Positions 1 through 64,000 of a stretch of 64,000 nucleotides of DNA are shown here, piece by piece. The stretch covers positions 186,001 through 250,000 of the forward strand of contig JAIXMN010000035.1 in the NCBI GenBank assembly GCA_025716815.1. Direction: 5' to 3'. Numbering within the stretch: position 1 is the first letter of the stretch; every line of letters starts with the position of its first letter. The notes under the pieces were generated by a model. It ran no database searches and was not told the origin of the DNA. It was given only the letters and a program-made list of their open reading frames with translations. The DNA comes from Dichotomocladium elegans. Lineage: Eukaryota; Mucoromycota; Mucoromycetes; Mucorales; Lichtheimiaceae. Made by a program: the position numbers and the translations under genes.

Positions 1-2008
1 GATGCGCATCCGCAATATCCTTCTTCTTCAAAGAGTCCGCTAGACTGTGGCTGGGGCTGGAGTGGGATTGCGGGTGGCAGGCCGGGAGCAATCGGCGACG
101 GCGGTCTAGAATGTAGCGCATCGTCAGATCCACTCGGCCTCGAGCTTAGCGACAGCGCAGAGATGCTCAAGCTATCGTCGCTGGCGGTGTCTTTGTCGCC
201 TTCGACGTCGTTTGTATACTCGCGCTGCAACATGCTAGTCAGCCAAGGATCGATCCGGTTCATCTGCACTGGCGGCCGCAGCGGCCCGGTCGCTGGGTGC
301 ACACCCCCTCGTCGATCCATCATCGGAAGTGCCTCTGAGCTTGCGAGGCTGCCGGGGCGTGGAGGCAAAGGCTCATTCATGAAGCGTTCCGCCACATCTC
401 TGCTATTACTGGCGGTGCTGGCGGTCCTGGTGCTGCTGGTGCTGGTGCTGGTGCTGCTATTGACCGTCAGCGCTGACGATGCCGAGGCGACGTTCGCATT
501 CAAATTAAGCTCGGAAATGGACCGGCCAAACGCAGACAGCGACGGAGACGGTGGGTTTGTCGTTGCGGGGATTTGAGCAGGGCGCGAGGAATCGAGGATC
601 ATCGACGAGGACATGCGGAGCGCGGATCGACTGTTCCCGGCGCTGCTGCTGCTCGCCTGGAGACCCATAAAGACCGACTGCTGACGGGCAATGTCGGGAT
701 CCATGCGCTTGGTGTTCGCATCACTCGTGTCACTATTGTTCGCAGTCGCAACGACAGCCAGAAGAAGATGTGGCGCTTCTTCAATTTTATACTTTGGCAA
801 TTCGGCTGACCTGGAGGACCGCGGGATGTTATCATCATCGCTGCCGGAGGAGGTGGTGGTGGTGTTAAAAAGGGCATCATCGTCACTTGCGAATGGCAAG
901 GAAGTGATCATCACCGGGATTTTAGCACGAATGTTCTCGAACTTATGGCCAACTTGGAAGGTCACTTCGAGCTGGTGATAAATCGTCACCAGGGGCGACT
1001 CAACCCCGAACGTCAGGAGCTCATCAAGCTCGTGATAGAGAAGAACAGGACGTTGCCATGGCAGAACATCGCTGCTGTTGCGCTCCTGAACAGAGTGGAC
1101 AAACGCAGATCCTTTGCGCCGCGTGAATTTGATGCATCGTGGGTTATTTTTCATGGCGTCAGCAAAACGTTGACCAAAGATGTTGTTGCTGTTCTCAAGC
1201 ATTCCCTTTTCCAGATTTTCGAGATTCGTTTCCGATTTCGGTATGTTCTCGCACCTGCATAAAAATTGCTCTGGGTCAGCAGGGGGAAGGCTTTTTCTCT
1301 TTGTTCTCAACATCCTCCCTCGCCTTCCTCCACACTTACTTGCCTATAAATCTCGACTTGAAGAATCTGAGTCTTGATAGAGATCACTGGCTTCTGGGAT
1401 GCAATACATAAAAACCGAATAGCGATTGGCATTTTCTTTTGCTCGAGGCAGACAATGCGTGGACAATCGATTTCGTAGTGGAATTTGCCCGGGATCGTAT
1501 GCCGGTAGATGCGGGTGCCAACCAATGGCGAGATTGCTTTGTTTGGAAGGAGATGGCGCAGGAGGACAATGGGGCATTCAGACGAGAGAGACTTTTTGGT
1601 TAACCCGGTGGCGATGGATGCAGTAAGGGTGAGTTCGAGCTTGTAGTAAATAGATGCACGTTTGACCATGAGCGAGCGTGGATAGACATTGGGAATGTCG
1701 AGTTCCCAGGAAAGGACATGCTCGCCCGGTATAAGCTTCCGTTGCTGCAGTGTGCCGACGAGATCGAGCTTTACTTTTGGCAAAAAGGACGCCTCCGCTT
1801 CAAACTGGGTGCCACAGACCTGACGCAGCGACAGGCGTGTGTATCCCTTGAATTTCAGCACAAGCGTGCGCACCTTGATGGTCCGAAGCACATTCAGCCG
1901 TACTTTGCCTCTGAGCGGCCGACATGCGCTGCTCGCCTTTGCAGGTCCGATAAATTCCAGATAGGCAGACTCGGGCTCAATCTCCATTGAACGAATGGTA
2001 AACTTCAT
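1..2008 (-). CDS. Arrestin-like (alpha-arrestin) protein, C-terminus beyond the window
   Basis: The N-terminal 220 residues read as an arrestin fold: the start MKFTIRSMEIEPESAY is followed by strands ending in F-I-G-P-A, then a typical G-x-V-x-L and an arrestin-N/arrestin-C order. Alpha-arrestins usually link membrane cargo to a ubiquitin ligase for endocytosis. Exon 1 is about 1344-2008. The second exon runs from about 1254 off the left edge and codes for a long Ser/Thr/Pro-rich tail, as is common in this family. The best junction is a GC-AG intron (TATAG/GCAAGT to TTTATGCAG/G); it joins the two frames in phase, while the overlapping GT donor needs a poor GAG acceptor. The tail holds acidic Ser clusters; I did not see a clear PPxY motif in the part present. 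The family call is good; the specific cargo is unknown. Confidence 0.8.
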
Positions 2009-3092
2009 GTTGCCAATGCCAATATTCCGGGCAGATGTTCAAGAGGAGGGGGAGAGTCAAATTCGAAAAGATATGCAGAAGAGGAATGGTTCTTCTGCAA
2101 CAAAAGAGAGAGAAGAAAGAGAGAGGAGGAGACGATGGACACACGTACCATCCTCATATCTAAATGGGGACAGACCGACTCGTGTTTTCCTTACTCGATG
2201 ATCAGGTTCGTTGTTTTTTTTTGGGGAAGGACATGGGTATTCTTTGCCCATTTGGCACATCTTGTACGGTATTCTCGAAGGTTCGCGTGGTGCGCTTCCA
2301 GGAACAGAATCTGTTGTGGGTCTGAGTAACATCATTGTATTAAATTAAAATGTACCTATATACCTATACGAGTAGAAGATCCTTTACCCATGTACAAAAA
2401 GCATCCGAAAATGCCTACCAATCCCTCCAACCACCACCACCATCCGAAAGAGAGAGGTACTGTAGAGAGAGACAGAGCGAGACAAGCCATCTCGGCAGGA
2501 TAAAAGCACGCTCTTGATTTAGCAATTTTGGGAATATGGCTAGCTGTTCCCCTCGCATTTAGTCAGCAAGGCGGCACTGCCGCTGCGCTGCCTCGCACTG
2601 CTCACGGTCTATACCCGTAAAGACACCGTATGTACATACGCAGACATGGATCCAATAAACCGATCAATGTATTACACCGGATAGAAAGGTCCCAAAAGCG
2701 GCATCGATCAGCGCGATCTTATTTGTAACCAAAAATTCAGTCGAGCGTGATCCTCGTGGCGTAGCAGCGCGACACAGTGAGAACAACTTTTTTTGGCTCA
2801 CTGAGCTACATTGCCTTCTGAAGCAAACTAACAAGTTTATGCGCGATGAGCGCGCGCTCTCTCTCTCTCTCTCCTTCCCTTCCTCTGTCTGTCTCTTTGC
2901 GCATCGAGATTACCGTCTCGAGGACGACCATAGCCACTGCCCAATGGGGTGGGTTCCACCATTGGGCAGATAAAGTTGAGCGGGGTTCGGCGTTTGAAGG
3001 CTGCGGATACACCAGTTGCATTTGGATGAAATCGCCAAACCGAAAATACAGTATGAGAGTACATAGACTCTGGGGCATTTTATTTTCTAATG
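2009..3092. other. Spacer without a recognised gene
   Basis: Promoter side of the arrestin-like gene and 3' side of the RBBP4-like gene. Purine-rich runs (GAGAGA about 2103-2133) and a CT microsatellite near 2857-2885 are visible. Short open frames on both strands have no family likeness. Confidence 0.6.
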
Positions 3093-4834
<1,742 letters not shown>

Positions 4835-5058
4835 AATGTATTACTTGGTTTGAAAGAAATCGAGAGAGCGGTTCAAAAAATAAGAGGAGACAAGCGTGTC
4901 TGTATTGGGACTTTTTTCTACGAAAACCTAAAATAGCATGGAATCCAAAAAAACAAAACAAAAAGTATGCTGCATGCAAGAAAAAAAAAAGGCCATTCTA
5001 TGTACATGTCTTTATAAATATTTAAAAAGAACTCGCTATAGTGTGTATGTATGTGTGT

Positions 5059-6467
5059 CTAGGCTTGACGAGCAGCCGCCAACTTTTCACGGTAGAGCTT
5101 CTCAGCATCTTTCCAGACGCGGGACTCTGAACGCTTGGCGAGCTGGCGCATGGTGGGGAGCAGATCGTGGGAAAACATGTCTGATGATTCGCGGGGTAGC
5201 AGAGTGGGAAGATGGTCGATGGAGCAGACCTCGAGGGATAGGGATTGGAAGACGGAACGGACACCAAAGGCTTGTCAAAAGTGGTGTTGATGGAGTAGAC
5301 AGGGAGCGGGTTGTTAGGGTTGGTAGTGTCGCAAGAGACATCGCAAATGACAGACAGCTGGCGAGGACCGTCAATGAGTTCCTGGGTGATGAATGGCGGG
5401 ATTTTAGACGTCAAATAGATGCAGTTGACAAAGATATCTAAGCAAGAAAAAAACAGTTGTTGAGTATTTTATATGAAGACCCATCTCGTAATAGAAAACT
5501 TACCGGCCTCTAGGATCTGGGGGAACGGACCACCGCCCTTGGTCTCGTTCATGTCCCATTGGATGATGTTGCCTTCGGGAATGCCGACCTTGCGGGCAAA
5601 ATCGCAAGCACCACGGCCACATCGGCCAAGGGCGCCCATGACCATCACCTTGGGTAACTTGCCACCGTTGCGGGCAACTACAAAACGGGCGGACGTCAAT
5701 TACATTTCTACCCCTCGTTTTATATACAAGCACTTACCAGCCTCGGTCAGACGGCCTTTGGTATATGCGATCAGAGCATCCTCGTTCGGATAGGGCTTGA
5801 GATGCCCGAGCTTCAGACCCAGTTTCTGATGACACCAGGCATCAATGCCCACGGCCGAGCCTGCAAAGCCGGCCATATACCCAAAAGCAGCGACGCGTCG
5901 ACCTAGGAAACAAATAAGTCATCCCTTTTTTTTTGCCATGCCGTTTGTTTATCACAAATAAACATAACGAAAAAAAATCCCACGTTCTCTGGTCTTACTC
6001 ACCGTGTTCATCATTCAAAAACTCCAAATCAAGAATAGTACCATTACCGGCATCGAAGCGGTGAAGAAGCTCCTTCCAGCCCGCCTGATTCTTGAAGCAA
6101 TGGGCAAAGAAAATATGTGTGTGACGAAGAGGGGAATTGTCATTCTCGGGTAACTCTTTCAGACCAACAATGTACGCATCGGCAGGAGCGTCGGTCTTCC
6201 AGCTCAAGGCGGGCACAAGAGGGCAACCGACCCTAAGTGAATGAATGAATACATATATGCCTTGTAAGAGAAGGATGTATAAATACGGAGGATGGTATGA
6301 TCAACTTACTTTGCATATTCTTCATCGTCAAAGATACGCAGGTCTGAACGTTCAACGGTGATCTTGTAACCAGCATCCATCAGCTCCTTGGCGGTGGAGG
6401 GCGTCAAGGCAGCACGATGTTCCATGGGCTTGGTTTCAGCACGGAGCCAGAGGTGAGGGGCAGGCAT
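5059..6467 (-). CDS. LYS1: Saccharopine dehydrogenase (NAD+, L-lysine-forming), with an apparent 1-nt frame break
   Basis: This is the last enzyme of the fungal alpha-aminoadipate pathway and releases lysine from saccharopine. Exons are 6467-6310, 6232-6003, 5902-5738, 5677-5504 and 5437-5059. The start [14 protein letters not shown], the H-R-A-A-L-T-P stretch, the NAD-binding segment [12 protein letters not shown] and [18 protein letters not shown] are family hallmarks. The five exons add to 1,106 nt, one base short of 369 codons. The break lies at about 5245-5250: upstream reads KPLVSVP, and downstream [14 protein letters not shown] continues one frame over. The spacing between these two blocks equals that in yeast Lys1 if a single base is missing. 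Either this is an assembly indel or the allele is truncated. It is not fused to saccharopine reductase, as expected in fungi. Confidence 0.93.
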
Positions 6468-6945
6468 GGTTGTAGATAGATATATGAAGAGAAGATGAGA
6501 GGCGTTCGATGGAAAGAAAGAAAGAAAGACAAACGCAAAACTTGGTGTCAATATATATAGATCAAACAGACGCAATCCTCCATCAAACCGAATTATCCAT
6601 AAAAAGAAATCCATCGAGATGCTTTGGCAACTCCGGTCTCCATCAGTCCCGTTTCATCAGGATAATCGAAAACCAGATCTTTTGTGTGTGGAGCGCAAAA
6701 AGAATTTGCCGATGTTGAAATCAATTGGTTTTATTTTATGTACAAACTTTTAAGAAATGAAAAAAAGCAAAAAGCAATTAGGTTTTAAGAGAATGAGTGC
6801 ATGTGTGTGCTTGTGTTTATGTTTGTGCGTGTATGTCAGGGAGAAGAGGGAAGGAGGATTAAATTAGAGGTACATTGAGTTTGTTGAAAACACACGGATC
6901 ATTTTCCACGGGAATGGGTGGTGCTGAGTGGAGTTTTTAAACTTC
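6468..6945. other. Spacer between LYS1 and the SAM synthase gene
   Basis: It holds the LYS1 promoter/5' UTR side and the 3' UTR of the next gene. TG-rich alternating sequence lies near 6795-6835. No gene is seen. Confidence 0.6.
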
Positions 6946-8232
6946 CTAGAACTTGAGGACCTTGGGCTGTTCCCAGGTGAACTCTTCACGGCCAAAGTGA
7001 CCGTAAGCCGCAGTCTGCTGGTAGATGGGCTTAAAGAGATCGAGATCCTTGACGATCACACCAGGGCGCAAGTCAAAGTTCTTGCGGATGATCTCGACGA
7101 GCTCAGCATCAGGCTTGGCGCCGGTGCCGTAGGTATCCACGAAGATCGACAAGGGTTCGGCGACACCAATGGCGTACGAAAGCTGAACAAGAATGCGGCG
7201 GGCGAGCTTGGCTTTAACGAGGGACTTTGCGATCCAGCGGGCCGTGTAGGCTGCAGAACGATCGACCTTCGACCAATCCTTGCCAGAGAAAGCGCCACCA
7301 CCGTGGGCACCCCAGCCGCCATAGGTATCAACGATGATCTTGCGGCCTGTCAAACCAGCATCACCCTGGGGACCACCAATGATGAATTTGCCGGAGGGTT
7401 GCAAATGATAGATAGTGTCCTTCAAGAGGTGGGCGGGGATGACAGGCTTGATAATGTGTTCCATCAATGCCTTGCGGAGATCATCGGTCTCGATCGTCTC
7501 GGCATGTTGCACGGAAATGACGACGGTGTCGACGCGAAGAGGGGTCAACGAGCCATCGGCCTCCTTGCGGTACTCAATGGTGACCTGCGTCTTCGAATCG
7601 GGGCGGAGCCAGCCAAGGGTGCCATCGCGGCGGAGGTCGGCCATGCGCTTGTTGAGCTTGTGGGCAAGGACAACAGTCATGGGCATCATCTCAGGAGTCT
7701 CATCAGTAGCATAGCTATCGGGAGGAAACAAATTTGCTGTAAGCTTCAGCCCGCACGCACACCGACTCCCTTTGTTGTTCCTTGCTTACCCAAACATGAT
7801 ACCCTGGTCACCAGCACCAATATCCTCAATGTTGAAGGACTTCTGGACCAAACCCTGGGAGATATCAGGAGACTGCTGCTCAATAGCAACCAAGACATTG
7901 CAGGTCTTGTAATCGAAGCCCTTGGACGAATCATCGTAACCAATCTGCTTGATGGCATTACGGATGATCTTTTGGTAGTCCAATTGAGCCTTGGTGGTAA
8001 TCTCACCAAACACCATGATCATGCCAGTCTTGGCAGCGGTCTCGCAAGCAACCTTCGAGAGGGGATCCTGGGCCAAGCAGGCATCGAGGATAGCATCTGA
8101 CACTTGATCGCAGATTTTGTCTACACACGAATCCCAATGAATATATACACGGGCAAGAACAAAATGCTAGCGTTACGCACCAGGATGACCTTCGCCGACA
8201 GACTCAGACGTGAAGAGGAACGTGTCGCTCAT
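6946..8232 (-). CDS. S-adenosylmethionine synthase (methionine adenosyltransferase)
   Basis: It makes S-adenosylmethionine from methionine and ATP in the cytosol. Exons 8232-8181, 8120-7790 and 7714-6946 give 383 residues, the usual eukaryotic length. The start [17 protein letters not shown] carries the first ATP/Mg site (GEGHPD, here split by intron 1 after GHP). [15 protein letters not shown] is the P-loop signature and [17 protein letters not shown] is the second signature. All three are intact. Introns lie after G-H-P and within the GAGDQG motif exon edge. It sits upstream of LYS1 on the same strand with its own spacer, so the two amino-acid genes are neighbours but not clearly co-regulated. 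The start is firm because the family always begins close to this methionine. Confidence 0.96.
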
Positions 8233-9523
8233 GGTGAATGGAAGAAAAAGAAACAAAGAAAGGAAAAATGCGACCTGTTTTCCTGTTCCTTTTTGTTCCT
8301 TACAAATTTTTTGGGTATTGGAAAAAAAAAAAAAAACAAGCGAGCCAATCAGACCACGAATGGCACTATGGCCCATTTGATAACCCGCCCATTCGCGATT
8401 ATGGTCTTCATGGTAAAAGAAGATTATGTGTGAGTGTGAGCGCATGTTATACGTGTAATCATAATCCCTAATTTATAGTATTGTTTCTATTTAGATAAGA
8501 GAAAATGTGAAGAAATCTATAAGGCAGAGAGCTTAGAAGGAGCGCGCGTACATGCGCGAGTAAACGTTTGTCATCAACAGGAAGGAACCAAGATATGCTG
8601 TACCACCTTTTTTGGTCGGGTTACACGATTGCCATGTGTCTCCCCTCCATTTTTTGTCCTTTCCCAACTTCCTTGCCCATTGTGGGACCGGCGGCGCGTA
8701 GCGTTGGTCCAGGGAACAACCAAACACAACTGGAAAGTAAGTACACCATGCCAGCCCATATTGAAAGCGCCAGTGAGTACACCCCTTTTGTTTTTTTTTC
8801 TATCTATCATGCTGGACAAAAGACCGGGAATGCAGCAAGGAAGAAAGATGATCTTGGAAAAAAACTGAACATCGCATCTATCGCGTCTGTAGGATAAAAT
8901 TGGATTCCTTGCTTCTGCATTTTATTCCGTGTCCCTCTCTTGCAAGCAATGATCAAGCGATCCTTCGCGCCCCTTACTCGTTCCCCTAAGCTAAACACAT
9001 GGTATTTCCATGCTCTGTTGTTTATCTATTTATTTTTGTAATGTGAAAGAACTGGAATGCGCCTTTCTACACCGATTTATAGGCTCAAGTCCAGTGAATA
9101 TGAGCATGGATGGCCCCGACGTCTGTGTGTCCCCAATGAATATATAGGTCTTAATTTTTGTAAAGGGAGTTTCCCCCAATCCTACCTATCGACTGGTTAC
9201 ACAGTGAACACATGCCCAGGGGGTGCGATTGGGGTTTTGCAACATCGCCTACCTCGCTTTCCCCAATTTACTTTGCTTGGCGCTACATTATCAGAAGTCC
9301 ATGGAACAAGGCAAGTAAGGATGTAGGGGGCCGGAAGGAGAACACCATGACATTCGCGTACCGATTCTAATTCGGGTGCAGCTTATTCATAATGTGACGG
9401 GTACAAGAACGTATATTTACTTTACAAGTTATCGCAAACAAAAGCCTTTCATGCCGGCGATGCTGAGGATAATTGCGTCCTCTCTCTCTCCTTTTGAGTT
9501 GTTATTTATATAAAGTATGTATA
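8233..9523. other. Spacer without a recognised gene
   Basis: The first 150 bases are the SAM synthase promoter/5' UTR side, with a run of 14 A near 8320. The rest holds only short open frames on both strands without family likeness, and pyrimidine-rich tracts. Confidence 0.55.
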
Positions 9524-10571
9524 TTAATACTGCCTATTGTACTGTCGACCACCTTGCGGTGCTGTTGAATGAGTCAACCCGGTCTCGATATTGTCAATTG
9601 CAGAATCCATCCGCTGGGTCTTGCTAGCCATTGGTCCCAAACCGAGTTGTTCTGCCGGCTGGACAACAACTCGTTTATTGACATTCAGGAACCGCCACCG
9701 TTTCGAGGTACCAGACATGCGGTCATTACCATGGGTATAGCGTGCACAGAGCATAGTGATAGCGTTACACAGACCAAGCAGCTCAACACTTATGGCAGAA
9801 AACAGAACAATATAGAGCACTTTGAGCCGATGCTGGATAAATTGAGTCAAGGGTTCGTAGCACGGCGGAGCGGAACTGATCACGTCGTCTAATTTGCATA
9901 TCGGCGATGGAATCGGATGATCGTGTCCGTGTGAGAAGCCACAGCATTTAAACTAAAGATGAGGTAAGCAGTATGAACAAAGTAAAGTGAGGGTCGATTG
10001 GCGGCGGTGCGATCTTTTTTTACTTTGTTCTGTGCATATGCACGATAGTCGAAGGATGCCTCGGCCCAGGTCTGACTCATCCAAGAACTAGTATGTGCAG
10101 CCTGATCATATACAATAACGGCCGTGGTCATTTGGTATGTCAATGCAATAAGAACGATGACAGTGTAAAGAATATACAGCGCCCGCCTATCCCTGAAAAA
10201 AGCCCCAATAAGTCCGATCACAGCTGTAAAACAAATGATGATCCCAAGGATACTGATCACTAGAGGTATAAAACAGAGCATATGTCAGCCCATAAGATTG
10301 CAACATCCCATGAAGAAAAAAAAAGGCCGTTTACTTTTTAGGATATTGATGGGCAATAGAACCGAAATCTCGAGACGTTGCTCAGCACCTAGGACTCCAA
10401 AGGCCATCAAGGTCCCGCCAAAGCATACGAAGAGAATGTTTGTAACCACCAGATAACATGTACTCAACCTATAGGGGTAAAGTAAGCAAATGAACGCCAC
10501 CCCCGAGCAAATCTATTGCCTTGCGCTTGCGCTGGCTCACTTCTTTCAACATACCGTTGACAGCATACCAT
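9524..10571 (-). CDS. Tetraspanin-type four-helix membrane protein
   Basis: Exons 10571-10555, 10468-10335, 10259-10024 and 9952-9524 give 271 residues. The start MVCCQRLSTCYLVVTNIL has the membrane-proximal cysteines often palmitoylated in tetraspanins. Helix 1 follows directly, helices 2 and 3 (ISILGIIICFTAVIG and ALYILYTVIVLIALTY) are in exon 3, and the large extracellular loop begins in exon 3. Exon 4 opens with FKCCGF, the CCG signature of the family, followed by further loop cysteines (about residues 145 and 160) and helix 4. The cytoplasmic tail is unusually long, Gln/Thr rich and ends RQYNRQY. Fungal tetraspanins act in polarised growth and membrane microdomains. An upstream in-frame ATG would add a hydrophobic leader; I prefer 10571 because family members start just before helix 1. 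Confidence 0.82.
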
Positions 10572-12249
10572 GGATAAAATGAAAGAGAGAAAAAAAAAAG
10601 AAAAGAGAGGAAAGACAAAAATAATGAAAAAATAACTATATACAAAGCAAGTCGTGGAGAGAGTTCCGATAAAGGGGTGAGGAGTATTCTTTCTGCCCAG
10701 GGTTGTTATATAAGGGGCGTTCTTGAGTAGCGGAAGAAAAAGACAAGAGAGCAAGCGAGTTCGCAAGAGAATACGAGGGAATGGGTGGATATTTGAGCGA
10801 CGGAAGGCAAAAAGTTGTTAATAAGGAATAAGGGAAAACAAGGATAGTTGTTGATGTACGGTAAACCACTAGGGCTAATAGGTAGGAGAAGTCATAAGGC
10901 GGAATAAAGCATGTATTTAACTTTGATCCCTCATTGAAAATAATTGCAAACATTGCATCTCTTTCCTTCTCTCTTTCATCGTTGGGTGTCATTCTTCCTT
11001 GGTAGTTCGATAGAAATAGATTCAGTAACTTCTATACTATTGCTACTAACTGTTTTTCTCACTTAGCGGCAAGCTCCCCCACTCTATGCTGCAACAAAAA
11101 AAGGGAATTAAGGAGCAAGCTTAAGACGACAGGAATTCTTATCCCCCCTTTTTTATGCCCAGTTTTTATACAGCCATTTATATACCCTACTTTGGTTGAC
11201 AATACTTCCTTTTTTTTGCCACCCCATTCTGCAAGAGGGGACTTCATTCTATGACTCAAGCGGTGTACGTCCTCTGCAGAATTTCTTTTGCTGTTAACTG
11301 GACTTGGAAAAGAAAGATATGTTCGTCATTATAATTCTATTTTTCATTGTCATGATCGGCAGCACTAGACAAGATCTAGTATTCACGAAAAATGCCACCG
11401 TATTGTAAAAAAGTTCATGAGTTCGGTGCCATTCATCACGCGTGAACATTGTTTGCATTATACTGTCTTGCAGTGGTGATGAATCGCTATAGGATCATAT
11501 TGGTCATAGATAAGACGAAACACATGCGACAAAAGAACTGAAAACATCTTCCATGGTGGATGTGTAAGTATAGATCCTAACACGAAAAGACTATTTACAA
11601 TGTACGGATACCCTCTTCACGAAGCTGGTAAGGAGGCAAAGAGAAAACATGAGGACCTTTAAATTAATGGGGGCCTACCCTACTCCAGATAGAAGATGAA
11701 AAGAATGATAACATTTGAACATAAGAAGTAATAACAAAATGAAAGCTACTAGATAATGAGCTCTAGGATCTCCACAGGCGAGAAGTCCAATGGCTGGTTT
11801 ATTTGCTATAGCAATTCTCGGTTAACCTGTGAGCGGCATGATAGATCCTTGTTTGTTGACCTCGTCAGCAATCATTTACAGTCTGTTTTGGGGAAGCAAA
11901 CAGACATCTAATAGTGCGAGAAGGGTGCTGCTTATCTGCCGCATCGAGTGATAGAATCAAATGGCTAATCCTAGATTCCTCATACTAGTTAAAACATATG
12001 GCTTAAACCATGGCTCCAAAGGAAGAATAACAGATGGCAAACTCAATAAAGGACTGGACCTTTTTTGTCCCATATCTTGAGAACTTTGTTATTCTGGCGC
12101 TCGGGCACAAAAAAAGCCACAATCTCACCTATTTCTTCTCTCTGCAAACTCTAACTGTCGCCATCTCAATCGTCAAGTCAACCTAAAATTTATCGTTGTT
12201 TTTACTATCACGGTTTTTTAAACCTTTTACCACGGTTAAATAAGAGAGA
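10572..12249. other. Spacer without a recognised gene
   Basis: The 1.7 kb between two divergent promoters (tetraspanin minus, LARP plus). Several purine tracts (10580-10630, 10730-10760) and pyrimidine blocks (10960-10985) are visible. I found no exon-like stretch with family likeness. Confidence 0.55.
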
Positions 12250-13763
12250 ATGGTGAATGCAACTCGCGACTCGGTGGCAACGACTGCGCTCACTGAACCC
12301 AAACAGAAGGTCTCAGCACAAGTTCGGAATGACCTACCCTTGGCCGAGACGAAAACAAGCATTGCGACTACCGAGAAAGAACACTCCCCCACAGTCATTG
12401 CCGCGCCTATTCCAGCTGTGAATGTCTGGCGGGTCAGAAAGTCGACGAAAACATGTGGTAAACTGTCGTTGTGTTATGCTTTGCCGTTGAGGTATACACA
12501 CGCTCACGCGTATATGCTCTTATTACAAGATAATGAGAACAAGACCTCTGGTGCGGATATGACAACAGATGCCCCTGCGCCCCTGACAGACGACGCTGCC
12601 TGGCCCGCGCCACAGGAAGTCTTGGAGGAGGGTCAACAGCAACAGCAGCCTAAATTCGTTATTCCCAAGGGTAGGGATGATGAAGACGCTGATACCGTTG
12701 TCCTAAATATTTTCAATGCCTTGTAGGAAAGAAGAGTCAATGGAAACCATATACCCCGACCATCACCCACTCAACCCCCACCCCAACCGGTCTTCGCTTG
12801 CGCACCGCTGCCTCACGTGGCCGTGGTCAGGGCGAACGCAGAAAGACACGCCGGAACAGCCACCCTGGTCTTCGCCAGCAGGCGGACGAGAGCGTTGCTC
12901 CCGGGTCTCTCTCGGCGACCATGGCCCGGGCTGAAACATCAACGACCACTGCGCCGCCCCCTGCCAGTATAGCTGTTAACGTCAAGCCGGCAGCCGCGGC
13001 TTCTACGCCAACGACAACATCATCTACCTCAACTGCCTCAATAACTCATTCTCCCAGCAGAGCTAGCCATAGTACACCTGTCATCTACTCTCAGTTGAAC
13101 ACAGGTGAACGAGGCACTGGTTATGCAGGTGGACGTAGTGGCAGCTCACGCGGCCGCGGCAATGGCCGGGGAACATATCGGCGCTATAACGAGCACCGCA
13201 TCAAGCCGCAATTGATGAACATGGATGCGGACACTCTCAAGCACTATCTCCTTCAACAAATGTGAGTCCCAAACCTTCTTTACATGTTAGTTAGTCAGCA
13301 TCACTCAAACCTCATCTTTTTTTTTTTTCAGCGAGTATTACTTTAGTATAGATAACCTTTGCAAAGATTTGTTTTTACGCCGACAGGTACCAGACGAAAC
13401 CATGTAGGATAGGAGCCACAAGAGAAAACTGACCGGGCCTTGATGCATTAGATGGACGACCAAGGCTTTGTGGACATTCGTATTATCGCAGGATTTAATC
13501 GGATCAAGTCGTTGACGACAGAACTCCAGTTGATCCGCGAAGCGCTGCAGGACAGCCAGTTACTTGAAGTCAAGGATGACAAGTTGCGAAAACGCGAAGG
13601 CTGGCAGACGTGGCTACTCCTTCCGTTACCTCCAAAATCAGCCGCGGAGGCTCATGTTTCAGTGGACCGAACCCAGGCGCCTGCTATTGCTGTATCCTCT
13701 ATGTTAACAGCAACTTCGGAGAGACTTGGTGAACGATTGGAATGCAGTACGGTGAAGAACTAG
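12250..13763 (+). CDS. La-related RNA-binding protein (LARP, Sro9/LARP1 type), C-terminus disrupted
   Basis: Exons 12250-12457, 12530-12670, 12727-13261, 13332-13386 and 13452-13763 give 416 residues. The N-terminus has the LARP signature VNVWRVRK followed by FVIPKGKKSQWKP. The middle is RGRG-rich (SRGRGQGERR, SSRGRGNGRG), likely RNA binding. The La motif begins at LMNMDADTLKHYLLQQ and continues with EYYFSIDNLCKDLFLRRQMD and GFVDIRIIAGFNRIK, with the conserved aromatic pair Y-Y-F. Such proteins bind mRNA and regulate translation. The frame stops at TAG 13761-13763 just where an acidic tail should start; see the next entry. The start is supported by the first exon carrying the conserved VNVW block. 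Confidence 0.88.
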
Positions 13764-13914
13764 AAAAATAATAACGATGATTCCGAAGCCGAAGATAGCG
13801 ATGAATGAACCCGTTCGAGACCGTTGATGACGACACGATCGTCTCTCATATGATTCGTGACACAATGAAAAACGCGACAGGAGCCACGTGCCCGTTTGAT
13901 CGGGAAAAAAGTTG
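13764..13914 (+). pseudogene. Out-of-frame continuation of the LARP C-terminal tail
   Basis: Directly after the TAG the same frame reads KNNNDDSEAEDSDE and then TGA. A second frame continues MNPFETVDDDTIVSHMIRD to a stop at about 13912-13914. The overlapping third frame just before the TAG reads QYGEELE. The pieces look like one acidic LARP tail cut by two or three indels. They may be assembly errors or a real decayed end; I cannot tell which. Confidence 0.5.
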
Positions 13915-15521
13915 AACTGACCTAATTCAAAAATAAAAAAAAATGTCGCGCGCGCAACGATCTACGTCTTGCTTTTGACTTGCGATCGATGAGGAAACGT
14001 GTTCTCTTCAATCCTTTTGTTCTCACACAGAATATCTGCGTTAGTATGGCTTGTAGAAAATAACCCTATTCTTGTTGCTACGCCTACCACCAAGCGAAGG
14101 GATCCAGATGAAAGCAAACTTCTAGCGCGGGCTATGTACACAGTGGATACCAACAGAAGATGAGGTCAAATTAAAAAGTAATTTGAAGGGCATCAACGGC
14201 TAGGAATCCATGTACGTACGAAAAGGACCCTCACCACGTCTTTGAGAAATACAAATGCTGAGATCGTTCATGTCCGTATTCTCAATGAAGAGCATAAGAG
14301 TGTTTATAAAATGGGTTGATGAGAATCTATTGATTGTTCCAGAGATTTGATGATCTCAACATATCAAAAATGGTGCTCCATCGATTTATGAAAGATGAAA
14401 GTAATTTGACATCGAAAAGAAAAAGGCACGGTTTCAGCGTGTAGACAGGAATGGGAATGCGAAATGCACTGCTGCGGACACGACCGATATTGGATTGTTC
14501 TTTCCTTGAAGAGTCTCGATTCCATATTAACATCAACCAGTAGTTAGTGTGCCAAAGCAACTCCAATCTGGGAAGCAATACGGCATCAGACATCATTTAA
14601 CGTAGTTTGAGACTCGCACAACTACCAGCCAAAGAAAGGAGAAAGAGCGGGGAGGGAGTCCATAACTGCAAGCAAAGCATATGTAACTGGACATTATCGC
14701 AGTTTTCGTAAGGCGGCCATGAATGAAATGGACAAGTGTGCCACATATGAAGGGTAATCTTGATGCTAGAGCTCATTTTATCAAACAATATCATATCTTC
14801 CATTACATTCTAATAGATTGGATTGCGCTTGATACAATGCTTTCAGGTAAATGCACATTGTCCTGCGCCATCGTCTGTGTATATCTTGATCGTCATGAAA
14901 ACGACATCTATTGACACTTAAAACCACCTTTACCCACAGAAAAAAAACGGCCCGCAATCTTGTTTGCAATAGAATTGTAGGCCGTTTGTTGAAAGTATGG
15001 TATACAGTCAGTAAGCATCGTGAAGTGTCGTTAGATATACATTCTTTGACGAGGTTTCATATAATAAAGTAGCTGCTAAAAACACCTGGAATGAGATTCA
15101 TGACCTGTCTCTCGTTAGTGTGCATGTATCTAGTCTCCTTTCATGAGGTAAAACGTGAACTGGGAATAAATGCCGAGCCCGTGAGAGGGAAAAAAAAGAG
15201 AGATGGCGTATTCAGCGTCTAATGGACTGCATTATGGTTTGAATTCATTCACTATCCGTTACTGAATAAGCATAAATGCGAGTAGTTGGTCTTGTCCCTT
15301 CTGTTGAGAAACGCCGCGACGGAAAAAAGGGCTAATCAGAAAGAAACGTGTCTGACTCCTAATTTTTTTCTAACGCGGTGCTTTAGGTGAGCTTTGGATC
15401 GGCCGCGGGGGAAAGCTCCCTCTCTTTTTTTGTGTTTGAGCGTCTTGTTCCCCACCGGGTTAAACCTACTTGCGACAACACATCCATCCATCCGCCCATC
15501 CATCCATCTTCATTAATCAAC
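13915..15521. other. Spacer without a recognised gene
   Basis: About 1.6 kb of AT-leaning sequence with only short open frames. The last 40 bases before the P1 start carry repeats of CATC (15480-15513), probably in the 5' UTR of the P1 gene. Confidence 0.55.
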
Positions 15522-15949
15522 ATGTCGACTGCTGAACTTGCTGTTGTCTACGCTGCTCTCATCCTTCAGGATGGTGAAGTTGATATTTCCGTACGTTGAG
15601 GAAAACAAGCCGATGCCCATGGCGCGTTTGTGAATATTCAGACATCGTGCTCAATAATTCTCCTTTTTTTCTTTTTCTCGCTGTCTAGGCCAAGAACCTC
15701 GAGACTTTGGTCAAGAAGGCTGGTATCACCGTTGACTCCGTCTGGTTCAACATTTTCGCCAAGGCTTTGGAGGGTCAGGATCTCAAGGCTCTTTTGGCCG
15801 GCTTCAGCGCTCCTGGTGCCGCCCCTGCTGGCGCTGCTGGTGCCGCCTCCAGCGGTGCTGCTGCTGCTGCCGCTGCCCCCGCCGAGGAGGCGAAGGAGGA
15901 GGAGGCTGAGGAGTCTGATGATGACATGGGCTTCGGTCTCTTCGATTAA
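15522..15949 (+). CDS. 60S acidic ribosomal protein P1 (stalk)
   Basis: Two exons, 15522-15590 and 15689-15949, give 109 residues, the normal size. The N-terminal dimerisation domain starts [15 protein letters not shown], the hinge is an Ala/Gly/Pro run, and the C-terminus ends [12 protein letters not shown], the universally conserved peptide that contacts elongation factors. P1 pairs with P2 on P0 to form the GTPase-activating stalk of the 60S subunit. The intron falls after D-I-S and is a regular GT-AG intron (CC/GTACGT to TCTAG). A pyrimidine-rich stretch precedes the start, as in many ribosomal protein genes. Confidence 0.97.
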
Positions 15950-17181
15950 ACATCTCTCCCCCTTCCGTCTTTTGACGAATAAAAAAAAAGATCCACTGTT
16001 TTCATCCGAGGTCTTTTCTGATACAGAACAACTCGTTCGAATTGATTTTGCATCAAGGACGATACCAATCTCTATATTTGGGGCTACTGGGTTGTTTGCA
16101 CGTTAACATCGCACCAAGTGGTGAAGGAGAACTGACCTTTCGGTGACAATGCACGATTCCGCACACTTTTACACTGGCAGAATCACCGTGTTGAGGTTGG
16201 ATAGAGTTTTTTTCCTGGATTGAAGAAAGACAAAAGAGGAAAACCGTTACATATTCCGAGTTGCTGCATGCATGTGCGTTTGCATCGAGAGTCATTATGC
16301 TTTGCACCAATGGCCCCCTCCTGGTGGGTTGCATAGAGTGAACGGATGCCTTTTCTCTTCGAAGGGCGTAAACCAAACTTTATCAGTTTCTTACTTGATG
16401 TTTGGCAATGAGACTGAAGAAGGCGCTATCTGTGTATGGGCTTCCCACTGGTATCCTACAGCGGATGGGGGGACGATTGAACAACGAGCCAAAGGCTGCG
16501 ATTGAAATTTCCTTTCAACCTCAGTATTTGATCGTCATGCAAATATTTACAGAAGCGTATTTGCACGAAGTCTTGGGTATCTTTCTTCCTTGTTTCTCTC
16601 CTTGGAACAGCATCATCCATGTTCTAGTGGCATCTACGGAATCGCTTGAAAAGAAAAGGAGACCGATCTGTGGCTTGCATTGACTATGTCTGATAGTTGG
16701 CAAGAGAGGGCAGCAGCACGAAAACGTATACGGCACTCCCCTAACGACGGATAAAGCATGCAGAAAAAGGAGGGACTATTCTTCCAACGCAAACCCACTT
16801 CTTTTCCCATTTTTCTCCGTTGGATGTCACGCTCCATAGCAATCGCATTCAAAACAACCGTTTAAGGTCGATCTATTAGTAACATTTACAAGCTCGCTTT
16901 TCCTTATCCCCCCTTGAACTCTTTTCCCCCTTTTTTTTACCTTCTCTCTCTTTTCTTCTATATTTAAAGGGCAAGGGGGAAAACACTTGTTCTTTCTCTT
17001 CTTCTCATCATTTTAGGCCAACCACCATCCAGTTCCCGTCCTATTTCTAAAGCAACTGGCTCTGTTATTCTTTTTTTTAAAAAAAAGAAAAAGAAATACT
17101 TAATAGTGCCAACAATCAATTCAAGCAACGCGAGCAGTTTAGCCGAAGAGAAGAAACAATCGGCCTAGCAAAATTCAAATC
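15950..17181. other. Spacer without a recognised gene
   Basis: 3' UTR of the P1 gene, then about 1 kb without exon-like sequence. The last 300 bases (16880-17100) are strongly pyrimidine rich (CCCCTTTTTT, CTTCTCTCTC), a likely promoter/5' UTR of the ankyrin-DIL gene. Confidence 0.55.
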
Positions 17182-19670
17182 ATGGCCACCGTTAGTAGTA
17201 ATCCTATCGATCCTCAAGCGAGCACCAGTGCAAGCAGCCATAACAATAGCAACAAACGACGATGTAGCCATTCTGCCCTTCCGGGCGAACAACCACGCCG
17301 TCAACGCCGCCCATCTCTGCACGTTTCACCACCCATTGTCAATACTAAAAAGGTCGACCGAAAAAATATTTGCTCCTGGTCTTCAACCTCCTCTGGTTTT
17401 TCCACAAACACAATTAGTACCGTATCTACTCCTGTCAATCCGACCTCGCTCGCTGCCATGCCACCCCTTCCTATTGACGAAGACGATGACGCTGACAACG
17501 ACGATGATGACGAAAATGGCAACGACGCTGCAGTAGGCCCCCGGTCACCGACACTTTCTAAGCAACAGCTGCATCTAAATCACAGCGAACATAACGACAA
17601 TGATAGTGACACTGAATATAGAGTACATCAGCGCCAGTGGCGGCGGCGAGTGAGCCGATCACTGGGTCGGTCGGCATCAAGTGGCAACGCAGATAACGTC
17701 AAAGAAATCCTCACAGATATACGACTCCGTCCTTTTCTTGACGTAAACGCTCCAGACGATGAAATAGATGGGACAACCCCGCTGATATATGCAGCGTGCT
17801 TCGGAAAACCTGAAGTTGTTCGAATCCTGCTCGAGGCGGGCGCCAAAGTGGATATTCCCGATAAGCGTAAGGAGAAAGCGAGAATAAAAGCGGGAACATC
17901 TGTCAGAGAAAAGGAGAGAGAAAGGGAAAGGACACACAAAAGGTCCGGGCCAGATATGCACGCGAGTGAGAGAGAGAGAAAGAAAAAAAAGGGGATGGAA
18001 TCGAAAGGGTGAGGGAGGTTATGGCGTGTGGGGACAAAATAAGGGGTGCTATCGAGTAAAAAACAAAAACAAGCTTACTTGTCTTCATGATAAAGGTGGA
18101 TGGACAGCCCTCATGTGGGCAACGACCAATAATCATAGTCAGGTGGTGGAGCTGCTTCTTCAGCATGGCGCCTCGTCCACCATGAAAACCGCCCAGGGAC
18201 GGACTGCGCTTGACTTTGTTGACACAGAAAACCAGCAACTCAAAGAGATTTTGGTGACCCAGCACCAGCAAGATGATCCACTAGAGCCTTACGATGACAT
18301 CAAGACCAACAACGGGTGCAGTGATGATATAGAGTCCATCGATGCTAATGCCACCATGGACAGCGACAAATGGGATGATAATGATACCAAACAAAAAGAC
18401 GACATTGACAGCAACGAAGATGAGGACGACGACGGCGATTTGCTAGCGAGTTTTCAATCCATCCATCGATTCGAATGGGATAGATGTTTGCCAGATCAGA
18501 TGTTCGTTTTCGGGGAGGAAAACACAGGTCATATTCTTGAAACCGCGATCACGAGGTTAACCCTGCCGATGAAGACGCGCCAAGAGATTTGGGTTCCATC
18601 TAACATCATCTTCCTAAGCGCCCGCTTCGCGCATTATTATTCTTCCCGCGAGTTGCTCTACACGCTGTTGAGTTCGGCCGTCGTTAAGATCAAGCAAGTA
18701 CTGAAGGTGCGTGTACCTGAAGAGATAAAAACAAACATCCTCATGTTCACATTTGAATAGGAGAATATGCGTGATATTCACACGCTCGCCTTTTGGATGG
18801 CAAATATGTCCCAATTGCTTTATTACTTGAAAAAGGACACGGGTCTGGTTGTAGCCACCGCTGAGCACCAGCTGGAGATCGCAGAGCTAATATGCGAGAC
18901 ATACAACCTCCTGGTACTCGATTCTGAGCAGCGGATTGAGAAAGTGCTCGAGACGTCTATGCTGGACCACGAACCGATTGAGGGATTGACAGACACAGTT
19001 GAATTCCAAGATGACTGGCAGCGGTTTTTCCGACGAAACAGCAGCAGGATGCAGCATCAGCTAGTGCCAAAAGCGCTGTCGCCCCAGTCTATCACGTCGC
19101 TCTTATCATCCATTCTTTATGTTTTACAGTCATATCATGTTCATCCGGCAATCATTGCACAGGCGATTGCGCAGTTCTACCATTTCATGTCATGCGAGTT
19201 GTTCAATCGGATCTTATCTAACAAGAAATATCTCTGTCGGTCAAAAGCACTGCAGATCCGAATGAACGTAACCTGCCTGGAGGAATGGGCGCGGTCTAGC
19301 CAGCTGCCATCTGCAGAGACTCTAGGAGCGTACCTCGAGCCTGTGATTCAGCTACTGCAGTTGCTCCAGTGCGTGTCCCAGCTCAGTGAACTTGAGTTAT
19401 TCGCAAATACTATCAAAACATTCGATCTTCTTAACCCATTACAGATCAAACGCGCAATAATCAATTACCGTTATGAAGTAGCTGAACCGAGGCTTCCTGA
19501 TGCAATCGAGAAATATGTCATTCAAATCGCCGACAATGCCCTATCACGCCAATGGTCAGCATCCATGGACAATACAATTTACCATCCTAAAACATCAGCA
19601 AGGCCGACAAGCGTTTCAAGTCTCGGGAGTTTACTTATGATATCCTCAAATCGCCGCCAGCAGCAGCAGC

Positions 19671-19701
<31 letters not shown>

Positions 19702-20041
19702 GCAGATCGACCAGAACTCTAGATTGGACGATATATCAACAATAAAAACGATAGATGACGAAGACTCGATGCATCAGTGGGCAAAAGAGAAGCGCGACTC
19801 ACGACATATGCTTCCATTTTCCTTACCGAGCAGCAGCTCAGAATGGAAGGAGCAAGCTATGAGCCCACACGAAGCAGAAGTGTCCCCAACAGACGGCCTG
19901 ACGATATCTGATGCCATGTGCTTGGAGTTGAAACAGAGACTGGGTGCAGAAAGGGAAATCCATAGGAGGAAACAGGGGGGGATTGTGCCAACGATTCCTG
20001 AGGAATGGATGGACAGATTGGACTGTCGATTGATGTCTTAA
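17182..20041 (+). CDS. Ankyrin-repeat protein with a dilute (DIL) domain
   Basis: Exons 17182-17866, 18096-18706 and 18761-20041 give 858 residues. After a disordered, Asp-rich N-terminus come two ankyrin repeats, GTTPLIYAACFGKPEVV and GWTALMWATTNNHSQVV, split by intron 1. After an acidic linker the DIL domain runs from about residue 400 (NIIFLSARFAHYYSS) to about 700, including DIHTLAFWMANMSQLLYYL and the motif RRNSSRMQHQL. DIL is the cargo-binding tail module of class V myosins; this ankyrin-DIL combination without a motor occurs in many fungi and is probably an actin or vesicle-traffic adaptor (inference). A poly-Gln run lies near residue 730. The start is the first ATG after the pyrimidine tract, with no rival upstream. 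Confidence 0.88.
19657..19704 (+). repeat. CAG/CAA repeat coding for poly-glutamine
   Basis: An uninterrupted run of CAG and CAA codons within the last exon of the ankyrin-DIL gene. The mixture of both codons limits slippage. Confidence 0.9.
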
Positions 20042-20417
20042 TGTTTTCATATAATAATTGTACATATACTTTTTCTTAAAAGTAAAGTCGCAGAATCTCT
20101 TCATCTTCCGGGTTTATGCGACGCCTATTAATTGTATCCTAATAAGGGTAAACTATGAGCTATCCTTGTGAGTGGCAAAGAGCTAAATTGTTCCCCCCCC
20201 TTCTGCTCCCCTTATCCCCTTTTCTATTACCTCCTTATTTCGCTTGGGGCTCTTCTCCCCACCCCTTCTATGGATTACTTATTTTTGGCATCCACAGATT
20301 TTGTTGCTTAGACTATGCCTTGCCTATCCCTATCGACCCCCTCTTTCCCTCTTTCCCTTCCTTCCTTTGCTAAGTTCCTCTCCTTGACTACAACCACTTT
20401 CATACCTTTATGAGCTA
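20042..20417. other. Spacer, likely promoter of the class C receptor gene
   Basis: Very pyrimidine-rich (20190-20370, many CCCCTT and TTTCCC blocks). An upstream exon with a secretion signal could hide here, since the receptor lacks an obvious one. Confidence 0.5.
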
Positions 20418-23400
20418 ATGTCGACAAACACCACCTCGGAACCAGGCAATTCCAATGCAACTATTATTTTTGGCGTCACCCTCAATCGCGATCCATACAA
20501 CATTATCACACAAGTCGACAATAACACGGTCACCATTGTCCCCCGAATGAACACTACTGGGCTAACGGAACTCAAGGTAGCGTTGGTTTTCCATATATCA
20601 GCCGAAAATCTCTTTTTTACTAAGCCAGGTTCACACACACACACACAAAACTATTCAGGTCGGTGTCTTGCTGCCCTTCAGTCAGACCGATGACCCGTTC
20701 ACTGCACAAATTGTGTGGGGGTAGGTTCTTCACAAAGTATGCTAACGGGTTGTTACATGTACTCAAAGGCATAATACTGTCTATCAGGGGTGCGTCTGCC
20801 ATTCGGATGGCTGCAAACGACATCAATCGTCGTGGGATCATCCCGGGTGCTTATGTAACCCTGATCGGGAAAGATTCTTTCCCGACCGCCTCCATCAACC
20901 AAGGCGCAGTGACGGATGCCGTGTATGCATCCATCACACTGCTTCAACAAGGCGTCATCGGGGTTATTGGTGATGTCTCGAGTTCTTGGACGAGTCTGAG
21001 CGCGTTGATGACAAGTGTTTTGGAGATTCCTCAGTGCTCCTTTGCCGCTACTGCAGGTAAAAAAGTAGGATGGATTCCCCCCCTCCTTTCCCAGGAACAG
21101 TTGGGTGTTGATCTATAAACAATCAGTTTCTTTCTCGGATAAGACCGAGTACAAGTACTTTTTCCGTACCATTCCTACGCAAACCCTCGTCAGTGATGCG
21201 ATGATGTCCTTTGCTGCGACTCAAGGCTGGTCTAAAGTCGGCATTGTGTACTCGGATGATGCCATGGGGCAGCAATGTAATGGTTTGGACGACGTTTGCC
21301 ATCATTCTTGTTGCATCCCCTCATTCCTATTCAATTATAGTCTGTCAGCACACCATCGTCCAATCATCGATCAACAATATGCAAGTGACTCGCTACCAAG
21401 CATTCCCGAGCGACGCAACCACAGATGATATTGCCAACACGATCCGAAATGTCACGTCAGGCGGTGTGCGGATCATCTTACTTGCAGCATCAGTAAGAGC
21501 TCAGACGTCTATCATGATTCAGGCGGCTGAGATGGGGTACGTGTCCGACGATTATGTGTGGCTCATATCATCCAATATTGCCCAAGACCTCCAAGTTGCC
21601 GTGGACGCACGTAATCACAACATTTCGTCCCAACAACCCAGCTATCCTATTGCCATCAATGGTTCCGCACACTTGGATTTTAACTCAGCCTTCAATGGTC
21701 TATTCATGTTTGATAATTGGCTTTCACTCGACGGATACCCGCCTTATGAGGCTTTCCTTGACTCTTGGTCTGCGCTTGATCCAATGGCGTAATATCCTTC
21801 ATCTGGTCTATGAGTAATCGAGCTATAATTACTTTTTATTAAACCATGATGCGTGCTGTAGATATCCTTACGCAGGCCATCGCAACATCAGCACCAATGA
21901 AGGGTAATTATTCCTCGGACGCGCACACATACATCAGCGTTATACCTCGATAAACTAACTCTGTTGATCATGATTGATATAGTCTTGCCTATTCTTGCAT
22001 GATGGTGATGGCCGAAGGTTTTAGTCAAGCTGTTGCCAATACCACCAACCACACACAAGGCTTACTGGAGCTGAAGTCCGGCGACTTGGGTCAATATCTG
22101 ATCCCACCAGCCTTTAATGTCGGCTATGTCGGTCCCGAGGGTCCGATGGTATTCGATTCAAACGGTGATGTAACAAAAGGGTTAGTTGAGCTGACGGGCA
22201 TTACCTAAACAATTAATCTGAAATGCCTTCATATTATAGAAATTACCAGATCTACAATCTGCAACGAGGCAGCTCCGTAGTGGTTGGTCAAAGCATGGGT
22301 GGTGAGATTAGATTTACTGGCAGCCTCATGTACCATGATGGAACTTCAACGGTACCTAAATAACATTCATCATTCCCCAACTGTTTCGATGCTCATCAAT
22401 CTTCTTTCAGTAGCCACCATCCGATTCGCCACCTAGTGTCGCACTCAATCCGGATTATTCATCTCTTTTTGGACATATCATCCTCACTATCTCCTCCTTA
22501 GGTATCCTCGCGGCACTGATGGTGTTTATGGTGGTTGTAACATTTAGAAAGCGTGACGTGTTCAAAGCATCAAGGTAAACGGTAGACATATCTCTTTCTC
22601 TTACACGCCTGTTAATGCTACCTTGCAGTCCTCTCTTTTGTTGCCTAGAGCTTATTGGCTTCATGATGACCTATGCGTCTGTGATGACCATGATCGGCAC
22701 TCCCGTGGTAGCTTCTTGTTATGTGACTCCTCTCCTATTTAATCTGGGCTTTCTTCTCATTCTCGGGCAAGTAGGAGGTACACGTCTATACTACACTCTC
22801 TATCTAATCCATTTCCCTTGTTATAGAAATCTGATCGCGAAAAATTATCGCATCTACCGCATTTTCAACAATATATTCATCACCCGCACTGTTATTACTG
22901 ATCTCCAGCTCGTAAAGACAAGCTCGATTGTCGTTGCGGCAGATATGGCAAGTGTGCATTAGTAGCATTTATACACAATACTCATGCAGGCCGCTCTTTC
23001 CCTATAGCTCATAAACGTTATCGGCTTGGCTGTAACAAGGCCGTCACCAACGCGAATCGAGACGTCGTACACACGGCATTACTGGGAATGCCGAGCGACC
23101 AACCCAAGGACCGAGCTTGTGTTTGCCATCATCTCAGCGATTTATGCGGCCGCTTTGCTTTTGTTTGCTACTTTTTTAGCTTATAAGACACGCGCTGCTG
23201 GCAAACGATACAGTCATTATAGTGAGACCAAACAAATGGGTTTATCAGTCTAGTAAGTTGTTTGTAGAGAATCGACCATGCCGTGACGAACAGATCTCAA
23301 CGTTTTTTTTTTCAAGCAACATCCTGTTCTCTGCCCTCATTGGATTTGCGGTGGTAATCAACCCGCTAGCTGATTTTTACACAAAGTATTACATTACTAT

Positions 23401-24102
23401 TATCACCATTCTTTGGGCAACAACCTTTTCGCTGTTTGCGTTATTTCTCCCCAAAATTCATGCATTCGTCAAACAAGTCAGAAAAGAACAGAGGAAGAAA
23501 AGAAACATGTCAAACGCGAGTGATGGCAGGTTTTCTGTATTTCGACCGGCGCATGGCAGCAACAGCAACAACATGCCGTCTATTCAGCAGGCCAGCTCGA
23601 TCAGCTCCGGTGCTAACGGGGAAGGCGAACTGATAAGCCTAAACCGCATGATGGCGAATGATCCGTTAGAAGCGACGCAACAAAGCTATGTGGAAGTCCA
23701 CGAAGGCGAGATGCCTGTCAGACGTGTGCTCCGCTATATGACCTTCTTATCACACTGGGAGATGCAGCACATTATGGTGTTTCCTCACCTCGGTTACTGC
23801 TCGTTTTTCTCTGAAAAAACAAAAGAAGGTGCGGTTATGTCGTATCGCGATGCATCGGTGCATTCCTCACAGCTTGACGACTATGTTCTCAAAGTACGCG
23901 GCCTTGGCATGCATGACATCTATATCCAGTTGCCGGATCTGCATGCGCTGAAGACATGGGAGCATGCTTTTAATAGCAGACACCAAAACCAGCGTCCGCT
24001 GTCGGCGAGCGATGATGAAGCAGATGATGATGTGAACAAATTAGCCATTCCGCCCCTGGACACCATTGTTGGACTGCAAGTGCCGGTGGACACATGTCAT
24101 AG

Positions 24103-24144
<42 letters not shown>

Positions 24145-24268
24145 TATGCGGAGGTCATCCTCACAGAAATCATTGTTCTTACTAGAACGCCGCGAAAGTG
24201 AACGGAGTAGCATGACCATGGCAGTGACTCCTTCGCACGAACAGGAAGACCAGAACATGTTATTGTAA
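20418..24268 (+). CDS. Class C G-protein-coupled receptor (GABA-B/mGlu type) with a PH-like cytoplasmic tail
   Basis: Thirteen exons (20418-20576, 20659-20720, 20788-21056, 21127-21276, 21341-21788, 21862-21903, 21983-22180, 22240-22351, 22414-22574, 22629-22766, 22827-22947, 23008-23252, 23317-24268) join in phase to 1,018 residues. Residues about 50-470 form a bilobed periplasmic-binding-type ligand domain (VGVLLPFSQTDDPF, AIRMAANDINRRG, GWSKVGIVYSDDAMG). Seven helices follow from about residue 505 (ILTISSLGILAALMVFMVVV), with LGNLIAKNYRIYRIF on the second intracellular loop, typical of family 3. The tail (755-1018) holds a PH-like segment around 830-925 ending in the expected Trp (KTWEHAF) and a poly-Gln run. 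Introns 10 and 11 use GC donors (22767, 22948). No clear signal peptide is seen at the N-terminus. The ligand is unknown. Confidence 0.87.
24103..24141 (+). repeat. CAG repeat coding for poly-glutamine
   Basis: A pure CAG run of about 13 codons in the receptor tail; pure runs of this kind often vary in length between strains. Confidence 0.92.
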
Positions 24269-24602
24269 GCCTTTATGTCGCTTAAAGACAATATACTCCT
24301 CCCCGGCTATCGCATGTTATATCATCATTTCTTTTAATATTTTACTCTATTGCCTTTGTATTACAAAGTTCTTCATCTCGTCATTTACCTCCTCAATACC
24401 CTCCTATCCCTTCTTGAATAATTCATGTACGTTCATTTCTATCAAAGATATTAAAAAAAAGAGGGCTCGGTTGATTGAGCTCAATATGCGTGTATGTCAG
24501 GCACTTCATGCATCGGATTTCGGTTCTATTCTCCATATCTATACTTTTTGTTTTGCCCGTTTCCCTTTTTTTTTTTACAAAGAACAAGAGCACTCAGTAC
24601 CC
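24269..24602. other. Short spacer
   Basis: 3' UTR of the receptor gene and promoter of the next plus-strand gene. No gene seen. Confidence 0.55.
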
Positions 24603-26721
24603 ATGCCAATTACTAAGCATTCCGTCGATCAGGTGCAACTCCTTTTTCAATTGTATTGAAGGACGACACATATGGCAAGAGAAAGAAATGATAAAGGGCT
24701 CATTTATGAATGGTTCTAGAAGGGTCAATTGATCTATACAATCGCCACGCCTGAGTTCGACTTGATTGAGGATCAAGTCTGGAAACAGCTCAAGAATGAA
24801 CCCGAACGGATCGAGATGTATCAGTATTTTTTTAATGATGATCCACGATTGCCGATTCCAAAGACTTCTGCTGGAAATGAGGATAGGGTAGTTCAAGCCA
24901 AGATCCAAGCCATGATTCACAATAATATGGTTCAGGGCAATTGTAAGTGGTTCTTTTTATCTGGGAGGCGGGTGAGGGTAGATGAGCGGAGGGCAAAGAG
25001 CTTCTGCCTCAAGTATGCCTCCATACTTAAGGATATGTGCAATGCGATCTAGATGAAGCGGCTCTGGATCTGGTGGATGCTATGATCATTGCGAAACGGA
25101 AACCCACTCTGTAAGTTTTATTGAATTCGAGGTGCGGACCACTACTGTGGGCGTTAGCCATAAGAGGTGTATGGGTTATTTAAGTGCCTCTTTTTCTTCC
25201 CTCACCCCTCCACAAAGGGCCGTGATACTCTTTCTTTTTGACTTGATCCTGCGGCCGACGACGGACATCACACTCCTCTCTGCCAAAGAGCTGCTGAGAG
25301 TTTGTCAGCGGGCACAACGATCACTTTTATTCATCCTTGAGGTGTTCGGGGCCAGTCTATTTGGACAAGTCTGGCATTTTTTCCGAGTGAGCAACCTAGG
25401 ACGGCTTCAGCAACGAATGCTACACCATGAACTTGCGGAAATGATGCAGCAGGACGAGGATGACGAGATCTATGAGGCGGCCATTGCAGAGTTTGACGAT
25501 CTATGGGATCTCGTAGCCTTATGCATCGGCCATGTCGAAGCCCATTATCAATCAGGTACCGAACGCCCGACACCTTCCATGGAGGCACCTGCAGGCAAAC
25601 TGGTAGGTTGTCTTGTAATACATAGATGGTGGGCGGCAACATTAACCGATGAATTGTGCAGCGACGGCGGATGGCGCTTGATGTGTTCATCAGTGTGCTT
25701 GAATATGATTTGCGAGCAAGACGAGGTAAATACGGACAGCAAAGGACAATCCGCTGGGGAGAGGGGTATTTATTGGCGAGAAAGCTGATGGGGAAGCAAA
25801 ATAGAATCGGACGAAGCCCTTGCCCAGTGTATGTTCCTAAAGATGCTCAGGGTCGATGGATCAGGAAATCGGACACAATTCGGTCGATACTTGGATATCA
25901 TCTTCAGCGCATTTGGATTACGCCACAAGAACGATGGTGAGAACGCCGGCCGTGTCATTGATCCGGAGAGTGTCGAGTTTGCAGGACGTCTGTTGAATAT
26001 GGTATGTTGGAGAGGGCGTGTACACGTTACCTCTATGTGGCACTGAGGAAGGCACACACGTGTCAGATGGCTGTATTATCCTATTGTCAGAATGCTGTGG
26101 CAACGAAGCCGCTTGTTTTCCAGACATTCCAGCGATTTACCAAAATGGATATTGACGGGTGTGCAAGTCTCATGCAGGTAATTCATTTAGCGTTTTGCCC
26201 ATACGTCATATACTGACACAAAACGACGCTGGGTGTGTCTTGAGGTCATCAAATGCACAACGTTTCTCGCGACCCTTTGTGACATGTATCTCTCCGATGC
26301 AGATTGCACCCGGGTGCCTGCCAAGTATCAAAATATGCGCAAGGCATCAACGTACAGCCTGGAAAAGCTGTTTCGATTTAATCCATATACCGCACCGCTG
26401 CAGCTCAAAGGATTAAAGAGCGTGCTTCGTCATGTTTTAATTGTCTACTGGCGCTACGCGACGTTCATTCACGAACGATTTATGCGTTGTGAAGTATGCT
26501 GTTCCCCCTCTTCTCCTTGTACTGTTCGTCGGTTCCACCTGTCCACCTTGACGGACGATCAGCGAGAGCACGTCATGATGAACGCTCTGGAGTCTGTGGC
26601 AGGATGGCGCGAACACGTCGAAAGCATGATCCAGGAGGCAAAGCAATATGAGCGAGACCCGATAACCGAACAACATATCCGTGCGATGACAAAGCTGCTT
26701 GAAATGGAATGGGAGCTTTAA
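24603..26721 (+). CDS. Unrecognised alpha-helical protein, about 472 residues
   Basis: I could not assign a family. Nine exons in phase are proposed: 24603-24632, 24720-24942, 25053-25110, 25218-25602, 25662-25725, 25805-26001, 26124-26177, 26245-26493 and 26563-26721. The phases fit at every junction, which supports a real gene. The product is mostly amphipathic helix (AALDLVDAMIIAKRKPTL, ELLRVCQRAQRSLLFIL, LKSVLRHVLIVYWRYATF) with one acidic segment (QQDEDDEIYEAA). No signal peptide or clear membrane span is seen. The pattern of paired helices resembles ARM/TPR-like solenoids, but no repeat register is obvious. The last intron (26494-26562) is a multiple of three without a stop, so it may be retained. 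It could be a fast-evolving subunit of a larger complex; this is inference only. Confidence 0.62.
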
Positions 26722-26819
26722 TGCTTTTTTTTTCTTAAAAACAAAACCCCTCTGCAGCCTACTTGGTCGTCTTCATTTCATTTAGAAAAAGACAACAGAC
26801 ACAGGTGCTTTCAATGATG

Positions 26820-27044
26820 TTATAGATAGATATCGCAATGAGGACACCATGACGTGGTAAAGTACACTCGATGGCTCAAGCAATAATTCGGGTATAACAG
26901 ATGTTGGTGGTAAGCAGGCGGTTGGACACACGAGGAGGCGGCCATGGCCGTTGAGGCCGGAGGGCGGCTACTCAAGGGTGGTTGATTCTGTCGACTTGCG
27001 TTGCTCCTGATGATGGAAGGCTGGTGCGCAAGGGAGGAATCCAT
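26820..27044 (-). CDS. Possible small protein, 74 residues
   Basis: An open frame starting MDSSLAHQPSII and ending SWCPHCDIYL. It is Pro/Ser/Gln rich, with a C-x2-C pair near the end and a Q-P-P-A-Y motif. A good acceptor (ATATTCAG) lies just before it on the minus strand, so an upstream exon is possible. No homology is recognised; it may be chance. Confidence 0.25.
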   Translation of the reverse strand: MDSSLAHQPSIIRSNASRQNQPPLSSRPPASTAMAASSCVQPPAYHQHLLYPNYCLSHRVYFTTSWCPHCDIYL

Positions 27045-27650
27045 TGCTATTTGTCGCTTTTGTTCTTGCTGAATATGAGAAAAGTATGAAAGAAAATAAC
27101 CGAAAGCATTCAATGCTGCGCATGCGTGTGAATCCGCTGCCGAGATCACGAGGGAATTTCCGTGCCCTCTTTCTCTCTTTCTAGGGAACGGATCTCACAT
27201 TCCACGCGGATGATGAAATAAGTCGATTCTGAGATGGGGTTTGGTGCTGGCCGTTGAGTGTGGATGAGAAAGAGAGAATATTTGGCGCTGGTTTCCTATT
27301 CGTTGATATCTGGATCCCCGGCGGAATGTTGCACCACCACCCCTCCGCTTTTTCATGCAAGAGTGCGCGTGAGCAGAGAAAGGGGGGGAGAGCGTAAGGC
27401 GTTTCCCCTCCCGACTTACCTCACAGGGATGATTTATATTACACAGGAATACGTCATTGTCTGCTGTCTGTGCGTGTTTTTCCCTTTGGGGAGGGGGTTT
27501 GGGTGAAGGAAGATTTTGATGTATGCTCCAGCTGCACCTTGCCCCATTTGCTTCCGGGCATACATCCACATGGTTATCTATGCATATAGAGGCCCATGTG
27601 TAACTCGAAAAGACGTAAGGCCATCGAAGCCGATACCGACGACCGCATAA

Positions 27651-27670
27651 GGACCGATACGGTACGGTCC
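27651..27670. promoter_or_regulatory. Near-palindromic element upstream of the lactonase-type gene
   Basis: GGACCG and CGGTCC arms flank ATACGGTA, about 205 bases upstream of the signal-peptide methionine. CGG-type inverted half sites are the usual targets of fungal Zn2Cys6 regulators. No factor is known here. Confidence 0.3.
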
Positions 27671-27874
27671 GCTCCTATCTCAGTTCGAATCGAAACCGTT
27701 TCCATTGCGAAAGCGTACCTAGAGATTATGGAGAAACAAACTGACAGTGCGAAACAAACTACATACACTGCGGGCGCGCGTATATCGCCGTCCCTTGGCT
27801 TAAAACGGCTTGCCGAGCTGCAAAGAAATATAAAAACGGACCATGTTCGTTTTCCGGACAGCAGTAGGAGCAAA

Positions 27875-29086
27875 ATGGGGATCCTGTTTTGCAACGTTGG
27901 GCTGTTGTTGATTGCCGCTGTTGCCCAAGCGACCGTGCTCTATGTTTCTGGCCTGAGCACCAACACGTCTCTCGGGGTATATGCGTACTCGTTTGATGCC
28001 GACAATGCTGACCAGCCGTTGTCGTCGCATGGCCGTCTTGTTGCGGCGGACATGGACTCGCCGCACCAGCTTGTTGTGCATGAGGACGCGCTGTATGCGA
28101 TGACGGAGACGGACGATGGGCTGATCCGGGCCTATGCGATCACCGGAGCCGACGGAAGCCTGGAACTGCTCAACACGGCGTCTTCAAAGGGCGGGTCGCC
28201 GAGCTACGGTGTTGTGCGCCATCATGGGCTCTATGCGGCCAACTACATGGGCGGGTCGATCTCGTTCCTCCCGCTCGGTCGCGATGGCCGCCTGTCTAAC
28301 GCGACTCGGGTGGCCCACCACACCGACCCACCGACAGGGGGCCGGCGCCAGGAAAGAGCGCATGCGCACGCGATCGAGTTCGTGACGCCCCAGTGGGCAG
28401 TGGCCACCGACCTCGGGACCGACGAGCTCTTTGTGTATGATCAAGATCTCCATGCGCACCAGGTGATTCACACCCCGCCCGGCACGGGTCCGCGCCATCT
28501 CGCCGTCCACCCGCACGCACCGATTGTGTACGTCATCTCGGAGCTGTCGACGCAGCTGCTGATCTACGCGCTCCATCCTGCCACGGGCCGGCTGACCGAA
28601 CACGCCGCGCCTGTGCCGCTCGTCGTCGCCGCCGCCGCCGCCACCACCCCATCGGCCGTGGAAGCATTTGGCGCGGCCCTTGCCATCACGCCTGATGGTC
28701 GCTATCTCTATGCGACTGTCCGCGGCACCAATCTTGTGGCAATGTTCGCGATCCACCCCGTCACATACGAGCTCACGTCGCTAGGCGCCGTATCGAGCCA
28801 GGGAGAGTTTCCCCGGTCTGCTTCGATGGATGTGTCCGGTCGATTCTTGGTTGTAGGCAACGAGGTAAAAAAAAAAGCTTGTTTTGCAAAAAAAAAAAAC
28901 TCCTCTCCCCATATGCCGATGGTTTTTTTTTTTTTTTTTGGCGCCCAGCGATCCAACTCGGTGGTTGTTTTTACGATCGACCCTGGTACAGGTGCCCTGA
29001 CGCCGCGCCAGCGCATCAGTCATCCTGAGCCGAGCTGTGTCCAATTCTGGCCGGCCACTTCGGGACACCATCAGATAGATGATTAA
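27875..29086 (+). CDS. Secreted lactonase-family seven-bladed beta-propeller (6-phosphogluconolactonase/muconate-cyclase type)
   Basis: Exons 27875-28864 and 28949-29086 give 375 residues. The start MGILFCNVGLLLIAAVAQA is a clear signal peptide. The blades carry the family's repeating pattern: SPHQLVVHEDALYAM, GGSPSYGVVRHHGLYAANY, GPRHLAVHPHAPIVYVI, FGAALAITPDGRYLYAT and FPRSASMDVSGRFLVVGNE. Fungal relatives are annotated as carboxy-muconate cyclase or 6-phosphogluconolactonase-like; the substrate of this secreted form is unknown. The coding part is markedly richer in G+C at third positions than the neighbours. The intron (84 nt) is in phase, has no stop and is packed with A and T runs. The frame is also open 93 codons upstream of the chosen start, to an ATG at 27596. 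Confidence 0.85.
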   Translation: MGILFCNVGLLLIAAVAQATVLYVSGLSTNTSLGVYAYSFDADNADQPLSSHGRLVAADMDSPHQLVVHEDALYAMTETDDGLIRAYAITGADGSLELLNTASSKGGSPSYGVVRHHGLYAANYMGGSISFLPLGRDGRLSNATRVAHHTDPPTGGRRQERAHAHAIEFVTPQWAVATDLGTDELFVYDQDLHAHQVIHTPPGTGPRHLAVHPHAPIVYVISELSTQLLIYALHPATGRLTEHAAPVPLVVAAAAATTPSAVEAFGAALAITPDGRYLYATVRGTNLVAMFAIHPVTYELTSLGAVSSQGEFPRSASMDVSGRFLVVGNEVKKKACFAKKKNSSPHMPMVFFFFFGAQRSNSVVVFTIDPGTGALTPRQRISHPEPSCVQFWPATSGHHQIDD

Positions 29087-29382
29087 AACCATCAAACAAG
29101 TCCCTTTCATACATGCCACGCACGCACACTTTCCATTGTTCACGAGACATTCTGTATGATTGGCTGGAAACGTGAGGGGCTGTGCGCAGGGGGAAAAAAG
29201 GGAGAGGTCAGCGTGTCCTTTTTTTTTTTTTTTTTTTCTACATTGACTCGGGAGGAGAAAGAAAACTCTAAAAAAGGCAGACCTCAACGTTGTTAAAAAA
29301 AAAAAAAAGAGTCGTATCTAGGGTGTGCTCTCTCTCTCTTTTTTTTTTTTTTTTTCTTCTTCTTCCATCTCAATTTCATATT
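29087..29382. other. Spacer rich in homopolymer T and A runs
   Basis: T runs of about 19 (29219-29237) and 17 (29340-29355), an A run (29296-29308) and CT repeats lie immediately upstream of calmodulin; such tracts are common in fungal constitutive promoters. Confidence 0.6.
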
Positions 29383-30263
<881 letters not shown>

Positions 30264-31512
30264 AACCGGCAACCCATATCCATACACCCCATGTAACAAC
30301 GACAACTCCCACCACCGTGCTGACATTTTGCCTCCTCACATTATAAATTATGTTTGTTTTTTTCTTTTCTTTTTTACCTGAACAAGAGGTTGGTCTATCC
30401 ACCGCTTCCCCCCCCTCCAAAGCCGCAGGATCAAGTGAAAAAGCTTGGCGAGTTCCAACTCTATCACATGTTTGCCAATTCGTCCTTTTGCCCCGTTTCT
30501 TTTACTCTCACACAGAATATTCAGCGTGGTGTACCTTGCAGGGATTGGCCCTGACGGCATATCCGCCGCTACAGGATGGGAATCCATGTGTGGAATTGGG
30601 CACATTGAACCGCTGGTCCCGTTCGCCCGCAAAAGAAGCCTGGCGGGGTCCCAAAGCTTGACATAGTATTATCAGCGAGTTGCTGGGGTTGACATACGCT
30701 GACCGTAACACCGTGGGGGGGGGAGAAAAACCCGCTCGAGGTCATTGCAGAAAAACCCCAACGGGGCATTCCCGAGAACTGTCGAGGCTCGAGTCCTCGT
30801 GCGCGCGCGCGCGCGCATAGCACAGACGTCGGCATCGGCCTGGGTCGAAACTGGGACTACAATACATATCGACGACCTTGGTATGTCTATCCCTTTCCAC
30901 CCTCCGCCTTGCTGCTTTTGTCGCGACTGAATGCCCTTGGCCTTTTTTTTTGAGTATAATCACAACTGCGCCATCTGCACTCATCATGCCACGGGACCGT
31001 GTGGCATTGTCTGCTGCCCGCACGAGGCCTTTGGAAGACGACGTCAGCTACCTCCAAACTGGACGGAGTTCTCGTTGGAAAAAAGACATCCAATGGCCAC
31101 AGTAGCCCTTTTGACCTCAAACGTTCCAGCAAAATATTGACAGCACGCGTGACACGCTGAACTCAATCGCACGTAGCTGTCATTGTTGTTGTTGTACGAT
31201 GCACTTGTCTGTACGAAAAAGATGGCCTCATCTCATCGTGAAGGGACTTCATTGTGCACTGCAAATTCAATGCGCGACGACTCTCATCATGGCCTCACTG
31301 TAGTAATCAACAGAACACCTCTTCATTTGGAACATGTGGTTATATCTCTTTACTTTTGTCCTTGCACAAGTTAGTATTTCGCCCTCCCCCTAGCATGCAA
31401 ATCAGTCGAAAATAAAAGTACTGTAGAATTACAACATTACAAAAAAAAAAAAGAGGCTCGGCATACACGATCACAACGGTCAAAGATGCCGGACACGCCA
31501 AAGATTTTTTCA
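30264..31512. other. Spacer with possible but unresolved small gene
   Basis: Between 30420 and 31140 several overlapping open frames occur on both strands. One plus-strand exon-like piece contains the cysteine-rich stretch CAICTHHATGPCGIVCC (about 30965-31017). I could not find a splice model that joins neighbouring pieces convincingly, nor a family. The rest is AT-rich. Confidence 0.3.
30799..30817. repeat. Alternating purine-pyrimidine (GC) run
   Basis: A GT(GC)8-type alternating run, a classic Z-DNA-forming sequence, directly after the near-palindrome GAGGCTCGAGTCCTC (30784-30798). Confidence 0.8.
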
Positions 31513-34500
31513 TTAATTCGTTCCCACGTCAACTTGGGCATACGGCACGCCCTGGTCATCCGCCAATGCCTTGCGTTCCTTTATGTGCTGAAGTGTTGCC
31601 GCAAAATGTTTTCGAACATAGTCGGGGATCGGTCCGTCAGGCATATAGAGGGTGGACGACGTGGAGGTGGGTGGATGCTGGTCAGGGTTATCCATGTTGC
31701 CCAGATTGGCGTGGATGAGATCAATTAAGCTGTTCAGGTATTTTGGCGTGATCTGGTCGAGGCCAATCGTTAGATACCTATTGCCTACTCGTCTTGTACA
31801 TCTATATATCAATACATACTTCTTCATTGCCCTTCTCAAAGTAGAAGATGCATCGATTCAGCACCTCGACAAAGAGCTGGACATTAGTTACCAAGTCCAT
31901 CACACTGTCTGCAATCTTGAGTGCCTTCTGTAAGCACTCAAGTGCTCGTTTACTATTGCGATCGGAGGATGCGGTTTCCGAATCCTTATTCGTGTCGGAC
32001 CACCAGAGATGAGACGAGAGCGTCACAGCACGGCATTGATCTGGCTTCTTGAGCAGTTTCGCACTATGAAGCGCGGCCTTGGTGATCAGTGTGTCGTACA
32101 TGTCTGCTGAGAATACAGACGCTTGGTTCAATGCTCCGATGATACACGTGATTGCCTGGAATTGCGCACGCGATTCCGAGATCGATTCCTCATACACCGT
32201 AAAGGCCTGCACAAACATCTCGTACGCAATATCGTCGAACCCGCACTCATCGGCACTCTGCGCCGCAAGCAGGTAAAACCGGAGGCATTGATCTGAATTG
32301 CTGTTATCACACTTTTCATGCAGCGTTGATATGGTCTGATCAATGAATCTGAATAGCGCCGATGTCTTCTTCTCCCAGATCTCGTCTTGGTTCTCCTGCT
32401 GTTTATATCGGCGCGCAAGCTTCATTGCGGATACGATCATCGGTGGGAATGTGTAGCGAATACGTCCACCTCCCTCGCTGAATTGTTTGCGAGCTGCTGA
32501 CAAAAGCTTTTTTCAGGGGGGAAGGGGTTGAATTAAAGGGCTGCCCGGGTAACAAATGGGACGATTAGGTCAAATCTTACCAAGAATTGGGTATCATCAT
32601 TTTCAGACACGAACAAGTGGACCAATCTAGCCATCCAGCCCTGTTCTTCTGCTAGATCCTCTTGTTCCATTCCTATACGACCTCTGACCACTCCAGGGTA
32701 TATGGGAGATGCAGGCACAGCTCCGGTGGGCATGTCCTTTTGGTCACGTAATAATACCTCGCACAGCTCCAAGATGTCGTGGACGTCCTCTGGAGCGCTC
32801 ACCGTCGTTTCGTTCTTCAAGATGCTCGATACAATAGCATGGGCCACAGCACGCCGGGTATTATAGGGCCGGAGAGTGAGTAACGAATGATAATTGCTCA
32901 ATGCAAGGAGCGTGAGCACAGACGTATAGCTGTTGATCGGCGCTAGAAGTAGCGCGAGCAGATTGGCTTCGGTCACCTTGGAATGGAGATCGGCTGAGTC
33001 CGCGAGTTCGATCACCTTGTCTTTGGCGTAAGCAAGGATCTGATCGACGTATTGGAGGCGACTAGGATAGCATGACAGCGACAACTTTGTCAGCGACACC
33101 AGCAGGGCCGTCAAATCTTGAATCGATAGGTCAGGACGTGCCTGTTTTCCGTGCATGTGTGCGTCCCCCAGCAAAAGATTTAGATGCCCATCATTCCCAG
33201 TATTGTTTTCCTGCTTTTACCTTGACAAGCTCTACGATCTGGGCCCAGAAGACAACAAAGAGTTCAACATCTTGCGGAATACCCTTAATGATGCATCCTT
33301 CTTCCTCCGTCTGCCCTTCCGAGGCACCTCCATCGACCGAACTAGGTTCACCGTCTCCATGCTCATCGTCTAAGGATGGATGGTCTCCTGTGGTATCCAG
33401 AGGCTGATTTCTTTTCTTTGCCACTTGAAGCAGGCGCGCCTCGTCTTCCTTTTGTCGTCTTTTCTCAAGAGATGTATCCGCTTCGGATTCACGGGCCGCA
33501 AAAGCAGCAAGTCGGTCGATTAGCGCAATAATGATGTGCTTGATGTTAACGCGGGGATGCAACTGTGCGGTGGCAGAGAGGAAAGGCTGGAGTGTGCGAA
33601 GGTGGAATTCGTCCGGAAAGACTTGAATGATGACCTCCATCAAATACTCCTGTGCGATCATGTCCCTGCAGCTGACCACCTGGTCAAGGATACCAGGGAG
33701 GATCAACTATCCACGATCGATCAGTACATATCACGAGATCGAAGTCGAAGGGAAAGACGAACGTTGCGTTCCATACGTTTTGGTAAATACGAAGGTCAAC
33801 GCCCTCAAGTTGACTCAACCGGACAAGATTTGTGCCGACGAGGATTCGCAGCTCGCGCCGTTCAGCTTCCCGCTTTTCACGGTCGCGCGTATGTCCCTGG
33901 TGCTGGAGTCGCACCCAAAGCTTGTTCATTTCTGTAAAATTCGTCAGAATGAAGTGAACCGATTCGTGCACGTTTCCTTCTGGTCTGCTCAGCGAGCGGA
34001 ATTAGCTTTTTCATGCCCTATGTCTTTTCCCGGCTTCTTACCCAGAACCTTCCCCGTCTGGCAAATAATCTCGCGTCATGCCGCTCAGGTAATGGCGGAG
34101 AAATAGGCCACGGGTTGGGTGCTGGACTCCTCGCGCCATTTCCATCATATCGCGCATGATTTCTCGAACGGGTGCGTCCTTGGTCCCCATATAAACAGAC
34201 CCCACCGTCACCATCAGGTAGAGGCGAGGCACAATGTTGCCAGCATACTGCACTAGTTCGTACAGGTCCGCCAGATGATGGCGCTCAGCGTTATGTGCGT
34301 CCCTCAAGTAGATGGTCAGGTGTCGCATCGCATCAAAGATGGCCATATCTTTTTTTTTTTAGCTGGTTTAGATTTATCTCTATCGGTCTGACTCCAGTTG
34401 ACCATCACAAACTTACACAGCTCATAATAGTTTTTGGGTGTTAGCTGAGAAGTACGCAACTCAGAGAGCATGTTAGAGCAGTGTTTGAGACCGTCCATCA

Positions 34501-34743
34501 ATTTGTTGTTTTCCTTTGAACGAGGTATGCATATCAGTCTCTAGCTTCTAAACCCCCCCCCGCGGCATTGGTCCTCCTTCGCTCTCTTGGCCTTGTTTCC
34601 CCGCCCTGGGACATGCTCCAAAAACAACTTACTAGGCATTTGCGCATTTGATGAGCCTGAATCTTAACAACGTGCAGAACTTCATCGAGAAGCTTTGCCT
34701 GGTCTTCAGGTGGAGCAGGACTACCGGGGATAGCAGCAGTCAT
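31513..34743 (-). CDS. VPS35: Retromer subunit VPS35
   Basis: Eight exons (34743-34633, 34513-34417, 34348-34042, 33984-33777, 33706-33221, 33141-32581, 32506-31820, 31752-31513) join to 898 residues, within the family range. N-terminal [18 protein letters not shown] and [20 protein letters not shown] match the family. The block [18 protein letters not shown] contains the PRLYL motif that binds VPS26. [20 protein letters not shown] and QVFPDEFHL are also conserved. The C-terminal half is the helical solenoid that binds VPS29. With VPS26 and VPS29 it sorts cargo from endosomes to the Golgi. Exon 5 carries a charged, acidic insertion (about [15 protein letters not shown]) as in other fungal VPS35 proteins. 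All phases fit. Confidence 0.96.
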
Positions 34744-35548
34744 AGGGGAGATTGACTTTTAAGCCTAACTGCCAGAGCGGTGATGTAACTGAGCAAAGAT
34801 TATTGTTGTTGCAGCAGCAAAATTAAGATGTGCTATGTCTCTTTTTCTAACAAAGTGGGCTTTCGTGGGCCGGGCTCGACGAAAGAAAAATGAAAATGAA
34901 AAAAAGAGCGGGATAAAGGGAGTCCGGGGCTAGATGAGAAGCGTCGTCTTTGAAGCTTTTTTCCGTTTTCTCTCGGTCTAATGAATCCCAACCTCAATGC
35001 TCCCAGCCAAAGTTGGAAGTCCGTCGTTGTTTCTTGCCCCTGGACCTTTTGCCCAAGGGTAGGGGATCCTGTGACCCATCTTCCGCCTCATGTCCCCAAA
35101 CGTTCATGTCTATCGCTTCACCGCTCCACAAAATTTACGTGTCTCTCTCTGCTGTCGGGTCGACTCGCTGTCAAAGAAAAACATGCTAATGGACTGAACA
35201 GTAACATTTTGTAAAAGGAAGTGGAGGATTCTACTTGAAAAGCGAATTAGAAAAGGAACAAATCCCACATGGCGCCGAGAAATAATCGAAAGAACGCATC
35301 AAGATCAGTTTTGATTGATCCCTTTAGCAGCAATTGATTCTTTATCCCATTATACGCAACAGGGCGTGCTTAGCCAAATCCAAGGAAGACATGTCTTTAA
35401 TAATCCCGGTCATAGGCGTATCAGGCCGTTTCGGGACGACCCCTGCCTGGCCCTGTCAGGGCCAATCTTTGGAGGACATGTATTTTACTGTAGGTGGATA
35501 CCGATGAGGATTAAAGGAAGCGCGTGAATCGGGCGGGCGGACAGATAT
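34744..35548. other. Spacer without a recognised gene
   Basis: VPS35 promoter side and the 3' side of an arrestin-like gene. It includes a perfect 6-bp-arm hairpin GGCCCTGTCAGGGCC at 35449-35463, 86 bases past the stop of the arrestin-like gene; on the minus strand it would lie in the 3' UTR. Confidence 0.5.
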
Positions 35549-36785
35549 TTAAGCGGACACTTGCTCATAGCGGGGCGTGTATTCGGGCAAATCCAAGTCG
35601 ACTTGGATCGCGTCATCGCCGCCAGTTGTGGGGATAGCACGCGTTCCAACGAGCTGTTGCGGTTGTTCCGGAGAGATCTGTAGAGCGGAAGCCGTAGTGG
35701 GATTAGCTGGAAAGTCTGTGATGATGATGGGAAAGGTTAGGACGAGTGGCTCTGTCTGGGTGGAGGAAAAATGGATGGCCATCTGGCAGCGATGGGAAAT
35801 TTCCAAAAATGGATCGAAATGGTGTGTGCGCAGTGCGGGGTGTGTCAACGGAGCACGAATGAAATGGGTCTCTGAGCTAGTGGCAAAGGTGGGTGGGTGA
35901 TAGGTTGTCGATGGGAACCTTCGCGGCACCGGTGGTAGGTTGTGAACACCAGTTTTGGTTGAGAACCTTTAAGGGAGACGCGAGAGAAATAGTATCAAAG
36001 CGCATCAAGGTACATCACGGGTGGGGAGGGCGGGTTTACCTGTACGTCTCCTGTTCCTCAATAGCAAATTCGATGCGATCCACCTCGACCCATTCCTTTT
36101 CAACGCTCCAACGAAGTGCAGCAACCAATTCGCCTGATTCAATAGCAACAGCCTTAGGAACCTCAACAGACCATTCGAACCAGTCCCTGACGCCGTGGTG
36201 CTCCACACTCGGGATGACTGCTGCCGGACCTGGCAAATAATGTCGCTTGACCGTTACTGTCCGTTGCACCTTTTGCTTCTTTGAATTAAACGATGTGGAT
36301 CCGTCCCGGACGAAGCTCGCCACAAGTGTGTAATCAACAAACGCGTGCTTGGCCTTGATCGACGGCGGCAGATGAATTGGCAGGTGGAAGCCGAAATCAA
36401 TCGATGGTGCTCCGGTAAAGATCAGCTCTTTCTCGACCTCGCAGACAGTCATGGAGGTCTGCACATGCGTCGTCGACATGCCTTCGTGGTTCGGGACAAT
36501 CAATGCAGGTACCTGAACGTCGAGACCTGCCCGGCCGGTCAGCTGGAGCGTGATGCGGTTCCACTTGATTTTGCGATCGTGGAAAAGAACGTTTCCCATC
36601 AATTTTGTGCGAATCTGAGACATGGGATTATTTTGCGTCGCCGGTCCAATGAAGTAAACAGGGCTATCCACAACCAAGTCTATGGCTGTACACGAGAGTG
36701 AGGGGTTCTTCGGAGTAGGGTCTCTGGTGGCTGCTGCTGCTGCTGCAATTGTTCGGGAGCTATTGTGGATCTTGAGTAACTTCAT
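35549..36785 (-). CDS. Second arrestin-like protein
   Basis: Exons 36785-36040 and 35966-35549 give 387 residues. The N-lobe begins about residue 38 (VVDSPVYFIGPATQ) and continues KLMGNVLFHDRKIKW, FHLPIHLPPSIKAKHAFVDY (arrestin-N end) and VKRHYLPG. The C-lobe contains DWFEWSVEVPKAVAIESGEL and VDRIEFAIEEQETYR. Exon 2 supplies the final C-lobe strands and a tail ending LDLPEYTPRYEQVSA. It differs clearly from the arrestin-like protein at the left edge (no long Ser-rich tail), so the two are not recent duplicates. The short N-terminal Ala run precedes the domain. The tail has P-E-Y and P-R-Y but no perfect PPxY, so direct binding to a Nedd4-type ligase is uncertain. Confidence 0.8.
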
Positions 36786-37016
36786 CGCAGGTTTGTGTAT
36801 GTATGTGTGTGTGCGGTAGGGGAAGTTGTCCAGGAAAAGAGAGGTAATAGAACGGTTCTGACAACCTTTTTTATTTATTTATTTTGCTACTCCGGAGGAG
36901 GATTTTTTTTTTTGTCACGTTCGTGGCAACACAAAGCAATGGCGTCAAAGGGTTATCAATTATCTCTCGGTACAAGCAGAGGAAAAATCTTATCAAAGAT
37001 TTCTTCCGCCAATCAT

Positions 37017-39579
37017 TCAATCCTCTTCTTCATCGGCCGTGCTCAGCCATTCAATGAATTTGGAACTCTTATTTTTGAGCTCACTCTTGTCCGTCAAAAT
37101 GTCGTACCAGCCGATAAATACTTCCTCGTCCACAAGGTCATTGTCATACCATGTTGAGAATACCACGCTCGTCTTGCCCATCATTTGTGGACTGCGTTGA
37201 GTCACAAACTTTTCCCAGGCCTTGAGCAACGTGCGTTGATCAGTTGTCGTTTTAACAAACTACATGTGTGTATGAGATTGCGCTACGAATTCCTCTTTCC
37301 AAAACAACACCACATACCGTCTTAAACAACCCAATTCGTGCCTGGAGAGTTGTTTTGACGCTCGATGGGTGGTCTTCTAGAAGACTGACTAATAAAATAT
37401 ACAGTAACTGTCGCTTGGACAGATCGTTACGGATCTCCAGCTTGGTCACTTCCTTAACATCGCTCGAGAGCCCACTGACGCTTCCGCCCGCGGTACTTGT
37501 GGGCTGCTGTTCTGAAAAGAACCTTTTAAGATCCTTTATAATGCCTTCTTCCTGAGCCATTTTGCCTGGAGTCGGCGAGGGCGTTTTGGAGGGAGGTGTC
37601 CTAGTTGGAAGCGCGTCAGTTTTTGGATAGTATAAGACATCTTCGAACACACTTTCTTGATTCTCTTACATATCCATTTTCGCCTGCTCCTCTTTGGATA
37701 AGTGAACAATTTTCATCCATGACTTGTTTGTCTGCTGTAAATTTAGTGTCAGATTTTACATATCAGCGCAATATAATCACTCGTCTCTTCTTGAACCACT
37801 CACACTAATTCGCCCTTCATTCATGACATCCTGAAGCGGATTCGCATTACGCTCTTGCGACTTGATGTTCCGTAGTTGTTGCTGTTCCCGCGCTGTAGGC
37901 TTGCAAGTCGTGTCATTAGTGCTCGAAGCGCCACTTGTACTTGTGCAGCCATCGTAACGGTTGGCGTTGCTTTCGGTACCAGCGCGAGTACGCCATGAGC
38001 CCTCTGCCACTGAAGAATCCGCGACCCGTTGTTGCTGCTGCTGCTGCTGCTTTTGGTTTGACGCCGACGCTGAAGAAGACCTGTGACCTTCATCTGACCG
38101 CGATTTGGTATTATTCGTGGCCGGGCGTTCCTTTAGTTCACCTAGCCCATGCGCTATCATATATGCATGAATATGATATATAGAATTGAATACTCGCGTC
38201 GTCTCCCCTCTTTCTTTTCCCAGCTTTCATATATTGAATCCTACCCCTTCCACTACTTTACCAAAATGACACTTCGGTCCATACTGACAAAAGCTGTCCT
38301 TCATGAATCGCTCGCATAATTTGGTCTTGTAAAGAGGATTGTTGTTCATGTCTGGGTGCGTTGACTTGCCGTTTCCTTCAGTGTTGCTGGGTATTACAGC
38401 AGGTATGGCTCCACCTGACAAAGCGTCATCCTCTGCTGTAGGAGCCCTCTCACGAAGCTCTGCCACGCCGTGGGCAAAGGTACACTTGGTTCCATAGGAA
38501 CAAGATCCCTCTGTCTCAAACCGCTCACACAGTCGGGTTTTATACCATGGATTGATTTGCTGCTGGTGCTGTTGATAGGAATGATGATGCCCTCCACCAT
38601 TCACTCCTCCACTACCACTACCACCACCATTCCCGCCACTGGTGCTAATCGAAGACTCGCCTCCATTAGCATTACCCCCTGCCACACGTCGCACACTTGC
38701 TCCCGACGATCGTTGCTGAAATCCCGTTGACCGAGATACCAATCCGGATGGTGAGAGTGTTCCTCCCGCTGCAGGAGATAAGGATGCTGAGGAAAAGGGA
38801 GTCACGGTGGTCGCTGTTGTTGCCATTGTCTGACGATGATGGTTGCTACCTTGACGTTGCTGCTGCTGCTGCTGTTGTTGTTGTTGTTGTTGCTGTTGCT
38901 GTTGCTCCTTGCGGTTTTTTCTTTGCTTGGCCTCAATAAATTTTTGGGCATGCATAAACATCTCCACCATGCTCTTGAATATGACTTTTTCAGATGCCAT
39001 CGCCTGATTACACCAATGAAAGTGGACGCCATCCGCTCCAGGCAGGAGCCGGACATGGTTGTCAATAATTTGGGCTAATCGATAGACGACCTTCTTTGGA
39101 CTAAGGTGCGAGAGACACAGACACAGACATACACACGCGCACACACACACAAGCATAGAAAAATCAGAGCGATGCAATACGTCTGCGGAATCGCGAACTT
39201 GGAGTTTACCGAGTGCCTGACAGGTAAGTCAGTTCTATCTTAAAGCCCTCTTCAATACGGAGGTCTTTGGGACTTAGCCCTGTTGTCTCAAAAGCCTCAC
39301 GCAATGCGCATCTAGAATAATAAAAGCAAATGGACAGATCAGCTTTTCCCACTTTATTAATCTTCTCAGCTTGACCACAAGGATTACTTTTGGTGGCTTG
39401 CTCTTGCTGTGTATGTTTGCTTACTTTACTTCGTCTTCTTGACCAATCACTTGCCCTTTAGGACAGAACCAGTGCTTCTTGTTTGTAAATGAGTCGTTTA
39501 ATAGTAAAAATTCGACGTTTCTCTGCAACCGATATATGATAAGTCCAGCGTAAAGATTGGTTTGAAAAGACTTGTCCAT
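37017..39579 (-). CDS. Fusion protein: Ap4A-hydrolase-like Nudix domain, two CCCH zinc fingers, eIF5-type W2 domain
   Basis: Seven exons (39579-39425, 39311-39210, 39100-38262, 38153-37804, 37734-37670, 37651-37318, 37259-37017) join in phase to 695 residues. Residues 1-130 resemble NUDT2 (diadenosine tetraphosphatase): AGLIIYRLQRNVEFLLL, HWFCPKGQVIGQ, then the Nudix box with LREAFETTGL, and EEGFKIELTYLSGTRPKKV. In the box the second of the paired catalytic glutamates is Thr, so activity is doubtful. After poly-Gln come two YKT(R/K)LC-type CX8CX5CX3H fingers (about 268-293 and 343-370) as in tristetraprolin, which bind AU-rich RNA. The C-terminus (about 560-695) is a W2 domain with VDEEVFIGWYD and the acidic aromatic box FIEWLSTADEEED, as in eIF5 and eIF2B epsilon. 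Likely an mRNA-linked translation regulator (inference). Confidence 0.85.
38856..38907 (-). repeat. CAG/CAA repeat coding for poly-glutamine
   Basis: Mixed CAG and CAA codons between the Nudix and zinc-finger parts of the fusion protein. Confidence 0.9.
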
Positions 39580-40612
39580 AGAGGGGGATGACGGGAGGGA
39601 ATTCGAACAAAACGGGCTTCAGAGTATAAAATAAAAAGAGAACACGACGTGAGAAAGAAGTTGGGACAGGGCGGCAACAATTCAGACCGCGAGGTGACTT
39701 CAGTGGGTTGATGAGGGTGAAGAGAGGATGCAATTCGAGGGCTCGAGCTATATGCGTGTGAGTGTATGCGTGTGGGCAGGTAGGTGTGTAGTGGCCGAAT
39801 CTGTGCGTCCGTCTCGAAGAGCTCGTGGGTGAGTTGAATTCAAGCACATTCAAGTCACATGCATCAGATATTTTGAGCGGCGCTCATGAAAGAACGCGTC
39901 GCAGCAGCCCGCCACACGCACCGCCCCCCCTCCCAGACCGGGTCGTCCCAACATCCCCTCCCACGACGCAGACTAATGCCCAGTGCCTTGGCTGGTCATG
40001 AGTTACGGTATTCTCAGGTCACTTTTATTTTCGCCGGTTAATGGAGTGACGCACTTGTACGAATAGGAATGGGGGAGGAAACGGTTGGTGGGATCCTATA
40101 CTAGAGTAGCACTTGTTTGAATAACATGCATTATTGTTATACCAATGACCCTGGGATGGGACGACCACCCGCGGCCATTGTGCGTATCACTATTTCCTCC
40201 AATGGCCCTTATTGGTCCGAAATGGTTTATTGCAGACGATCATCGATACTGTTAATACTGCCAGCCATCCATGTCAGATACGATGCTTTGATTGCCTCAA
40301 ATACCTTTTCAGCCAAATGAGTTCCTAGCCACATCCCTGTGCAACGTATTCTGTCAAGATCCATTGCGTTTTGCCCCAAGCGAGCTGGATATAGGGACTT
40401 TTAGCGGCATGGAAAGCTGTCGCCCTTTCAATTTTCCGTCATTCGGGGTTTTCGGGCTCAGGACTGCGGTCTTCTGGTCTTTTTCCACTCACCCATCCAC
40501 ACACGCACATATACATATATATATTTGGTCATATCGACCCTTGACCGTTCCCAAAAAATACACGCACGCACATATATACACGATCACACAGACACACACT
40601 GAAAATCACGCC
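39580..40612. other. Divergent promoter region between the Nudix-CCCH-W2 gene and TAF9
   Basis: No gene is recognised. It contains TG/CA-rich alternating stretches (39745-39790) and a CA/TA-rich block with repeated CACGCACATATA units (40500-40600) just upstream of TAF9. The region could regulate both genes. Confidence 0.5.
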
Positions 40613-41427
40613 ATGCCAGCTGAATCGTCATCAAAGTACCAAAAACAGCAAGCGCAGCCGCGAGATGCTAGAATAATATCCCTTATATTACAATCGCTTG
40701 GTGTTGAGCAATACGATCCAAAAGTTGTCTTACAGCTCCTCGAATTTGCACATCGTAATATCATCAACGCGCGTTTCGATTAAATGCTGCTGACGTAGTT
40801 CAACGCTTCCAATATTGTTGATCCTGCATAGGATATACGACGGACGTCATGCAAGATGCCTTAATATACGCTGAACATGCAGGAAAGAATGATCTTGATC
40901 TGGATGACATTCAACTTGCCATTCAAGGACGCGTGAATCATTCTTTCACACACCCTCCGCCAAAAGAAGTAAGTTCTCTTTGTCGTGTCAGATATCTCTT
41001 ACTTACGGACGCTGTCTGACTGAAAATGGGCGAAATTTCAGCTATTACTGGAGTTGGCTGAAGAAAAGAATAAGATTCCTTTACCGCTTATTCCTGAGAA
41101 ATATGGGATCCGTTTACCAGCTGAAAAACACTGTCTCACAGGCATTAATTTTTCCATTGTACCCGATGTACGTAAACGCAGCGTGATGTATATGAACTAT
41201 ATTCCTCAATTGCTCTTTTCGTTATTTACCCCCAGGCTCCGCCTCCACCAAACCCGATACTCGAAAGTGATCCCAGTGCGATGCAGAATACATCATCCTC
41301 GTCGTTGTTTTCTCCGGAAGGTGCCGATACCCCCGTGAAGTCTGAGCCCGTGTCTGTCGAAGCAGCAGAGCTGATAGGAGCTAAACGAGCGAGAGAGGCT
41401 ATGGAGGACGACGACTACGATTTTTAA
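40613..41427 (+). CDS. TAF9: Transcription initiation factor TFIID/SAGA subunit TAF9
   Basis: Four exons (40613-40754, 40832-40968, 41042-41167, 41236-41427) give 198 residues. The histone fold reads RDARIISLILQSLGVEQYDP, VVLQLLEFAHRYTTDVMQDA, IYAEHAGKNDLDLDDIQLAI, the H3-like fold that pairs with TAF6. The conserved region after it, NKIPLPLIPEKYGIRLP and EKHCLTGINF, is diagnostic for TAF9. The C-terminus is a Ser/acidic tail ending DDDYDF. It is shared by TFIID and SAGA. The first intron splits FAHR/Y. The start is the first ATG and leads directly into the fold. Confidence 0.94.
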
Positions 41428-41549
41428 GGCAAACCGATCCAAATAAAGTTCGTCAAAAGAATATCTATTATCCATTTACCCTTTCGCCGTCCCCATGTTT
41501 ATAACTTATCCACGCCATCCGTTGAAGGCGAGGCTTAAGGAAGCTGAGA

Positions 41550-42528
41550 TCATTCGCTGGTTGCCATTCCGATCCTTGCGCTCCATGCCTCTGGATGCAG
41601 GGAGTACATTTGAACGGTGGTATGATGCACTCGCATCTCCGTGAGCAGAGTCAATCCACTTGGGAGGACGTCTCTGCAAATCGACAAGTAAGGATTAGCG
41701 ATGAGGTCAGAAACGTGCATGGGAAGGTTTGTTCCCACATCAAATACAGGCCTGCCTTCATCTCTGCACAAGCAGACGCCTGTGTGTGTGTGTGTGTGTT
41801 GTATGTAGATATATCCACATTGGTGCATAGTACTCCTAGAACCCGCTGCATGTCCGGGCGACAAGATGCGGATGAACCGCGTCTGCAAACCATGGTCCAT
41901 TGCTTTTTTTTTTTACTTTTCCTTCGTCCGGGAACCCCCGTCGTTTGCGTTCCTCTCGAGATGGGGATACTGCTACGTTTTTCTCGGCAAGTATCTTAGA
42001 CCATTGCTAGGAGACCCACATACGAACCGAAACCGCCAAGTTCGCCATCCCTCCCCCGACTCCGGGTGATGAGATGGAGGGGTGGACATCAACACTGTCG
42101 AATCACACCTGCTTACATACAACGATTTATTGTTCGTCCCTACGCTGCAAGCACATAATCTTTTTTTTCTTTCGGCCCTGGTTGTGCTTGACCAGCTCGT
42201 CCTCTTAAATTGTAGAATAAACCCATGTATCACTACCCTCTTTCTCGGACGGTCCAACAGTTCCACCCCCACGGCGCACGTCGTTGGATGTCGTGCAGTA
42301 CAAGGAGAAGATATATGGAGTTCTTCGGGCGAGGGGGGCCCATCATTTGCTGTAGGCAAATCTTTTCAATGAGACGCGCACATTTGATCCGGCTGAATTA
42401 TTACACCGTGTGAAATTGTGCAAGGTGTAACATTGCCCCGAAAATCTCCCTCCTATTCTCCGCTTGGGGTCAAAGTCGATGTCAAATTTAACCGATTCGT
42501 CCTTGGAACAAAGAGCTGGATTAAACAT
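41550..42528 (-). CDS. Probable multi-exon gene of unknown function
   Basis: I do not recognise the product. Exons that keep phase are 42528-42405 (MFNPALCSKDESVKF), 42349-42223 (NDGPPSPEELHISS, ending RPRKRVVIHG), a 28-nt exon 42144-42117 (VGTNNKSLY), 41972-41917 (QYPHLERNANDG) and one starting at 41882 (RGSSASCRPDMQRVLGV). The last exon to the stop at 41550 would read about VHHTTVQMYSLHPEAWS, but its acceptor is uncertain because a CA repeat (about 41780-41800) lies in the junction. It may be a short regulatory protein or a false chain of exons; the consistent phase over four junctions favours a gene. Confidence 0.35.
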
Positions 42529-42667
42529 TGTTACCAATCAATTTATTTAATAAATGTGTATGTGTAAAAGAAGGGGGAAAATCTACAACTGCGTTCATAT
42601 ATACAAGGAAACATAAGACAGAGCGGAGGAGGGTGAGCGAAAACGTGGTATCTATAGTATTAAGTAC

Positions 42668-44211
42668 TTATTTGGATCGTTTCGTGGGACTTTGTCCATT
42701 TGCGTCGTCATCGATAAGGGATAGAGAAGATGCGCGGCGCTTCAGGCTCAATCCGTCAATAAGATCCGGTACGTCTTCATCCGGAACCTCGGGCATCAGA
42801 AGCGATCCATCCTCTGGGTATTTGTAAACCGACGGCAGAGAGAGCAGCTCGTAATGCTCAGGCTGGTAGATGGTGCTCAGAATTAGCTCGATAAATTCTT
42901 TCAGATTGTGCTCAAATGGTTCCAAAGGATGGTTTCGCATCAGCTCCACGAAATCAGTCTGTGATTCTTGTCCATTGGCCATTAAAAGCTGCAAAGAGAG
43001 AGAGTGCGTGTGTGCGCGTTAGTCGACCATATATCCGACTGATATTAAGGCGCTTTACCTCTCTTTCGCGCTTCAGCACCTGGGTTTTGAAGAGGTACAT
43101 GGTTCGAGTCTTTGGGAATAGCAGATGATGATCGGCAGCACGCACACCCCAATAATCCTCGCCCAACTCATTTTCGTCGCTGTGATACTCATGCTCATCG
43201 TCATCATCAGTCTCATCAGGCTCGTCTTCGTCTTCAACTTCGCCGTAGGAAAATATTTCAAAGATGACCTCCTGGCCAATCTGACCGTCGCACAAGTATC
43301 TCTCAATGGCAGCCTGGGTCAGGAGCTCGAGAAAAAGATCATACCAGCGAGGTGGCATCCCCCCACCCATCACACGCTGGCCAGTAAAGATCATGGGCCG
43401 AGCGTCGCTGGTCGTGTCCAATGTCCGTCGAAGAAGGTCCGCGCTAACTCGCAAAAAGATGGGGATAGCCTCCACCAGTCCATTCACGCTGCCGCTTTTC
43501 TTGTGGGTATGGATGTCTTTGCACGTCACACAGGCCTGCTGCCGATGGCGGCGACAAAAACACGCCTCTGCAGCACGACGATGCATGTGAGTAGGCGTGT
43601 GAGGCGCGATAACGCTTGACGAATGATCAAAGCGACCAAAAACGATGGTCGAAAGCTGGCACAGATGTAGGCGTTGCCTTGACTCATAATCCACGGCAAA
43701 AGACGGAGTGTTGACTTTAGATCCAACGGATAAGATACCTTTTTGTATTCAAAAAAAAATATAAAGGGAAAATAGCGTGGTTGGCACGTGAGTGTCTTTC
43801 CCTCACGCAACTGTTTTTTTCTTTACCTGGAATAATGGCTTCTACCGCATGTTTATCCTTCTCGGCCTTATATGCCGCTTCTAGCCATTCAGACTGACGC
43901 GTTTCGAGCGGTCGCTTTGGTGCGGCTGGATGAACTTCCAGCTCTTCGAGTTCCAGCGCGCCTTGAGCTAGGCGAGATTGAATGGATTTGTGCAGCAGGA
44001 AATCAAAGAGGACTTTGGATGGGGTGGTTGAAGGGATAACAGGGATATGTTTTGTGGTTAAAGAAAAATGATCGCTGCCGCCGACGACGGAAGGACCTGT
44101 TACGCCGCCTACACCGGCAGTAGCTACTGAAGACGTCGGGGAAGAACCGATAAGTGGGTGGTGCTGGTGCTCATTGGACATGAGGTGAATGAGATGCGGC
44201 TCGGGTTGCAT
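42668..44211 (-). CDS. Unrecognised protein with a Cys/His cluster and acidic loop, about 461 residues
   Basis: Three exons, 44211-43827, 43738-43059 and 42988-42668, join in phase. The N-terminal 60 residues are low complexity (Ser/Gly/Val). Then comes a helical part (SKVLFDFLLHKSIQSRLAQG), a likely metal-binding cluster (ACFCRRHRQQACVTCKDIHTH, about residues 185-205), MPPRWYDLFLELLTQAAIERY, an Asp/Glu-rich loop (about 285-310), and a C-terminal domain with LEPFEHNLKEFIELIL. The last residues RASSLSLIDDD and PTKRSK look like a phospho-site and a basic signal. No family is recalled; nuclear location is a guess from the KRSK end. Confidence 0.65.
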
Positions 44212-44811
44212 GACAAAGGAAAGACGAAGAGAAAAAGAAAAATGTCAAATTCGACTTTATCGCATTTCCCATTCCACCCCCCAAACACACGCATTTTAAG
44301 TGAATAAACACCCCCCCCCGCCCCGGAGAGATCCGTGTCCTCTATCTTTCGGAAGAGTCTGACTTTCCGAAAACGTTGATTGCAGGAGCCAATCACTCGC
44401 TTTGCTTCCCGCATTGTAGAGCCTGACTAGACCACTGCTTTGTAAGCTAGCACGCTGTTTTTTAGCTCAACGGCATGCAAAAATCTTTGCTCTGAGCAGT
44501 GAGGCGAAAGAACATCCCACTTCCGACAGAGGATAAAAGATAACTTTAGAAAGCAGGAAAGGGAGAGGGGGACGTCTAGAAATTCACGCCGAGAGATGTA
44601 GGCTGGAAAAAAAAATAGAGCCGGATTGACAAGACTGGATAAGGCAACAGAACGAACCTGGCTTGGATTGACGTGTGCATGCGTATTTCGGTTTCCCAAA
44701 GCCGAACCAACATTGGGTGCGCCCCACGCAATTAATTCAAGGACAGCTTTAAAAGGAGGAGAAAAACTCCCGATAAGGCAATAGACCTAACCCACTCGTT
44801 TTCTTCTGCTT
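44212..44811. other. Divergent promoter region
   Basis: It lies between the 461-residue unknown gene (minus) and the SLC35F6-like gene (plus). Short C and A runs (44309-44320, 44606-44615). No gene recognised. Confidence 0.55.
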
Positions 44812-46296
44812 ATGCTGTCTCTCTCAAAAGAATCTACAACGACCTTGTTGATCGTTGCAGGCATGCTCATGTCTGGTAAAGGAGAAAACATGGCCATAGT
44901 TACGGCTCTGCATACATGGTGTTGATCGACCTAATTCCTAGGTGTATGCAACACCATTCTCAATAAGTACCAAGACATGCAGTGCGTGGAACATTGTGAT
45001 GATCCTGATCCGACTAAGCGTCGCTATTTTGAACAGCCAGTATGGCAGACGTAAGTAAGAAAGAAGGCATTAAAAGAATAACAAGGTAAATTCTACCTTT
45101 CTCTGTAGTGTCAATATGTTTATCGGTGAAGCGGCCGTTTGGGTTATCTATGCCCTGCAGGTCCTTGAGCGACGACGCCAGCGCCTGCAATCTGCATACG
45201 AGGAGATACCCCCGTCAGCTGTTGATCATCTGGATGCGGTGCGGCCCGGCTGGTGGACGACGTGGATGACCAGATCGTTAAGCATCCACATCGAGAAGCC
45301 CTGACGGGTCGGAAGTCATTTCTGCTGTGGATCCCTACGTTATGCGATATGACGGCCACGACGGTAACTGTCCACCATCTTCTATAAAGGAGTGAGCTGC
45401 TTATATCTTCCTTTAGGTCATGTCGGTCGGTCTTTTGTTTACATCAGCAAGCGTATATCAAATGCTACGAGGATCGGTAGTGATTTTCACGGGGCTATTC
45501 AGCTACCTGTTCCTCGGCCGGAAACTGCGCAGGTTCGAGTGGTTTTCTCTGGCGATGGTGGTTGGCGGTGTAGCAATTGTGGGCTTGTCATCGTTGATAG
45601 TGCCCCAAAACAAGCCCTCTGGGAGTAACAGCGCCGGTAATGTGACATTTGATCTCATGTCCCTTTTGGGCGTCATCTTGGTTCTCGGCGCCCAACTCTT
45701 CACTGCCTCTCAGTTCGTGATTGAAGAGAAGATAATGACACATTATCATATCACACCCCTCAAGGCGGTCGGCTTCGAAGGTACCTTTGGTCTTGTCTCC
45801 GTCCTGGCGGCCATGCCCGTCCTCCATCTCTTGCTTTCTAAGCAGAGCATCTATTTTGATCTCTCCATTGGTTTCCACGATGTGTTTGATACACCCGGTG
45901 TCTGGAAGACCGGTATCTTCATTGCATTGTCGATTGCCTTCTTCAACTGGACTGGCTTGACTATCACTAGCCGGATTTCAGCCACTGCCAGAAGCACGAT
46001 TGACGCCTGCAGGTAAATTAAATGGGGGGTGGACTTTGCTTGTTTGTTTGTTTGTTTGTTTGCTGTAGCGGTGCCTGATAACTATGCAACCCGATAGGAC
46101 GCTGTTTATCTGGATGGTCTCGCTCTATCTCGGCTGGGAAAAATTTACATATGTCCAGCTGATTGGTTTTATCATTATGGTCACGGGAACCTTTATTTTT
46201 AATGGCGTCATCCGTTTACCCTTTGATCGGCTATCGGCCGAGGAAAGCGCTCCTCTTTTGCGACCAGCTACTCCTGAAGAAGACCGGCACGATTAA
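44812..46296 (+). CDS. SLC35F6-like drug/metabolite-superfamily membrane carrier, with a probable 1-nt frame break
   Basis: Exons 44812-44875, 44942-45050, 45109-45363, 45417-46012 and 46098-46296. The family is recognised by GVCNTILNKYQDMQC after helix 1, IPTLCDMTATTVMSVGLLFTSASVYQMLRG and FTGLFSYLFLGRKL, close to SLC35F6, which also has CDMT and S-x-x-QMLRG. About ten helices are expected; QLIGFIIMVTGTFIFNGVI is the last. The exons add to 1,223 nt, one short of 408 codons. Upstream of about 45240 the frame reads EEIPPSAVDHLDA; downstream KHPHREALTGRKSFLLWIP is one frame over. A 35-nt GT-AG segment (45239-45273) could be an intron that restores frame, but it is very short. Human SLC35F6 is reported in lysosomes and mitochondria; location here is unknown. 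Confidence 0.8.
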
Positions 46297-47578
46297 GTAC
46301 TCTTCCCCCCCTTTTTATATACAAGGCGGTGACCAGCGCGTATAAGGCGGGACGTTACTTGTTTCTCTCCAGCTCATGTTAATGATTTGTTTTGTTTTTC
46401 CTTGTTTTGGTTATTGAATGTGGACATCTGACCAAATGATGTGCGGTCCAAAGAGATCGCGGGATCTTTAATAGAAGCTGTGTTTCACTACAGAGACTCT
46501 GGCATACGCGGTAGAGAGAAGATTGGCGTCTTTCTAGAATTGGTCTTTGTACGTACAATGGGCCGCGAGTGTTCCGCATCGAGTATTTTCAGAAGTAACC
46601 TTTGGAGAGAATATAAAGGAATGCTTGTCAGAGGAGGACGCGTATAGGGCACAGAAAGATAACGAATGGTCCTGATTTCCCGACATTCGCATACATGGGG
46701 AAACAAGATGTTCACTCAAGATCCACCGCTGAGCAGGTACGTCTGTCGGATTTCTTCGGAACCATCGATCCTTCTCGAGCAATGGGCTAAACTTGAGAGC
46801 CTATGGACGATGCCTTTGATGAACAACCACACCGTCTTCCCATCCTCACATCGAAGATCTGCGTATTATGCCTCTGAGCGTGTGGCTACATATGCAGATT
46901 CTTTGTGTACCTACAGGGACCAAGCGAAATAACACAGATATTCTGATGGAAGGAAGCAACAGGTTTTCTACATGCAATCCTGTATTACACAACAACTTGT
47001 GGCGACCAACATAAGGTTCAAGCTGATGTTGAGAAAAAGGATTCTTGAGCAAGCATCAGATACTGCAAAGCATTTGCAGATATCTCAGCCGCTAGATAGG
47101 GACAGATGGCCGCGCAATTAATGTGTGTGCGGTTCCATGGAAGCGTTTGGATAGCATTGGTCCAAGAAAGAGAGGACCTCCCTTTCCGCGGCGGTGAAAG
47201 TAATTTATACGTCATACAAACATCTTCTATCCTTAGCCGATGGTACGAACATGCTTTTATCTCCAGTAACAAAGAGAGAAAGACAACGTCCTGCGCAATA
47301 CGTACAGTACGCTGTTCCGCTCTTTCTCTCCGCTGATATCAGCCTCTCTATCCGTCTTCCTTTTGTGAGAAATATATTTTGAATAAGTAACGTACAGTAC
47401 ACAATGGGGGTATATAATATATATATATATATATATTTCTCGAATAAAAAAAAGACAACACCGAGGAAGTAAGAAGAATGTAAAGTGTAACCGTGTGTGG
47501 CGCGAAGGCGTATCAGAGCGAGAATTCCGGGAGGGTATGCGTGACCGAAAGAGAGTGAGGTATTGGAAAAGAATCAAA
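46297..47578. other. Spacer between converging genes
   Basis: 3' ends of the SLC35F6-like and DUF202 genes face each other over 1.3 kb. It contains a TA run (47412-47436) and a near-palindromic TTATATAT block. No gene recognised. Confidence 0.55.
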
Positions 47579-48525
47579 TCAGTGCTTGACATAAACAGCA
47601 AAGAGAAGTGCGACCATGGACAGAAATGTGGAGGCAGCAGTGAAGAGAACGATGCCTCGTGATGCAGGAAAGTAACCCTTGACCATCGTTGCCTGGCAGT
47701 GAAAGTAGCGGACAAAGGCGAAAAACAAAAAGAGGATGGACATCAGGATAAAGATCAAGCCGACTGGCCGACCCCATGTGCGCAACTGCGAATCATGCTC
47801 CACTGCTCTATCCAATCGAAAGAGCTGCGTGATACCTGCATGAAAAAAATAGAGGGGGAAGGGATGAGTCAGGTGCATTGTGTCCACCGCTCCCCCCACC
47901 CTCTCTCTCTCTCTCCCACCCCTGCAGTCTGTCAGAACGGATGATATTTACCAATCCCAACAGAAATTGTCGATAGACTCGTTCTTAACCAAGCAAGGAA
48001 TGTACGCTCATTCGCTAAATCATCGCATCAGCTGCATTTTCTCTGAGGGATGGTGTATGGAGTTTTCTTCATATAATACATACCCAAATGGTCTCGTGCG
48101 ACGCTGCCTGAGTTCTCGAGGTACACCGAACCTGACACAAGTTCGCTAACGCTACTACGCAGAACGGCAAGGAAACTGGATCCCTGGTGCTTTCTACCAC
48201 CGCCAGTGGTACTGGTGCTGGTGCTCGTGCTGCTGGTGCTGGTGCTGGTGGTGCTGCTACTGCTTCGTAAAAGAGGTTGTGTCTCCTCCATGACATTGTC
48301 TGCATTATCCTTTGTCCTTTGGGGCCGTGACAAACCAGGTAATGTGTCACTTGATGCAGTGGACGGCGTTGGTTTTCCTCGGGAATGCCGCTCTTCGTTT
48401 TGTTTCTGGAAAGGGAGCAAAAGATCAGCGTCGTGGGTCGTATAGAATGAACGAGGAGAGCAGGACAGTAATGATGTCGTTGCTGTCGCTGTAGGCTGGT
48501 ACGTCTGACCGCTCGAATGTGGCAT
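47579..48525 (-). CDS. DUF202-family membrane protein
   Basis: Exons 48525-48084, 48014-47952 and 47835-47579 give 253 residues. The first 140 residues are cytosolic, Ser/Thr-rich and include a long Ser-Thr repeat and ETQPLLR, a dileucine-type acidic sorting motif. The DUF202 domain follows: ARDHLANERTFLAWLRTSLS, then the first helix, GITQLFRLD, GRPVGLIFILMSILFLFFAF and a third helix SRGIVLFTAASTFLSMVALL. The NERTFLAWLRT block is the family signature, also found at the membrane end of VTC proteins. The function of stand-alone DUF202 proteins is unknown. An in-frame ATG at 48567 would add 14 residues; 48525 is chosen because the extra part is only Lys/Gln-rich. Confidence 0.82.
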
Positions 48526-49051
48526 TTGTTGTTTTTTCTTTTTTCTTTGGTAATGGGTTATTCTCACTTTTTGTGATAAACGGGAGGAATAAAAATAATA
48601 CGTCTGTTCTTGAAAAAAATCAAGGAGTGTTCTTCATCTTTCTTTGTTCCCTTTCTTCCACAATAAAACTACACACTCGATTCCGGTTCGACACTCTACC
48701 TGCACAAGGACAGAATGGCGCTGAAAAGAACACAAGCTTACCTACAGCATAGCCTACAGCCTTATAAAGTTTTATAATATGAATAGAATTTATGATAGGA
48801 AGGGGAACAGAGCTAAATATACAAGCAAATAAGTAGAATATAATTGTGAAATCATAGACAAGCGGTACGTTGCAAAAGAGCGAGTTAACAGATAACAGTA
48901 AGAAAGATGAAGAAGAAAATGGGGGGGGATGTAATTGCATATAAATATAGATGAAAGAATGCAGAGTCTATAGAAAAAAATGAAAAACATAGATAGCATG
49001 CCCATTCAGAATCGGTGAAAGCATTGAAGCTTATTGATTAAGTTGAATAAA
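48526..49051. other. Spacer, AT rich
   Basis: Promoter of the DUF202 gene and 3' side of the Sel1-repeat gene. Many ATA/TAA runs (48770-49050). No gene seen. Confidence 0.6.
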
Positions 49052-52000
49052 TTAAGAGGCTGAGGATGATGCGGAGTTGAACGCCCTTCGATGCAAGGAG
49101 GGAAACGTAGAGCGTGTTGATGATGTGTATGACGAAGATGACGAAGTAGACGTGGACGATGGCAGAAGAGAGTGGTCGTCAAGCTGAGCCCCTGATGCCC
49201 TGGCTTTTCGGTAATAATGCGCCGCCTTGGTAACGCTCACTTGGCCTGCCAGACCTTGTTCATGATATTCTGCGGCTCGCACCATAGCTGCCACAGTGTC
49301 CTCTCCGCAAAGAGGTGCGGCTGCTGCCAACTCCCAACAACGAAGCGCCTTGATTATGTCTACTTGGCCATCGACTCCCTGCTCGTAGCATTTTGCCAAT
49401 TCGACATATGCTTCTGAACTGTTGCCCTGATCGGCAGTCTCTTGGAGTAGCGCCATACCTCCGGCAGGATCGCGCTCCACGCGTCCCCAACCGTTGATCT
49501 TGTACAATGCTACCATGATTGCCGCGTACTGCACTTCGGGTCGTAGTTGTGGATTAAGGCATGTCTCGCTGGGTGTTGCAGCCGCATTAAACCAGACGTA
49601 CGCCTCCTCGCGAAGATCCTCTGCTGCCTCCCATGACTCCTTCTCGATCTGTGCTGCCATAGCATGTTTTAGGTGTCCAATAGCAAGTTCTGCCAGTGAT
49701 CCACAGCCGAGCTGGTAAGATGTCTCATACCATCGCAATGCCTGGTCCTTATCGATGCCGACGTTCGCATCTTCAAGATACCCTTCCTCGAAGTAGGTTC
49801 CGACCATCAAAGCTGCCGTTGGATCCCCGTGCTTAGCCGCCTCAACAAAGCACGTGAATGCACGGGAATGATCGCGCTGCACCTCAAAGCCATCAGATTT
49901 AAAACCTTGGTGGAAGAGGTTACCAAGCTCGCGTAAGGCCTCGGGCACTTTAAGCTTTGCAGCTACGTCGTAAAGAAGATACGCCTTTTGGTAGTCACCC
50001 TTGAGCCATAGAATATGTGCGAGCTCATACTTGCTGCGCGGATGCCCTTGATCACTCGCTTTGGCAAAGTAGTTGCGCGCAACCATTAGATTCGCCTCGA
50101 GACCAGCCTTCCCGTTCTTGTGATACATGCCAAGCTGGAATTGGGCCGCTCTGAGACGTCCCTTCTCAGCCGCTTGACGGAACCATTCGAGCGCTTCAGC
50201 CTCGCGCTTATCATTTTGGAGGAGTATACCAAGGGAGTACATAGCCTCTGCATGGTCAGCCTCTGACGCAGCGCGAGTGTACCACGCAGTCGCCTGGGAA
50301 ACGTTCCTGGCGTCCTCGAACCATTGGCCAAGCAGGAACATCGCAAGTCCCAACCCGCGTCGATCGTCCTCCATTTGTTGATCATCCGCAAATACTTCTT
50401 CGCATGCACCAGCATCCGCGTTGTCGCGCGCTTCGATGAGATCCAAAAGGTCTTGGACAGCTGCCGCCTCTTCACCCTGCAGCCCGCCGCGGCCATTCAG
50501 ACGATAGGACGCTAGCATAACACGGGGAAGGAGAATATCTGGAGATATAGCAGTTATTCGTCTCAGCCAGATCACCGCTTCACGGTGACGACCTGTGCGA
50601 CTATACAACTCGGCTGCTCGAATCATGGCACGGACATGGCCTTGCTGTGCTGCAGCCAAGTAGAGCGGCAATGCTAGGTGATATTGTCCAGGGGCAACTG
50701 CTGAGCCAAGGCCATGTTCATATGAGAGACCCAGATGCACCAAAGCCTCGACATCATTGTGTTTCGCCGCGTCCTCAAGCCACTCGAGTGTATCACAGCC
50801 GTCCCAATAAATATCATCTTTTTGCTCGAACTTGAGCATAAGAGCAAATTGCCGCATCGAGCCAGCATGGCGTGCAGACACGCCTTGCTCGAACCTTTTC
50901 CGAGCTTCCCGGTCGTCTTCTTCCGCTAGTGCAAGCATCCCTAGCTCATAGGCTGCCGCGCCTTCGCCCTCATCTGATGCTTCTCGGAACCATCGCTTGG
51001 CTTCCTCTCGGTTATGTTGCACACCTGCACCTCCATGTAGCAGCAGATAACCTACATAAGCAGTCCATGAATGTCAGATCAAACAAAGAGAATTAACAAG
51101 TAAAAAACGTACCAATGTAGTAGCGCACACGTCGGGCATGTTGACGCGTCTCCGCAGAATGATGATTCATTTTATCCAATAGCGGTTCAAGGGCACGACA
51201 ATAATGAAGTGCCTTGGCATGCTGCTCGGGATGCTCAATATGTATTGTGGCAAGTCGGAACTTTGTCCGCTCTTGGTACCAGTTGGGTTCTTGCTTGGTA
51301 ACAGGCACAGCAACAGCAGCTTCGTACCACGTGATGGCGCTCTGCATATCCTTGGCAGTACCTTTACCATACTCACAGCAAATCCCTGAGCGGGATGAAA
51401 AAGGGTGGGAATTGTGTCAGTGTCACAGTGTGGGCGATTTGTGTCCCTTTTCATTGATTACCGAGAAGCTCTAATGCCTCAATCGCAGCATCGCTGACGT
51501 CATGTTCGACCATATCCGAGAGACAAGAATAAACCTCTTTTTGATCCTCAGCAGAGCCCTTGTCAGCGAGAACAACGAGCTTGCTCCTCGCCATGCGTGC
51601 CAGCCATCCTACGGGAGTGAGCATTCCGTGATCGCGGGCAATTTGCGTGTACTTCTCCATAGCGTCCTGCCACATGGCTTGGCTCTCATACATGGCGCCA
51701 AGCGCAAGACCGGCCCTGGAACTGATATGTCAGAATGCATTCAAATGATTACCGGGATAGGAATAGCGTCTTACTTTGAATAACCGAGCTTTTCCGCTTG
51801 AAGGTAGCACAAGACAGCGTCATCAATGGACTGCGGTACATTACTGTTGCCTTCAGCATACATTCGTGCAAGAGCACAATATGACAGTGGATCTTTTTTC
51901 TCGCTTGCGGCTTTCTTGTATAGCTGGAAGGCGGCGATGATACGGGCTTCTTTATCCTCGAGGAGCTCAGCGGCTGCATCGGACTCATACACTGCGGCCA

Positions 52001-54336
52001 GTTCACGCATCCCCGTGGGATCCCCCAGGGACGCCGCCTTCTGTAGCCAATACAGCCCATCACGCAGATGCTGCTCCGACGTAAGCAGGAGCTTGGCAAG
52101 TTCTACCATGGAAGGAGCGTTGCCCTTTTCTGCAGCCTCTCTGAATAATGAAGTGGCCATAGCCGTATCAATTTCTTTGACTGGTGACAATCCCTTGGCG
52201 TAATAAAGGCCCAGACTGTGCTGTGCTGTGGAGTGGCCGTTCTCTGCGGCAGCTTTATACCATTGAAATGCACGCACCGGGTCCTTTGGAATTAATATCC
52301 CCATGGGCGGCTCGCTGATACCGTTGGAAAGCATGTAGGCGACCTGAAATTGGCCATGCTTGTCGCCACTCATGGCTGATTTCTCGTAGTACTCGAACGC
52401 CTTAATGATGTTCCGCTGCACTGTCATTGGTGTCACCTTAGTATCTGCGTTGCCGTCATACTTTTCGTCATCGCTGGATGGCACACCTTCCTCATAGCAT
52501 GCGCCAGCCCAGTAGTACGCAGGTGCGTATTTTTCAATGTCAGTCAATATCAGAAGTTCCTGAAATGCCCAAGCGGGCTTACGGGCTATTCCGCCCCAAG
52601 CCTGGAGCCTATACCGGACCACTTGTAAGCGCGCCTTTAGCCTGTACGTGGTGTCATGCTCTGATGGAGAAACACTGCCATAGGCTGCCTTTTCGAACCA
52701 GTGGAAAGCATCTGCAGCTTTGTCAGTGCGCATAAGGAGCTCTCCAAGGGATACCTGTGCAATTACGGATCCGGCGCGGGCGGCTTTGCCATACAACTTG
52801 ATCGCTTGCTTCAGATCCTTCATACAACCATCTCCTTGCTCAAACTGCTGCGCAAGTAGGCCCATAGCACGAAGATCTCCCTGTGCTGCTGCCTTTTGGT
52901 AGAGACGATGAGCCATAGCAGGATCCTTTGGCGTGGCAATACCTTCCGCGTGCATGGTACCGAGTACACGCTGGGCAGAGGCAGAGCCATATTCCGCCGA
53001 CTGAGTGAGATGATACAGCGCAAGGGCATAATCCGGCTGCTGATCCGTACTAGTATGGAAGCGATGGTAGATGCCAATCGCATAATGGGCGAGTGCGCAT
53101 GTCTCGGATATTTCAGGTTCGTCGTCGTCGCTGGAGGTTCTGTCGGAAGCAGCATCGATGGCGCGTTCGTAAAAAGATATGGCATGTTTGATATCCTGGA
53201 CGACATGAATACCTTCTTCGTAGAGTGTCCCCAACCGATAGAGCGCCTTGGGGTTATTCTAGAATAGTGTCACATGGATAAATATAGCGATTGTTTTTAG
53301 TCCTATTTCTTTTAGGCCTATTTACCTGATCGGCGGCCTTTTTAAGGAACCGAAGACCCTGCTCATGTTCTCTGTCGAAGTGGTCCATTAGCAAGATTCC
53401 AAGCGCCGCCTGCGCATCTGCATGGCCTTGTCGAGCAGCTGCCATATACCACTGACGGGCATGCTGATGGTTGGCCAACCGGGCAACGGCAGATCCGACT
53501 CTATATTGGGCAGCCGGGTGTCCTTTTGACGCAGCGCTAGTGAAATGACGCATGGCTTCTGTTTTTTTATTGGGAGTCGTTGCAATGAGGATGATTCCGA
53601 TGCGATAGTGGGCAAAAGCGATCCAGGAAGCAGATAAGTCACTATCATTGAAGGCTACTGTGCGTTTGTACCATTTCAACGCCTTGTTAACATCAGGCAA
53701 CCGATCGGGAGTAAGGCCAAATTCGTATGCCATTGCGAGAGGGCAGAAAGCTTCATAATCCGTTTTTGCAAGCTGTGTTATCTCAGAAAATACTAAATCG
53801 ATGATGCTGGGATGAATGGCCTGATGAAGAAGGCGGTCGAGGAGTGCCGTGTTGCAGCTCGTTGCGCGCACAAGACTAGCAAAGAAGTCCGCGACGGTGA
53901 GGGTGATTGCCTTTCCGCCGGCGCTATCCAATGTAATGGTGGTATTCGAGTTTGCCTCGTGACCTGCTATTGCGACACTGAGTGAGGCAGCAGGAGTAAC
54001 GGAGGTCGCAGTGATAGTCTGATGTGTTATGGAGGAGGAATGACACGATGAGAGTGACGATGGCGAGAAGATGGAGCTGTTGTCCGAGGATGCGAGGGAG
54101 AAGAGAGCGGTGACGACTGAAGCAGACGAAGTGCTAGAGTACGAAGAGACTCGATTGCTGCTGCGATTGTTGTCATTGTTTTTGGAGATAGGAGCACGGC
54201 TGTAGTCATTGTCGGTGTCGCAGCGAGGCTCTGAAGTCAAAGCGGCTCTCGCAGGTAGAGGATGAGGTTCAGTAACAGTTGAGGCGACTATCTTTTTCTT
54301 TGCTACCCCTGCTGGATGACTTTGTTGGGCACCCAT
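49052..54336 (-). CDS. Giant Sel1-repeat (SLR) protein, 1,673 residues, with myristoylation-type N-terminus
   Basis: Exons 54336-53326, 53258-51775, 51715-51462, 51385-51113 and 51051-49052 join in phase. The start MGAQQS fits the N-myristoylation consensus MGxxxS. After about 120 disordered Ser-rich residues the chain is almost entirely Sel1-like repeats, e.g. AAQYRVGSAVARL with HARQWYMAAARQGHADA, AQRVLGTMHAEGIATPKDP, GQFQVAYMLSNGI, AQHSLGLYYAKGL and AAYELGMLAL. By eye I count at least 25 repeats. The C-terminus is a Ser/Thr tail. Sel1 proteins are scaffolds: Hrd3/SEL1L in ERAD and Skt5/Chs4 in chitin synthesis. This one lacks a signal peptide or membrane span and, unlike Chs4, has no CAAX box. 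If acylated, it would sit on the cytoplasmic face of a membrane. The gene is long and intron-poor compared with its neighbours. Confidence 0.88.
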
Positions 54337-56189
54337 GAGCGATAGAGAAAAAGATAAAGGACGTCAAAGATTTGAGTTTTTTATATTGTGCACAAAAGTG
54401 TGACAGCAACAACAGCTTAAGACCGAAATTAAGGGGGGTGCCGAAGCGAGAGAAGAATGAGAGAAAAAGCGGGTTGGGGGATGGCAAACAAAAGCAGGAC
54501 TATATATAGCTTACGAGATAAGTCTGCTTAGCAACAATGAACAACCGGTGATTTGGGGGACGGAAGTCTGTGGGGGGAGGCGTGTCGCAGTTATATATTT
54601 AATCACGCAGCGCTTTTTGATGAGCGATCTATCTGCAAGCAACCGCGGCGGAAATTCAAGCCGCCGTAAAATGATGAATGACTTGGACTCACGTTAGCTA
54701 CTAAGCATCCCCTTGTGACAACAGTGGGCTGTATTGACGACATGCATACATATATAGGCTTCTATTACTTTCCAGCCGGTGCCTGTCATTGAGAGCAATA
54801 GTACACCGGTTTACCAGAAAGCGGACCTTTTTCTTTGGGTGATTTGTATACCCAGTGGTTCCTTTTTTATACTTGATGAGGGGTTATTGGCAATCGTCGG
54901 GGGGAGTCGTAGGTCAGTTAAATTTTATATTGTGCGCCAGCCCGATATCGTACCTTAGAGACTAGATGCTAGCTCGACTTTTTTAATGGGGGTATATTTT
55001 ATTTAACAACCGGTTGTCCGATGGTTCATTCGTCAACCGCGCTAGGATTGCCATGGCATACACGTTGCCGGCATCATGCGAGATCACTAAATGCATACGC
55101 ACAGCGCATGACGTATGTAGCCTAGCTATACATTGTTTGTTGTTTGCTCCCCTTTTTATTAGTGATACCGTTGCAGCATACGAGTCACAGCTATTAATTT
55201 GAAATCTAATCAGTCATAAAGGCATTCTCAGTATGTAACTGAGGCTTTGTACGAAGCCTCCATCCAGTCTCACCATCGATTCCAGATAAATAGGACTCGC
55301 TGTTCTATATTCCCTTTTGGGCATGTGCGTGCGTCTATTAGTGCAAGAGCGCACGGTCATTTGTCAACAAAGAAGATAAGTCATTACCTTATTGCGCAAG
55401 TGATAGACAACGTACATGTGCACATAAATTATCCGGTTTTGCTTTACACATCTCCACTATCGCTTCTTAGTTTATAATGCGTACTTCGTGCTTCTTGGCG
55501 ATCAATCATGGTTCCTACTCATTCGAACACTATGTGTGACATTCGTATTGGAATAGCAGGGAGGACAAGGCTCTCTTTATATTATATGTCCGCTGCTCTT
55601 CATGTAGGTTGGGGCTATCTAGAAAAACGCACCGCGTCTGCTCAAGCTGACTTAGCTCTTCCTTATCCATTAATCCATAGGTCTATATTTAGCGTGTGTA
55701 CGTGGGATAAAATGCCAGAAGGACAATGTTGAGTAACATGACAAAACAACCTGGGGTAAGGAGTCATTGGATGCGCACAGGAATAGAATCTTGTCCGTCA
55801 CGCGGAGGCTCATCCATTTGTTCTGACTGTTCTTATGCTACTTGGCAGGAGAAGCTTTTTGCTTTAACTGCGCGCATTTTTTGCCGCAGCGTTCAGTTCC
55901 TTCTGCGCCGCTGATGTATCTGGAGCCCGCCGATTTGCTACAACCTAACAAATCAGCGCTCATCACCATATAGAACGCAAATGCAGAGTGCGGAATGATG
56001 GTTATTATTGCTGTTCTAAGTGGAGAAAGAATCTCGTCAGAAAAGTATCAAGCCGGAGGGCAAATAGATATGGAAATCGCTGATGCTCACACTTGTGATG
56101 ACAGTTGTACGGACTCTTATCGTATTGCGCGGGTAGATCTTGCTCGAGATTTACTCGATTGGTGAAGCTGTCTGTCATTCAGTGGGACA
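54337..56189. other. Long spacer without a recognised gene
   Basis: About 1.9 kb. It includes the promoter of the Sel1-repeat gene and a perfect hairpin with 7-bp arms GAGGCTT/AAGCCTC and a 6-base loop near 55241-55260. Only short open frames occur. The sequence is less structured than other spacers and may hold decayed elements. Confidence 0.5.
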
Positions 56190-56625
56190 GTCATATATCT
56201 TGCATATCACGCGGGAGGCTTAAATTGCCAATCGCATTAGTGCAATAACGAAGAGAAGAGTGCTGGAGGACAAAAGATGACTGATGTATGAAACGGTTTC
56301 ATCTACATAGCGTCTCAACATACTTGTGGTAAGAGTAAACTCATCGCTTTCCCGCGATTTAGAGACCCGTTCTTGATTGGAACGTAAAACAGCGCATCAG
56401 CGCTAGGGAACTCTCCTCCAAACAGCGATGGATGCTTCTTGCATGTGAGGTCTTCGTCGGACGAGACCATCAGGGTCGTTGGCTTTGCAATTGGGTTATA
56501 CAAACTGACCAAATAGGGCTATACAATGGAAGATAAGGTATTAGTAAAGCAAGGAAGAAAAGAACAGGCATAATTCGGACTGTTCCATACGCGGCCAACG
56601 GGGTGACCAATTGTCCCACCATCAT
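56190..56625 (-). pseudogene. Exon-like gene fragment of unknown origin
   Basis: A minus-strand stretch with a good acceptor (TTGTATAG at about 56520) opens PYLVSLYNPIAKPTTLM and continues GGEFPSADALFYVPIKNGSLN to a plausible donor (CAA/GTATGT, about 56317). A possible last exon reads HSSLRYCTNAIGNL, and a possible first piece reads MMVGQLVTPLAAYG. I could not build a complete in-phase gene and do not recognise the family. It could be a short real gene or a relic. Confidence 0.25.
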
Positions 56626-56756
56626 GTTATTTCGTGTACAGCATTTCTTAAAAAACTGACTGAAACAAATGCAAGCTGTTACCGGTTTCTTGGGAAATTC
56701 ACTCCGAAACCGTACAGCTCCTTGTGGAATTGGAAATAAATCGCCTCTTTCAGACT

Positions 56757-57941
56757 ATGACTTCGACTGTTGCTACGCCACCATTGCATCAGAATTCTTC
56801 CTCACCTTCAGTTGCATCCCTCGTTTCATGGCAAACGGAATTATCAATTTTTTTTAAGGGCATGGGTTTGTTGGAAACCAGCCGCTGTTTCCAGAATGAA
56901 CTTGTGATTCTTTCTCGCCAGCATCTTGCACAATTGCCCAGCCAATTAGAGCATCTCGTCGATCGTCTGCTGCAATGCCTCGAGCAACATGTGGAAGCGA
57001 AAGAGGCTGCACAATCATTTCATGATCCAAGCGCGATCCAGGCAAATCGCGACAAAATGCTCTATTGCGAAATAAAAACGAACAAGAAGAAACGGAAACA
57101 CATTGAAGAAGAGTACATAGTCGAAGACAAGGACGAGGATAATGTCAAAGCTCATAGCGGCGATGAGGAGGGGGAAAATATTGAAGAAGGAGAAGAAGAA
57201 GAAGAAGAACAAAGGATGGCCAGGCTAGATCCTGAACAGGTCCAGATCCGTGCTTCGAAGAAACAAGTGGAGCAACGGATACAGACGTTCATTGCTGCCA
57301 AGCAAGCCGAAGTGGATGCTAGCAACAGGACAGAATTCCTAAATCGCGCCGATCCGACAAGCACTGACATTACTTGCGCGCGTGCCGATGCGCGTGAGAT
57401 CAACAGAAATATCCAGATGAAGTTTGATATTGTCAACAACGAAGATGGGCCTTTGGCGCGTTCAACACTATCATCATCCTCGGTGCCGAAAACAGGACAG
57501 GAAAAACAAATAAGCGACGAAGGGCATTGTGAACGGATTGACAACATTTCAGCGCACCTGAATCTGGTCTTTGACACCAAGGCAGACCCACCTTTTACAA
57601 GTGTACCTGAGCGACTTAGGGTGCTTGAGGATCGACTGATGGCCATTGAGCGTGAGAATCCGCCGTGGGCTGCTGCCCATTTTGCTCAGCCGAATCAGCC
57701 AGCAACGCAAAAGCCGAAAACAGTCATCATCACCCGGCCCGGGCAACCGATACCAAATTATATCGCTACAGAAATCGATAAGCTCTCCACCACTACCACA
57801 TCTACCACGACATCACCCATCCTCAAGACAACAGGCCGCGCCAACTCGTCCCTCACGCGAGCTGTATTGGAACAATTGCATCGACAGCGGCAGGCATCTC
57901 CAGTAGATGCTGCTACATCAGTGGAACCACGGATAATATGA
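56757..57941 (+). CDS. MBIP-like protein (ATAC complex subunit family)
   Basis: A single exon of 394 residues. The conserved core lies at about 155-290: VEQRIQTFIAAKQAEVDASN followed by RTEFLNRADPTSTDITCARAD matches human MBIP (ERIQAFIERKQAEIN, then R-x-E-F and a C-A-R-T-D block), and ERIDNISAHLNLVF with RLRVLEDRLMAIE matches its second, coiled-coil part. MBIP is known as a subunit of the ATAC histone acetyltransferase complex and as a MAP3K12 inhibitor; in a fungus a chromatin role is the better guess. The N-terminus has a helical stretch (ELSIFFKGMGLLETSRCF), then a Lys run (KTNKKKRKH) and a Glu-rich loop. An acceptor-like CTTTCAG lies directly before the ATG, so a non-coding first exon is possible. 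Confidence 0.72.
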   Translation: MTSTVATPPLHQNSSSPSVASLVSWQTELSIFFKGMGLLETSRCFQNELVILSRQHLAQLPSQLEHLVDRLLQCLEQHVEAKEAAQSFHDPSAIQANRDKMLYCEIKTNKKKRKHIEEEYIVEDKDEDNVKAHSGDEEGENIEEGEEEEEEQRMARLDPEQVQIRASKKQVEQRIQTFIAAKQAEVDASNRTEFLNRADPTSTDITCARADAREINRNIQMKFDIVNNEDGPLARSTLSSSSVPKTGQEKQISDEGHCERIDNISAHLNLVFDTKADPPFTSVPERLRVLEDRLMAIERENPPWAAAHFAQPNQPATQKPKTVIITRPGQPIPNYIATEIDKLSTTTTSTTTSPILKTTGRANSSLTRAVLEQLHRQRQASPVDAATSVEPRII

Positions 57942-58308
57942 TATGGAGCTGGGTGTGCTATTATGTTATACACACACATACACCGATAAAATAAGCCATT
58001 TGGAAGAGTCTTTTGCTTTTTAATCAGTTTAGTTTCTGCTTTGATGTTTTTGGGAATGTAGAAAAGGTTACGCCTATTTCCCTGGCGTCGATGGGTCCCC
58101 AGACTTTCTTTATTCAGTGTAACAAAGGAAAAACCTTTTGTTCTCCCATTTTCCCAACCCGAGGGAGCACTAAAATGAGCGAAAGAGTTGAGTGCAGTAT
58201 TGCGGTATGATCAATAAGGTAATCCGCGGGTTATTCCTTCTTACTTATGGAATGGTGCTCATCCTTTTACCTTGGATTTTCTAGCGGGTTGCGATCAGAG
58301 ACTTACTA

Positions 58309-58640
58309 CAGTGGCTGCCCACTACAATGATAAATCGCTCTAGTGATACGCTTTTACGGAACCATATTGATCGGACATGGCTTATTCCAGCTCATTATAC
58401 AGTGACCGCCCTTTATAGTGATATTCGTTATAATGATAATTCGATATAGCGATACACTTTATAAAGAACAAAATTCCCGGTTAGGGCTTATTCCAATTCG
58501 TTATAGTGATAATTCGCTATAGTGATGCGGTTCCTTGGAACCGAGTGTATCACTATAACGGGCGGCCACTGTAGTGATAATCCGTTATAGTGATATGATT
58601 TGGTGGGAACCAAGGGTATCGCTATAACGGGCAGGTACTA
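58309..58640. mobile_element. Nested MITEs of Tc1/mariner (pogo-like) type
   Basis: An inner element (58400-58571, 172 bp) starts CAGTGACCGCCC and ends GGGCGGCCACTG, inverted repeats that match at 11 of 12 positions. TA stands directly on both sides, the target duplication of Tc1/mariner elements. The outer element starts CAGTGGCTGCCC (58309) and ends GGGCAGGTACTA (58640), again next to TA, and is interrupted by the inner one. Both are filled with direct and inverted copies of TTATAGTGATAATTCG, and the palindrome GGTTCCTTGGAACC sits in the inner copy (58529-58542). No coding capacity. Confidence 0.82.
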
Positions 58641-60320
58641 TACAGTATATGGTCCTTTCATTATATATGATTACTTACTCTCGCGTGTTCAACTCCTTTA
58701 GTCTATCAATTCAGAGCTCTTGTTCCGCTTTTCCCCATTTTCCTCTATCGCTCCAATCGAAACTTAGTTTTCACCGTCTTAGGCAAGAGCTACCTAATTT
58801 ACGAACAGAATCGTACGATACGATGGTAAAGATCAAATCATAAAAGCGTGGTCTGCTCTTGCGCTTGCATTCATACGATGCACATGAAGCAATTCAAGAG
58901 TCTTAATCGAGTAACAAAAGGTACTTCCTCCCTATGGTGTCAAACCGTGAGTGATCCGAGCAATTGTACTTACTGCATCTTAGCAGTGCAATAGCAGATA
59001 CGGGGTATTCTTTACAGAGTGTGATCCGGTACTTCATTCGCGACTTCTTGTCAGCAACAGCGGCAGCAACCTTGCGGTTTGTAATGCCTTAGCGCTCAAC
59101 AATATCAGTGCAACTATCCTCAAGATAATGCACTTGAAATTGAATAGCGCCGTCATGACCCGGTTTCACTGCTGCGAGCGAGACGTATCCTAACGTCTTA
59201 CAGTGGCCTCAAAAAGGGAGATTTATACACCGTAGAAGCCATGGCATTTGACTTCCGAACCTTTTGCTCGCTGACTTGGCTACGGATTAGGCATATACTT
59301 GAAAAACTCCAGGCGGTTAGAGCAATCGGTACAGGTCATGGAGATTACGGTACTCATCTATTAGACAGATTTTTGAGCTGCACTCGTGAATATTCCCCGC
59401 CAACTTCAACTGCATCCCGAATGGCAAGTGAAGGCAGAAATCAGTAACATTCCTCCTTGAGATGCAGCAGAAAGTGCTTTTATTAATCGATGGGCCTATT
59501 AGATTTTCAGCGAATGTGCGCGTACCAGTCCTGCAAACCCATTTTTCAAGAAGACAATATCGCCCATCGATAAGCTATTTCATATCCCGCAACAAAACGT
59601 TCTTCTGCCTGAATGGTCAAGAGTGCACTTCAGCTGAAAGGAAAATCAAAAAGTTGCACAAGGATGATTGTGGAAGATGGGCCGCTTAGGTAATATGGGG
59701 CCCGTATATACACACATGCGCAGAAAGAAATGCAAACCAAGAACATATCAGTATATAATATATATAATCTTTACCTGCCAATGATTTAAAAAATACTGCA
59801 GATCGATATTAGGGAGCTTTATTGTAGATAGGAAATGTTGCATAAGTTACAAGTGAGAATGGTAAAGGGACTATAGACGACCCTGATACAGATGAATAAG
59901 AGGCGTGGTAGGCACTATTGTGTGGGGAGAAACAGAAAAGGGACCGATGACCGATAAAAAGTGAGCATTGGTGTGGCCTTTTGTTGGAAAAAAATAATAA
60001 TCGGGGCGCCGACCCAATCAAAAGGGTTGCTCTTTCCTTCACACACACACACACTTCCTTCCCTCATACCTTCGCAGCTTTCCTTCCACCTGGACAGAAT
60101 CTACGATATACCTTTTGAAGGCGAAGGATAGAGAACCGAAAACATAAAAAGAGCTCGACAGCATTTCTTCGCATTTTTTTCTTCCCGACCAGCCACCTTC
60201 CCTCTCTCACTCCCACAAGAGGCATTCCCATCACTTGACTCTTCTTTTTTCATTGATTCCGCTTTAGACACATACATATTTGCATACATACGCAACCTTC
60301 TCCTTTCTTCCCGAGCAACA
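58641..60320. other. Spacer with decayed transposon sequence and promoter of the INTS10-like gene
   Basis: 58860-59700 holds broken frames on both strands (e.g. minus-strand NRKVAAAVADKKSRMKYRI around 59050) that look like remains of a transposase-type ORF. 60040-60320 is pyrimidine rich with CA repeats and ends in the 5' UTR of the next gene. Confidence 0.4.
59462..59700 (+). pseudogene. Possible pogo/Tigger transposase DDE fragment
   Basis: KVLLLIDGP followed by ANVRVPVLQ resembles the second catalytic block of pogo-like transposases (L-L-x-D-x-x-x-x-H and then a conserved valine-rich strand), but the His and the downstream motifs are lost and the frame is short. Its place about 0.8 kb from the MITEs fits a relic of the autonomous partner. 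Confidence 0.3.
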
Positions 60321-63300
60321 ATGTCACAAAACCGCGACAGCCATTTCGAAAAAGAATCGCCAGAAATGCAGGACGCTTCTAATCGTGTCATACCGCGAGC
60401 GCCTGAATTACACCAACCCAGCTCGGCCACATTGTCGCCATCGACCACGCCTTCAACAGGCGATATTCATAACAGTCGAAGTCTGCAAGAAGATTCTGCC
60501 AACAGTTACCGATTTGATAAAGAGGTAAGCAGCAAAACCTATATCCAGTCAAACTAGTGCTTATGTAATCATTGCACGATGTATAGTACGCAAGTCATAG
60601 ACAAAGTGTAAAAGAAGGCAACACGGACAAAGCTATACAGAGCTTTATTATGCTGTAATACGGGTGTGTGTAAGATAAACAATAAGCTATATACTCACGT
60701 CTTTTGCAAAAACAAACTACAGCCAGACGAATAGCTCTCAAAATGAAGTGTTTCAAATCTACCTCGTGGAACTTGCTGACCACATCGATCCAGCAAGAGA
60801 TTCCGATATGAGCAGTTAGTGGAAGGAACAAAAGGATAAATGTATTGTGTTAATGTGTGCTTCTAGAGTTTTTTGCATCTTTGCCAGCCCTGATTCAGTC
60901 GACCATTGTCGAGAATGCAACAGGTGACCATCTTGGGAGAGTTTGAATCTGCAAATCGGTGCTAAGTATCTGTTAATTCTTCAGACTATCTCGAAGAAAA
61001 AGATGGACTTCGAGCTTTTCAAGTTCTCTTCGATTATATCCAAGCGTACCCCCGCCACGCATACAAATACCTGGTAATAGCCATGTACCACTTTATCCGT
61101 GTTTATTACATCCATTTTTGGTCGACACTCCTTCCCGTTTATTGATATTAATGATAACTTTATATCTGCATAGATCCGCGCGATTGATCTACTGACTATG
61201 TATGCGCGGTCAATTCAGACCATAGAACCGCAGCACAGCGAAAAGTGTACCAAAGTGCTCGGTAAATCTTCTCCTGCTTCCGTCTTTTATCGAACCTGTT
61301 CATTTGCTAACCTGGTGTTTCGCACTGCGATTGGTTATTTAGTGACGGATCTCCTCCAACGATTATGGAAACAAAGGATCTTACTAACCGGTCGCGATCG
61401 AACGCCCAGTGTTAAATCAACGGATAGCAAGCACTACATTGCTATTCCTTACAACTTGTTCGAACAGTATATCCTCATTGGCCAACGATATTACATACAG
61501 CAACACAACTGGGGCGAGTTAGTGAAATTTACATGTGCGATGCTAGACTGCTGCGGGTAATCCTCCAATTCGTTTTCAACCCTTGTTCCACATCGTTGTA
61601 CTGACTGATATGGTGCAAGATATTCTGGTCTAGGGCGGCTGGATTTTTTGTCCCATACCAATCGATTCCAATATATGAAAGAGCATAGGCCCGAGATCCG
61701 TATTGATCAGGATGAACTTGTGGCGACGCTGAATGAACACCCGGAAGACCTCTACGTGCTTGTAACATTCATGTGTGAGTTTATGGCTGCGACAGCTCAA
61801 TTTGTCCAATTTGGCTACGATTATTACAGGGCCGTCTGCGCCATAGACGACACTCACCATGAAAACACGTGTTTGATCCCGATTTGCGCAATTCGACCAA
61901 ATAGTAATAGTAACAGCGTTGCCTCAACCGCAACTATTTGTGGTGGAGATATCAGCAAGGGCAATCACAAATTCAAAACTGCGCCTACGCCACGACCACC
62001 GGGTGTTGGGGCGGCAGCTGTACCACAGCCATCATCGCCAATTACGGATGAAAATTCATCCGCGGAAACCTTAGCCAGGAAACGTAGCACAACTGATCGA
62101 GAATATGAGAATAATCGAAGTATTGGCGTTGACCATAGCGAAGGTGATCAACAACAGCAGCAACAGCAGCAGCAGCAAGAGCGCCAGTTGAAAAAACTCA
62201 AGATGGATAACATACCAGATCGGGGGGAGGGTCTCAATGCTTACTGTATGCGGGGTGTAGATGACGCCTTGCAGATCCTGAGCAAGGCTGGCGATTGTAT
62301 GCGACACCTTGTAGAGCTTTGGCATTGGGGATCGGTAACTGCGCCGAACACAAACTGGGCCAATGTCTTTGGCGGATGGGAACAAGGTATGCTGACAAGA
62401 GACTATCCTTCAAACATTTTATGTTCTCACCGCTACTTACCGCTGAAAGAATTATGCCGTGTGATCGATGCCTACAATCTCCCATTTGACATTTGCAATG
62501 CTGTTCTTTTGGTTAGAAGTGATTTGGCGCTGTCGTCGGTAAATGAAAGAGCATGCAGGATGATAACGAGTAATGTTGTTACTTATTGAGATGTGTCGAC
62601 TAGCCATCTGTTCCAGGCAATCTTGCAAAAGCGTTAAAGCTATCACAGAGTATCTGTGACCGAATTGAGATCCAGCGACGGCAGGAGAAAAAGGACACGG
62701 AAAGCTTGTCCGAATATGACATCCCATTCATGTTTGCCTTTCGGGTTCTGTACAATATCGGGGTCATCTACCTGTTAGTGGGCAGCTTACAAGTACGTGT
62801 GTTGTGTACGCATGTGCGGGTGTGAGCGGAGAAATGTGTATTCCTGATCGGTCGAATTATGTGTGCATAGCAATCAACGCTTGAAATTGCGATTATCCTC
62901 TCCGTATTCCCTATCCCGATGGGATTAGACGAGAAAGACTTCATTGCGGACGAGATCGATTGCAGGATCGTGGCGACAGTATTCAATGGGCATGAATTCG
63001 GGATGATGCGAGTTACCCAGGAAGGACTTGTGGTGCGTTGCATCAAGCACCTAATCGTGAGTTTGGACAGTGAATCAGAACAACGTCGTGGTATGGCGTC
63101 GATTGACTCGGCGATGAGGTGGGACGAGAAGGCAGGGAATATGATTGTCCTGATGCAGTATGGCTGGCCTTACTGGAGCACACGTACGAATTTCTGGCAC
63201 AAGATCACCCAGCGAATGCGCGAACGACGGGTCTTCAAGAACCGTGAGTTCCTGGAATATGTGTATGGTAAGTGCATATTTCGCGCAATGCAACAGTAGT

Positions 63301-64000
63301 AGGTTACTCATATTGTGTGTGATGTCACTGTTTTCCACTATGTTAGTCCCGGAAATCTTGCAGACTATCCAAGCTTTGCATGATTCTGATACGGTAATAC
63401 TTGACATTATTCCGCCTGAATTTGCTATGCGGAGCAGTTATCGGCCATTTGTCGCTTCGGCCACCGGTACACAGTCCGCAACGTCCTCCATCCCATCTTC
63501 GCCGCAGCCTACTACGATGTCGAGCGATCAAACTGTACACCGGAGATCTATCGGTAATGATGCACGGAGTCTGCCATCACTTGGGTCGCTGCCGTTAGGA
63601 GGTGGCGGGCGCGGTATACCGCCACCACCACCGCCAATTTATCAGCCTTCATTTACGAATACGATCCTTCCCAGCATGAATATGTCACCGACTTGGTACT
63701 CAGCATCAAGCCAGAAAAATGCCCATGCCAACTGGATGTCGCCCTCATTCTACTACTCGCGGCCGGCAACTTCTGTTATGTTACCTAAGCGTGAACCGGC
63801 AAAGACCGACGGTAGCGGAGCAAGTGATATGTCTCCCACGGCCACAACCCCTCCTGGAATGCGTGGTAGTAGTTCTGATCAGCGTCCATCCCAATACCAG
63901 CAGTCTGCACTACAGCGCTCCTTTGTACCCAAAGATATTATCACTCGATGTCTCGAATATCGGGTGAGGCGGCACTCGCCTAAAATGACACCCCAGCGTA
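60321..64000 (+). CDS. INTS10-like protein (Integrator complex), C-terminus beyond the window
   Basis: Proposed exons: 60321-60524, 60869-60923, 60985-61073, 61174-61261, 61343-61556, 61620-62386, 62450-62518, 62617-62792, 62871-63267 and 63347 past 64000. Phases fit; the first junction is the least certain. Similarity to human INTS10 by eye: NWGELVKFTCAMLDCCG against its WERLFKILNVVGMRCEW region, and IKHLIVSL, then GNMIVLMQYGWPYWS, FWHKITQRMRERRVFKN and EFLEYVY against its HLMLACF, VIVLLQQEWPRGENLF and NFFNYVT region. Integrator trims and terminates Pol II transcripts and snRNAs. Here a poly-Gln run (about 62151-62180), a Lys-rich patch and a long Pro/Ser tail are added. The call rests on remembered sequence, not a search. 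Confidence 0.6.
62151..62180 (+). repeat. CAG/CAA repeat coding for poly-glutamine
   Basis: About ten glutamine codons within exon 6 of the INTS10-like gene. Confidence 0.88.

What the first reader, a model, noticed from the sequence alone, without database searches (positions are those of the whole stretch)
37017..39579. Nudix (Ap4A-hydrolase-like) - CCCH - CCCH - W2 fusion
One in-phase gene joins a NUDT2-like domain, a tristetraprolin-type tandem zinc finger and the eIF5/eIF2B-epsilon W2 domain. The parts suggest a protein that binds AU-rich mRNA, contacts eIF2 or other initiation factors through W2, and senses a dinucleoside polyphosphate or cap-like ligand. That would link alarmone levels to translation or mRNA decay. 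I know of no described system with this arrangement, though similar fungal proteins may sit unannotated in databases.
Basis: partly seen in the sequence, partly recalled or inferred. Interest (0 to 1): 0.82.

Follow-up and report, generated by a model that had tools for sequence, protein, structure and literature searches.

The report
Fungal pseudo-Nudix mRNA-binding translation regulator
This fungal gene really does encode one protein joining a nucleotide-binding (Nudix) domain that has lost a key catalytic residue, two RNA-binding zinc fingers and a domain used by translation initiation factors; the combination is widespread in early-branching fungi and was already catalogued in 2025, but what it does is untested.

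Summary
On the minus strand, 37017-39579 encodes one seven-exon gene (678 aa): Nudix, CCCH, CCCH, eIF5-like W2. Of 135 relatives with a readable Nudix domain, 121 show the whole order. The closest, from Lichtheimia, aligns end to end at 56% identity and supports five of six splice joints. The architecture is not new: Pasterny et al. 2025 (PMC12210691) list it as Nudix 'subfamily A', presumed hydrolases.

New here: the second Glu of the REUXEE box (a metal ligand) is acidic in 0 of 135 (one gap), while NUDT2 ligand-pocket residues K42, Y82, K89 and aromatic 128 are kept in 129-133 of 135. The Nudix domain therefore probably binds without hydrolysing, as in NUDT21/CFIm25, although the other box acids often remain. 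Both fingers carry R/K where tristetraprolin has E (154 of 155 each) and are widely spaced, so AU-rich specificity is doubtful; U-rich binding is likelier. A Trp motif precedes W2 (90 of 138; shuffle mean 1.7).

Most likely: an mRNA-bound regulator that docks on eIF2beta or eIF3 through W2. Alarmone control is possible, unproven.

The parts
37017..39579 (-). whole coding span of the Nudix-CCCH-CCCH-W2 gene, 7 exons, 678 aa
   Evidence: exons 39579-39425, 39311-39210, 39100-38262, 38153-37804, 37734-37670, 37600-37318, 37259-37017; alignment to P0001
38923..39555 (-). NUDT2-like pseudo-Nudix domain, aa 9-145, interrupted by introns 39424-39312 and 39209-39101
   Evidence: E62 equivalent is Thr; K42, Y82, K89, F128 equivalents kept; fold, on relative P0001; coordinates
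38467..38544 (-). CCCH zinc finger 1, aa 272-297 (lead-in YKTRL)
38146..38331 (-). CCCH zinc finger 2, aa 343-368 (lead-in YKTKL), split by intron 38261-38154
37696..37725 (-). conserved Trp linear motif KSWMKIVHLS, aa 486-495, in the linker before W2
   Evidence: pattern in 90 of 138 relatives, mean 1.7 and maximum 5 in 50 shuffles; region identity
37020..37458 (-). W2 / eIF5-CTD-like HEAT domain, aa 552-678 (Pfam part 605-678), with both aromatic-acidic boxes; intron 37317-37260

Best explanation
A fungal mRNA-binding regulator of translation initiation. The two zinc fingers hold uridine-rich mRNA. The W2 domain docks on the lysine boxes of eIF2beta (or on eIF3c), as the eIF5 and 5MP C-terminal domains do, and so changes start efficiency on the bound mRNA, most simply by competing with eIF5. 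The Nudix domain no longer hydrolyses. It keeps most of the NUDT2 adenine/polyphosphate pocket and works as a binding module for a nucleotide or an RNA 5' end. Shown here: one gene model supported by relatives, domain order, conservation, loss of one box Glu, pocket retention. Inferred: loss of hydrolysis, RNA preference, eIF2 contact, direction of regulation, ligand.
For: Single gene and conserved order. NUDT2 E62 equivalent acidic in 0 of 135 members (134 other residues, one gap); K42 129, Y82 133, K89 133, aromatic 128 133 of 135; all four together in 128 of 135. In the same genome the four other Nudix loci whose alignment to NUDT2 spans the box (L008, L009, L011, L014) keep EE. Roles in ligand binding come from PMC4734340 (passages). 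In another Nudix enzyme a Glu of this box, Glu60 of DHNTPase, coordinates metal 1 (PMC5526541 passage; that it equals E62 is recalled). Precedent: NUDT21 also has EI in place of EE (PMC5389931 passage), is called catalytically inactive, and binds Ap4A at the RNA site (PMC4856261, PMC7705103 passages). Median identity to the window over 57 relatives: Nudix 56%, fingers 76%, W2 42%, against linkers 10-23%, so the Nudix is under constraint. The C-terminal domain with aromatic-acidic boxes is the eIF2beta-binding site of 5MP1 (PMC4176352 passage); both boxes fit my patterns in 135 of 162.
Against: I found no experiment on any member. Other acids often remain: E58 in 96 of 135, E61 as E or D in 118 of 135, both in 80 of 135, and an acid at position 110 in 90 of 135. 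The first Glu of EE, proposed as the catalytic base in related enzymes (PMC5526541 passage; position recalled), is thus mostly kept. Pasterny et al. call the signature well preserved with at least two metal-ligand glutamates, while noting substitutions. Human Lys89 does not touch the sulphate in its own structure; only the Plasmodium equivalent does. Glu130 of NUDT2 is kept in 0 of 135. A fifth own-genome Nudix locus, L010, reads REVNEH in six-frame translation, possibly past an exon end. W2 in eIF4G binds Mnk, not eIF2beta (PMC4402527 passage). Most members of the new subfamilies in PMC12210691 are predicted nuclear.
Confidence: 0.5

Rival explanations
1. An mRNA-decay adaptor of the TTP kind: the fingers bind the mRNA, the Trp motif and disordered linkers recruit a deadenylase such as CCR4-NOT, and W2 only takes the mRNA off initiation factors.
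For: Best finger matches in solved structures are TTP and TIS11d. A conserved Trp motif in a low-confidence, probably disordered linker resembles effector-docking motifs in general (recalled, not tested).
Against: Finger spacing and lead-in differ from TTP. I did not look for the TTP NOT1-binding motif. W2 would be unexplained as a conserved part.
Confidence: 0.2
2. An active Ap4A or RNA 5'-end hydrolase delivered to mRNAs: the fingers and W2 target the Nudix enzyme, which trims caps, Np4 ends or free Ap4A despite its altered box.
For: Databases name several members bis(5'-nucleosyl)-tetraphosphatase. Docking in PMC12210691 favours NADPH, NAD+, Ap3A and Ap4A across the new subfamilies (section read). 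E58 and an acid at 61 are both kept in 80 of 135.
Against: The second Glu of EE is never acidic (0 of 135) and E58 is also lost in 39 of 135 (Asn in 20; for example the RNT and RAA boxes of Glomeromycotina and Umbelopsis proteins). Human NUDT2 E58A and yeast Dcp2 E153Q appear as mutants in entry titles; that these block catalysis is recalled. Docking does not test turnover.
Confidence: 0.15
3. The Nudix domain is only a protein-protein scaffold without a small ligand, and the protein is a general initiation regulator (5MP-like).
For: Nonenzymatic Nudix proteins exist (PMC5389931 abstract and passages); W2 is conserved.
Against: A scaffold has no obvious reason to keep the adenine-stacking Tyr and the pocket Lys residues (Y82 is the most conserved NUDT2-shared residue).
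Confidence: 0.15

Closest known systems
Fungal Nudix 'subfamily A' (Pasterny et al. 2025, PMC12210691)
   Same: Same architecture (Nudix with zf-CCCH and W2 in most of 84 proteins), fungi only, distantly NUDT2-related, expression seen in Glomero-, Mortierello- and Mucoromycota.
   Different: Treated as presumed hydrolases; the sections I read do not discuss which Glu this subfamily lost, the finger type, the Trp motif or a W2 role (their Figure 4A may show the substitution).
Human NUDT2, asymmetric Ap4A hydrolase
   Different: NUDT2 has RETQEE in the box; here the second Glu of EE and Glu130 are lost and the domain is fused to fingers and W2.
NUDT21 / CFIm25
   Same: Degenerate Nudix box with EI in place of EE (Ile is the commonest residue here, 63 of 135); Nudix in an RNA-binding protein.
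   Different: Different Pfam family (PF13869), 3'-end processing; absence of CCCH and W2 is recalled. Its box also lacks the first Glu (RL), which is kept here in 96 of 135.
eIF5 C-terminal domain and 5MP/BZW
   Same: W2 HEAT fold and both aromatic-acidic boxes.
   Different: Pfam finds no other translation-factor domain in the window protein (a weak TFIIA match lies in the Q-rich linker); own-genome eIF5 is a separate gene (L003).
MEX-5 and TTP/TIS11 zinc fingers
   Same: C-x8-C-x5-C-x3-H with YKTxL lead-in and conserved aromatics.
   Different: Linker 26-123 residues instead of TTP's 18 (recalled); R/K where TTP has E; the solved MEX-5 finger has K there.

Membership tests
Fungal Nudix subfamily A | PF00293 with zf-CCCH and W2 in one protein | tested here: met
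   window; 57 relatives
Fungal Nudix subfamily A | clusters with the published subfamily A sequences | not tested
Nudix hydrolases (active) | GX5EX7REUXEEXGU box intact | tested here: not met
   window GQVIGQEDEVKCALREAFETTGL; second Glu of EE acidic in 0 of 135. Some active Nudix enzymes have altered boxes too
Nudix fold | alpha-beta-alpha Nudix fold | tested here: met
Ap4A hydrolases (NUDT2) | Ap4A hydrolysis | not testable with these tools
   needs an enzyme assay
TTP/TIS11 proteins | two CCCH fingers | tested here: met
TTP/TIS11 proteins | fixed short linker and (R/K)YKTEL lead-in | tested here: not met
   linker 51 in window, 26-123 in 155 relatives; E at that place in 1 of 155, the weak hit P0164. 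TTP's 18-residue linker is recalled; its E is seen
W2-domain translation factors (eIF5, eIF2B-epsilon, 5MP) | W2 HEAT fold with two aromatic-acidic boxes | tested here: met
W2-domain translation factors (eIF5, eIF2B-epsilon, 5MP) | binding to eIF2beta lysine boxes | not testable with these tools
   needs pull-down or ITC

The most novel reading that the evidence does not exclude
An ancient fungal alarmone receptor for translation: the dead Nudix domain is an Ap4A (or Np4-capped RNA) sensor that, as in CFIm25, competes or cooperates with RNA, and so switches U-rich mRNAs between eIF2-engaged and repressed states during stress. I know of no other Nudix-to-eIF2 signalling protein (recalled). It is kept across several early-diverging fungal phyla, and no named Dikarya member was listed in my searches.
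Probability: 0.2. Interest if true: 0.85.

Novelty: new member of a known kind. Interest (0 to 1): 0.52.

Why it matters
Ap4A has long been called an alarmone without a clear receptor that acts on translation. A conserved protein that keeps most of the NUDT2 pocket, has lost a box Glu, and is fused to an RNA-binding unit and an eIF2-type docking domain would make that question directly testable in fungi. It also warns that members named bis(5'-nucleosyl)-tetraphosphatase may not be hydrolases.

Tried and rejected
Two or three separate genes: rejected, because one exon carries part of the Nudix domain, finger 1 and most of finger 2, and P0001 aligns across the joints. Chimeric gene model: rejected by recurrence. 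Recent Mucorales-only fusion: rejected; names include chytrids, Piromyces, Coemansia and Dimargaris, Basidiobolus, Olpidium, Glomeromycotina and Mortierella relatives (higher taxa recalled, except Sorochytrium). A second NUDT2-like gene in the same genome: one search found only this gene at E 0.001 besides one weak match over residues 111-204, which include the polyQ tract (L024); one search lists 11 other Nudix loci. Dikarya members: none among the names listed; one search listed only 120 of 152 hits, some proteins are unnamed, and the searches need shared 5-residue words, so absence is not proven. NUDT21 is not among the 50 rows, which excludes nothing.

Literature: 'nudix' with 'CCCH' and 'W2 domain' found no paper; 'nudix', 'tristetraprolin', 'eIF5' one plant review; 'nudix domain', 'CCCH', 'early-diverging fungi' (two of three) five papers, PMC12210691 among them. 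Only the open-licence library was searched. The claim that R/K in place of E relaxes MEX-5 specificity (Pagano et al. 2007) is recalled; only its uridine-rich site was seen, as a passage in PMC9846511. One search found no source; the listings gave no direct source either (passages of PMC2873481 and PMC9846511 read).

Counts: 169 proteins were collected, clustered at 90% identity by the source, related by descent, and so not independent. Dropped as ordinary CCCH proteins: P0089, P0091, P0165-P0169, leaving 162. Of the 27 of 162 without the second W2 box, most printed tails are truncated or lack W2; P0014 and P0015 look like W2 ends that my pattern missed. For the Nudix count 12 of 169 had too short an N-terminus and 19 were gappy, leaving 138; P0091, P0161 and P0169 were then removed, leaving 135. 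The 138 of the Trp-motif count is a different set. The Trp pattern was written after I had seen the consensus; a stricter earlier pattern matched 70 of 162. Own-genome L001 (eIF2B-epsilon), L002 (5MP/BZW) and L003 (eIF5) were named by reading translations.

Full report
What is there. The stated span holds one gene on the minus strand. Six GT-AG introns must be removed. The 678-residue product has, in order, a Nudix domain (aa 9-145), a long Q/G/S-rich linker, a first CCCH finger (272-297), a second CCCH finger (343-368) with 51 residues between the last ligand of one and the first of the other, a linker with a Trp motif (486-495), and a full W2 HEAT domain (552-678) (the full W2 extent by homology to the model of P0001). 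The upstream neighbour is a divergent TAF9 gene; the downstream one, on the same strand, has an arrestin-N domain. Both lie outside the span.

Is it one gene? The 839-nt third exon runs without a stop from aa 86, inside the Nudix domain, through finger 1 to the CHF of finger 2. The residues AHG that complete finger 2 open exon 4. The Lichtheimia hyalospora protein P0001 aligns from end to end at 56% identity; five joints are gap-free and the fifth intron lies beside a two-residue gap in a poorly conserved stretch. In 57 relatives (chosen from the 91), 54 match NUDIX, 57 zf-CCCH and 55 W2 at E 0.01. In 121 of 135 with a readable Nudix region the order Nudix, finger, finger, first W2 acidic box is complete. 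No cDNA of this organism was available.

How wide is the family? Three searches of about 5.8 billion proteins gave 91, 152 (120 listed) and 60 hits. Names include many Mucorales, Umbelopsis, Endogone, Mortierella and relatives, many Glomeromycotina, Calcarisporiella, Basidiobolus, Dimargaris and Coemansia, Olpidium, many chytrids and Piromyces. The weakest hits are ordinary finger proteins such as ZFP36. No Dikarya name was listed, with the limits given under Tried and rejected. Sorochytrium (Blastocladiomycota) has a protein (P0090) with two fingers and a W2-like end but no Nudix in its current model.

The fingers. In 155 relatives with two fingers, finger 1 has Y and F at the two aromatic places in 154, and finger 2 is always aromatic at both. 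The residue two before the first Cys is R or K in 154 of 155 for each finger, where TTP and TIS11d have E; the exception is P0164, a weak hit that may be an ordinary TTP-type protein. The solved MEX-5 finger has K there. MEX-5 binds 9-13 nt sites with six or more uridines (PMC9846511 passage). That R/K at this place relaxes specificity is recalled from Pagano et al. 2007 and was not seen. With linkers of 26-123 residues the two fingers are probably independent modules. AU-rich binding as in TTP is therefore not supported; U-rich binding is more likely.

An anatomical feature I have not seen described. A pattern W-x-x-[VITL]-[VILR]-x-[LVMAI], typically WMKVVEL, sits in the linker before W2 in 90 of 138 proteins against a mean of 1.7 (maximum 5) in 50 shuffles of the same linkers. 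The pattern was written after seeing the consensus and relatedness inflates the number, but linkers keep a median 10-23% identity while this stretch keeps 41%. It is probably a docking site for a partner not yet known.

How it most likely works. The fingers select mRNA, W2 brings eIF2 or removes it from eIF5, and the Nudix pocket adds a nucleotide- or RNA-end-dependent control. Competition with eIF5 would repress; tethering eIF2 could also activate. The sequence cannot decide between these, and I favour repression because 5MP proteins are reported to inhibit eIF2 (PMC4176352, abstract passage).

What was known. Pasterny et al. 2025 (PMC12210691; passages, outline with abstract, and sections 13-16 read) already list 84 such proteins as Nudix subfamily A, fungi only, most with W2 and zf-CCCH, distantly related to NUDT2, with expression in three phyla. 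They treat all new subfamilies as hydrolases whose signature is well preserved with at least two metal-ligand glutamates, while noting substitutions. In the sections I read, neither the particular Glu lost in subfamily A nor a function for the fusion is discussed; their Figure 4A may display the substitution. So the layout is known, the gene is a further member, and the pseudo-enzyme reading, the finger type and the Trp motif are what this work adds.

Noticed in passing
L005 (G000:C57:1767861-1768121): A long open frame (579 aa) with low-complexity acidic tracts and a W2 domain (48 bits); not recognisable to me as eIF5, eIF2B-epsilon or 5MP.
   Followed up: no
P0090 (Sorochytrium milnesiophthora, Blastocladiomycota): Two CCCH fingers and a divergent W2-like end without a Nudix domain; either a truncated gene model or a pre-fusion form.
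   Followed up: partly
P0026 (Fennellomyces sp. T-0311): A diverged relative with fingers, W2 and a strongly altered Nudix region; possibly a paralogue.
   Followed up: no
P0018 (Mucor velutinosus), P0141 (Coemansia sp. RSA 1199): Database naming or gene-model problems: P0018 is labelled an acyltransferase; P0141 also carries PF00107 and PF08240, probably two genes merged.
   Followed up: no
window 38857-38904: A run of 16 glutamines (aa 152-167) directly after the Nudix domain; the longest Q run in the closest relative P0001 is 5, so it varies in length.
   Followed up: partly
window 40613 to about 41427 (+) and 36036-36785 (-): Neighbours: a TAF9 gene (TFIID-31kDa matches in two pieces, exons not resolved) and an arrestin-N domain protein.
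   Followed up: partly
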